DNA of 40,469 nucleotides from assembly GCA_016124515.1 (NCBI GenBank), contig WGNN01000125.1, forward strand, positions 1-40,469, written 5' to 3'. A model generated the notes under the pieces. The model saw only the letters and a program-made list of their open reading frames with translations, ran no database searches and was not told where the DNA came from. The translations under genes and the position numbers were made by a program. The DNA is from a bacterium (lineage in GTDB: Bacteria > Bacteroidota > Bacteroidia > CAILMK01 > JACPUW01). Shown here piece after piece: positions 1 through 40,469 of the stretch; the stretch's first letter is position 1; each line of letters starts with the position of its first letter.

Positions 1-118
1 GACATTTTGTTCTGTTTATCAATTTAATTGGGCGGTCAAAAATCAGCTATTTTCAATAAATGCGGAAGTTACTTGGGTCACAATTGTTGTTAAGGCTTTG
101 AATAATAAGCGCCGAACC

Positions 119-149
119 CTTGCACGCAACGAAAATTTGAATATTTTTA
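119..149 (+). promoter_or_regulatory. Candidate promoter of the sigma/anti-sigma pair
   Basis: CTTG (119-122) and TATTTTTA (142-149) are separated by 19 bases. The Bacteroidota housekeeping consensus is TTTG-N19/20-TAnnTTTG, so each element has one mismatch. Transcription would start near 156, giving a leader of about 57 bases. The remainder of 1-212 shows no convincing gene; it may also hold a target of the encoded sigma factor, which I cannot recognise. Confidence 0.3.
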
Positions 150-212
150 CTGAAAATTAGTGAGGCTGCAACCAAGATCTGCCGCCTTGCATCTAAGCCC
201 ACATCAAGCAAT

Positions 213-803
213 ATGTTTTTCAAAAAAGCCAATATAAGACCATCAGATGCCAACGAGGCTGAGTTGATTGAAGGCTGTCTGAAAGAAGACAGAAGGTTTC
301 AAAAAGAACTCTACGACCGCTATGCATCAAAATTGATGGCCGTTTGCTATCGCTATTGTAAAAACCGCGAAGAAGCACAGGATGTATTGCACGAAGGATT
401 TATTAAAGCAGTGAAAAACCTGCACCGTTTTGAAGGCAAAGGCTCTTTTGAAGGTTGGCTCAGACGTATAATGGTTAATACAGCGCTTGAAAATTTCAGG
501 AAAAACAAGCACCTTGTGGTGGTTGAAGATATTGAGCATGCAGAAAGCCAGCGTGTAGAGTCAAAAGCACTTGACAAAATGTCGGCTGAAGAATTGCTGA
601 GACTGGTAAATGCATTGCCTGCCGGTTTCAGGGTGGTTTTTAACCTGTATGCTATTGAAGGTTACAGCCACAAGGAAATTGCCGAACAATTGCAGATTTC
701 AATTGGTACAAGCAAGTCGCAGCTTTCGCGTGCACGTGCTGCACTGCAAAATATGATTAAAGGAATAGACATAGAAGTATATAACGAGTATGCCCAGCGT
801 TGA
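213..803 (+). CDS. ECF-type RNA polymerase sigma factor
   Basis: This 196-residue protein has the standard ECF build. Sigma region 2 covers about residues 30-98, with RYCKNREEAQDVLHEGF and the GWLRRIMVNTA helix. Region 4 covers about 124-181, with LPAGFRVVFNLYAIEGYSHKEIA and an ISIGTSKSQLSRAR recognition helix. Such proteins direct RNA polymerase to a small regulon and are usually held by a membrane anti-sigma factor. The ATG at 213 is the natural start; the stop at 803 lies inside the next gene, whose ATG is at 790, so translation of the two is probably coupled. The partner has one inner-membrane helix and a C-terminal barrel, which fits an envelope-sensing switch. The family call is firm; the signal and regulon are unknown. 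Confidence 0.95.
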   Translation: MFFKKANIRPSDANEAELIEGCLKEDRRFQKELYDRYASKLMAVCYRYCKNREEAQDVLHEGFIKAVKNLHRFEGKGSFEGWLRRIMVNTALENFRKNKHLVVVEDIEHAESQRVESKALDKMSAEELLRLVNALPAGFRVVFNLYAIEGYSHKEIAEQLQISIGTSKSQLSRARAALQNMIKGIDIEVYNEYAQR

Positions 804-2100
804 TGAAATATTCAAATCAGGACTAAGCAACCTGCAAATAGACCCCGATAACTCGGTGTGGAGCAAGGTTGATAAAAGCCTTGGAAGCAAGGAGGGAAAA
901 GTAGTGCTGCCCTGGTACTACAACCCCCGAAAGGCGCTCATTGGGGCATTGCTCATTTCTGCTATGTCGTTTTCAATTGGCTACATATACGGTTTATTCA
1001 ATACCGATGCCTCTCAGGAAATAGCTGCCCAAACCACTCACGAGTTGCACATCTATCCGCAAGACCGCCCCGCTACTTACCATAGTAAGGCCGTGGCTTC
1101 AGCCCACACTGTGCTTTCTGATTTGGAAAAACCCGGCAACGAATCAAATGCCGAATCGGTGGCCCATGAGCGAGCAAACAGCCAACAAAACAGTGGAGCC
1201 AAGCACTTGAGTATGTTGGCGCTGCTGCCTGAAAATGAACGAAATGATGAAAGCACCAAAGCGATAGAAGCTTTTGACGAACGCGGCCCTTTCCAATTTC
1301 TCGCGTTTAGTCCCACGGTTTTAACAGCTACCGAACTGCCCGAAGATTTGGATGAAAACAGCCTGACTTTGGCCAAGCTCAATGCAGATAATTTGCCAAC
1401 TGCCGATATAAAACACGATATGCAAATGGCCGGCTATGGCCGCAATTGGTTGCAGTTCAACCGAGAATTCAACCCAACAATCGTGGGCTATTCAGGTGGT
1501 TTCACACACAATCCAACCACCACGGTTTACCTGGGCTCAGGCAACAGACAATCATCGGTAAGTTACAATTTCAGGTTTGGGCACATGCTCAGCCGCAACC
1601 TGGGTTTGGTTACCGGCCTTAGCATGGCCGACTATTCTACCCAAATTGATGGCAAACGCATCTCATTTGATATGGATTCGTTGCCCAGCAATGTGGGACC
1701 ATCTGACCGATATTCACTTTTTGCCTACCAATTGCAATACAACGCCCGTATGCTCTCAGTGCCGCTTATGTTGCGCATTGCAGGCAAAGGCAACCGCCTT
1801 GGGTATCATATCGATTTGGGCGCTTACCTGAGTCAGGTTATCAGCCAAACGCACAGCTTTGCCATGAATACAAAAGTTGATGGCACTGGCTTGTCAAACA
1901 CTTGGTTGCCCAATATGTACAACAGCCAACTGCAATCAGGGCTCATGGCCAATGCAGGTATTGATGCCTACTTGGCCCACGGTTTTGGATTTTCGTTTGA
2001 AGCCGTTTTGCGCCGAAGATTTCAGCAACAGTTGTTGGCCAACCTCAACGAAAACTCACTCAATTTTGGAGGAAGGGTAGGGGTTTTCTACCGATTCTAA
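790..2100 (+). CDS. Putative dual-membrane-spanning anti-sigma factor (cytoplasmic N-terminus, TM helix, linker, outer-membrane beta-barrel)
   Basis: The protein has 436 residues. Residues 1-46 are hydrophilic with no signal-peptide cleavage site. Residues 47-70 form one hydrophobic helix preceded by basic PRKAL, so the N-terminus should face the cytoplasm. Residues about 71-215 are polar and low in predicted order (rich in E, N, S, D). From about 230 to the end alternating aromatic strands recur (VSYNFRFGHM, YQLQYNARM, IDLGAYLS, FSFEAVLRR), and the chain ends GVFYRF, the terminal aromatic typical of outer-membrane barrels. Known biology: Bacteroides thetaiotaomicron Dma anti-sigma factors have this layout and sit beside a sigma gene. 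Here the gene overlaps an ECF sigma gene by 14 bases. The anti-sigma role is inferred from layout and context. Alternative: an ordinary porin-family protein with an uncleaved anchor. Confidence 0.7.
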   Translation: MPSVDEIFKSGLSNLQIDPDNSVWSKVDKSLGSKEGKVVLPWYYNPRKALIGALLISAMSFSIGYIYGLFNTDASQEIAAQTTHELHIYPQDRPATYHSKAVASAHTVLSDLEKPGNESNAESVAHERANSQQNSGAKHLSMLALLPENERNDESTKAIEAFDERGPFQFLAFSPTVLTATELPEDLDENSLTLAKLNADNLPTADIKHDMQMAGYGRNWLQFNREFNPTIVGYSGGFTHNPTTTVYLGSGNRQSSVSYNFRFGHMLSRNLGLVTGLSMADYSTQIDGKRISFDMDSLPSNVGPSDRYSLFAYQLQYNARMLSVPLMLRIAGKGNRLGYHIDLGAYLSQVISQTHSFAMNTKVDGTGLSNTWLPNMYNSQLQSGLMANAGIDAYLAHGFGFSFEAVLRRRFQQQLLANLNENSLNFGGRVGVFYRF

Positions 2101-2137
2101 ACTGCGCTTTCTTCCATTCTCCCCAACACTCCATTTC

Positions 2138-3871
2138 TTATTTGTTTTGATGCAACTTACCGTGGCTAAGCTCCCAAATGTGTGCGGCTATGCCAAGGGT
2201 TTTCATGCGGTGCGACACCAACAGGATGGTAACCCCCAATTGTTGGTTGATGTGCTGAATAGTTTCTAATATACCGGCCTCGGTATGCGAATCAAGATTG
2301 GCTGAAAACTCATCAAGAACCATCAAAGGCCTTTCAAAATACATGGCGCGTGCCAAGGCAATTCGTTGTTTTTGCCCGCTCGAAAGCAACTTTCCATCTT
2401 CGCCCACAAAACGGTCGTTTCCAATAAATTCGTCAAGGCAAGCCATTTTCAGGGCTTGTTCTATTTTTTCCGTATTGGTTATTGGGTAGCCAAAACTCAC
2501 GTTTTCATAAACACTGGCATCCAATATTACCGAGTCTTGACCTATATAACTTATTTTGCTCAGCCACTTGCTGTTGTCAGGAAACTCAGGCTCCATGCCA
2601 TCAATTCTGATTTTGCCGCTATCAATTTCCTGAAGACCTATAATAACCTTGAGCAAGGTTGACTTGCCCGCTCCTGACTTGCCTTTTACACCCACAATAC
2701 TGCCTTTAGTAATGGCCATGTCAATGTTTTGCAACACCTTGTGGTCTTCAAAAGCCACCGATACACCTTCCAAAACAATGGAATTATCAAACACCACCTC
2801 CTTGAAATGCACTTCGGGAATTGAGTGGTTTTCCAGGTTTTGTTCCAGTTCCTGTACCAAGTGCTCAGTGCTTTTAAAGTGCAATAATGAATCGGTTATT
2901 AAACCAATGGCAGGCATGACCTTGTAGCCGTAGGCACCCAGAATTCCCAGATTGAAAACCATTCCTACATTGCCTTCTGAATCAAAATAATGTTGAAATA
3001 CAAAAAGCAAAAGAATAAAGGAAATGGCGGCTATTTCCATGATTTTTTTGGGTGCTATTTGCAGTTCTTGTTGTTTGAAACGCAGCCCGTTGAACGCCCT
3101 CAGGTTACGCATAAAGGTATTGGTAAACTGCTCAACCGCTCCATATACCTTCATCTCAAGAAAGCTGTCGAAAAGCTTGTGTATGCCACGGCTGTTTTGT
3201 GGTAAAATCTCGTGTTTTTGCTTGCCCAATTGGCTATATGATACAGCCAGCTTTTTGTAAACAGCGTAGCTAATGGGTATGGTAATAATGACCAACACAA
3301 TGCTCAAAACCCAATTGGCAACAAAGGCCATGGCAATAAAAAATACCAATACAGCCACCTCGCCGGCCAAAGAAAACATACTTTTGACTACTGCTGTGCC
3401 AAACTCGAATGGAATGGCCACTGAGCGGTGGGTGAGCTTGAAAATACGCTCCTTGAACAGGTAGCTGTAACCTCGTTTAAAAAAACCTTCTATCACATGT
3501 TGGCTCAGGGTGTTGCTTACGTTTTGCGCAAAGCGAACGGTGAGTTTGTGTACGAGAAAGGCAAGGAAGTTTTTTGCTACAAAAAAGAACAAACAAGCCG
3601 CCAACACGGCCAAAATAAATTCATCTTCTGATAGATTGATGAAAAAACCGGAGTGGATTTTTTCAATCAAGACCTGTGATTTGCCGGGCTCCAAGGCGGT
3701 AGAAACTACGGCAACCACCGCAGCAATACCCACGAGGTCGGCCAGCGAAATAATAATTTTTGCCAGTATCAACAGCATAAACTGCCTTTTGGCTCCTTCT
3801 TGCGCATAAGTGAGAATGCTAAAAAATTGGCGGAATTTGGTCTTCAAGCTGTATTCAAAAAATTGTGTCAA
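2138..3871 (-). CDS. ABC transporter, fused membrane and ATPase domains (exporter/flippase type)
   Basis: Numbering from an upstream TTG at 3919, hydrophobic segments lie at about 48-75, 100-125, 183-220 and 295-345. The ATPase domain follows: Walker A GKSGAGKST (413-421), Q-loop glutamine 461, signature LSSGQKQR (512-519), Walker B LMVLDE (532-537) and H-loop histidine 570. This is the half-transporter plan that works as a dimer, like MsbA or PglK, moving lipids, lipid-linked sugars or drugs. No ATG occurs before residue 48, which lies inside the first helix, so a TTG start is likely: 3871 is used here, 3847 and 3919 are possible. The gene diverges from a deacetylase and FemAB-like gene pair, suggesting an envelope substrate, which is only a guess. 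Confidence 0.85.
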   Translation of the reverse strand: MTQFFEYSLKTKFRQFFSILTYAQEGAKRQFMLLILAKIIISLADLVGIAAVVAVVSTALEPGKSQVLIEKIHSGFFINLSEDEFILAVLAACLFFFVAKNFLAFLVHKLTVRFAQNVSNTLSQHVIEGFFKRGYSYLFKERIFKLTHRSVAIPFEFGTAVVKSMFSLAGEVAVLVFFIAMAFVANWVLSIVLVIITIPISYAVYKKLAVSYSQLGKQKHEILPQNSRGIHKLFDSFLEMKVYGAVEQFTNTFMRNLRAFNGLRFKQQELQIAPKKIMEIAAISFILLLFVFQHYFDSEGNVGMVFNLGILGAYGYKVMPAIGLITDSLLHFKSTEHLVQELEQNLENHSIPEVHFKEVVFDNSIVLEGVSVAFEDHKVLQNIDMAITKGSIVGVKGKSGAGKSTLLKVIIGLQEIDSGKIRIDGMEPEFPDNSKWLSKISYIGQDSVILDASVYENVSFGYPITNTEKIEQALKMACLDEFIGNDRFVGEDGKLLSSGQKQRIALARAMYFERPLMVLDEFSANLDSHTEAGILETIQHINQQLGVTILLVSHRMKTLGIAAHIWELSHGKLHQNK

Positions 3872-3906
3872 AGTTAGCCTGAATAGCCCCAAATTTGGAG
3901 CAATAC

Positions 3907-5196
3907 ATGCCAAACTCAAACCATATTGCCGTTCTTTCAGTCCCCAACCATTTGCACTGCCCTGAGCTTGGCTTTATTGCCGAATACATTTTTGTGAACA
4001 GAATGGGTTTTGCACAATTGCAAATGCAAGGCACCGACACAGCTAATTATGTATTGACTTGTAACCAAACCTTCATAGAAATACCGGCTTCCGGTTTTTT
4101 TGCCAGCTTGCCTTTGTATGCCCAAGGGGAGTTGCCACCCGCGCTCGGCCTTGGCAAAAACCTGAGACTTTTCCCTGCGGAAAATGGGGGAGCTCTTGAT
4201 TTTGATGTATTTGCCGCCATTTTCTACCTCATTTCGCGCATGGAAGAAACCGTGCCCCAAGCCACTTTTGATGCACATGGCCGGTACCAAAAGCAAGCTT
4301 CTATTCTATATAAATACCAGGCACTCGACTGGCCTGTGGTTGATATTTGGATAGCAGAGCTGCGGACGGTTTTGCGCAAAAATGGTCTCCAATTGCACGA
4401 AAATGAGCAATTTGAATGGTGGAATACCATTGATATTGACCAAGTATATGCAGCCAAGGGCAAGGCTTTGTTAAGGCGTTTGGGTGCTTTGGCCAAAAAG
4501 CTGGTTGGCGCACATTTTGGCGAAGCAATGGCTTTGGCAGCAACCCTTGGTGGCGCCAGCGACCCGTTTGACAACTTGCCACAAATGAAAGCAGCGGGGG
4601 CACGCAACCTGGTTTTTTTGCTTTGCGGTGGCAACTCGGAATATGACTTGCCAAAAGGGCGTAGCGCAACAACCCTGGCACAGTTTGTTCAAAAATACCA
4701 ATGGCAGTTTGAGCTGGGGTTGCATCCATCGTACAACAGCTGGCAAAACCACCAAATACTGACCAAAGAACGTGAGCAACTGGAAGAGCTAACCGGAGCC
4801 CCCATACTGCACAGCCGCCAACACTACCTGCATTTCAAATGGCCGCAAACCGCCGATGTGTTGATACAAGCCGGAATTACCCACGATTTCAGTATGGGTT
4901 ATGCCGATGCGGTGGCTTTCAGGGCCGGTACCTCAAGGCCTTTTCCCTACTACAATTTTAAATTGCGCCAAAAAACAAGTTTGACTATAGTTCCCTTCGC
5001 TCTTATGGATGTGGGTTTGAAACAATACTTGAAATTAAATCCCGAACAGGCACAAGCTGCCATTTTGCAAACCATCACACGGTTAAAGCAAGTAAACGGC
5101 TTGTTTGTAAGCCTTTGGCATAATGAGTCTTTGGGTACCATAAATGGTTGGAAAGGCTGGAAACAAGTGTACGAATACATGAAAAACGAACTTTAG
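3907..5196 (+). CDS. Divergent polysaccharide deacetylase-like protein (DUF7033 type)
   Basis: The protein has 429 residues from the ATG at 3907, which has GGAG six bases upstream; an in-frame TTG at 3895 is less likely. There is no signal peptide. Features resembling NodB-fold deacetylases of Bacteroidota are NTIDIDQ (173-179; possible metal aspartates 176 and 178), GLHPSYNS (271-278), HSRQHYLHF (302-310) and a late SLWHNES (402-408). Residues 1-130 form the separate N-terminal domain seen in such proteins. The canonical TFDDG motif is replaced by TIDID, so catalysis is not assured. The next gene, a FemAB-like acyltransferase, starts two bases after the stop, so the two probably act together on a cell-surface glycan or its precursor. 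The family is fairly sure, the substrate unknown. Confidence 0.72.
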   Translation: MPNSNHIAVLSVPNHLHCPELGFIAEYIFVNRMGFAQLQMQGTDTANYVLTCNQTFIEIPASGFFASLPLYAQGELPPALGLGKNLRLFPAENGGALDFDVFAAIFYLISRMEETVPQATFDAHGRYQKQASILYKYQALDWPVVDIWIAELRTVLRKNGLQLHENEQFEWWNTIDIDQVYAAKGKALLRRLGALAKKLVGAHFGEAMALAATLGGASDPFDNLPQMKAAGARNLVFLLCGGNSEYDLPKGRSATTLAQFVQKYQWQFELGLHPSYNSWQNHQILTKEREQLEELTGAPILHSRQHYLHFKWPQTADVLIQAGITHDFSMGYADAVAFRAGTSRPFPYYNFKLRQKTSLTIVPFALMDVGLKQYLKLNPEQAQAAILQTITRLKQVNGLFVSLWHNESLGTINGWKGWKQVYEYMKNEL

Positions 5197-5198
5197 CC

Positions 5199-6173
5199 AT
5201 GCCGGTAGAAAAGCTTCACAGAAGGCACCTGAACACCGAAAAATGGGACGAACTTATCGCCCACAGCAACACAGGTACGGTTTTTTGCCAGTCGTGGTAT
5301 ATCGATTTACTTACGAGCGGCAACTGGCAGGCTTGGGTAAATATCAATGATAAAACCGGCGAATGGCTGGCGGGGATTCCGGTTTATGAAAAACAAAAAA
5401 TGTTCAACACCTTCTCGCGCCAACCTTTACTGAGCAAATATTGGGGCGTGCAGGTACGCCGTTTTCAAGCCCAATCGGCATACGATACCATACATTATTA
5501 CAAATCGGCTATGGCTCCGCTGGTGCAGGCAGCTACGCAAAACGCTGCTGTTTTTGACTACTTCAGCGGTATAGAGCCTGTTTATGTGCCCGAATATCAG
5601 TGGCACGGCGTTTCGGTGGGTGCGCGCTTTACCTACATGCTCCACCTGCAGCAAGGCATTGACGAGCTGCGAAAAGGCTACTCCAAAACCGTGCGTAAGC
5701 GCATAAACAAACTCAAGCAACAGGGTTTTGTCAACAAACCGTTCCACGATTTTTCGCATGTAATGGACATGCTTGATGCCAACCACAAAACAGGCAAGCA
5801 GCTCATACCTGCGGCGGCTGTGCACATGCTTAAAGGTCTTTCAAAAGTAGCTTACGAAAAGCAGCAGGGTTTTTTCTTGAGCACATACAGCCCGCAAAAC
5901 GAGGTGGTGGCTGCAGGTTTTTTTATCTTCAACCAACAATACACCCACTTTTTAAATGGCTATGTACATCCGCAGTTCAGGCAACAAAATGCAATGAACC
6001 TGCTGGTTGATGGCGCACTTGAGCAAGCCGCTAATCACAGCGACTCATTTGATTTTTACGGCTCATCAATAGAAGGCATAGAAGCTTTTTTCAGAAGTTT
6101 TGGTGCCAGCCCTACCGCTTATTACCACCTTTTAAAAACCAAATTTCCGTTTAATCTGATATGGAAAATCTAA
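5199..6173 (+). CDS. FemAB-like / GNAT-fold acyltransferase
   Basis: The protein has 324 residues from the ATG at 5199, two bases after the deacetylase stop; an in-frame TTG at 5148 would lie well inside that gene. The fold signs are a basic helix in the middle (GYSKTVRKRINKLKQQGF, 160-177), then FFIFNQQYTHFLNGYVHPQFRQ (241-262), and a C-terminal DFYGSSIEGIEAFFRSFG (285-302), all recognisable from FemAB-like or BioF2-like acetyltransferases of Bacteroidota. These enzymes usually acylate amino sugars or transfer amino acids to cell-wall precursors. No signal or membrane segment is evident, so it is cytoplasmic. It overlaps the downstream UPRT gene by 13 bases. The substrate cannot be read from the sequence. 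Confidence 0.75.
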   Translation: MPVEKLHRRHLNTEKWDELIAHSNTGTVFCQSWYIDLLTSGNWQAWVNINDKTGEWLAGIPVYEKQKMFNTFSRQPLLSKYWGVQVRRFQAQSAYDTIHYYKSAMAPLVQAATQNAAVFDYFSGIEPVYVPEYQWHGVSVGARFTYMLHLQQGIDELRKGYSKTVRKRINKLKQQGFVNKPFHDFSHVMDMLDANHKTGKQLIPAAAVHMLKGLSKVAYEKQQGFFLSTYSPQNEVVAAGFFIFNQQYTHFLNGYVHPQFRQQNAMNLLVDGALEQAANHSDSFDFYGSSIEGIEAFFRSFGASPTAYYHLLKTKFPFNLIWKI

Positions 6174-6811
6174 TCATCCTCAACCGGCAAAATACCCTGC
6201 TCAATAGCTATTTGGCAGAATTGCGCGACGTAGAAAGGCAAAAAGACAGCCACCGTTTCAGAGAAAACCTGGAAGCCATTGGTGGAATAATGGCCTATGA
6301 AATCTCAAAATCACTGCAATACGAGCCGCAGGTGGTGCCAACACCTTTGGGGCAAGCGGAGGTGAATTTGAGCAACGAAAACCTGGTGGTATGCGCCATA
6401 CTAAGGGCAGCCTTGCCTTTGCAAAATGGCATGCTCAGGGCTTTTAGATCAGCCGAGGCGGCATTTATTTCAGCATTCAGGCAACATACTAGCGCGACCG
6501 ATTTTGAAATTGTTTCGCAATATGAGGTCATGCCCGATCTGACCGGGAAAACCCTTATACTGGCCGATCCAATGTGCGCCACGGGCAGCAGCCTGCTTAC
6601 CTGCTACCACAAAATAATGGAGCATTTCAAGCCACAAAAAGTGCTTTTTGCCTCAGTTTTTTCATCAAAATACGGAATGGAGACATTAGCTACACAATTA
6701 CCCCAAATTGTTCATTATACTTGCGTAGTTGATTTGCATTTAGATGCCAATTCATACATAGTGCCCGGTTTAGGTGATGCAGGAGATTTGGCTTTTGGCG
6801 TGAAAGTTTAA
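6161..6811 (+). CDS. upp: Uracil phosphoribosyltransferase
   Basis: The 216-residue length matches the family (about 208-220). It makes UMP from uracil and PRPP in pyrimidine salvage. The PRPP loop is LILADPMCATGSS (133-145), close to the usual DPMLATGGS, and the uracil-binding end is IVPGLGDAGDLAFG (200-213). CAILRAALPLQNGM (78-91) matches the conserved ILRAG block, with alanine in place of the common glycine. The departures in both motifs are modest and typical of the Bacteroidota paralog, so activity is likely but not certain. Translation starts at the ATG at 6161, within the last codons of the acyltransferase gene, so the salvage gene rides in an envelope-related operon. Confidence 0.85.
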   Translation: MENLIILNRQNTLLNSYLAELRDVERQKDSHRFRENLEAIGGIMAYEISKSLQYEPQVVPTPLGQAEVNLSNENLVVCAILRAALPLQNGMLRAFRSAEAAFISAFRQHTSATDFEIVSQYEVMPDLTGKTLILADPMCATGSSLLTCYHKIMEHFKPQKVLFASVFSSKYGMETLATQLPQIVHYTCVVDLHLDANSYIVPGLGDAGDLAFGVKV

Positions 6812-6822
6812 CACAGAAACAG

Positions 6823-7305
6823 ATGTCAACCTGGGTAAATATTCTCATAGTAATGGCACTCTCTACCACAAAGTACATGGCGGGGGTGGCAGTTGCTATT
6901 GTAAACCTGGGAAAGGGCTGGGGGCCGCTCACATTTTTTCTGGCTACGGTGGGCGGCGGCATGATAGGCGTGGTAGCCTATGACCTCTTGCTCATGGAAA
7001 TTCTCTATTTCATAAAGAAGAAACGCGGTATTGATCCGACCAAATTCAGGGTAAACAAACGTATGAGGCGCTTGGTACGGTTCAGAAACAAATTTGGTCT
7101 TACCGGCATTGCCCTGCTCACACCCATTATTTTGCAAGTGCCCGTGGGTACCATTTTGGCCGGTACCATTGAGCAAAATTCAAAAAAGGTGTTCCTTTAT
7201 ATGTTTCTGTCATTCACGCTCTACTCTTCGGTTTTTTATGCGCTTTACCACTTTTTGGGTATCAATCCCAACGATATCCTGCGCGCTGTTCAATTTTGGA
7301 AGTAG
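6823..7305 (+). CDS. Small integral membrane protein of unknown function
   Basis: The protein has 160 residues with four likely membrane segments: about 4-30, 36-62, 94-114 and 123-145. A basic stretch (KKKRGIDPTKFRVNKRMRRL) between the second and third would face the cytoplasm. The segment FGLTGIALLTPIILQVPVGT is distinctive and recalls small SNARE-associated or small-multidrug-export type proteins, but I do not recognise a family with confidence. It starts 11 bases after the upp stop and probably ends that operon, because the next gene converges on it. No function is proposed. Confidence 0.7.
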   Translation: MSTWVNILIVMALSTTKYMAGVAVAIVNLGKGWGPLTFFLATVGGGMIGVVAYDLLLMEILYFIKKKRGIDPTKFRVNKRMRRLVRFRNKFGLTGIALLTPIILQVPVGTILAGTIEQNSKKVFLYMFLSFTLYSSVFYALYHFLGINPNDILRAVQFWK

Positions 7306-7440
7306 GAGTAGCTGCTTGCACACAACCTGAGAGCTTGCTATGAAATGGGCAAGAATGCGAACCATGAAGTATTCACTGCAAGGGTAAATAACCCAAATCA
7401 ATTCGACTTTAAGAAAATGGTCAATGTGGTCTTACAGGCC

Positions 7441-10400
7441 CTATTTGCTCAAAACGGTTATGGTGCCGTTGCGCTGTTGGTCATTGGCATACAGCAAATA
7501 GTAATACACGCCGCTGTTGAGTTGGGCCCCTTTGTAAATAGCGTCCCATGTTAGCTCAGTACCTTCTGTTTCAAATACTTTTTCGCCCCAGCGGTTAAAA
7601 ATTATCAACTTCATATCAAGGCAGCCATTGTCGCCCGTGTTTACAGTGAGGATGTCGTTTTTGCCATCGCCATTTGGGGTTATAATGTTGGCCATCCACA
7701 CATCTTGCAGCGAAACCGCGCTGTAGCTCAGTGCCATAGAAGCGCTGTCAATACAAGGTGTTGTTTCGTTTATTACCAACAATACATGGTGTTCATTGTT
7801 GGCCGATGGCAATTGCAATTGAGGTGAGGTCTCTGTACTTATGGCATTGCCATTTAAATACCATTGGTTGCTAAAAGCCTGCATTGATAAGTTTTTCATT
7901 TGCACAAGGCCGCTGCATGAATCTATTTGGGCATCAATAAGGGCTTTTGGCTCATAGCGAACCACAAAAAACAGCGAACTCGTATCGCTGCAACCGGCGG
8001 TGTCGGTGAGCCGCTGGGTAATCCTGTATTTGCCGGTTTTGGCAAAGTAGTGAGTCAATGAATCGCCCGTGCCTATGGTTTTGTCTTTCAGTAGCCATTC
8101 TATGCTGTGCTGCTCGGTATTTGTGCTTGATATAAAGGTTCGCAAGGCATTGCAGTAGAGCGTATCCATGGTAAAACCTGATTTTGGCGGTTCGCTGATA
8201 ATAAACTGACTGCTAAAGGTATCGGCACAATCCGCATTCAATTTGTCTATTATGAGTACCACTTGTTTGTTGCCCGCCGAATTGTAAAACAGGGTATCCG
8301 ATTTTATTTGAATGGAGTTGCTGTCGGGGCCGTAGTTCCACCACAGGGTTTTGGCGTTTAGCGAGTTTTCAATAATGCGCACCGCCGTGGTACATGCTAT
8401 TGGCTGCACATCAAAATGGGCAAATTTTACCTGTCTTATATGCACCGTGTCAAGCACCGTATCGGCGCAGGCCGAGAATGGATTGACCACCAGCCGCAGT
8501 TGGTACACACCGGTATCGCCCATGAGAAAAACCGGATTTTTTTCTTTGCTGCGTTTGTCGCCTACAGTCCATTGAAATTTATTGCCATAAGAACTTTGGT
8601 TGTTGAGCGAAATTTTTGACAAACAGGAATCCACAGTTTCTCGAAATGCAGCAATAGGCACCTCATTGAAATTGAAATAGCGGCTGGCTGTATCGGGGCA
8701 AGAAGAAAAGGGATCTGCTACAAGGCTGAGTTTGTAATTGCCCGGTTGCTGCGCATTAAGCACTATGTTATCGCCGTACAAAGTGTCGGTAAAAATCCAT
8801 TTGATGCGGTTTGAATAGGTTGAACTGCTTTTGGCAAAGGCCTTGAATTCGCAACTGTCAAACTGTAGATCAAAGCCGGCTTTTCGTGGAAAATTGACCA
8901 CGTGGATGGTTTTTACCACCGAGTCGTAGCAGCCTTTGCCTTTGTTGATACGCAAGATGACTTGGTAAAAACCCGTATCGGGAAAGTAATGGCCGGGATC
9001 GTCGTTGCTGCTGTATTTGTTGGCTGCAAACTGCCACTGCCAAGTGAGCGCTTTTTGCGAATTATCAAAGAAGTTTACGTAGGGTTCGCAACTGTCCACC
9101 AGGTAGGTAAAATCGGCAAGTGCGGAGTCAATAACCAGTGGTTTGCTCAGGCTGTTGGCACAGGCCGTTCCCGAGTCGGTTTGCAACACCACAGTGTAGC
9201 TATCGGCTATGGCATATTTATGTGTGGGGGTTTTGAATGGGTCAAACCAGCCATCTCCAAAATTCCAACGGTAGGTTTGCGCCTTGCTGCTTTTGGCTTT
9301 GAAATCATACACCAGACCGCAGTCGTTTCCGTAGTAGTCAAAATCTACTTCTGATGTCTTGTACACAAATATTTCCTTTTGCACCGTATCGCTGCCCGGG
9401 CATGAGTTTGCATTGGCCAATATCAGTTTTATTCGGTACCAGCCGGTGTCGCTCAAGGCAAAACTTGGCGTGTCATTTGTACTGGCAAGTTTATCGTTCA
9501 CATACCACCAATATTCCAGCGCATTCACGCTTCGGTCTTCCGGTATCAGGGGCTGGTCGAAGCATATAGCCGATGGCGCTTCAAAGTCGGCATAGAGTAC
9601 CGGCGCATCAAAATCGAGCTTAAACAATGCATTGTTGCACAAATTGCCTGTTTTAGCACCATTGGTTTCACTCACCACACCTTTGGTTACAGGAAAATCG
9701 TCGTAGCCGCCGCCACAGCCGGTGCACACCGATTGATATACCACACCGGCGCGGTTGTATCGACTTGTGCCGCCATCTACATGTTCTTCGCTTTGGCCGC
9801 CGCCAAAATAGCTGCCGTATTTTATAGAGTCCATGTTTTCGGCAAATACCGCCAGATAAAAATCTGATTTATCCAAGGTGGTTTCCTGTATAGCCAGTTT
9901 TGGGTGCGGAATCGGGAGGTCGCTGCAATGGCCTTCAAAATTGGCTCTGCCGCCCCAACCCGAAAAATAGATGCGCCCGCATTGGTCAACCAAAAAAGCG
10001 CTGGGCGACAAATCAGGAGCTTTGCGGCCAGAACCAAACACACTTGAAAACTCCAGACTGTCAAGCTCGTTGTTGAAGCAGGCAATGAATTGTTTGCCAT
10101 TTGCCTGACTGTACAATACATCTTTCACAAAAAAGCTGTCGCTTTTGGTTTGGCCGGTCACATATACGCGGTTGTTTTTGTCAATCTGCACAAAGTATAT
10201 CTGCTCTTTCCGCTCTGTACCAAAGTAGGTTCCGGCCTTCAGGCTGTCGAGCGCCAAGGTAAATTTGGCAATGAAACCATCAACTTTACCACCGGTAAAT
10301 CTTGCTTGAAAAGCGCTTGTATCAAATGGCAAAGAGTCGCTTTGGGTGCCGCCGCAAATAAACACATGGCCTTTGTGGTCAAATTCCAAGGCATACGAAG

Positions 10401-11841
10401 CATCGTTTTCCGACCCACCCAAATAAGTGGATGCCAGTAGTTTGCCCAAATCGCTGCTCAGTTTGGCTACTACGGCGTCGTGTTTGCCGCGTCGGTTTTT
10501 TTGAAAGCTGTTGCCAAACACGGGAAAATCATCGGAGCGGGTTACAGTTGATACCCAAATATTGTCTTCCCTATCTACCAACACTTCGCCGCGGTACAAA
10601 TCGCCGTAGTTGAAGCCCAAATCGCTGGTATTGTCAAACCGTGCGCCGTTGAAATATTGCAGGCCATTGAGCCCGTCTTTTGACGAACCGCCAAGAAATG
10701 TACTTGACAGCAATCGCCTTCCATCGGTTGAGAATTGCGCTATATAAATATCGTAGGTGCCATTGAAACTGGTGTCGTAGGCGCTTACCGTGGTTGGAAA
10801 ATCTGCCGAACCGGTATTGCCAAAAACGATGAGTTCGTTGTGGCTGTTGACCACCATGCTGTGCGGATCTTCGTTGTGGGTACCACCTAAATAAGTGGCA
10901 AAAAGCAGTTTGGTGCCATCGTCGGAGTATTTCAAAATTCCCACATCGCGGCCAATATCGCCTATATTTCTATCTACCATTTTGCCGCCTTTCCATGTGC
11001 GCTGAAAGGCACCGAAAGTGGTGGGAAAACCAAAGCTGTAAACTGTGCCGCCCGAGTAGGCATCACCCAGCAAATCATAGGTGGCGGTAAAGCCAAAGTT
11101 GTCGGCAGTAGAGCCTGAATAGGTGGCAAATACCAAGGTTGGGTCTATTACCAGCGTGCGTTCTTTGCGGTAGTTGCCGTTAATGGCAAAATTCAGCACA
11201 TTGCCATTGAGTTCGTAAGCCGATTTTATTTCCTTTTTGCTCCCGTCTTTCTGGTTTTGGTAGGTGTAGGGCACTTCTTCAACAAGGTTGCGCAGGCTTG
11301 TATTTATTTGTATGGCGCCATCTTGCATCAGCACATCATCGGCACCCAGGTATTTAATGGCTATTTGCTCAGGATTGGCACCGGCGTGTACATAAAAGTT
11401 GTACTTGAGCTTGTATTGATAGCTGAAAATTTCGAAATCAATTCCCGGATAAACCTCTTTGAGCACAATGCGTTCAAAGGCTTTGACACCGCTTGCCCAG
11501 CGCGCCCGGTTATTGCCCAAAAAGTAGTTGTAGTAAGTAGGGTTTTCAACCGATGTTTCTATGCTTTCGGGCAGTTGGCTTCCTTCAAATTGCAGTTTTA
11601 AGGCGTGGCAATCGAGTATAGAATCTGTATTTCCGCCGTGGTGAAATGCTTCCACTTGCTCGCCATCGTAAAACAAAAATCTTATGCCATCATTCTCCAG
11701 GTAAACTTCGCCGGCGTCAATATAGGCTTTGAACAGTACTTTTTTGTGCCACTGCCCTTTGTTTTGAATAAACTGGTACTGTGCTGCACACCAATGGGTT
11801 AGCAGCAAAAAGGGCAATAGTATGGCTAAATGCTTGTTCAT
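7441..11841 (-). CDS. Giant secreted T9SS type-B cargo protein (DUF7948, SBBP beta-propeller, PKD-like repeats, gliding-type C-terminal domain)
   Basis: The protein has 1466 residues. A signal peptide covers 1-20, cut after CAA-Q. About 21-235 is the QNKGQW-type N-terminal domain (DUF7948). About 235-700 holds six propeller blades of the SBBP kind, each with YLGG or a variant (ATYLGGTHNE, STFLGGSSKD, ASTYLGGSEN and others). About 740-1375 holds eight PKD-like modules, each with one cysteine near the start (often DSC) and one near the end (often C-x-D-S/T). The last ~84 residues carry ITPNGDGKND and IFNRWGEKVFET, the gliding-motility-associated C-terminal domain that directs T9SS export and surface attachment. 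It is probably a surface adhesin or matrix protein. It is the last gene of a minus-strand pair; the ThiF-like gene lies 70 bases upstream. Confidence 0.92.
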   Translation of the reverse strand: MNKHLAILLPFLLLTHWCAAQYQFIQNKGQWHKKVLFKAYIDAGEVYLENDGIRFLFYDGEQVEAFHHGGNTDSILDCHALKLQFEGSQLPESIETSVENPTYYNYFLGNNRARWASGVKAFERIVLKEVYPGIDFEIFSYQYKLKYNFYVHAGANPEQIAIKYLGADDVLMQDGAIQINTSLRNLVEEVPYTYQNQKDGSKKEIKSAYELNGNVLNFAINGNYRKERTLVIDPTLVFATYSGSTADNFGFTATYDLLGDAYSGGTVYSFGFPTTFGAFQRTWKGGKMVDRNIGDIGRDVGILKYSDDGTKLLFATYLGGTHNEDPHSMVVNSHNELIVFGNTGSADFPTTVSAYDTSFNGTYDIYIAQFSTDGRRLLSSTFLGGSSKDGLNGLQYFNGARFDNTSDLGFNYGDLYRGEVLVDREDNIWVSTVTRSDDFPVFGNSFQKNRRGKHDAVVAKLSSDLGKLLASTYLGGSENDASYALEFDHKGHVFICGGTQSDSLPFDTSAFQARFTGGKVDGFIAKFTLALDSLKAGTYFGTERKEQIYFVQIDKNNRVYVTGQTKSDSFFVKDVLYSQANGKQFIACFNNELDSLEFSSVFGSGRKAPDLSPSAFLVDQCGRIYFSGWGGRANFEGHCSDLPIPHPKLAIQETTLDKSDFYLAVFAENMDSIKYGSYFGGGQSEEHVDGGTSRYNRAGVVYQSVCTGCGGGYDDFPVTKGVVSETNGAKTGNLCNNALFKLDFDAPVLYADFEAPSAICFDQPLIPEDRSVNALEYWWYVNDKLASTNDTPSFALSDTGWYRIKLILANANSCPGSDTVQKEIFVYKTSEVDFDYYGNDCGLVYDFKAKSSKAQTYRWNFGDGWFDPFKTPTHKYAIADSYTVVLQTDSGTACANSLSKPLVIDSALADFTYLVDSCEPYVNFFDNSQKALTWQWQFAANKYSSNDDPGHYFPDTGFYQVILRINKGKGCYDSVVKTIHVVNFPRKAGFDLQFDSCEFKAFAKSSSTYSNRIKWIFTDTLYGDNIVLNAQQPGNYKLSLVADPFSSCPDTASRYFNFNEVPIAAFRETVDSCLSKISLNNQSSYGNKFQWTVGDKRSKEKNPVFLMGDTGVYQLRLVVNPFSACADTVLDTVHIRQVKFAHFDVQPIACTTAVRIIENSLNAKTLWWNYGPDSNSIQIKSDTLFYNSAGNKQVVLIIDKLNADCADTFSSQFIISEPPKSGFTMDTLYCNALRTFISSTNTEQHSIEWLLKDKTIGTGDSLTHYFAKTGKYRITQRLTDTAGCSDTSSLFFVVRYEPKALIDAQIDSCSGLVQMKNLSMQAFSNQWYLNGNAISTETSPQLQLPSANNEHHVLLVINETTPCIDSASMALSYSAVSLQDVWMANIITPNGDGKNDILTVNTGDNGCLDMKLIIFNRWGEKVFETEGTELTWDAIYKGAQLNSGVYYYLLYANDQQRNGTITVLSK

Positions 11842-11911
11842 TCTGAGTTTTCAAAATAACAACACCCAATGTAAAGTGCTGTATTTTAATAAAACGGCTC
11901 TGATTGGTTAA

Positions 11912-12613
11912 TTAAAAACCCACGGTAAAATGCGAATTGGTTTGCAGGTCGATGGTAGTAACCTTCCCTGCGAGCACATGCCCCAAACCGGTTACTATCT
12001 TGAAAGCTTCATTTACTTGATAGGCACCAATAAGCTGACAGGCAAAACCAAAGGTGCCCAGGGTATTGCAATCTTCAATTTGCTCAAAATGGTTTTCGGT
12101 GGGAAACATTTGTTTGAACGAGGTACCGCCGCGGTAATTGAATACACCAAATTGGCCTTCGTACATGCGCACTCCGCCAAAAATCAATGGGGTGGCGGTT
12201 CGGCTGCAATAGGCATCAAGTGTGTAGCGCGTGGCAAGGTTGTCGGTGCAATCCAACACCAAATCGCAACCGGTGGCCAATTCTTCAACGTTTTTAGAGT
12301 TTAGCATTTCCTGCACAGCATGTATATGCACATTTGGGTTAAAAGTCTGGAGTACCGCCGCGGCAGTTGGTGCTTTAGGCAAACCCACGTGGGCTGGCAG
12401 GTACAGGGTTTGGCGGTTCAGGTTTTGCAGTTCCACCTTGTCGTGGTCGGCCAGCACTATGTTGCCCAGGCCCAGGGCACAAAGCTGTACCAATACATGG
12501 CAACCCAAGCCACCGGCACCTACCACCAGCACTTTTGATTTCTCAATTTTTTCCTGCATCAAAGGTTCAAAACCATTCACCTTTAATTGGTTTGCATACC
12601 TGTTTTCAGTCAT
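11912..12613 (-). CDS. ThiF/MoeB/HesA-family adenylyltransferase (E1-like)
   Basis: The protein has 233 residues. The nucleotide site is VVGAGGLGC (30-38); DHDKVELQNLNRQTLY (56-71) carries arginine 67 of the E1 core; lysine 80 and DCTDN (121-125) complete the ATP and magnesium site. Family members activate the C-terminal Gly-Gly of a sulfur-carrier protein (ThiS, MoaD or similar). The zinc-binding CxxC pairs of E. coli MoeB are absent: the first is replaced near TSFKQMFP (164-171), and the chain ends before the second. C182 (EDCNTLG) may correspond to the conserved active-loop cysteine. No sulfur-carrier or thiazole gene is adjacent, so the partner cannot be assigned. It starts at the ATG at 12613 and faces away from purD. 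Confidence 0.85.
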   Translation of the reverse strand: MTENRYANQLKVNGFEPLMQEKIEKSKVLVVGAGGLGCHVLVQLCALGLGNIVLADHDKVELQNLNRQTLYLPAHVGLPKAPTAAAVLQTFNPNVHIHAVQEMLNSKNVEELATGCDLVLDCTDNLATRYTLDAYCSRTATPLIFGGVRMYEGQFGVFNYRGGTSFKQMFPTENHFEQIEDCNTLGTFGFACQLIGAYQVNEAFKIVTGLGHVLAGKVTTIDLQTNSHFTVGF

Positions 12614-12660
12614 TTTCTACCGGGCCATTGTTATCAGTGCCGAAATTCGGGAATAAGCCT

Positions 12661-12692
12661 TTTGCGCAAGCATAAGCGGCGGGTTATTTTTG
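12661..12692 (+). promoter_or_regulatory. purD promoter, Bacteroidota housekeeping type
   Basis: TTTG (12661-12664), 20 bases, then TATTTTTG (12685-12692) matches TTTG-N19/20-TAnnTTTG at every fixed position. The predicted start is near 12699, giving a leader of about 24 bases before the purD ATG. A short inverted repeat (GCGGG 12679-12683, CCCGC 12693-12697) flanks the -7 element; this may be chance or an operator. Confidence 0.62.
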
Positions 12693-12722
12693 CCCGCTCA
12701 TTTCTAAAAAAACATTGCAAGT

Positions 12723-14000
12723 ATGAAAGTATTGGTATTGGGTTCGGGTGGCAGAGAACATACTCTTGCATGGGCCATAGCCAAAAGTCCGTTGTGCGAA
12801 AAAGTATTTATAGCACCCGGCAATGGTGGTACTTCTCAAACTGGCGAAAATGTGCAACTAAACCCCAACAACTTTGATGAGGTGGCGGGTTTTGTAGCGG
12901 TTAATAAAATTGACTTTGTAGTGGTGGGGCCTGAAGACCCGCTGGTAAATGGCATTGTTGACTATTTTGCCTCCGATTCGCGAACCGCCCGCATTCCCAT
13001 TTTTGGTCCGCAAAAGGCTGCTGCCCAGCTTGAAGGAAGCAAGTCATTTGCCAAGGCTTTTATGCAAAAACACCACATCCCAACGGCTGAATACCGCGAG
13101 TTTTCCGATAAGGAATTTGACAAAGCCAAATCATATATCGCACAAAAAGGAGCGCCCATTGTGCTCAAAGCCGATGGATTGGCCGCCGGAAAAGGCGTGC
13201 GTGTTTGCTTTTCAGAAAACGAAGCCTTGGAAGCGCTTGAAGATATTCTACTTGATAAAAAATACGGTGAGGCGGGAGCAAAAGTGGTTATTGAGCAATT
13301 TCTCGATGGAATTGAACTTTCGGTTTTTGCCATTTGCGATGGTGCGCGCTATTGGTTGCTGCCAACCGCCAAAGATTATAAACGCATAGGCGAAGGCGAT
13401 ACAGGTTTGAATACCGGTGGTATGGGGGCCATTTCGCCGGTGCCTTTTGCCAATGAAGAACTCATGCAAAAAATTAAGGAACAAGTGGTGGACCGAACCA
13501 TGACAGGACTTCAAAAAGATGGCATACCCTACCGCGGTTTTTTGTATTTCGGGCTTATTAATGTAAACAACAACCCATTTGTAATAGAATACAACTGCCG
13601 TATGGGCGACCCCGAAACCGAGGTGGTGATACCCAGAATAAAAAGCGATTTGCTTCCCGTACTGCTCGATGCCGCAAAAGGTTCGCTGCCGGAGGACAGT
13701 CAAATTGAAGTGCTTGAACAAAGTGCTGCTACGGTGATGCTCGTTTCAGGTGGCTACCCCGAAAACTACGAAAAAGGCAAAGGCATAAAAGGCATTCCCG
13801 CCAAAAGCGAAAGCCTGATTTTTCATGCCGGTACGGTAAATAAGGAAGGTGTATTGAGTACAAACGGAGGCCGCGTAATAGCCATTACTTCATTTGGAAG
13901 TAATTTGAAAGAAGCACTTGCAAAATCATTTCAAGTGGCTGACGAAATAAGGTTTGAAGGCAAATACTGCCGTCGCGATATTGGATTCGACGTGGTGTAG
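12723..14000 (+). CDS. purD: Phosphoribosylamine-glycine ligase (GAR synthetase)
   Basis: The 425-residue length matches purD products. The enzyme joins phosphoribosylamine to glycine with ATP, the second step of purine synthesis. The N-terminal nucleotide-like motif VLGSGGREHTLAWA (4-17) is diagnostic. FVVVGPEDPLVNG follows at 65-77. The ATP-grasp domain shows VLKADGLAAGKGV (147-159), GDTGLNTGGMGAISP (225-239), YRGFLYFGL and YNCRMGDPETE. The C-terminal domain has a normal length. It stands alone on the plus strand, has its own good promoter, and its stop is only four bases from the stop of the convergent lptF/G-like gene. No purine regulon site could be recognised. Confidence 0.97.
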   Translation: MKVLVLGSGGREHTLAWAIAKSPLCEKVFIAPGNGGTSQTGENVQLNPNNFDEVAGFVAVNKIDFVVVGPEDPLVNGIVDYFASDSRTARIPIFGPQKAAAQLEGSKSFAKAFMQKHHIPTAEYREFSDKEFDKAKSYIAQKGAPIVLKADGLAAGKGVRVCFSENEALEALEDILLDKKYGEAGAKVVIEQFLDGIELSVFAICDGARYWLLPTAKDYKRIGEGDTGLNTGGMGAISPVPFANEELMQKIKEQVVDRTMTGLQKDGIPYRGFLYFGLINVNNNPFVIEYNCRMGDPETEVVIPRIKSDLLPVLLDAAKGSLPEDSQIEVLEQSAATVMLVSGGYPENYEKGKGIKGIPAKSESLIFHAGTVNKEGVLSTNGGRVIAITSFGSNLKEALAKSFQVADEIRFEGKYCRRDIGFDVV

Positions 14001-14004
14001 CGTT

Positions 14005-15084
14005 TTATTTTGGTGCCTTGGCCAGCAGCCAAATGGCAATTGCCAGGAAAAACAAATTGGGAATCCACACTGCGGCCATTGGGTTGAGTGTGCTTTGCTG
14101 CCCGAATGTGATGGTAAAACGCATAAACAGGATAAAAGTAACCGCAATCAAAATTCCGAGCATCAAGTGCATGCCGGTGCCACCGCGTACTTTGCGCGAT
14201 GCCAGTGCATAAGCAATCATTATGAGAATGAATGATGCGAAGGGGATAGAAAACCGCTGGTAAAGTTCCACTTTGAAAAATTTCAAATCGGGATTGCCAC
14301 TCAAGGTTTCCTGTGCTATAAAATCCATTAATTCAGGTGTTTCCATAGTGGCAATACTTTCTTGCTGTTCGGTAAACTCATTGGGTTTTATGGGCAGGTC
14401 CAAGTACAGGGTGTCCCCGGTTTCTATTTTTTGTTTTCTGTCAAAATAAATGCGCTTGGTGTAGTGGTGGGCATACCATTTTTTCTTTACCGGATCCCAG
14501 CGCAGGTAGGTAGCCATTAGCTTGTCTTTGAGTTGCAAGCCATCAAAATGCTCAAGCGAAAACCGCGTGCCCATAGAGTCGCTGTAGTGGTAGCGCTCAA
14601 GCGAAAAAAACTCACCCGGTTGCAATTGGCGGTGAATGTTTAGGTTGGGGTTGTAAATGCCGCGCCGCAGGTAAACCTTCTCAAACTCTACCAAGCCCTT
14701 GTTTGAGTTGGGTATAATGAAGTTTTTGAAATACAAATCGGCGCCGGTGAGCAGAATGGCTACAAAGAGATAGGGCCACAACAAACGCCAAAAACTGGTG
14801 CCGGAGGCGTAGATGGCTATCACCTCAGAATTGTAGGCCATGCGCGAGGTAAAAAACAAAGCCGCTATAAATATGAAAATGGGGCTGATAAGGTTGAGCA
14901 GATAAGGCACAAAGTTGGTTAGGTAAAACTCCAGAATGACCTTGAAAGGAATTTCGGCGCTTACGTACTTATCTATTTTCTCAGAAGTGTCAAACACCAC
15001 CGCAATCATGGAGAAAAGCACGAGTATAAATACCAGTGTCACCAAAAACTTGCGGATGATATATCGGTCTATTTTCTTGAGCAA
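14005..15084 (-). CDS. LptF/LptG-family permease (YjgP/YjgQ)
   Basis: From the TTG at 15084 the protein has 359 residues. It starts with KKIDRYIIRKFL, the amphipathic N-terminal signature of the family. Hydrophobic segments lie at about 10-34, 52-80 and 99-120; a beta-rich periplasmic domain spans about 125-270, and three helices close the protein from about 283, including FGQQSTLNPMAAVWIPN, which is characteristic. LptF and LptG form the inner-membrane part of the ABC machine that pulls lipopolysaccharide out of the membrane. Which of the two this is cannot be told, and no partner is nearby. No ATG is available near the start; the TTG lies two bases after the tgt stop, so the gene is read with tgt. 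Confidence 0.88.
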   Translation of the reverse strand: MLKKIDRYIIRKFLVTLVFILVLFSMIAVVFDTSEKIDKYVSAEIPFKVILEFYLTNFVPYLLNLISPIFIFIAALFFTSRMAYNSEVIAIYASGTSFWRLLWPYLFVAILLTGADLYFKNFIIPNSNKGLVEFEKVYLRRGIYNPNLNIHRQLQPGEFFSLERYHYSDSMGTRFSLEHFDGLQLKDKLMATYLRWDPVKKKWYAHHYTKRIYFDRKQKIETGDTLYLDLPIKPNEFTEQQESIATMETPELMDFIAQETLSGNPDLKFFKVELYQRFSIPFASFILIMIAYALASRKVRGGTGMHLMLGILIAVTFILFMRFTITFGQQSTLNPMAAVWIPNLFFLAIAIWLLAKAPK

Positions 15085-15086
15085 GG

Positions 15087-16217
15087 CTATAGCTTTCGGG
15101 TTATTTGGGGAAGAATTTCGGCCTTCCAATCAAAGTAGGTGCCATCTTTTATATGCTCGCGTGCCTGCTTGGTGAGCCATTGGTAAAACACCAGGTTTTG
15201 CAGCGAAGCAATCATTCCGCCCAATATTTCGCCTGAGGTAATGAGGTGGCGCAAGTAGGCTTTGGTGTACATATCGTCCAAAAAGCTCAGTCTTTCATCA
15301 TTTAGCGGGCTGAAGTCGTTTTTCCACTTGGCATTTTTCATATTCAACCTGCCGTTTTTGGTAAAAATAGCACCATTTCGTCCATTTCTTGTGGGCATTA
15401 CACAGTCAAACATGTCCACCCCGCGCTCTATATTTTCCAACAAATCTTCGGGTTTGCCCACGCCCATCAGGTAGCGCGGTTTTTCTGTGGGCAAAATATC
15501 ACAAACCAATTCGGCCATTTCGTACATCTTTTGGTTGGGCTCGCCCACACTTAGGCCGCCAATGGCATTGCCAAAACAATTGCTCTGCGCAATATACTCC
15601 GCCGATTGTTTTCTCAAATCGCTGTACACACTGCCTTGCACTATGCCAAAAAGTGCTTGCTCATGGTCGTATTTGGGTTTTGTTTGGCCAAAGTGGTCAA
15701 TACAGCGGTCGAGCCAACGGTGGGTCAGGTGCATGCTTTTTTGCGCATAGTCATACTCGCAAGGGTAAGGTGTGCATTCGTCAAAAGCCATAATGATATC
15801 GGCACCAATACTGCGCTGAATGTCAATGGCACTTTCGGGGCTGAAAAAATGCTTGGAGCCATCAATATGCGAGCGAAACTGTACCCCTTCTTCCTTTATA
15901 TTCCGTATTTCGGAAAGGCTATAAACCTGAAAACCACCACTATCGCTCAATATGGGGCGGTCCCAGTGCATGAATTTGTGCAGTCCACCGGCATTTTCCA
16001 GTTCATCGGTTCCGGGCCGCAAATACAGGTGCAGGGTATTGCCCAAAATAATGGGCGCATTCACGGTATCGTACAAATCGCGGGTGTGCACGGCTTTTAC
16101 ATTGCCTATGGTGCCTACCGACATAAAAACCGGGGTTTCTATTATGCCGTGGTCGGTTTCAAGCTGGCCGTAGCGGGCTTTGGTTTTCTTGTCGGTGGCT
16201 AATAAGGTAAATTTCAT
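15087..16217 (-). CDS. tgt: tRNA-guanine transglycosylase (queuosine pathway)
   Basis: The protein has 376 residues from the ATG at 16217 (MKFTLLATDKKTKARYG); an in-frame codon at 16244 gives an unlikely extension. It exchanges G34 of GUN-anticodon tRNAs for the queuosine precursor. The catalytic and nucleophile regions are intact: LSDSGGFQVYSL with D92, and MFDCVMPTRNGRNG with D271. In contrast, the zinc site is gone. Where E. coli Tgt has CxCxxC, this protein has PLNDERLSFLDDM (304-316), without cysteine. The later zinc histidine also looks replaced by glutamine (ASLQNL, 337-342). The tail that follows (YTKAYLRHL) is otherwise family-like. Downstream, the lptF/G gene starts two bases past the stop. 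The enzyme name is firm; whether the zinc loss is common in this lineage I cannot tell. Confidence 0.93.
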   Translation of the reverse strand: MKFTLLATDKKTKARYGQLETDHGIIETPVFMSVGTIGNVKAVHTRDLYDTVNAPIILGNTLHLYLRPGTDELENAGGLHKFMHWDRPILSDSGGFQVYSLSEIRNIKEEGVQFRSHIDGSKHFFSPESAIDIQRSIGADIIMAFDECTPYPCEYDYAQKSMHLTHRWLDRCIDHFGQTKPKYDHEQALFGIVQGSVYSDLRKQSAEYIAQSNCFGNAIGGLSVGEPNQKMYEMAELVCDILPTEKPRYLMGVGKPEDLLENIERGVDMFDCVMPTRNGRNGAIFTKNGRLNMKNAKWKNDFSPLNDERLSFLDDMYTKAYLRHLITSGEILGGMIASLQNLVFYQWLTKQAREHIKDGTYFDWKAEILPQITRKL

Positions 16218-16226
16218 AACAGCCGG

Positions 16227-16234
16227 CAAAAGTA
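16227..16234 (-). promoter_or_regulatory. tgt: Possible -7 element of tgt
   Basis: On the minus strand TACTTTTG matches TAnnTTTG exactly and ends nine bases before the tgt ATG, which would give a leader of about three bases. No TTTG lies at the proper upstream distance, so support is partial. Confidence 0.25.
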
Positions 16235-16303
16235 AGGCGGGCAATTATTGTGCGTTGTTGGTAATTGTAAAACAAAAGGAAACGCACAGCATGAGTGCAG
16301 CCT

Positions 16304-16313
16304 TTATTTTCGC
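16304..16313 (+). promoter_or_regulatory. Possible -7 element of the glycosyltransferase gene
   Basis: TTATTTTCGC is identical to a 10-mer before sixA (22949-22958) and differs by one base from the purD -7 element. It lies 18 bases before the GTG at 16332. No -33 TTTG is found at the usual distance. Confidence 0.28.
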
Positions 16314-16331
16314 AGCTCATTTAGGTTTTCG

Positions 16332-17453
16332 GTGCAACAATATTTAATAAATACCTGGTTTTACACCCTTATTGCGGTAGCCGCTGTGCAATTGCTTTGG
16401 CTACTCATACTGTTTATACGGCCTTTGCTGTTGAAAAAACCGGATCAAACTCCCGCGCCCGACTACGGCGTAACCGTGGTGGTGGTGGCCAAAAATGAGA
16501 AGGAAAACCTGCAAAAATTGCTACCAACCATTCTGCAACAAAAGTTTCCGCTTTTTGAAGTTATTGTGGTTGACGACCACTCGTGGGACGGAACCTATGA
16601 GTACCTGCATGAGTTGAAGGCAAGCCACCCCAATTTTGACTTGATTGCTCTCGATGATTTTGTGCAGTCGAAACCCGGTAAAAAGCTGGCTTTGACATTG
16701 GCCATTAAAAAAGCCAAACACGAGGTGCTGCTGTTTACCGATGCCGATTGCATGCCTGCTTCAGAAAACTGGATAGCACAAATGACGGCACCAACTGCCT
16801 TGGGCAAAGAAGTGGTGCTGGGCTATTCGCCATACATGCGCGCCGCCGGATTGCTAAATCCATTTGTGCGATACGAGGCTTTTTTGGTGGCTTGGCAGTA
16901 CCTGGCTTTTGCCCTTGCCGGTATGCCATATATGGGTGTGGGGCGCAATTTGGTTTATACCAAATCAAAATTCATGGCCAATAAAGGCTTCGCGTCGCAC
17001 CTGAAAATATCTTATGGCGACGACGATTTGCTTATACAGGAAATTGCAAAGGGTAAAAATACGGCGGTGGTGTTGCAGCCCGATGCCTACGTAGAAAGCT
17101 TGCCAAAAACCAAACCGGGTGAATGGCTCAAACAAAAAAAGCGTCACTTGTCGGCGGGCAAATACTACAAAGCCAAATTCAGGTTTTTGCTGGGGCTGCT
17201 TTGGTTTAGCAGGTTGCTTTATTGGGTCTTGGCCATTTGCTATCTGGCCTTTGCCACCTTGTCGTGGGCAGGTATTGGGGTGCTATTATTACCACTTTTG
17301 CTTCAATGGATATTTGCTTTTGTGCTGCACCATAAGCACAAAATGTTCAAATTATGGCCGTTGTTTCCATTATTTGATGTTATTTACCAGCTGCTTTTGT
17401 ATCCGCTTTTTGGATTGATTGCTGCCCTAAAACCGCAAAAGGAAAAATGGTAA
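16332..17453 (+). CDS. Membrane-anchored family-2 glycosyltransferase
   Basis: From the GTG at 16332 the protein has 373 residues; the open frame extends upstream to 16248, but that part looks non-coding. An N-terminal membrane helix covers about 10-33. The GT-A domain shows VVVVAKNEKENL (49-60), VIVVDDHSWDGT (78-89), the metal-binding TDADC (136-140), the acceptor motif YGDDDLL (228-234) and a QKKRH motif (268-272) in the place of the usual Q/RxxRW. Two or three C-terminal helices lie at about 286-335 and 345-367. Such enzymes add sugars to lipids or start polymer synthesis at the inner membrane. It overlaps rsmG by seven bases. The acceptor and sugar are unknown. Confidence 0.85.
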   Translation: MQQYLINTWFYTLIAVAAVQLLWLLILFIRPLLLKKPDQTPAPDYGVTVVVVAKNEKENLQKLLPTILQQKFPLFEVIVVDDHSWDGTYEYLHELKASHPNFDLIALDDFVQSKPGKKLALTLAIKKAKHEVLLFTDADCMPASENWIAQMTAPTALGKEVVLGYSPYMRAAGLLNPFVRYEAFLVAWQYLAFALAGMPYMGVGRNLVYTKSKFMANKGFASHLKISYGDDDLLIQEIAKGKNTAVVLQPDAYVESLPKTKPGEWLKQKKRHLSAGKYYKAKFRFLLGLLWFSRLLYWVLAICYLAFATLSWAGIGVLLLPLLLQWIFAFVLHHKHKMFKLWPLFPLFDVIYQLLLYPLFGLIAALKPQKEKW

Positions 17454-18091
17454 CAGATATTTCTTTGCTCAAGAACTACTTCAGCCTTTCTGACGAACAA
17501 ACGAGGCAATTCAACATTTTTTCTGAAGTATTTCTTGAAAAGAACAAGGTCCTTAATTTGGTGTCGCGCAAAGATGCCGAAAACCTAACCGAACGACATT
17601 TGCTGCACAGCCTTACCATAGCCAAATATTTCAACTTGAGTGGTGCTAAAGTACTTGATGTGGGCACCGGAGGCGGTTTTCCGGGTTTGCCTTTGGCCAT
17701 TTACTTTCCGCAAGCCTCATTTACCTTGGTTGATTCAAAACAAAAAAAGGTGCACGCGGTGAGCGAATTCGTGCAACAAATTGGGCTAAATAATGTAGAA
17801 ACCCGCTGCATAAGGGCTGAGGAACTGAAAACGCAGTACGATTTTGTGGTGAGCAGGGCGGTTACCGGGCTCGATAAATTTACCCATTGGGTAGCTCCAT
17901 TGATAAAACCGGGCACAGTAGGCACACAACACAAAGGCATTATCTACCTCCGCGGCGAAGATTTTGACTTCAATACCATTAACGACGAGATACATCCGGC
18001 CTTTGATTGCAACCGCATCATTCACCTTCAAAAGGATTTTACCTCCGACTTTTTTTTGTCTAAGAAAATTGTATTCCTGCAAAGGATTTAA
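17447..18091 (+). CDS. rsmG: 16S rRNA (guanine-527-N7)-methyltransferase
   Basis: The 214-residue length matches the family. Conserved elements are NLVSRKD (37-43), ERHLLHSL (49-56), the SAM-binding DVGTGGGFPGLPLAI (71-85), VDSKQKK (95-101) and VSRAV (135-139). The protein methylates G527 in the 530 loop of 16S rRNA; loss of the family member gives low-level streptomycin resistance in other bacteria. The ATG at 17447 lies within the last codons of the glycosyltransferase gene, so the two are co-transcribed. The C-terminal tail is normal in length. A 36-base gap separates it from the histidine kinase. Confidence 0.95.
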   Translation: MVTDISLLKNYFSLSDEQTRQFNIFSEVFLEKNKVLNLVSRKDAENLTERHLLHSLTIAKYFNLSGAKVLDVGTGGGFPGLPLAIYFPQASFTLVDSKQKKVHAVSEFVQQIGLNNVETRCIRAEELKTQYDFVVSRAVTGLDKFTHWVAPLIKPGTVGTQHKGIIYLRGEDFDFNTINDEIHPAFDCNRIIHLQKDFTSDFFLSKKIVFLQRI

Positions 18092-18127
18092 ATTGTAGCC
18101 TCTTTTAGTTTAGAAACCCCATGTATT

Positions 18128-20380
18128 GTGCGCAACATTCTATTCCTTTCAAATAACCCTGAAAATCTTAAACGGCTCCAAAAGCTTCAGTTGCAAGTTG
18201 GTGCGCAGGTATTTTATGATGTATTTCCAAAACCTGCAGACAATCCTTTCGCTGAAAAACGGTTTTCTGTGGTGGTTTGCTACCGCATGGCACCTTCAGT
18301 TCTGGACGAGTTAATGGCAAATAATGCAGCTATTTCGTTTGTGAACCTGTTGGATGAAACTGCTGCAGATTGGGCGCAACTTATCAAATTGCCTTTTGCC
18401 GATGAGTTGGTTTTTAGCGAGAGCGATGCCTTTGTACACTTGCTCAATACCAAACTCAACAGGCTTATTGAGTCGCGCTTCAACAAGCGTTTGTTGGGTG
18501 TTCTCAATGCGCTTTTGGCGGTTTATCCCTTGCCAATAATCGTTACCCGACAAATAAAAGGAGGCTCAGAACGGGTGGTGTTTTATAATGACGTCTATCT
18601 GAAAGCTTCGGGATTCAACAGCGAAGATTTATTTGACAAACCCTTTGATTTATGGCGGTATTACACTCAAAACCAAAGCTTTGTAGAAGATGAATCCAAT
18701 ATAATGGTATGCGGTTTTTTGCATCCGGATGGTATTGACAGCGAACGCGATGTGCAGTTGGTGGCTATAAGCCAACCCGATGGCGCCAATATTACTTACC
18801 GACTGGCACTGGAATATGAAAACATACATGGCAAAGGTCAGGTAAGCCAACTTGAGCAGCAAGTAAAAATAATGAGTCAGCGCGTGAAAGGGCAGGAAGA
18901 ATTTTTGGCAAGTGTGGCGCACGACATTCGCAAGCCACTCAACAATATTATAGGTTTGGTTGACCTGCTCAATGAAACGCCGCTTGATGAGGAGCAACAA
19001 TACATCAGCAATTCGCTTACGCAAAGTGGTCGCAACCTCAAGAATTTAATAAACGACCTGCTGAGCCTGAGTAAAATAGATTCGGCAAATTTTGAAATAT
19101 CCAATGCTTTTTTCAATATAAGAACATTGGTTTCGGGCATGCAGCTCATGTTTCAAAACGAAGCAACTTCGCGCGGGCTCAAACTAAAGTTTACGGTTGA
19201 CGATCTGGTGCCTGCCATGCTCGAGGGCGACGAAAACCGACTCTCGCAAATTCTCATCAACCTGTTGGGCAATGCACTCAAGTTTACCCGCGAAGGCCGC
19301 GTATCCTTGCGCGTATCCTTGCTCAAAATGTCTGATAGAAAAGCACAGGTACGGTTTGAAGTTTCAGATACCGGCATTGGTATTAAAAAGGAAGACCAAA
19401 GACGCATTTTCGAAAGCTTTGAGCAAGCCAAAACCGATAAAAGCCACGAAGGAACCGGCCTTGGACTCACCATTTGTCAGCGGTTGTGTCAGCTTATGCA
19501 CGGGCAGATTAGTTTGCACAGCGAATGGCAAGTAGGCTCTACTTTCACAGTTGATTTGCCTTTTGAACTTGCCGCCCTTGCCGACAACAAAGAGGCGGAG
19601 AAGGAAGAAAAAGACCTGGGCGAACTGCAAATACTGCTTATAGACGACAGCGAACTAACGAGTTTTGTAATAGAGAAACTCCTTACCCGCTGGAACGCCC
19701 ACGTAAAAGTTGCACCCAATGGCACAGTGGCGCCACAACTGTTTGGGCAACTGCCATTTGATTTGGTGATAACCGACATACAATTGCCCGATATGAGCGG
19801 ATTGAAACTGGCCACCAAAATCAAATCGGCGGCTACGAGCCAAAACCGCTACCTACCTATTATAGGCATTTCTGCATTTCCCTACCCAAGCACCCAAATT
19901 GCCTACCACCAAATTGATGGCTTTTTTCTAAAGCCTATAAATACCGGTGAACTCTATGAAAAGATTGTGAACCTTTATGAAAACAGAAACTTATTAACTA
20001 CATCCTTCAACAGTACCTCTATGGATTATCAGATCATTGATACCAACAGAATCAGAAAATTTGCCAGCAACGATGCGGAGTTTATGAAACAGGTGGTAGA
20101 GATTTTTCTCAAACGCACCCCCGAATACATCAAAGAATTGCGCGATGCAGTGGCCGATAAAGACTGGGAACGCATAAAAATGATGGCGCATAAAGTAAAA
20201 CCCACTTTTACCTATGTAGGTATGGAGGCATTTACCGAAAAAGTGGGAGCCATTGAAAATTATGCCATCAAACGCGATTTGCAGACCATAGAGACCATTA
20301 TGGACGAGGTGTGGGACAAATGCCAGGTTGCATTTGTAGAATTTGACGATTTCCTTAAATCCTTGGATGAATTCGTTTAA
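18128..20380 (+). CDS. Soluble hybrid histidine kinase with receiver and Hpt domains
   Basis: The protein has 750 residues from the GTG at 18128; no in-frame ATG is near. Residues 1-115 look like a Rossmann-type domain (NILFLSNNPENLKRL, then FSVVVCYRMAPS), perhaps a receiver without its acidic pocket. About 136-230 is PAS-like. The kinase core has AHDIRKPL with phospho-accepting H265, NLLGNALKF (378-386), DTGIGI (414-419) and GTGLGL (442-447). A receiver follows (LLIDDSE, D550 in ITDIQLP, K602), then an Hpt domain with H688 (AHKVKPT). No membrane segment is seen, so it senses an internal signal. The built-in His-Asp-His relay needs an outside Asp acceptor; the LytTR regulator 91 bases downstream is a natural candidate, although LytTR proteins usually pair with other kinases. 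Confidence 0.93.
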   Translation: MRNILFLSNNPENLKRLQKLQLQVGAQVFYDVFPKPADNPFAEKRFSVVVCYRMAPSVLDELMANNAAISFVNLLDETAADWAQLIKLPFADELVFSESDAFVHLLNTKLNRLIESRFNKRLLGVLNALLAVYPLPIIVTRQIKGGSERVVFYNDVYLKASGFNSEDLFDKPFDLWRYYTQNQSFVEDESNIMVCGFLHPDGIDSERDVQLVAISQPDGANITYRLALEYENIHGKGQVSQLEQQVKIMSQRVKGQEEFLASVAHDIRKPLNNIIGLVDLLNETPLDEEQQYISNSLTQSGRNLKNLINDLLSLSKIDSANFEISNAFFNIRTLVSGMQLMFQNEATSRGLKLKFTVDDLVPAMLEGDENRLSQILINLLGNALKFTREGRVSLRVSLLKMSDRKAQVRFEVSDTGIGIKKEDQRRIFESFEQAKTDKSHEGTGLGLTICQRLCQLMHGQISLHSEWQVGSTFTVDLPFELAALADNKEAEKEEKDLGELQILLIDDSELTSFVIEKLLTRWNAHVKVAPNGTVAPQLFGQLPFDLVITDIQLPDMSGLKLATKIKSAATSQNRYLPIIGISAFPYPSTQIAYHQIDGFFLKPINTGELYEKIVNLYENRNLLTTSFNSTSMDYQIIDTNRIRKFASNDAEFMKQVVEIFLKRTPEYIKELRDAVADKDWERIKMMAHKVKPTFTYVGMEAFTEKVGAIENYAIKRDLQTIETIMDEVWDKCQVAFVEFDDFLKSLDEFV

Positions 20381-20381
20381 T

Positions 20382-20411
20382 TTTCAATAAATTTTCGATA
20401 TTCTTTCGATA
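20382..20411 (+). promoter_or_regulatory. Three phased TTTCRATA boxes upstream of the LytTR regulator
   Basis: TTTCAATA (20382-20389), TTTCGATA (20393-20400) and TTTCGATA (20404-20411) repeat at exactly 11 bases. That spacing places all three on one face of the helix. LytTR proteins are known to bind short direct repeats, so this may be an autoregulatory operator, 61 bases before the regulator's ATG. The region is AT-rich, which lowers certainty. Confidence 0.45.
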
Positions 20412-20471
20412 GACGAAAAAAAACCTATATTTAGGCCGAAATTTAATCAAGGGGAAGTAACGATAAGAAAC

Positions 20472-21167
20472 ATGAGTGTTTTGAAGTCAATCATTGTGGA
20501 CGACGAAGAAATGTCGCGCAATATTTTAAAAAATTTTGTGAGCAAAACCCAGAACCTGGAGGCAGTTGCTCTGTGTGAGGATGGAATTGAAGCATCAAAT
20601 TACCTTTCAAGGCATGTAGTTGATTTGATATTTCTTGATATTGAGATGCCCGAAATGTCAGGTATCGATTTGATAAAATCCCTCAACAAGCCGCCAATGG
20701 TCATTTTGGTCACATCAAAGAGAGAACACGCCATTGAGGCTTTTGAGTACAATGTGGTGGACTATGTATTGAAACCTTTTGACTATGCAAGGTTTCTAAA
20801 GGCGGTAAACAAGGCCCGCGAAATACATAGCGCCAACAATGAATCGAATGACGATGATCCTGACATTTTCGTAAAAGTGGATTCACGACTCGTGAAAATC
20901 CATTCAAGCGATGTGAACTGGATTGAAGCGCTTGGCGATTACATTGTAATAAACACCGCCGAAAGCAAGTACATTGTACACAACACCATGAAAGGCATTG
21001 AAAGCAAACTTTCGTCAGACAAGTTTTTGCGCGTTCACCGCTCATACATAGTGCGTTTAGACAAAATTGAAACGCTTGACGAGAGTGTAATTGTAATCAA
21101 ACAAAAAATCATTCCTATAGGCGGTACCTACAAAAGCCGACTGATGAACCGATTGAATATGGTGTAA
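20472..21167 (+). CDS. LytTR-family response regulator
   Basis: The protein has 231 residues. The receiver covers 1-120: acidic pair VDDEE (9-13), phosphorylated D56 in FLDIEMPE, TSK (81-83) and KPFD with K101. The LytTR DNA-binding domain covers about 130-231, with VKIHSSDVNWIEALGDYIVI and FLRVHRSYIVRLDKIE. LytTR regulators in Bacteroidota usually answer LytS/YehU-type membrane kinases; none is adjacent, while a hybrid kinase with a terminal Hpt lies directly upstream. An ATG at 20472 with GGGGAAG 16 bases before it is the clear start. Its TAA overlaps the ATG of the PLP enzyme gene by one base, so regulator and enzyme are translationally linked. Confidence 0.95.
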   Translation: MSVLKSIIVDDEEMSRNILKNFVSKTQNLEAVALCEDGIEASNYLSRHVVDLIFLDIEMPEMSGIDLIKSLNKPPMVILVTSKREHAIEAFEYNVVDYVLKPFDYARFLKAVNKAREIHSANNESNDDDPDIFVKVDSRLVKIHSSDVNWIEALGDYIVINTAESKYIVHNTMKGIESKLSSDKFLRVHRSYIVRLDKIETLDESVIVIKQKIIPIGGTYKSRLMNRLNMV

Positions 21168-22447
21168 TGACTAACAGAAGGGGATTTATTAAAAAATTGG
21201 GCTGGCTAACTTCTGTAGGTTTATTACCCTCATTTTCTAAAGCTGCTTTGGCCAATGATTGGCTCCACAAAGCGGGCCACATTGCCGATCCCGACAGCCC
21301 GCAATACTGGGATTTTGTACGCGAAGCATTTCATCTTGAGTCTGGTTTAGTCTATCTCAACAACGGAACCATGGGCCCCAGCCCGGCAGTTGTTGAGCAT
21401 GCAGTAGTACAAAAAATCCAATCAGTAAATTCTAATCTTCACTATGGCGGTGGTCATGAGGCGCGCGACTCCATTGCGCAAATGATAAACGCCAAAGGCA
21501 GCGAAATATCGCTCACCCACAATACCACCGAAGGTATAAATGTGGTGGTGTGGGGCTTGCCTCTGCAAAAAGGCGATGAGGTAATAATAACCACTCATGA
21601 GCATGTAGGCAACGCCATGCCCTGGATAAACCGGTCGCAATGGGATGGAATTACCATAAAAACCTTCAAGCCGGCTTTAACAGCAGCGGAGGTACTCAAC
21701 CAAATTGAGTCACTCATCAGCCGCAAAACCAAAGTCATTTCCGTACCCCATATCAGTTGCACCATTGGGCAGCGTTTTCCGGTACAGGAAATTTGTGCCC
21801 TTGCCCGCGAAAAAGGAATATTTACGGTAATTGACGGTGCTCATGGTGCAGGTGCGCTCCACCTCGACATGCAGCAAATGCAGCCCGACTTCTACATTTC
21901 GTGCGGCCACAAATGGATGTTGGGCCCTAAGGGGACGGGCTTTGTGTATGTGCCTGAAAAACATTTTGAAATACTAAAACCGGTGTTTGCCGGTGCTTAT
22001 ACCGACAAGGGCTACGATATTTCCGTGAGTCCGCCCACTTTTAATGGCTATGCCGAAACCGCGCATCGCTACGACTACGGCACCCAAAATGCTGCTTTGC
22101 ATATTGGTTTAGACGAGGCGGTAAAGTTTAACAAACTCATTGGTACCGAAAAGGTGGAAGAAAGGATTTTGGCATTGAACAACCATTTGTACGAAGCACT
22201 TGCCCAAATGCCCGAAATTGAGTTGCTTTCATCAAGCGAAGCGGCATCGCGCTCAATGATGCTCGGATTTAAACACAAAGGCATTGCATACAACGAGTTG
22301 TCATCAAAACTAATGCAGCAAGACCAAAAGTTCAGGGTGCGGCAAGTACCTGAGGCGGGTCTCAACAGCATTAGGGTTTCTACCCACATATACAATAGTT
22401 TTGAGCAGCTCGATGCCTTTATTGAAACCCTGAAAATAATAGGTTGA
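21167..22447 (+). CDS. Aminotransferase class V-fold PLP enzyme with Tat-type signal
   Basis: The protein has 426 residues. The N-terminus NRRGFIKKLGWLTSVGLLPSF has twin arginines (4-5) and a hydrophobic stretch, a Tat-like signal; folded, cofactor-loaded proteins use that route to the periplasm. The fold-I core shows YLNNGTMGPSP (63-73), HNTTEGIN (118-125), PHISCTIGQRFPV (194-206), VIDGAHGAGA with D223 and H226, and CGHKWMLGPKGTGF with the Schiff-base lysine K249. It resembles isopenicillin-N epimerase/cysteine-desulfurase-like proteins; no desulfurase cysteine loop could be identified. The substrate is unknown. It overlaps the regulator before it by one base and the ATL gene after it by four. 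The fold is sure; the Tat signal is likely but lacks the full consensus. Confidence 0.88.
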   Translation: MTNRRGFIKKLGWLTSVGLLPSFSKAALANDWLHKAGHIADPDSPQYWDFVREAFHLESGLVYLNNGTMGPSPAVVEHAVVQKIQSVNSNLHYGGGHEARDSIAQMINAKGSEISLTHNTTEGINVVVWGLPLQKGDEVIITTHEHVGNAMPWINRSQWDGITIKTFKPALTAAEVLNQIESLISRKTKVISVPHISCTIGQRFPVQEICALAREKGIFTVIDGAHGAGALHLDMQQMQPDFYISCGHKWMLGPKGTGFVYVPEKHFEILKPVFAGAYTDKGYDISVSPPTFNGYAETAHRYDYGTQNAALHIGLDEAVKFNKLIGTEKVEERILALNNHLYEALAQMPEIELLSSSEAASRSMMLGFKHKGIAYNELSSKLMQQDQKFRVRQVPEAGLNSIRVSTHIYNSFEQLDAFIETLKIIG

Positions 22448-22773
22448 CCCAACAGCATTTTGCAGAGCAAGTGATACAAATTGTATCGCTCATTCCTTAT
22501 GGACGCGTAACCACTTATGGCGCCATAGCCAAGTGTATAGGCACGGGTGCTTCGGCCAGGTTGGTGGGTTATGTGCTGGGCCACAGCTTGCAGGGCAAAA
22601 TGGAAGTGCCCGCCCACCGGGTAGTAAATGCCAGTGGATTGCTTACCGGCAAGCACGCTTTTGAGACCCCGCAAACCATGCAACAAAGACTTGAAGCCGA
22701 AGGAGTGGCCGTGGTCAACGACAAAGTGCAACACTTTTCAGCGCTTTTTTGGAATCCTGCAACCGCCTTGTAA
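22444..22773 (+). CDS. Alkyltransferase-like (ATL) DNA-repair protein, Cys-less MGMT homolog
   Basis: The protein has 109 residues, the length of ATL proteins and of the isolated MGMT C-terminal DNA-binding domain. PYGRVTTYGAIAK (18-30) holds the tyrosine used for base flipping, and GASARLVGYVL (35-45) the recognition helix with the intercalating arginine. The active-site PCHR of real methyltransferases is PAHR here (56-59), so the acceptor cysteine is alanine. ATL proteins bind O6-alkylguanine and hand it to nucleotide-excision repair rather than repairing it themselves. The start is a TTG at 22444 within TTGA, overlapping the upstream TGA; a GTG nine codons later is a weaker alternative. 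Confidence 0.85.
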   Translation: MTQQHFAEQVIQIVSLIPYGRVTTYGAIAKCIGTGASARLVGYVLGHSLQGKMEVPAHRVVNASGLLTGKHAFETPQTMQQRLEAEGVAVVNDKVQHFSALFWNPATAL

Positions 22774-22795
22774 GGTTTTCAACAAGCAATTTTTT
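22767..22795 (+). terminator. Weak candidate terminator after the ATL gene
   Basis: CTTGT (22767-22771) can pair with ACAAG (22782-22786), followed within four bases by six T. The five-pair stem is short and includes the end of the coding region. The rest of 22774-22948 shows no gene I can support. Confidence 0.28.
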
Positions 22796-22948
22796 ATTTC
22801 CTACCAGCTACTTTTAAGCTCATTTATGCTTTTGCAATCTTGTCAAAACATCTTGTTTTTGAGTGAGTTGCGTTTTGTCTGCCGGCTTATGGCATTGGGT
22901 GGGAATGAGGTAGCAGCCAAGTGTTAACACTCATAAAGCATGTGCTTC

Positions 22949-22958
22949 TTATTTTCGC
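22949..22958 (+). promoter_or_regulatory. Possible -7 element of the sixA-ppk1-ppx operon
   Basis: TTATTTTCGC is the same 10-mer found before the glycosyltransferase gene. If it is a -7 element, transcription would begin at about 22964, one base before the sixA ATG, giving an essentially leaderless message. The -33 element is not recognisable. Confidence 0.28.
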
Positions 22959-22964
22959 TTGCCA

Positions 22965-23459
22965 ATGGCCATTAAGCAATTATTACTATTCAGGCATTCG
23001 CATGCACAAAGCAGCCATCCTGATGGAGATTTCAGGCGTATGCTCACCGCCCGGGGCAGGCAAGTGGCGCGCGAGGTAGCAGCCCATATAGCAGCTGAAT
23101 ACACACCCCAATTGTGCTATATAAGCACCGCACAGCGCACCCGCGAAACTTTTGAAATAGCCAACGAATACTGGCAATTGCCCGAAGATGCATTGGAATT
23201 TCAGCGGAAATTATATACCGGCAATGCTACTGATTATACCGATGTGTTGGAGTCAACCAACGATGCCATCCACCGCGTGTGCATTATTGGTCACAACCCT
23301 TCAATAAGTTACCTTGCCATGCACCTGTGTCCCGCTTTTCAAGAAGGTCTCAGCCCGGCTTCGGCGCTTTTGCTGCAATGCGAATTGGCCCATTGGAGTA
23401 CCCTGCCACCGGTTTGGAAACTTGAGAAGTACATAAACGCAAGTGAATGGAACACATGA
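22965..23459 (+). CDS. sixA: SixA-type phosphohistidine phosphatase (histidine phosphatase superfamily)
   Basis: The protein has 164 residues from the ATG at 22965; an in-frame TTG at 22959 is possible. The catalytic motif LLLFRHSHA holds R10 and H11 (RHG-type, with serine as in several SixA-like proteins). STAQRTRETFE (54-64) supplies the second arginine, and IIGHNPSISYLA (107-118) the second histidine, H110. The short form without large insertions is SixA-like. E. coli SixA removes phosphate from Hpt domains such as that of ArcB. Here it overlaps ppk1 at ATGA, and a free Hpt protein lies just past ppx, so a phosphorelay or polyphosphate link is a reasonable inference. Confidence 0.85.
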   Translation: MAIKQLLLFRHSHAQSSHPDGDFRRMLTARGRQVAREVAAHIAAEYTPQLCYISTAQRTRETFEIANEYWQLPEDALEFQRKLYTGNATDYTDVLESTNDAIHRVCIIGHNPSISYLAMHLCPAFQEGLSPASALLLQCELAHWSTLPPVWKLEKYINASEWNT

Positions 23460-25522
23460 ACAACAAAGACTTTGTAAACAGAGAAATAAGCTGGCTTTCG
23501 TTCAATCAGCGGGTATTGCAAGAAGCTATGGACCCCAGCGTACCGCTTTTGGAGCGCCTGCGATTTTTGGGCATTTTTTCAAGTAACTTGGATGAGTTTT
23601 ACCGGGTGCGTGTAGCCAACGTGCAGCGCGAAATTGACTACATCAGCGAGACGAGCCTCAAAATTTCAAAATATGGCTACGACCCCTCAGAGCTGATGCT
23701 GCAAATACAGCAAACCATTCTAAACCAGCGCATTGACTTTGAAAGGGTTTTTGATGAAATAAAGACCGAACTGGCCAAAAACAACATTCACATACTCAAC
23801 GAGAAACAACTGGATGAGGCGCAGGGAAATGTGGTGCGCAATTATTTTAGAAATACCGTGTTGCGCAAATTGGTGCCCATCATTCTCGACGAGAACGGCG
23901 ACCGCTTTCCGCTTTTGCAAGACAACCTTATTTACCTGGCAGTAACTCTTTCAAAAAGCAAAAGCCGAAAGGAGCCCAAGCACGCGCTTATTGAAATTCC
24001 GGCCAAATTGGTGCCCCGTTTTTACGTGTTGCCAAAGCAGGCAGGTCAAACCCACATCATGTTGCTCGATGATGTAATTCGCTACAATCTCAACGAAATC
24101 TTTACCATTTTCGACTATACCGAGTTCAGTGCTTACGTCATTAAAATATCGCGCGATGCCGAACTTGACTTTGACGATGATATTTCAAAGAGTTTCTTAC
24201 AACGCATTTCCAAATCGCTGAAAGAGCGCAAGATAGGTAGGCCTGTAAGGCTCACTTTCGATAAGGAAATAGATCCTGAATTGTTGCACATCATCATGCG
24301 CGGCCTTAGGCTCAAAGACAATAAATTTTTGATGCCGGGCGGGCGTTACCACAATTTCAAGGACTTTATGGGCTTTCCTAAAGTTGGCAAAAAATCATTT
24401 TTTTACCAATCGCACAGGCCCATGCCGCACCCCGCCGCGCCGCATTACCGGCGTTTGTTTGATGTATTGCGTCAAAAAGACCTGTTGTTGCACTACCCAT
24501 ACCAGTCGTTTGACTATACCATTGAGCTTTTGCGCGAGGCAGCCATTGACCCTTATGTGACCGAAATTAAAATGACGGTTTACCGTGTAGCTGCGCAATC
24601 GAGTTTGGTAAATGCCTTGCTCAACGCGCAGAAAAACGGCAAGGCCGTAACAGTGGTGGTTGAGTTTCAGGCACGCTTTGATGAGGAAGCCAATATAAAA
24701 CTGGCCAACCGCCTGAGCGATGAAGGTATAAAAGTGATACAGGGAGTGCAGGGCCTTAAAGTGCATTGCAAGCTCATATACATCAAGCGCATACGCAAAA
24801 AGAGTATTGAACGCTATGGCATCATTGGCACGGGCAATTTTCACGAAAAAACCGCGCATGTGTATTCTGATACGGCTTTATTTACTTCAAACAGGAAAAT
24901 ATTGAAGGAGGTGGAGCACCTGTTTGAGTTTTTCAATACCAATTACAAAAACTACCAATACCAGCATCTTTTGGTAGCGCCCTTTAAAATGCGCGAAGTT
25001 TTTTGCAGTCTTATTGACCACGAAATACAGCATGCGCAAAACCGGAAAAAGGCATATATCTACCTGAAGATGAACAGCCTGGTAGATGAGGCAATGATAG
25101 AGAAACTTTACGAGGCAAGTCAGGCGGGGGTCAAAATCAGGTTGATCATCCGCGGAATTTGCCGACTGAAGCCGGGTGTAGAGGGGCTTAGCGACAATAT
25201 TGAAGCCATAAGCATAGTAGATAAATACCTGGAACATTCGCGCATCATGATTTTTGCCAATGGCGGCGACGAAAAGTACTTCATTGCCTCAGCCGATTGG
25301 ATGGAGCGCAACCTGAACCGCCGAATTGAAGTGGGAACACCCATTTTTGACCCGGACCTAAAGGCCGAGCTTCGCGATTTTTTCAATATTCAGTGGCGCG
25401 ATAACTGCAAGGCGCGTATTATTGACCCCGAACAACAAAACAACTACAGGCCCAAAGCACAGCGCCGATACCAATCGCAGCTGGTGCTTGAAAAGTATTT
25501 TCTCAAGAAATTAAAACAATGA
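23456..25522 (+). CDS. ppk1: Polyphosphate kinase 1
   Basis: The protein has 688 residues from the ATG at 23456, inside ATGA with the sixA stop; an ATG nine bases earlier is equally possible and is used for numbering below. It builds polyphosphate from ATP. The N domain starts FVNREISWLSFNQRVLQEA. The catalytic domains show KVHCKLIYI with H440, the equivalent of the phosphorylated H435 of E. coli, and LEHSRIMIF with H597, the equivalent of H592. IIGTGNFHEKTAHVYSD (459-475) is the characteristic C1-domain motif, and ASADWMERNLNRRIEV the C2 motif. The gene sits between sixA and ppx with stop-start overlaps on both sides, which implies a three-gene operon under common control. Confidence 0.96.
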   Translation: MNNKDFVNREISWLSFNQRVLQEAMDPSVPLLERLRFLGIFSSNLDEFYRVRVANVQREIDYISETSLKISKYGYDPSELMLQIQQTILNQRIDFERVFDEIKTELAKNNIHILNEKQLDEAQGNVVRNYFRNTVLRKLVPIILDENGDRFPLLQDNLIYLAVTLSKSKSRKEPKHALIEIPAKLVPRFYVLPKQAGQTHIMLLDDVIRYNLNEIFTIFDYTEFSAYVIKISRDAELDFDDDISKSFLQRISKSLKERKIGRPVRLTFDKEIDPELLHIIMRGLRLKDNKFLMPGGRYHNFKDFMGFPKVGKKSFFYQSHRPMPHPAAPHYRRLFDVLRQKDLLLHYPYQSFDYTIELLREAAIDPYVTEIKMTVYRVAAQSSLVNALLNAQKNGKAVTVVVEFQARFDEEANIKLANRLSDEGIKVIQGVQGLKVHCKLIYIKRIRKKSIERYGIIGTGNFHEKTAHVYSDTALFTSNRKILKEVEHLFEFFNTNYKNYQYQHLLVAPFKMREVFCSLIDHEIQHAQNRKKAYIYLKMNSLVDEAMIEKLYEASQAGVKIRLIIRGICRLKPGVEGLSDNIEAISIVDKYLEHSRIMIFANGGDEKYFIASADWMERNLNRRIEVGTPIFDPDLKAELRDFFNIQWRDNCKARIIDPEQQNNYRPKAQRRYQSQLVLEKYFLKKLKQ

Positions 25523-26406
25523 AAGTTTACGGTGCCATAGATATAGGCTCAAATGCCGCCCGATTGCTTATTTGCGAAGTATATGACTTTGAAGGTGAGT
25601 TGCACTACAAAAAAAGGTCATTGGTACGCATTCCTCTCAGGCTGGGCGAGGAGGTGTTTGACCTCGGTTTTATTCCCCATAAAAAGGTGATTGACATAGT
25701 AAAATCTATGAAAGCCTGTAAAAACCTGATGGAGGTAAATGGCGTTCACTCATACCGCGCAGTAGCTACATCGGCCATGCGCGACGCCAAAAACGGCAGG
25801 GAAATAGTGGCCGAGGTAAAAGACAAAACCGGTGTGGATATTGAAATTATTGAAGGAAAAGTAGAAGCCAAAATGTTGTACGCCACGCATTTTGAAGAAC
25901 TCCTTGATCCGCAGAAATCATACTTATACATAGATGTAGGGGGTGGTAGTACCGAAGTAACCCTGTTTGTGAAAGGTGCTATGAAAAACATCCGCTCCTT
26001 TAACATTGGCACCCTGCGCCTGATGAAAGATTTGGTGGCCAAAGAGCAGTGGAACGAAATGAAAAGCTGGATTCAAATACATACCGAAGGTGTGGGGAAA
26101 ATTGAAGGAATTGGTTCGGGTGGCAACATAAACAAACTGTACAAACTCAATGGCAGCAGGCTCGACAAACGCATTTCATACACCGAGCTTGAAAAAATAA
26201 ATGCCGAAATACAAGACTACTCCTACATGGAGCGGATTATAAAACTGGGCATGCGCGGCGACCGTGCCGACGTAATTGTACCCGCCACCAAGATATTTCT
26301 CAAGGTGATGAAGTGGGCCGATATTGACGAAGTGTATGTACCCAAATTTGGTTTGAGCGACGGTATAATAAGGGTGTTGGCGCGCAACCTAGAGATGAGT
26401 AGCTAG
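25519..26406 (+). CDS. ppx: Short exopolyphosphatase (Ppx/GppA family)
   Basis: The protein has 295 residues, covering only the two ASKHA-fold domains; E. coli Ppx and GppA are about 500 and carry an extra HD-like C-terminal half. Motifs are YGAIDIGSNAARLLI (4-18), VATSAMRDAKNG (82-93), the acidic stretch IIEGKVEA (110-117) that supplies the catalytic glutamate, and YIDVGGGSTEV (137-147). IGSGGNINKLYKL near 200 is the second phosphate loop. Such short forms occur throughout Bacteroidota and may hydrolyse polyphosphate or pppGpp. It starts at ATGA overlapping the ppk1 stop. Its last 18 bases overlap the tail of the convergent Hpt gene. Confidence 0.92.
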   Translation: MKVYGAIDIGSNAARLLICEVYDFEGELHYKKRSLVRIPLRLGEEVFDLGFIPHKKVIDIVKSMKACKNLMEVNGVHSYRAVATSAMRDAKNGREIVAEVKDKTGVDIEIIEGKVEAKMLYATHFEELLDPQKSYLYIDVGGGSTEVTLFVKGAMKNIRSFNIGTLRLMKDLVAKEQWNEMKSWIQIHTEGVGKIEGIGSGGNINKLYKLNGSRLDKRISYTELEKINAEIQDYSYMERIIKLGMRGDRADVIVPATKIFLKVMKWADIDEVYVPKFGLSDGIIRVLARNLEMSS

Positions 26407-26724
26407 CTCATCGAGTGCGCTTTTCAACTTGCTGATAAACACGGGTACTTTTTCGGGAAGCGCCTCGGTATTTTCGTTTTTCTTGCCCGATTGCTCTATA
26501 TCAACTGCCATATTTTTGATGCTCTCAAAGCCAAACATCTTGATTGATGATTTGAGTTTGTGGGCAATTAATCCAACCTGGAGCCAGTTTGATGCTTTCA
26601 ACTCACGCTCCATTTCATCAATATCCTTTGGCGTTTCTTCAAGAAAAGTAGCAATCATATCATTGATAAATTCCTTGTCGCCGCCTGAAATATTGTCCAA
26701 ATATGAAAAATCAATCTCTGACAT
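26389..26724 (-). CDS. Free-standing histidine phosphotransfer (Hpt) protein
   Basis: The protein has 111 residues from the ATG at 26724 (MSEIDFSYLD); an in-frame TTG six bases earlier is less likely. It consists of one helical Hpt domain: DKEFINDMIATFLEETPKD (16-34), then IAHKLKSSIKMFG with phospho-accepting H55, and further helices. Hpt proteins carry phosphate between hybrid kinases and response regulators; no kinase is encoded immediately beside it. The gene is convergent with ppx and overlaps it by 18 bases. Since sixA encodes a phosphatase for Hpt histidines in the same cluster, this protein is a plausible substrate. The hybrid kinase at 18128-20380 has its own Hpt, so it does not obviously need this one. 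Confidence 0.9.
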   Translation of the reverse strand: MSEIDFSYLDNISGGDKEFINDMIATFLEETPKDIDEMERELKASNWLQVGLIAHKLKSSIKMFGFESIKNMAVDIEQSGKKNENTEALPEKVPVFISKLKSALDELATHL

Positions 26725-26804
26725 TACCAAAACCTATTCAAACTTCTTAGGAGGCACAATTTATAACTTATTTTGTAAAACAAACTCCCACTTAAAATCA
26801 CATC

Positions 26805-27647
26805 ATGCTGTATTTCCTTTTGGCAGTTTTGTTTGGAATTGCCATATACTTGGTATTCAAATACATAGGCTCAAAGAGCTACGGTGTTTTTGCCGTTGTG
26901 CTTATCAACTATCCGGTGTGTATTTTGGTGGGTGGTTTTCATGTTATTTCGGGCAACGGGGGTTTTACTGTAGCCCCACCCATTTGGAAATGGGCCGCCG
27001 GCATGGGGGTTTTGTTTGTTACCATGTTTTACCTTATGGCTACCCTTACCCGGCAAAGCGGGGTAGCGGTGTCGAGTGTGGTATCAAGGGTTTCGCTTGT
27101 TATTCCCGTGGTATTTTTCCATTTCTTTTATCAGGCGCCCATCAGTGGCTATGGCAAGTTGGGGGTTTTGGTTGCCGTGTTGGCTGTGTTGGTGGTCAAT
27201 GTATCGGGAGGCAATATCAAAAAGCTGGTTGGCTGGCTTCCCTTGGTGGTTTTTGTGGGCTACGGATTGGTTGATGTAGGACTGAAACTGGCACAGAATA
27301 CGGTGGCCGAGGTGGGCGATGTACACCACGAACTCACGCTTGGCATTTTTGCTTTTGCAGGTTTATATGGCTGGGTATTAAAATTCATAAAAAAGATACG
27401 CGTTCCGCGGGCGGCCTTGTTTCCGGGCATCGTGTTGGGGCTTATCAACTATTACTCCATCTATTTTTTCTTGCAGGCACTGCAAAAGTCAGGGCTTTCA
27501 AGTGCGGTTATTTTTCCGCTCAATGGCGTATTGATTTTGCTGGGAGCCAACCTCGGTTCATGGTTGCTGTTTAAAGAATCGTTGAGCAAAACCCAAAAGC
27601 TCGCGGTGCTATTGGCTATCATTGCAATTGTGTTGTTAAACCTATAA
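26805..27647 (+). CDS. DMT-superfamily (EamA-like) membrane transporter
   Basis: The protein has 280 residues, almost entirely membrane, with about ten hydrophobic segments and short loops. The layout of two five-helix halves fits the drug/metabolite transporter superfamily. Supporting stretches are FYLMATLTRQSGVAVSSVVSRVSLVIPV at about 74-101 and SSAVIFPLNGVLILLGANLGSWLLFKE near the end; the latter, with the terminal KTQKLAVLLAIIAIVLL, is typical of EamA proteins. The first helix begins directly at MLYFLLAVLFG. The substrate is unknown. It diverges from the Hpt gene across an 80-base gap, and yigZ starts five bases after its stop. Confidence 0.8.
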   Translation: MLYFLLAVLFGIAIYLVFKYIGSKSYGVFAVVLINYPVCILVGGFHVISGNGGFTVAPPIWKWAAGMGVLFVTMFYLMATLTRQSGVAVSSVVSRVSLVIPVVFFHFFYQAPISGYGKLGVLVAVLAVLVVNVSGGNIKKLVGWLPLVVFVGYGLVDVGLKLAQNTVAEVGDVHHELTLGIFAFAGLYGWVLKFIKKIRVPRAALFPGIVLGLINYYSIYFFLQALQKSGLSSAVIFPLNGVLILLGANLGSWLLFKESLSKTQKLAVLLAIIAIVLLNL

Positions 27648-27652
27648 ATCCA

Positions 27653-28243
27653 TTGTCAGCCTACCAAGGAATTCAACAAGCTGCATCCGCTGAGTTTAAA
27701 GACCGCGGAAGTAGGTTTATTGCCTGCACTTTTGAGGTTTTTGACAAAGACCAAGTGGCCGCCCTTTTAAGTAAATTGAAGGATGAGCACCCCAAAAGCC
27801 GCCATGTGTGCTATGCCTATGTGCTTTCTGATGCCGAAAACGACTACCGCGCCAACGACGACGGAGAACCTTCGGGATCGGCGGGTTTACCCATTTTAAA
27901 TCAAATAAAAAGTGCCGGTGTCAAATACACTCTAGTAGCTGTGGTTCGCTATTTCGGCGGTACCAAATTGGGGGTTCCTGGTTTGATAAATGCATACAAA
28001 ACTGCCGCAAAAGAAGCATTGAGTTTATCGGGCTGCGAAACCAAAGCAGAAATGGCCGAAATGAAAATTACCTTTAGCTACGACAAGATGGAAGTGGTGA
28101 TGGGATTTATTAAACAAAATAACGCTGAGGTGAAGACACAACAGTACCATGAATTGTGTACTTTAGTCATCAAAATCAGGAAAGACGACTATGCGGTCTT
28201 CAAATCTCATTTCAAAGCGTACCAAATTGCCATACTCACTTAG
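27653..28243 (+). CDS. yigZ: IMPACT/YigZ-family protein
   Basis: The protein has 196 residues with the two diagnostic blocks: NDDGEPSGSAGLPIL (68-82) and VVRYFGGTKLGVPGLINAYKT (97-117). SRHVCYAYVL (49-58) is also typical. A shorter C-terminal EF-G-domain-IV-like part ends the chain. Bacterial YigZ proteins resemble eukaryotic IMPACT and have been linked to translation or stress, but their role is not settled. No ATG is available near the start; a TTG at 27653, five bases after the transporter stop, is used. The 3' end contains the start of the next gene, with a 53-base overlap, so the downstream peptidase is probably translationally coupled. Confidence 0.9.
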   Translation: MSAYQGIQQAASAEFKDRGSRFIACTFEVFDKDQVAALLSKLKDEHPKSRHVCYAYVLSDAENDYRANDDGEPSGSAGLPILNQIKSAGVKYTLVAVVRYFGGTKLGVPGLINAYKTAAKEALSLSGCETKAEMAEMKITFSYDKMEVVMGFIKQNNAEVKTQQYHELCTLVIKIRKDDYAVFKSHFKAYQIAILT

Positions 28244-30053
28244 CGGCTCACTTATTTTGGGCTTGTTGCTGGTATCCCTAAGCCTTAGCGCACAAAACTT
28301 AGTAGCACCGAGGTGGCAGTGGATTGAAGAAACGGTGAAAGAAAGTCCGTACAAATACAGCGGCGTATTGCTCGAAGGAGCCAATAATCCTGAGCAAGCC
28401 GCGCGCAATTTTTTGCAAAAACACTATTTCCAGCTTGCGGACAGCCGTTCTGACCTCAGCTTGGTAGCCATTAAAGAGAGCAACGTTGGCTACCACATCA
28501 CCTTTTCGCAAACCTTTATGGGGCATGTTATTTATGGCACCGAAGCGAAGCTCAACGTGCTGAAGGAAGACAATACCATAAGCAGCAGTTTTGTAACCCT
28601 GGTAAACACCAAAAACTGGCCTGAGGTGGTTTTTGGTGGCAACAAGCAACTACCCGAAAATGCCCAACCCGTAATCATGTACTACAACGATATTCCGCGG
28701 GCAGCATGGCTTTTTGAAACCCACAACGAAGCCGCCAATGAACACTACAAAGTGCTGTTGGCCGAAGATGGACTAAGCTTTAGAAGCGACCTACGCAGAA
28801 GCTTCACCGGTGGGCCCCGCGATACTACCGTGTGGGTGTATGTGTTTGATCCTGATCCGCTTACTACCGCTGGCGTGGTGTATGGCGGACCTTACATAAA
28901 CAACTACGACAAAGACACCGCCGTGCTTACCGCCGAAAGAAAATTGCGGCAAGTGCCGGTGCGCTACCAAAACGATTCAATTTGGGCCGAGAATGAATTT
29001 GTAAAACTCATTTCAGAAGACGTCAACCTCAAAATTCCCTACACTTTTACTGATACCTTCAATTACACCCGCTCGCAGCATCAGTTTGAGTTTATCATGG
29101 CGCTGTACCACCTTACGGTTTTCAAAAACTACCTCAACCACTTGGGTTTTGACAGTTTGATGAACTACCAAATAAAGGTGAGACCGCGCGCATTCGTTGA
29201 CGATAATTCCAATTTTCAGCGCACTACCGGTTCAGGTGGACGCGGGTTGCTGCGCTTTGGCAACAGCTCAAAGGTTTTTGAACATGTTGACGATGCCGAA
29301 GATGCCGATGTGCTGATACATGAATATGGTCATGCCATCTCGTACAATGCAAACCTAAACGAATTGGATGGCGCAGGACGAAGAGCCATTGATGAAGGTT
29401 TTTGCGACTATTTGGCTGCGAGCTATTCTTACTCTATCAATACTTTCAGGGCGGGCTATGTGTACAGCTGGGATGGCCACAATCCTTTTTGGGATGGACG
29501 CACCACAGAAAGCACCAAAACCTGTAACGATTTCAATGCCAACAAGACCATTTATGACAATGGCGAAATTTTTTCTTCGGCGGTGTACGAAATACACAAA
29601 ACCATTGGCCGTGAAATTACTGACCGCATTTTGATAAACTCGCTGTATAGCTATGCCGATAGAATGGCTTTTACACACGCCGGCGAGTTGTTTATCACCA
29701 CCGAATTGCAGCTTTTCAAAGGACAATACCACGACACGATTTGCAATATTTTCAAAAAATATGGCTTCGTTGACGATGACTTTTGCCAATCGAGTGTGGG
29801 CGAAGTGGTAGGCAATCAGCAGCATGTTACTATAGACCAACGCGCCTTTGCCCAAAATGGCCGACTTGCTATTTTGTTCAATCAGGAGTTTTCAGGAACG
29901 GTTTCTATTTACAACGTAAACGGACAACTGCTGCACACTCAGTGGGTGAAAGGCATTACCAATTTCCAACAGGAAATCAATTGTGCCGAAGGGGTTTATA
30001 TGGTGGTGCTCAATGATGGCAAGCAGTTGTTTACCCAAAAGATGGTAAGGTGA
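28191..30053 (+). CDS. Secreted gluzincin metallopeptidase with T9SS type-A sorting domain (paralog 1)
   Basis: The protein has 620 residues. A basic n-region (SKRTK) and hydrophobic stretch to about 34 end at SLSAQ, a signal peptide. About 65-145 resembles the FTP propeptide (YHITFSQTFMGHVIYG). The zinc site is HEYGH (377-381), with the third ligand in AIDEGFCDYLAA (E402), the gluzincin pattern of thermolysin and fungalysin-like enzymes. HVDDAEDADVLI precedes it. The last ~65 residues form a T9SS type-A sorting domain ending TQKMVR. The enzyme should be exported and anchored outside the outer membrane. The ATG at 28191 lies 53 bases inside yigZ; a TTG at 28227 would also leave a signal peptide but without the basic region. 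Confidence 0.88.
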   Translation: MRSSNLISKRTKLPYSLSGSLILGLLLVSLSLSAQNLVAPRWQWIEETVKESPYKYSGVLLEGANNPEQAARNFLQKHYFQLADSRSDLSLVAIKESNVGYHITFSQTFMGHVIYGTEAKLNVLKEDNTISSSFVTLVNTKNWPEVVFGGNKQLPENAQPVIMYYNDIPRAAWLFETHNEAANEHYKVLLAEDGLSFRSDLRRSFTGGPRDTTVWVYVFDPDPLTTAGVVYGGPYINNYDKDTAVLTAERKLRQVPVRYQNDSIWAENEFVKLISEDVNLKIPYTFTDTFNYTRSQHQFEFIMALYHLTVFKNYLNHLGFDSLMNYQIKVRPRAFVDDNSNFQRTTGSGGRGLLRFGNSSKVFEHVDDAEDADVLIHEYGHAISYNANLNELDGAGRRAIDEGFCDYLAASYSYSINTFRAGYVYSWDGHNPFWDGRTTESTKTCNDFNANKTIYDNGEIFSSAVYEIHKTIGREITDRILINSLYSYADRMAFTHAGELFITTELQLFKGQYHDTICNIFKKYGFVDDDFCQSSVGEVVGNQQHVTIDQRAFAQNGRLAILFNQEFSGTVSIYNVNGQLLHTQWVKGITNFQQEINCAEGVYMVVLNDGKQLFTQKMVR

Positions 30054-30074
30054 GGTGTGGCCTAAATACATGCT

Positions 30075-31922
30075 TTGAATAGCTTTAAACGCAGCTTTTT
30101 TTGCTTGGCCCTTTTCATTTTTGGGTTAAGTACTGGCTTTGCACAGCAACAGGTTCAGGTGCCAGGTAAATGGCCACTCGCCGTCGATTACCGTCAATAT
30201 GATCCATTTTCGTTTGCCGGAAACGAAATTCGCTGGCATGGCGATACCTTGCTTTCCGTACGCCAATACCTCAAGAATCATTTTACAGAACTTGGCGCAG
30301 GGCAAAGTGATGTAGCCCTCGTGTCAAAAAGGGCAACCGGCAGAAGCCTGCATTACAGTTTTTGCCAAACCTATCAGGGCATTCCTGTTTTAGGCACTGA
30401 AATTAAGGTCAATACAGACCGAAACTTGCGGATAACCTCCTTATTTGTGTCGCTGGTGCCCACGGCAGATTGGCAATTGCCCGCGCTCCAGTTGCCACAG
30501 CCAAAAGATTCGGCAGTACAAGTTGTGTATTTTGTAGAGCAAAAACCTGCAGTTGGCTGGCGCTACCACCAAGTGGTGGGGCCAAAGCAAATTGAAGTAA
30601 TTGCCGGCAACAACAAGCAATTTTTTTACCGTTCAACCTTGCGCTACCACCATAGCCAACCCGATAGCATTTTGTACCTGAAATTGTTCGAGCCCGATCC
30701 GCTCACTACGGCTAAACGATTTTACGGCGGAGCCTATAGAAACCACGGCGATTCTGATGTGACGGAGCTAAATAATGAAAGGACTTGGATGTCGGTGCGC
30801 GTGCATACAGACGGCGATAGTTTGTTGTTTGCCAACGACCATGTGCGGTTTGTGAGAGAAACCGGCTTGGCATTGGCAAGTCTGCACGACAGTGTGGCCC
30901 CCTTGCGCAGCGAACAACGCTTCGAAAACCTGATGATACTCTACCACATTACGGCTTTCAAAAGATATTTGGCTTCGCTTGGCTACCAAAATTTGGTCAA
31001 TTATGCCATTTTGGTCAATCCGCATGCATTCACTACCGACGACTCGGCTTTTATACCTATTGCGGGCTCCAATGGAAAGGGCAAACTCAAATTTGGCTAT
31101 TGTGTTGACAATTGTACCAAATCGGCCAATTGTAACCGAAACTGCTGCCATGTGGACGATGCCGAAGATGCCGATGTTATTGTACATGAGTTTGGGCACG
31201 CCATCTCCTTTTCGGCCAATGGAAACGATATATCAAAGCTTCACAGAAAATCGATAGACGAGGGCTTGGCCGATTATTTTGCATGCAGCTACTCTTCGGC
31301 CATTTCATTTTTCAATCAGGATGAGGTGTTTAATTGGGACGGGCACAACGAGTTTTGGGAAGGCCGCACTTGTGTTTGCAACAAAACGATGGACGACTTT
31401 ATAAGGAACATGCATTTTGTGCACAGCAATGGCGAAATACTTTCATCAGCCTTGGTAGAAATAAGCCGTAGCATTGGCCGCACCCATACAGATGTAATTC
31501 TCTTGCAGACCCTGTATGACTTGGCCGACAATATGAAAATGGAAGATTTTGCCAGGCTATTCATTCAAACCGAATCAACTCTTTTTGCATCAAAAAACGA
31601 AAAAACCATTTGCAGCATTTTTAGCAAATACAAGCTTATTGACATAGACTACTGCGGAAACGCTACACCCGAGGTGGATACAGACAAACCCTGGGTGCAT
31701 GCCATGCTGTGGCAAAGCCCAACGGTATTGCAAGTAGATTTTGAAAAGGAAACGAGTGGAACGCTGCGCCTTTTTGATGTTGAAGGCAGGTTGGTGTATC
31801 AAAAAACGCTGCACTCAGCGCTACAAATCAACGAAACATTGACCTTGCCGGCAGGCGTTTACACACTGCAAGTAACCTCGGCGCAAGGAGCGGTTTATGT
31901 TCAAAAGTTGGTCAGGTACTAG
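30075..31922 (+). CDS. Secreted gluzincin metallopeptidase with T9SS type-A sorting domain (paralog 2, Cys-rich insertion)
   Basis: The protein has 615 residues and the same plan as its neighbour, from which it starts 21 bases away. The signal peptide is MNSFKRSFFCLALFIFGLSTGFAQ. An FTP-like propeptide region shows HYSFCQTYQGIPVLG (93-107). The zinc site is HEFGH (371-375), with SIDEGLADYFA (E396). Just before it lies an insertion with cysteines at 343, 347, 353, 357 and 358, absent in paralog 1. The C-terminus GTLRLFDVEGRLVY and VQKLVRY is a type-A T9SS domain. The two probably arose by tandem duplication and diverged widely. The start codon is a TTG at 30075; an ATG at 30070 is out of frame and runs into a stop at once. 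Confidence 0.88.
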   Translation: MNSFKRSFFCLALFIFGLSTGFAQQQVQVPGKWPLAVDYRQYDPFSFAGNEIRWHGDTLLSVRQYLKNHFTELGAGQSDVALVSKRATGRSLHYSFCQTYQGIPVLGTEIKVNTDRNLRITSLFVSLVPTADWQLPALQLPQPKDSAVQVVYFVEQKPAVGWRYHQVVGPKQIEVIAGNNKQFFYRSTLRYHHSQPDSILYLKLFEPDPLTTAKRFYGGAYRNHGDSDVTELNNERTWMSVRVHTDGDSLLFANDHVRFVRETGLALASLHDSVAPLRSEQRFENLMILYHITAFKRYLASLGYQNLVNYAILVNPHAFTTDDSAFIPIAGSNGKGKLKFGYCVDNCTKSANCNRNCCHVDDAEDADVIVHEFGHAISFSANGNDISKLHRKSIDEGLADYFACSYSSAISFFNQDEVFNWDGHNEFWEGRTCVCNKTMDDFIRNMHFVHSNGEILSSALVEISRSIGRTHTDVILLQTLYDLADNMKMEDFARLFIQTESTLFASKNEKTICSIFSKYKLIDIDYCGNATPEVDTDKPWVHAMLWQSPTVLQVDFEKETSGTLRLFDVEGRLVYQKTLHSALQINETLTLPAGVYTLQVTSAQGAVYVQKLVRY

Positions 31923-32398
31923 TGGTTTTCTGCACTTTCTGAGCTGTCGGCGGGTGCCAGGGCATTTTCCAATTCAAGCAGCATCTTTTGGTATTCAAAT
32001 ACCTGCGACTCATATACTTTGGGGCGCCAGCTTTCGTTTTTCGGATATCCTTTTGGCGATACTTCGGGCTTCAGGAAATCAATGGGTTTGCCCAGCGTGT
32101 CGGGCATAAAAAACTCCAGTTGGCGGGCTATAATCAAGCTGTTTATATCGCCCAAAAGCTCCTCTTCCATTTCCTGTTTGTTTATGGCATAGCCGCAGTT
32201 TCCACATACTTCACCTTTTTCTGTCAATGCGTCATAACCACAAACAGGGCAGGTTTTCAGTCCTTTTATTATTTCAACTGTACCGCTCTCAGCTGTGGTT
32301 TGCTTGTTTACGGGTTCGCTACCTTTTTGGGGCCAAAATAAAATAACCAAGGTGGCTACCACCAACAGTATGGCAAGTACAAGTATTGTTCTTTTCAT
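31919..32398 (-). CDS. Membrane-anchored zinc-ribbon protein of unknown function
   Basis: The protein has 159 residues from the ATG at 32398 (MKRTILVLAILLVV); the frame extends upstream to 32464, but that part is unlikely. Residues 4-23 are one hydrophobic helix, uncleaved or a signal anchor. After a linker, CPVCG (50-54) and CGNCG (65-69) form a zinc ribbon of the rubredoxin/zinc-finger type. The remaining ~90 residues are charged and match no family I recognise. It is convergent with peptidase paralog 2, overlapping it by four bases, and lies downstream of nqrF beyond a terminator, so it is probably transcribed on its own or by read-through. Confidence 0.7.
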   Translation of the reverse strand: MKRTILVLAILLVVATLVILFWPQKGSEPVNKQTTAESGTVEIIKGLKTCPVCGYDALTEKGEVCGNCGYAINKQEMEEELLGDINSLIIARQLEFFMPDTLGKPIDFLKPEVSPKGYPKNESWRPKVYESQVFEYQKMLLELENALAPADSSESAENH

Positions 32399-32417
32399 GG
32401 GGCTGCAAGTTTGCGGC

Positions 32418-32454
32418 AAAAAAAAACCGCTGTGCAAATAACACAACGGTTTTT
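32418..32454 (-). terminator. Intrinsic terminator of the nqr operon
   Basis: Read on the minus strand, ACCGTTGTG and CACAGCGGT pair with one G-U, around a seven-base TTATTTG loop, and the stem runs into nine or more T. The plus strand also ends in five T, so it could stop transcription both ways. It lies 23 bases past the nqrF stop. Confidence 0.8.
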
Positions 32455-32476
32455 CTATTTTCAAAGAAGAAGTTTA

Positions 32477-33736
32477 CTATCCTCCGAAGTCGTCAAAAGC
32501 AATGCTTTCTTCAGGTACTCCAAGTGAATCGAGCATTTTGAAAACCGCATCGTTCATCATTGGAGGTCCGCACAGGTAGTATTCTATTTCTTCTGGTTCT
32601 TCGTGTTTAGACAAGTAGTTGTCAAGCACCACTTGGTGAATGAAACCTACATAACCGGTCCAGTTGTCTTCAGGCAATGGCTCAGAAAGCGCAATGTTGT
32701 ACTGGAAGTTGGGGAAGTCTTTTTCAATGGCTCTGAAGTGTTCGGTGTAGAACAACTCGCGCAGTGAACGACCACCGTACCAATAAGAAACTTTACGGTC
32801 GGTTTTGAGCGTGTGGAACAAGTGGAAGATGTGTGCACGCAAAGGCGCCATACCTGCACCACCACCTATATAAACCATTTCTTTGTTGGTAGGCTTTATG
32901 AAGAATTCACCGTAAGGGCCTGAAACGGTTACCTTATCGCCGGGTTTTCTGGTAAAGATGAATGAAGAACACAAACCTGGGTTTACATCCATAAACTTAC
33001 CTGCGGCACGATCCCAAGGTGGAGTTGCAATACGAATGTTGAGCATTACAATATCGCCTTCGGCAGGGTGGTTGGCCATAGAATAAGCACGGAAAATTGG
33101 CTCATCCACTTTGGTTACCAAATCCCACATTTTGAATTTATCCCACTCGTCGCGGTATTTGTCTTCAATTTTCATGTCGGTAAACTTGTAGGTGCCTTCG
33201 GGTACATCTATTTGAATGTATCCACCGGCTTCAAACTCAAGGTGTTCACCTTCAGGAAGTTTTACCACAAATTCTTTGATAAAGGTGGCCACACCATTGT
33301 TTGAGCGCACTTCGCAATCCCACTTTTTAATCCCGAAGATTTCTTCAGGAACGTGAATTTTCATGTCGCCGCGCACTTTTACCTGACAAGCCAGGCGCCA
33401 ATGGTCGGTTTGCTCACCACGGGTAAGGTGTCCTTTTTCGGTAGGAAGCACATCGCCACCTCCTTCAATTACCTGACACTTGCACATGGCACAGGTGCCA
33501 CCACCACCGCAGGCCGATGGCAAAAACACGGCATTGCTACCCAATACGTTGAGCAACGATGAACCCGGTTTTACTGACAAGTCTTTTTCGCCATTGATGT
33601 TGATGGTAACTTCACCTTGTGGCAATAGGTTTTTTTGAGCGATAAAAAGTACCGTAACGAGTACCAGGATTACCGCAGCAATAGCAGCCGCACTTGAGAT
33701 GGCTACGCTTGCTATATCTGATGCTAAAAAGTTCAT
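32477..33736 (-). CDS. nqrF: Na+-translocating NADH:quinone reductase subunit F
   Basis: The protein has 419 residues. It takes electrons from NADH and passes them through FAD and a [2Fe-2S] cluster into the Na+ pump. An N-terminal membrane helix covers about 12-33. The ferredoxin domain has C76, C82, C85 and C117 in [10 protein letters not shown] and RLACQV, matching the Vibrio spacing. The reductase domain shows [10 protein letters not shown] for FAD and [15 protein letters not shown] for NADH, and ends [12 protein letters not shown] and FDDFGG, the aromatic-rich family C-terminus. It is the last gene of the nqrABCDEF order, followed by a strong terminator. Confidence 0.97.
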
Positions 33737-33754
33737 TCGGGCTTTTTAATTTTT

Positions 33755-34348
33755 TTAAAGTTTAATTCCTGAAAAGCTCATGAACGCAATACCCATAAGG
33801 CCGGTAATGATAAAGGTAATTCCGAGACCTTTGAGTGGCTTTGGAATATCGGAGTATTGCAGTTTTTCTCTGATGGCAGCAATGGCTACAATGGCAAGAA
33901 ACCAACCCAAACCTGAGCCAAATGAAAAGGCTACAGTTTCCATGAGTGTGTAGTTTCGTTGGTCCATAAACAAGGCACCACCAAGTATTGAGCAGTTTAC
34001 CGCAATAAGTGGAAGGAAGATACCGAGCGCACCATAGAGAGCAGGCGATACTTTTTCAACTATCATTTCTACCAACTGTACTGCCGAGGCAATAACGGCA
34101 ATGTACATGATGTAGGCAAGAAAGCTCAGGTCGAGTCCTTCAATCAAGGCGTCAGGAACCAAAAGGTAGGTTTTGATAAACCAGTTGAGCGGAGTGGTAA
34201 TGGTGAGTACGAACGTAACGGCGATACCCAAACCAATAGCGGTTTTCACATTTTTCGAAACAGCCAGATAAGAACACATACCCAGAAAGTATGCGAAAAT
34301 CATGTTGTTGATAAAAATGGATTTTATAAATAGATTAAAGATTTCCAT
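33755..34348 (-). CDS. nqrE: Na+-NQR membrane subunit E
   Basis: The protein has 197 residues and six membrane helices. It begins [16 protein letters not shown]. Two cysteines, C25 (GMCSYLAV) and C119 (AVNCSILGG), sit at the positions of the conserved NqrE residues that, with two from NqrD, hold an iron centre within the membrane. [24 protein letters not shown] is the family motif shared with RnfA. Spacing, order and the separate NqrF with FAD domain identify NQR rather than RNF. It lies 18 bases from nqrF and nine from nqrD. Confidence 0.97.
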
Positions 34349-34357
34349 ACTTGCGGT

Positions 34358-35014
34358 TTATTCAGTTTCGTAGTATTTGTTGTATGAACGTTGGGCCCAG
34401 ATAATAATACCAAGGGTAAAAAGTGCACCGGCAGGAACCACCATCAGGTTGTTGTTTACATATCCGGCGGGCAATACGGGCCAGCCAAGTACTGAACCTG
34501 AACCAAGCAATTCGCGGATAACGGCAACACTCAATAAGATGGCACCATAGCCAAGTCCGTTGCCAATACCATCGAGCAGCGAAGGCAGGGGTTTGTTGCC
34601 CATGGCAAATGCTTCAAGGCGACCCATGATGATACAGTTGGTAATGATAAGCCCTACGAATACCGAAAGGAGTTTACTCATTTCATATACATAGGCTTTC
34701 AAAAACAGGTCAACCAAAATTACCATGGTAGCTACTACGGTGAGTTGCACAATAATTCGGATACTTGATGGAATGGCATTTCTCATTAAGGAGATGATGT
34801 AGTTTGATGCGGCGGTAACGAAGGTTACGGCCAATGCCATCCAAAATGCGGGTTCTACCTTGGCGGTAACGGCAAGGGCTGAGCATATACCCAATACCTG
34901 CACGGTAATGGGGTTGTTCTCATTTAGTGGGTCTGAAATGAGACGCATGTTCTTTTTTGAAAAGAGGCTCTCGCGCTTCTTCTCAACTTTTACGTCGGCA
35001 GTTGCTGTACTCAT
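34358..35014 (-). CDS. nqrD: Na+-NQR membrane subunit D
   Basis: The protein has 218 residues with six membrane helices after a polar N-terminal extension of about 20 residues (rich in lysine and glutamate). The conserved membrane cysteines are C44 (LGICSALAV) and C127 ([15 protein letters not shown]). [21 protein letters not shown] is the family motif shared with RnfE. It pairs with NqrE in the membrane core. It starts one base after the nqrC stop and is read with it. Confidence 0.97.
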
Positions 35015-35015
35015 T

Positions 35016-35744
35016 TTAGTTGTTTTTTAGTTTGTTAAAGTAGCTGGTATATTGGGCTAAATCGGCTTTAAACATGGCATTTACACCGCTTCCGGTAATG
35101 GTGGCACCACTTATACCGTCCACTGTGTATTCGTTTAGTTCGTTGCCTTTTCCTTTCAATATGGTCAGTGCTACGTTGTTGTCTTTGTCGTAGGCCTTCT
35201 TGTCAGGAAATTGTGCCTGAAACCACTCGGTGGTAATTTCAGCACCCAAACCGGGGGTTTCGCTTTCGTGGTCAAATTTTACACCGTAAACCGTGGTAAA
35301 ATCTGAAGCCAGTGAGATATATCCCCACACGGCGCCCCACAATCCGGCTCCACGCATAGGCAACACATAATACTTCTCATTGTTCTCAGGATTGGTATAA
35401 ATAAAAATCGGGAGGTTCTTTTTGTACTCCGGATTTTCGCGCTTTTTACTTTGCTCTGTTTTCAGGTCAATGTTAAAAGCAACTACACCATCCACTACAT
35501 TGCCATTGGCGTCAACCACTTCCTCACTAATGTATTTCTTGTAGGCATCTTCAATAGCTGCCTGGTCCATACCTTTTTCCATGGGAAAGTTAACGGTCGA
35601 TAGAATGTTCGACATTTTTTCCACCTTCACATTGGCTTGTCTTGCTTCCTTGGTGGCTTCAGAAACAACGGCTAGCAATACACCGCAGCCCAGCGTAATG
35701 AGCAGGGCAAACAGGTACATGTAGCCCGTACTATTTTTTTGCAT
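35016..35744 (-). CDS. nqrC: Na+-NQR subunit C, covalent FMN protein
   Basis: The protein has 242 residues. One N-terminal membrane helix covers about 8-27, and the rest is periplasmic. DGISGAT (209-215) matches the flavin-transfer consensus, so FMN should be linked to T215. [15 protein letters not shown] (165-179) is also family-typical. The attachment needs the ApbE transferase, which is not encoded in this window. It overlaps nqrB by 14 bases. Confidence 0.96.
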
Positions 35745-37101
35745 ATGCGAGTCTTCTTTTAATGTTGGCTTGAACTACAAAATAATCAATTAAAGGTGCA
35801 AACACGTTGAAGAACAAGATCGCCAACATGATTCCTTCGGGGTAGGCGGGGTTGAGTACCCGTATAAGTATGGCAAAAAAGCCAATGAGGAAACCGTATA
35901 TCCACTTTCCTTTGGTGGTTTGTGAGGCTGTCACAGGGTCGGTAGCCATAAACACGGCACCAAAAGCCAATCCCCCCAATACCCAGTGGTAGTAGAATGG
36001 AACTGCAAGAAACTGATTTTCTATGCTTGGCGAAAGTGATACAATGTTGAGCAACAAGCCCATAGCACCAGCGCCCAGCATTACTGAAAGCATTACCCGC
36101 CATGAACCAATGCCGGTCCAAATCAATATAAATGCACCAATAATGATCATTAAGGTTGATGTTTCGCCAATAGATCCGGGAATGGTTCCGATAAACATAT
36201 CCCACCACGACCAGGCAAATGCATTAACGCCGCCCGATGCACCTTGTGCCAGTGCCGTAGCGCCTGAGGCACCGTCAACCAAACCGTCAATCCAAACTTT
36301 TTCGCCCGAAATGTAGGTTGGGTAGGCAAAGAATATAAACACACGTGCCATAAGGGCTACGTTGAGAATGTTCATACCCGTTCCACCAAAAATTTCTTTT
36401 CCTATGATTACGGCAAAAGCGGTGGCAACTGCTACCATCCACAGGGGAATGGTAACCGGCATAATCAAAGGAATGAGCATACCCGATACCAGAAAACCTT
36501 CTGCAATGGGGTGGCCTTTCATTTGGGCAATGGCAAACTCAATACCCAAACCGGTAACGTATGAAACGATAACAATGGGTAATACTTTTATCAAACCGAA
36601 GAAAAACTTGCCCCAAAAGCCAACGTTGGCCAAGTGGTCAAGCACGGGATAAATAATGGCCATTTGCTCATTTTCTTCCAATGGTTTTCTTGTGGCTTCG
36701 TAAACGGCATCGGCCAGTGCGGGATGCACAGCGGCAAGAGCGTTTACTTTTTCCATAATCAAATCAAAAGAAAGCGAGTTGGTATTGATGCCGTTGAGCA
36801 AATCGCTGGTAGCGGCTACCAAAGGGCCAAAGTGTTGGTGGCCCACATTGAACATACCGAATAATAAACAAGGTATCAAAGCAATAACCACGATAAACAT
36901 GGTACGCTTTGAGTCAATTCCGTCGCGCATGTGCACACGTGTGTTGGTAACGGTGCCCGGCTGAAACAGGAATGTATAGTTTCCGTCGAAGAATGAGTGT
37001 AACCAGTGAAATGGTTTTCCTTCAGATACATGCGGCTTGATGTTGTCAAGCGTCTTATGTATTTCTTCTGCTATTCTATTTTTAAAATTATCTCCTAACA
37101 T
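35731..37101 (-). CDS. nqrB: Na+-NQR subunit B, covalent FMN and Na+ channel subunit
   Basis: The protein has 456 residues, somewhat longer than the Vibrio protein (415). The polar N-terminus (1-65) is followed by about ten membrane helices. DGASGAT (276-282) is the flavin-transfer motif, so FMN would be carried on T282. FGGTGMNILNVALMARVF and KGHPIAEGFLVSGMLIP are family hallmarks. The segment at about 100-150 is longer and more polar than usual, which accounts for the added length. It lies 15 bases after nqrA. Confidence 0.96.
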   Translation of the reverse strand: MLGDNFKNRIAEEIHKTLDNIKPHVSEGKPFHWLHSFFDGNYTFLFQPGTVTNTRVHMRDGIDSKRTMFIVVIALIPCLLFGMFNVGHQHFGPLVAATSDLLNGINTNSLSFDLIMEKVNALAAVHPALADAVYEATRKPLEENEQMAIIYPVLDHLANVGFWGKFFFGLIKVLPIVIVSYVTGLGIEFAIAQMKGHPIAEGFLVSGMLIPLIMPVTIPLWMVAVATAFAVIIGKEIFGGTGMNILNVALMARVFIFFAYPTYISGEKVWIDGLVDGASGATALAQGASGGVNAFAWSWWDMFIGTIPGSIGETSTLMIIIGAFILIWTGIGSWRVMLSVMLGAGAMGLLLNIVSLSPSIENQFLAVPFYYHWVLGGLAFGAVFMATDPVTASQTTKGKWIYGFLIGFFAILIRVLNPAYPEGIMLAILFFNVFAPLIDYFVVQANIKRRLAYAKK

Positions 37102-37116
37102 GCTGGTTATTTAATG

Positions 37117-38472
37117 TTAGCCTTCTTTTTCAATCATGTCCAATCCGAATCGAATCCAATCGGTAACCGGTTGTTTTGAAGTACAAACAAACTCGCAGAT
37201 GGCCATTTCATCCTCTGCCACTTCGTATATACCCAAACCTTCCATGTTTTCAATGTCTTTGGCCATAATGGCTTTCAACAAGTAAACAGGGTAGATGTCC
37301 ATGGGCAGTACTTTTTCGTATTGTCCGGTTACTATAAAAGAGCGTTGCTCGCCGTGGGTGCTGGTATTGGCCACAAACTTGGTGTCTTTTTCCATTGACC
37401 ACGGGAAGGCAAGTGATGCAGTTGGTCGTTTGTATGAAGGCATCAGCCAACCCTGGAACTCGGGGTAGTCGCGCTCGTGGATGCTGGTAAGCTGACAATC
37501 CCAAAAGCTCAGGAAGCCATTGGGTTCAATTTTGTCGCCCAGCAAAGGTGATCCACTTACAAAACGTGTATGGCCGCTTCCGGTCAGGTTGTCTTTTACA
37601 AAAGGCTCTATGTTGCAACCCAGTCTGGTTTCGTAGTACTTGCGCACGCCAAATTCGGCACCGGTTACAGCAATGGTTCTTTGCGGGTCAAAAATTCCTT
37701 CGGTAAACACTTTGCCAATGGTAATAACATCCTGCGGGTTGATGTACCAAACCGACTCACCTTTGCGTATGGGGTCTATGTGGTGTATTTGCACACCAAT
37801 AGTGCCGCTTGGGTGAGGGCCATAAAAATGGTTTTTCACCACACCTTCGGCCTTTTCAAACGCATCGCAGCTGTGTTCGCCGCCGCGCAGGTTCAGGTGT
37901 ATGGGGCCATCAGTTAAGAGTTTCAGTACGTCAAGACCATTTTGAAATGCTTCGGCTTTGCCCTGCATAATAAAATTATAGTCGGGGGCAAGCGGAGCAG
38001 AATCAAAACCCGAAATGAAAATGGCTTTAGGTGTGTCGCCGGGTTTGGCCACTTTGGCAAAAGGCCTCATTCTAAGCATGGGCCATGCGCCAGACTTTAG
38101 CAAACCCGCTACCACCGCCTCTCTGTCAAGAGCCGATATTTCGGTTTTGGTACCAAGATTTTCGTAGCTGATTTCTTTGTCAGCCAAAATTCTGATTTCT
38201 AAAAGTTTGCGTTTCTCGCCTCTTACTATGTCCACTACTTCGCCGCTTACAGGTGCGCAAAAAAGGGCACTCTCGTTGTTTTTGTCGTAAAACAGGGGAG
38301 TACCGGCTTTTACTTCAGCACCGGTTTTTACCATCAATTTGGGTTTGATACCAAAGTTGTTGGCAGGCTTCAAAGCGTAGGTAGCAATTTGAGGGGTTTC
38401 GCCTAAAACTTTAATCGCGCCGCCCTCCAAAATGATGTCGTGGCCGCGCTTTAGCTTAATGGTTTTTCCCAT
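37117..38472 (-). CDS. nqrA: Na+-NQR subunit A
   Basis: The protein has 451 residues from the ATG at 38472 (MGKTIKLKRGHDIILEGG), close to the Vibrio length of 446; an in-frame TTG at 38511 gives an extension unlike the family. It is soluble and lies on the cytoplasmic face of the complex. The start resembles the RnfC/NqrA biotinyl-like fold (KTGAEVKAGTPLFYDK, then CAPVSGEVVDIVRGEKRKLLEI). Near 205-220 LNLRGGEHSCDAFE is distinctive. No RnfC-type iron-sulfur motif is present, as expected for NqrA. It is the first gene of the operon. Confidence 0.96.
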   Translation of the reverse strand: MGKTIKLKRGHDIILEGGAIKVLGETPQIATYALKPANNFGIKPKLMVKTGAEVKAGTPLFYDKNNESALFCAPVSGEVVDIVRGEKRKLLEIRILADKEISYENLGTKTEISALDREAVVAGLLKSGAWPMLRMRPFAKVAKPGDTPKAIFISGFDSAPLAPDYNFIMQGKAEAFQNGLDVLKLLTDGPIHLNLRGGEHSCDAFEKAEGVVKNHFYGPHPSGTIGVQIHHIDPIRKGESVWYINPQDVITIGKVFTEGIFDPQRTIAVTGAEFGVRKYYETRLGCNIEPFVKDNLTGSGHTRFVSGSPLLGDKIEPNGFLSFWDCQLTSIHERDYPEFQGWLMPSYKRPTASLAFPWSMEKDTKFVANTSTHGEQRSFIVTGQYEKVLPMDIYPVYLLKAIMAKDIENMEGLGIYEVAEDEMAICEFVCTSKQPVTDWIRFGLDMIEKEG

Positions 38473-38527
38473 TGGTTGTTTAATGTTCGGTTCAGTTATG
38501 GAAAGAAACAACTTTCCAAATCGACCG

Positions 38528-38557
38528 CGAAATTAAAAATTTGGGTATGAAAACAAG
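38528..38557 (-). promoter_or_regulatory. Candidate nqr operon promoter
   Basis: On the minus strand CTTG, 18 bases, then TAATTTCG approximates TTTG-N19-TAnnTTTG with one mismatch per element. The start would be near 38521, giving a leader of about 49 bases to nqrA. Confidence 0.35.
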
Positions 38558-38642
38558 GATACAAACTATTTATTTGTTAATGACCGTTAACTATGTCACA
38601 GAACACCCAAATTTGTTTCCCTATTTATTCATACCTGATTCC

Positions 38643-39923
38643 ATGAAAAAAATGCTGTTTTGGTGCCTGCTGGTGGTTTTGTTCCTGCCAAAACTGTCGG
38701 CAGCCCAGTTGGTGTACGAAAACAAAATTTTTAAAGACAACATACGTACCGTGCAGTTTAAGAGCCTTGATGAACAGGCGCATTACCCTGTACTACAGCT
38801 TGGTACGGAGCAAAAGCTCTTCCTGAACTTTGACGACCTTGATGGAGAACTTAAAAATTACCAATACACCATTGTGCACTGCGACTACAACTGGCAGAAA
38901 AGCAATTTGATGCAAAACGAATACATACAAGGAAGCTTTTACGACTACATTACCCAAAACGAAACATCTTTTAACACCTACATTGCCTACACCCACTACC
39001 AAATGGAGTTTCCGGGCGAAAACCTGGTTCCCAAACTTTCGGGAAACTACGCCTTGATTGTGTATGAAAACAACGACCCCGAAAACCTGGTATTGGTGCA
39101 GCGCTTTTTCATTTTTGAAGGAAAAACCAGCATACAGGTTGAAATAAAGCGCCCCACCTATGCCGAGTATTACAAAACACACCAAGAGGTGGACGTGTGG
39201 GTAACAACAGGATTGCTGGACCCGGTAAACCCCAATGAAGACTACAAGATAATGTACATGCAAAACGGGCGCTGGGACAATGTGAAAACGGGTATAAAGC
39301 CCAGATTTTTCAGCGACAACAGGCTCGACTACAACTACGAGGACATCAACCTTTTTAAAGGCGGCAACGAATACCGCTACTTTGATGCACGCAACATACG
39401 CTTTGGCGGTATGCAGATCATGAAGAAATTTCAAGACACTTTTGGCGTGTACAATGCGGTGCTCTATGCCGACAAAGACCGCAGCGATTTGCCTTACGTT
39501 TCTTATGCCGATTTCAATGGTTTTACCTTGATAGATGCCAAAGGGGTTGACAACAAAGATGTGGAAGGCGACTATGTGTGGGTCAATTTTTGGATACTTA
39601 CCAATGGCGAGGTGGAAGGCGATGTTTATCTCTTTGGCTCCTTTACCAATTGGCAACTCAACAACAGGTTTAAACTAACCTATGTGGAAGAACACAAGCG
39701 ATACGAAGCTAAAGTACTGCTAAAACAGGGTTACTACAACTACTGCTACGCGGTTGACAAAGGAAAAAAGTTTGATGTAAACAGGCTGGAAGGTAGTTTT
39801 TACCAAACCGAAAACGACTACCAGGTATTTTTCTACATGTACTCGCGCCAACTCAATTGCGATTTGCTGGTTGGCTACAAAAAGGCAAACTCTATTACCG
39901 ATACGGCTAGCGGAGGGTACTAA
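38643..39923 (+). CDS. Secreted DUF5103 (type IX secretion plug-like) protein
   Basis: The protein has 426 residues from the ATG at 38643 (MKKMLFWCLLVVLFLPKLSAAQ), a clear signal peptide; the frame continues upstream to 38541 without a credible start. Beta-rich domains follow: YENKIFKDNIRTVQF near the mature N-terminus, HCDYNWQKSNLMQNEYIQG, and a C-terminal Ig/CBM48-like part with DVYLFGSFTNWQLNN and KQGYYNYCYAV. These are hallmarks of the DUF5103 family, widespread in Bacteroidota and including the Plug protein that closes the T9SS translocon; whether this member has that role cannot be shown here. It diverges from nqrA over 170 bases. Confidence 0.85.
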   Translation: MKKMLFWCLLVVLFLPKLSAAQLVYENKIFKDNIRTVQFKSLDEQAHYPVLQLGTEQKLFLNFDDLDGELKNYQYTIVHCDYNWQKSNLMQNEYIQGSFYDYITQNETSFNTYIAYTHYQMEFPGENLVPKLSGNYALIVYENNDPENLVLVQRFFIFEGKTSIQVEIKRPTYAEYYKTHQEVDVWVTTGLLDPVNPNEDYKIMYMQNGRWDNVKTGIKPRFFSDNRLDYNYEDINLFKGGNEYRYFDARNIRFGGMQIMKKFQDTFGVYNAVLYADKDRSDLPYVSYADFNGFTLIDAKGVDNKDVEGDYVWVNFWILTNGEVEGDVYLFGSFTNWQLNNRFKLTYVEEHKRYEAKVLLKQGYYNYCYAVDKGKKFDVNRLEGSFYQTENDYQVFFYMYSRQLNCDLLVGYKKANSITDTASGGY

Positions 39924-40054
39924 GTAAGTTAATTGGTGCCGACAGATGTAATGTGTTTAGTTAAAATGCAGGGCACCACAACTCATAAAACAGGTAGGTT
40001 GTGAGAATAGATTTATGTTGAACAGAATGGCTGGATTTCAATGAGAAAACAGAT

Positions 40055-40144
40055 GAATAAAGCCTTGGTATTCAGTTGATTTTTGTTTAATCGACAATAA
40101 ATTTTGATACAAGGCTTCAATATTCAGGTATTGAGGCTTTTTTT
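40055..40144 (+). promoter_or_regulatory. Possible attenuator leader of the SDR gene
   Basis: GAATA (40055-40059) and TATTC (40069-40073) can form a small hairpin whose loop region contains AAGCCTTG (40060-40067). That octamer is perfectly complementary to CAAGGCTT (40110-40117), the 5' arm of the terminator at 40111-40144. Pairing of the two would prevent the terminator. A competing reading is a promoter, TTG (40076-40078), 19 bases, TAAATTTTG (40098-40106). The rest of 39924-40054 shows no gene. Confidence 0.4.
40111..40144 (+). terminator. Intrinsic terminator upstream of the SDR gene
   Basis: AAGGCTTCAATA (40111-40122) pairs with TATTGAGGCTTT (40129-40140), twelve pairs including two G-U, around the loop TTCAGG, and runs into a T tract ending at 40144. 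It lies only 18 bases before the SDR ATG and 188 bases after the DUF5103 stop. Confidence 0.75.
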
Positions 40145-40161
40145 GTGGCAAACAAACAACA

Positions 40162-40469
40162 ATGGCACAAATTGTATTGGTAACCGGAGCCACATCGGGC
40201 ATAGGAGAGGCCACCGCACGAATTTTTGCAAAAAACGGCTACGACCTCATACTCACCGGCCGCAGGCACATGCGCTTGGAAAGGCTGCAAGAAGAGTTTG
40301 AAGATTTCGGTGTGAAAGTGTGGACCCTTTGTTTTGACATTCGCAACCGCGAGGCTACCGAAGAAGCCATTAACAAATTGCCCGTAGAGTGGCAGGAAAT
40401 TGACGTGCTGGTAAACAATGCCGGCTTGGCATCAGGCCTGGACCCCATACAAGACGGCGATGTGGACGA
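40162..40469 (+). CDS. Short-chain dehydrogenase/reductase, 5' part (runs off the window)
   Basis: Only the first 102 codons are present. They encode the NAD(P)-binding half of an SDR: VLVTGATSGIGEATARIF (5-22) with the TGxxxGIG motif, LTGRRHMRLERL (32-43), where the basic pair suggests NADP preference, a conserved FDIRN (64-68), and VLVNNAGLASGLDPI (85-99), the NNAG strand. The last phrase, ASGLDP, is like YdfG-type serine/3-hydroxy acid dehydrogenases. The catalytic Ser-Tyr-Lys lies beyond the window. The ATG at 40162 follows the terminator-like leader closely, so expression may depend on read-through. Confidence 0.9.
   Translation, partial: MAQIVLVTGATSGIGEATARIFAKNGYDLILTGRRHMRLERLQEEFEDFGVKVWTLCFDIRNREATEEAINKLPVEWQEIDVLVNNAGLASGLDPIQDGDVD

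Follow-up and report, generated by a model that had tools for sequence, protein, structure and literature searches.

The window, i.e. the whole 40,469-nt stretch of DNA that was analysed, begins with two overlapping genes on the forward strand, one for an ECF sigma factor and one for an anti-sigma-type protein predicted to span both membranes. The features assigned to this pair were as follows.

168–194, forward strand: presumed own promoter of the operon, comprising GCAACC (168–173), a 16-nt spacer and CATCT (190–194); kept in the same-genus orthologue, with related dyads upstream of homologous sigma genes
213–803, forward strand: ECF sigma factor gene, 196 aa, with Sigma70_r2 and Sigma70_r4_2 domains (Pfam, E=2.8e-19 and 2.2e-16)
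790–803, forward strand: 14-bp gene overlap (ORF coordinates; identical overlap in the same-genus genome G001)
790–2100, forward strand: gene for the putative dual-membrane-spanning anti-sigma-type protein, 436 aa (AlphaFold2 architecture; homology to NigD-linked Bacteroides proteins)
790–924, forward strand: presumed cytoplasmic sigma-binding module, residues 1–45, with helices at 4–13 and 21–31 and conserved P19 and W24 (AlphaFold2; matches the N-terminal module of the Bacteroides set by profile, E=1.8e-13)
925–1002, forward strand: predicted single inner-membrane helix, residues 46–71 (AlphaFold2, sequence and charge pattern)
1003–1437, forward strand: predicted disordered periplasmic linker, residues 72–216, 145 residues (pLDDT<50)
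1444–2097, forward strand: predicted C-terminal eight-strand OmpA-like barrel, residues 219–436 (AlphaFold2, Foldseek and profile match; homologues match OMP_b-brl_2)

The first-pass annotation had described an overlap of 14 bases between the two genes, which was borne out by the open reading frames (213–803 and 790–2100). The pair is also present in G001, a genome of the same genus, with exactly the same overlap, and translation of the sigma and anti-sigma genes is likely to be coupled through it. The sigma factors of the two genomes are 74% identical, and the second protein is 28–30% identical to those of the same genus, G001 included. In a genome of the same family (G002), the order of the anti-sigma gene, an ABC transporter and three further genes is kept. 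Neither Rfam families nor tRNAs were found when the window was scanned for them, and a scan of the window with consensus promoters and terminators gave matches near the level of shuffled sequence.

The window sigma factor shares 41% identity with its Bacteroides fragilis counterpart, and the two were placed in one supported clade (support 98). The Bacteroidaceae sigma factors formed a subclade of their own (support 100) with the window sigma outside it; finer placement in this tree is unsure because of the quick tree search and the long outgroup branches. Assignment as a FecI-type PUL sigma was considered and rejected, the window sigma scoring below the TIGR02985 cut-off.

For the second protein, the annotation had proposed a polar N-terminus followed by a single membrane helix, then a linker of about 145 residues and finally a barrel ending in phenylalanine, and this layout was reproduced by AlphaFold2. 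The model was built from a shallow alignment of 19 rows and had a mean pLDDT of 59.6, despite which pLDDT rose into the 90s in the barrel core. Eight long strands were predicted between residues 219 and 435, with F436 as the last residue of the protein. The proposal of a barrel in the C-terminal half held for its predicted strands, which are OmpA-like, and was corrected for its start, which lies near residue 219 rather than 230. A structure search of the PDB returned the OmpA membrane domain (1bxw) as top match (Foldseek, E=1.8e-6, probability 1.0), and a sequence search of the PDB with alignment profile A3 returned no match. Pfam and NCBIfam scans of the second protein itself, barrel families included, were likewise without a match, and the putative barrel is assigned from the homologues and the structural model. 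Among barrel-type homologues 12/19 matched OMP_b-brl_2 (Pfam), a fraction that is no rate since the homologues had been chosen by their C-termini. No relatives were recovered when genome contigs were searched with the second protein alone, because the protein diverges too fast.

About 30 homologous barrel-type proteins share this layout, with a membrane helix close to the N-terminus and a helix-to-barrel distance of 146–399 residues; given this recurrence, the layout is not a product of chance. In these homologues net charge averaged +2.6 before the helix versus −0.4 after it, which is consistent with a cytoplasmic N-terminus. A mirror-tree comparison of distance matrices gave a weak correspondence between the sigma and the N-terminal module that was no better than that between the sigma and the C-terminus. 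A weak signal-peptidase-like site (TDA/SQ) follows the membrane helix, and this site, together with a barrel and terminal phenylalanine typical of outer-membrane proteins, would suit an ordinary outer-membrane protein that loses its helix as a cleaved signal peptide and is merely co-transcribed with the sigma rather than spanning both membranes. We regard this as highly improbable, as a signal peptide requires neither the 45-residue N-terminal module nor its conservation, whereas the module is kept across the class with its conserved P and W, has a homologue in the Bacteroides anti-sigma proteins and is also found in proteins that have no barrel at all. The preferred reading is of an anti-sigma-type protein with an uncleaved helix.

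The Dma proteins of Bacteroides thetaiotaomicron consist of a sigma-binding N-terminus joined by one helix and a tether to a barrel (PMC13088901), and a Phocaeicola vulgatus pair later named EcfO-Reo has a similar layout (PMC9308784, PMC13114119); experimental tests within this family have been published (PMC9308784, PMC13088901, PMC13114119). To obtain reference sequences, NigD was used as a landmark. NigD_N was present in 12 of 396 Bacteroidia genomes, and sigma/barrel pairs lay near NigD in several of the 12. The resulting reference set comprised six proteins, one of which (L137) is from a NigD-bearing genome but lies outside any NigD neighbourhood. Profile comparison with the six-member Bacteroides set gave a probability of 99.8 (E=5.2e-29) for the barrel and of 98 (E=1.8e-13) for the N-terminal module; the barrel match was weaker when the profile was made from the three closest relatives only (probability 78, E=1.9e-5). 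A scan with the reference set recovered 80 loci, mostly from Bacteroides with some from Phocaeicola and Mediterranea, and these had an adjacent sigma gene in 78 cases and NigD nearby in 70. Relatives within the class include genomes of Bacteroides pyogenes and B. ihuae.

The search for Dma homologues was positive for all three parts, the N-terminal module, the barrel and the sigma each being homologous to those of the NigD-linked Bacteroides/Phocaeicola pairs, which places the window pair as a divergent Dma-type member. These homologous parts, in combination with the published domain order (PMC13088901, PMC9308784), support the earlier suggestion that the pair is of Dma type and from a different Bacteroidota lineage. 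As judged from sequence comparison, the window pair is real and divergent and adds a new representative to the Dma kind.

The annotation had also noted that the Dma anti-sigma factors of B. thetaiotaomicron control vesiculation, and for the window pair such a link found no support. The published effect of Dma1 on vesiculation requires NigD1 (PMC13088901), and at E<=1e-8 there was no NigD_N match in the window's own genome (G000, 82% complete) or among the order members listed. Since the scan gave no NigD in a genome 82% complete and the sigma is outside the Bacteroidaceae clade, vesicle control is unsupported. That the pair is functionally Dma1/Das1, regulating outer-membrane vesicle production through NigD, is quite improbable on these same two grounds (clade support 100), even with an identical architecture and homologous parts. 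Overall, the original interpretation is partly supported, by homology as to a Dma-type pair in a different lineage but not as to the vesiculation link.

The presumed promoter was exposed by comparing the upstream regions of two same-genus orthologues. The pattern GCAACC-N14..17-C[AG]TC occurred upstream of homologous sigma genes at 26/62 loci versus 0.05 in dinucleotide shuffles, a contrast that is partly fitted because the pattern was drawn up from these same sequences, and a count that includes a few identical or closely related loci. In a separate count, the spacing of the dyad clustered sharply among homologous loci. A parallel dyad, TGCAGT-N15-GCATTT, lies upstream of the Bacteroides/Phocaeicola-type sigma genes; the joint pattern was found at 40/78 of these loci, 39 of them at spacing 15, versus a shuffle mean of 0.08, although the figure overstates independence since the motif was found on the counted sequences and many of the loci are closely related. 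The presence of both dyads upstream of sigma genes fits autoregulation, and the window sigma probably recognises its own promoter at 168–194. The conserved presumed own promoter before the sigma gene is new here.

A promoter scan of three genomes for the regulon gave 5 matches in the window's own genome versus 4 for a reversed control, a count not above chance. Copies of the dyad in this genome include one on contig C152 (27993–28019, reverse strand), 97 nt before a gene for an exported protein, and one on contig C130 (7281–7307, reverse strand), 21 nt before another such gene. Contig C152 also carries a CHU_C frame of 2066 residues that runs in the direction of the dyad copy. A second conserved upstream block, ATATTTTTAC, lies before the presumed promoter at approximately 139–150 in the window and is found in both same-genus orthologues.

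To describe the outer ends of such proteins, 62 survey loci were selected for having a sigma similar to that of the window. In 53/62, the same-strand gene after the sigma carried the N-terminal module (own profile, training members included). Classified with our own profiles, the outer ends comprised 31 barrels, 19 CHU_C domains (type IX secretion signals), 7 short tails, 3 cut and 2 unassigned; training members are part of these counts, which run slightly high for the CHU_C class. An independent Pfam check found CHU_C in 17 of 20 proteins picked by their C-terminal ends. The N-terminal modules of the CHU_C kind and the barrel kind matched one another by profile (E=6.4e-10), and at least 11 changes of outer-end class were counted on the sigma tree (point estimate). 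Two proteins with CHU_C matches, one of them a paralogue of the window protein, are encoded in the window's own genome as follows.

L058:1118–2443 on contig C108, reverse strand: paralogous anti-sigma-type protein, 441 aa, beside a related sigma (CHU_C, E=1e-13)
Window 7441–11841, reverse strand: 1466-aa protein with a CHU_C match at 7471–7695

In total there were 43 CHU_C matches in this genome. The AlphaFold2 model of the C108 paralogue has two N-terminal helices, a further helix at residues 62–82, a low-confidence stretch and well-predicted beta domains, and a PKD_4 match in this protein was below its cut-off. The frame that follows it overlaps by 4 bp and is by position part of an open frame of 2405 residues with CHU_C. 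Contig C129 carries another barrel-type pair (L057), found in G001 as well (L060), in which the N-terminal part is longer and the membrane helix lies at 139–157. At three further loci (L097, L099 and L101), short-type anti-sigma genes are followed by proteins whose N-termini are, as identified by eye, like those of the type IX secretion proteins PorP/SprF, and one member of alignment A7 matches PorP_SprF.

From these sequence profiles, the outer-membrane ends on the sigma-binding module appear to be exchangeable across the Bacteroidia among barrels, CHU_C domains and short tails. A search of open-licence papers found no description of outer-end exchange or of a CHU_C-type anti-sigma. It is conceivable, and we suggest it only tentatively, that the sigma-binding module and membrane helix form a general Bacteroidota platform with exchangeable ends, in which the CHU_C kind is a second type that might enter the type IX export path and release its sigma depending on export activity.

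An alternative is that the window pair itself regulates envelope or surface assembly in general, in connection with type IX secretion, and does not sense outer-membrane stress. Within the same sigma clade, type IX signal domains occur in paralogous and homologous pairs, some pairs have genes for PorP/SprF-like or PKD-type exported proteins after them, and on C152 a candidate promoter copy precedes an exported-protein gene on the contig with the 2066-residue CHU_C frame. The window pair, however, ends in a barrel instead of a type IX domain, it is not followed by any type IX gene, and promoter copies in its genome are no commoner than those of the reversed control (5 versus 4). We consider such a role unlikely for this pair.

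The whole is best explained, and with high probability, as an autoregulated sigma/anti-sigma operon of the Dma/Reo kind whose anti-sigma protein spans both membranes. The gene structure, the predicted fold, the homology to Bacteroides and the conserved presumed promoter were observed here; for the sigma binding, topology, outer-membrane insertion, signal, release step and regulon of the pair we infer the following. The two genes would form one operon and be translated in a coupled way. Residues 1–45 would keep the sigma bound at the inner membrane, where a single uncleaved helix would anchor the second protein, with the flexible linker of about 145 residues crossing the periplasm and the OmpA-like eight-strand barrel inserted into the outer membrane. 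Should that membrane be disturbed, or the barrel fail to assemble, the sigma may be released by cleavage or conformational change, and the freed sigma would raise expression of its own operon and of further envelope or surface genes. By analogy with the mechanism proposed for the family, it is plausible that the state of the outer membrane is passed directly to transcription here.

This extends the dual-membrane-spanning anti-sigma design from gut Bacteroides to an uncultured lineage with a set of type IX cargo and in which no NigD was found. The occurrence of the pair in such a lineage, with its 43 CHU_C matches, is an argument for seeing vesicle control as one local application of a broader coupling between surface and transcription. 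The conserved promoter dyad offers a direct handle on the regulon. The exchange of outer ends, type IX signal domains included, is a more surprising point than the new Dma-type pair. With barrels and type IX domains replacing one another on a single sigma-binding module, it becomes testable whether such proteins report on surface assembly or on export.

Among known systems, RseA-type anti-sigma factors share with the window protein a cytoplasmic sigma-binding part, one helix and a periplasmic part. Classical RseA-type anti-sigma factors are not known to reach or enter the outer membrane. The predicted barrel has the eight-strand fold of the OmpA membrane domain (PDB 1bxw; Foldseek) at approximately 12% identity but, unlike that domain, would serve as the outer anchor of an anti-sigma-type protein. 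The EcfO-Reo systems of B. fragilis and P. vulgatus, for which a response to outer-membrane stress has been proposed, have the same anti-sigma layout as the window pair, with a sigma at the 41% identity given above for B. fragilis (PMC9308784, PMC13114119); no counterpart of the EcfO NigD regulon was found in the window's genome. In Dma1/Das1 and Dma2/Das2 of B. thetaiotaomicron (PMC13088901), as in the window, an ECF sigma gene adjoins that of a protein in which a sigma-binding domain at the N-terminus is followed by one membrane helix, then a long disordered tether and finally a C-terminal barrel. The window pair differs from these in its lineage, in a sigma outside the Bacteroidaceae clade and in a genome in which no NigD was found. 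Its genes overlap by 14 bp, whereas most of the Bacteroides loci examined have a small gap, and its presumed promoter is TGCAACC-N15-GCATCT-like in place of the TGCAGT-N15-GCATTT of Bacteroides.
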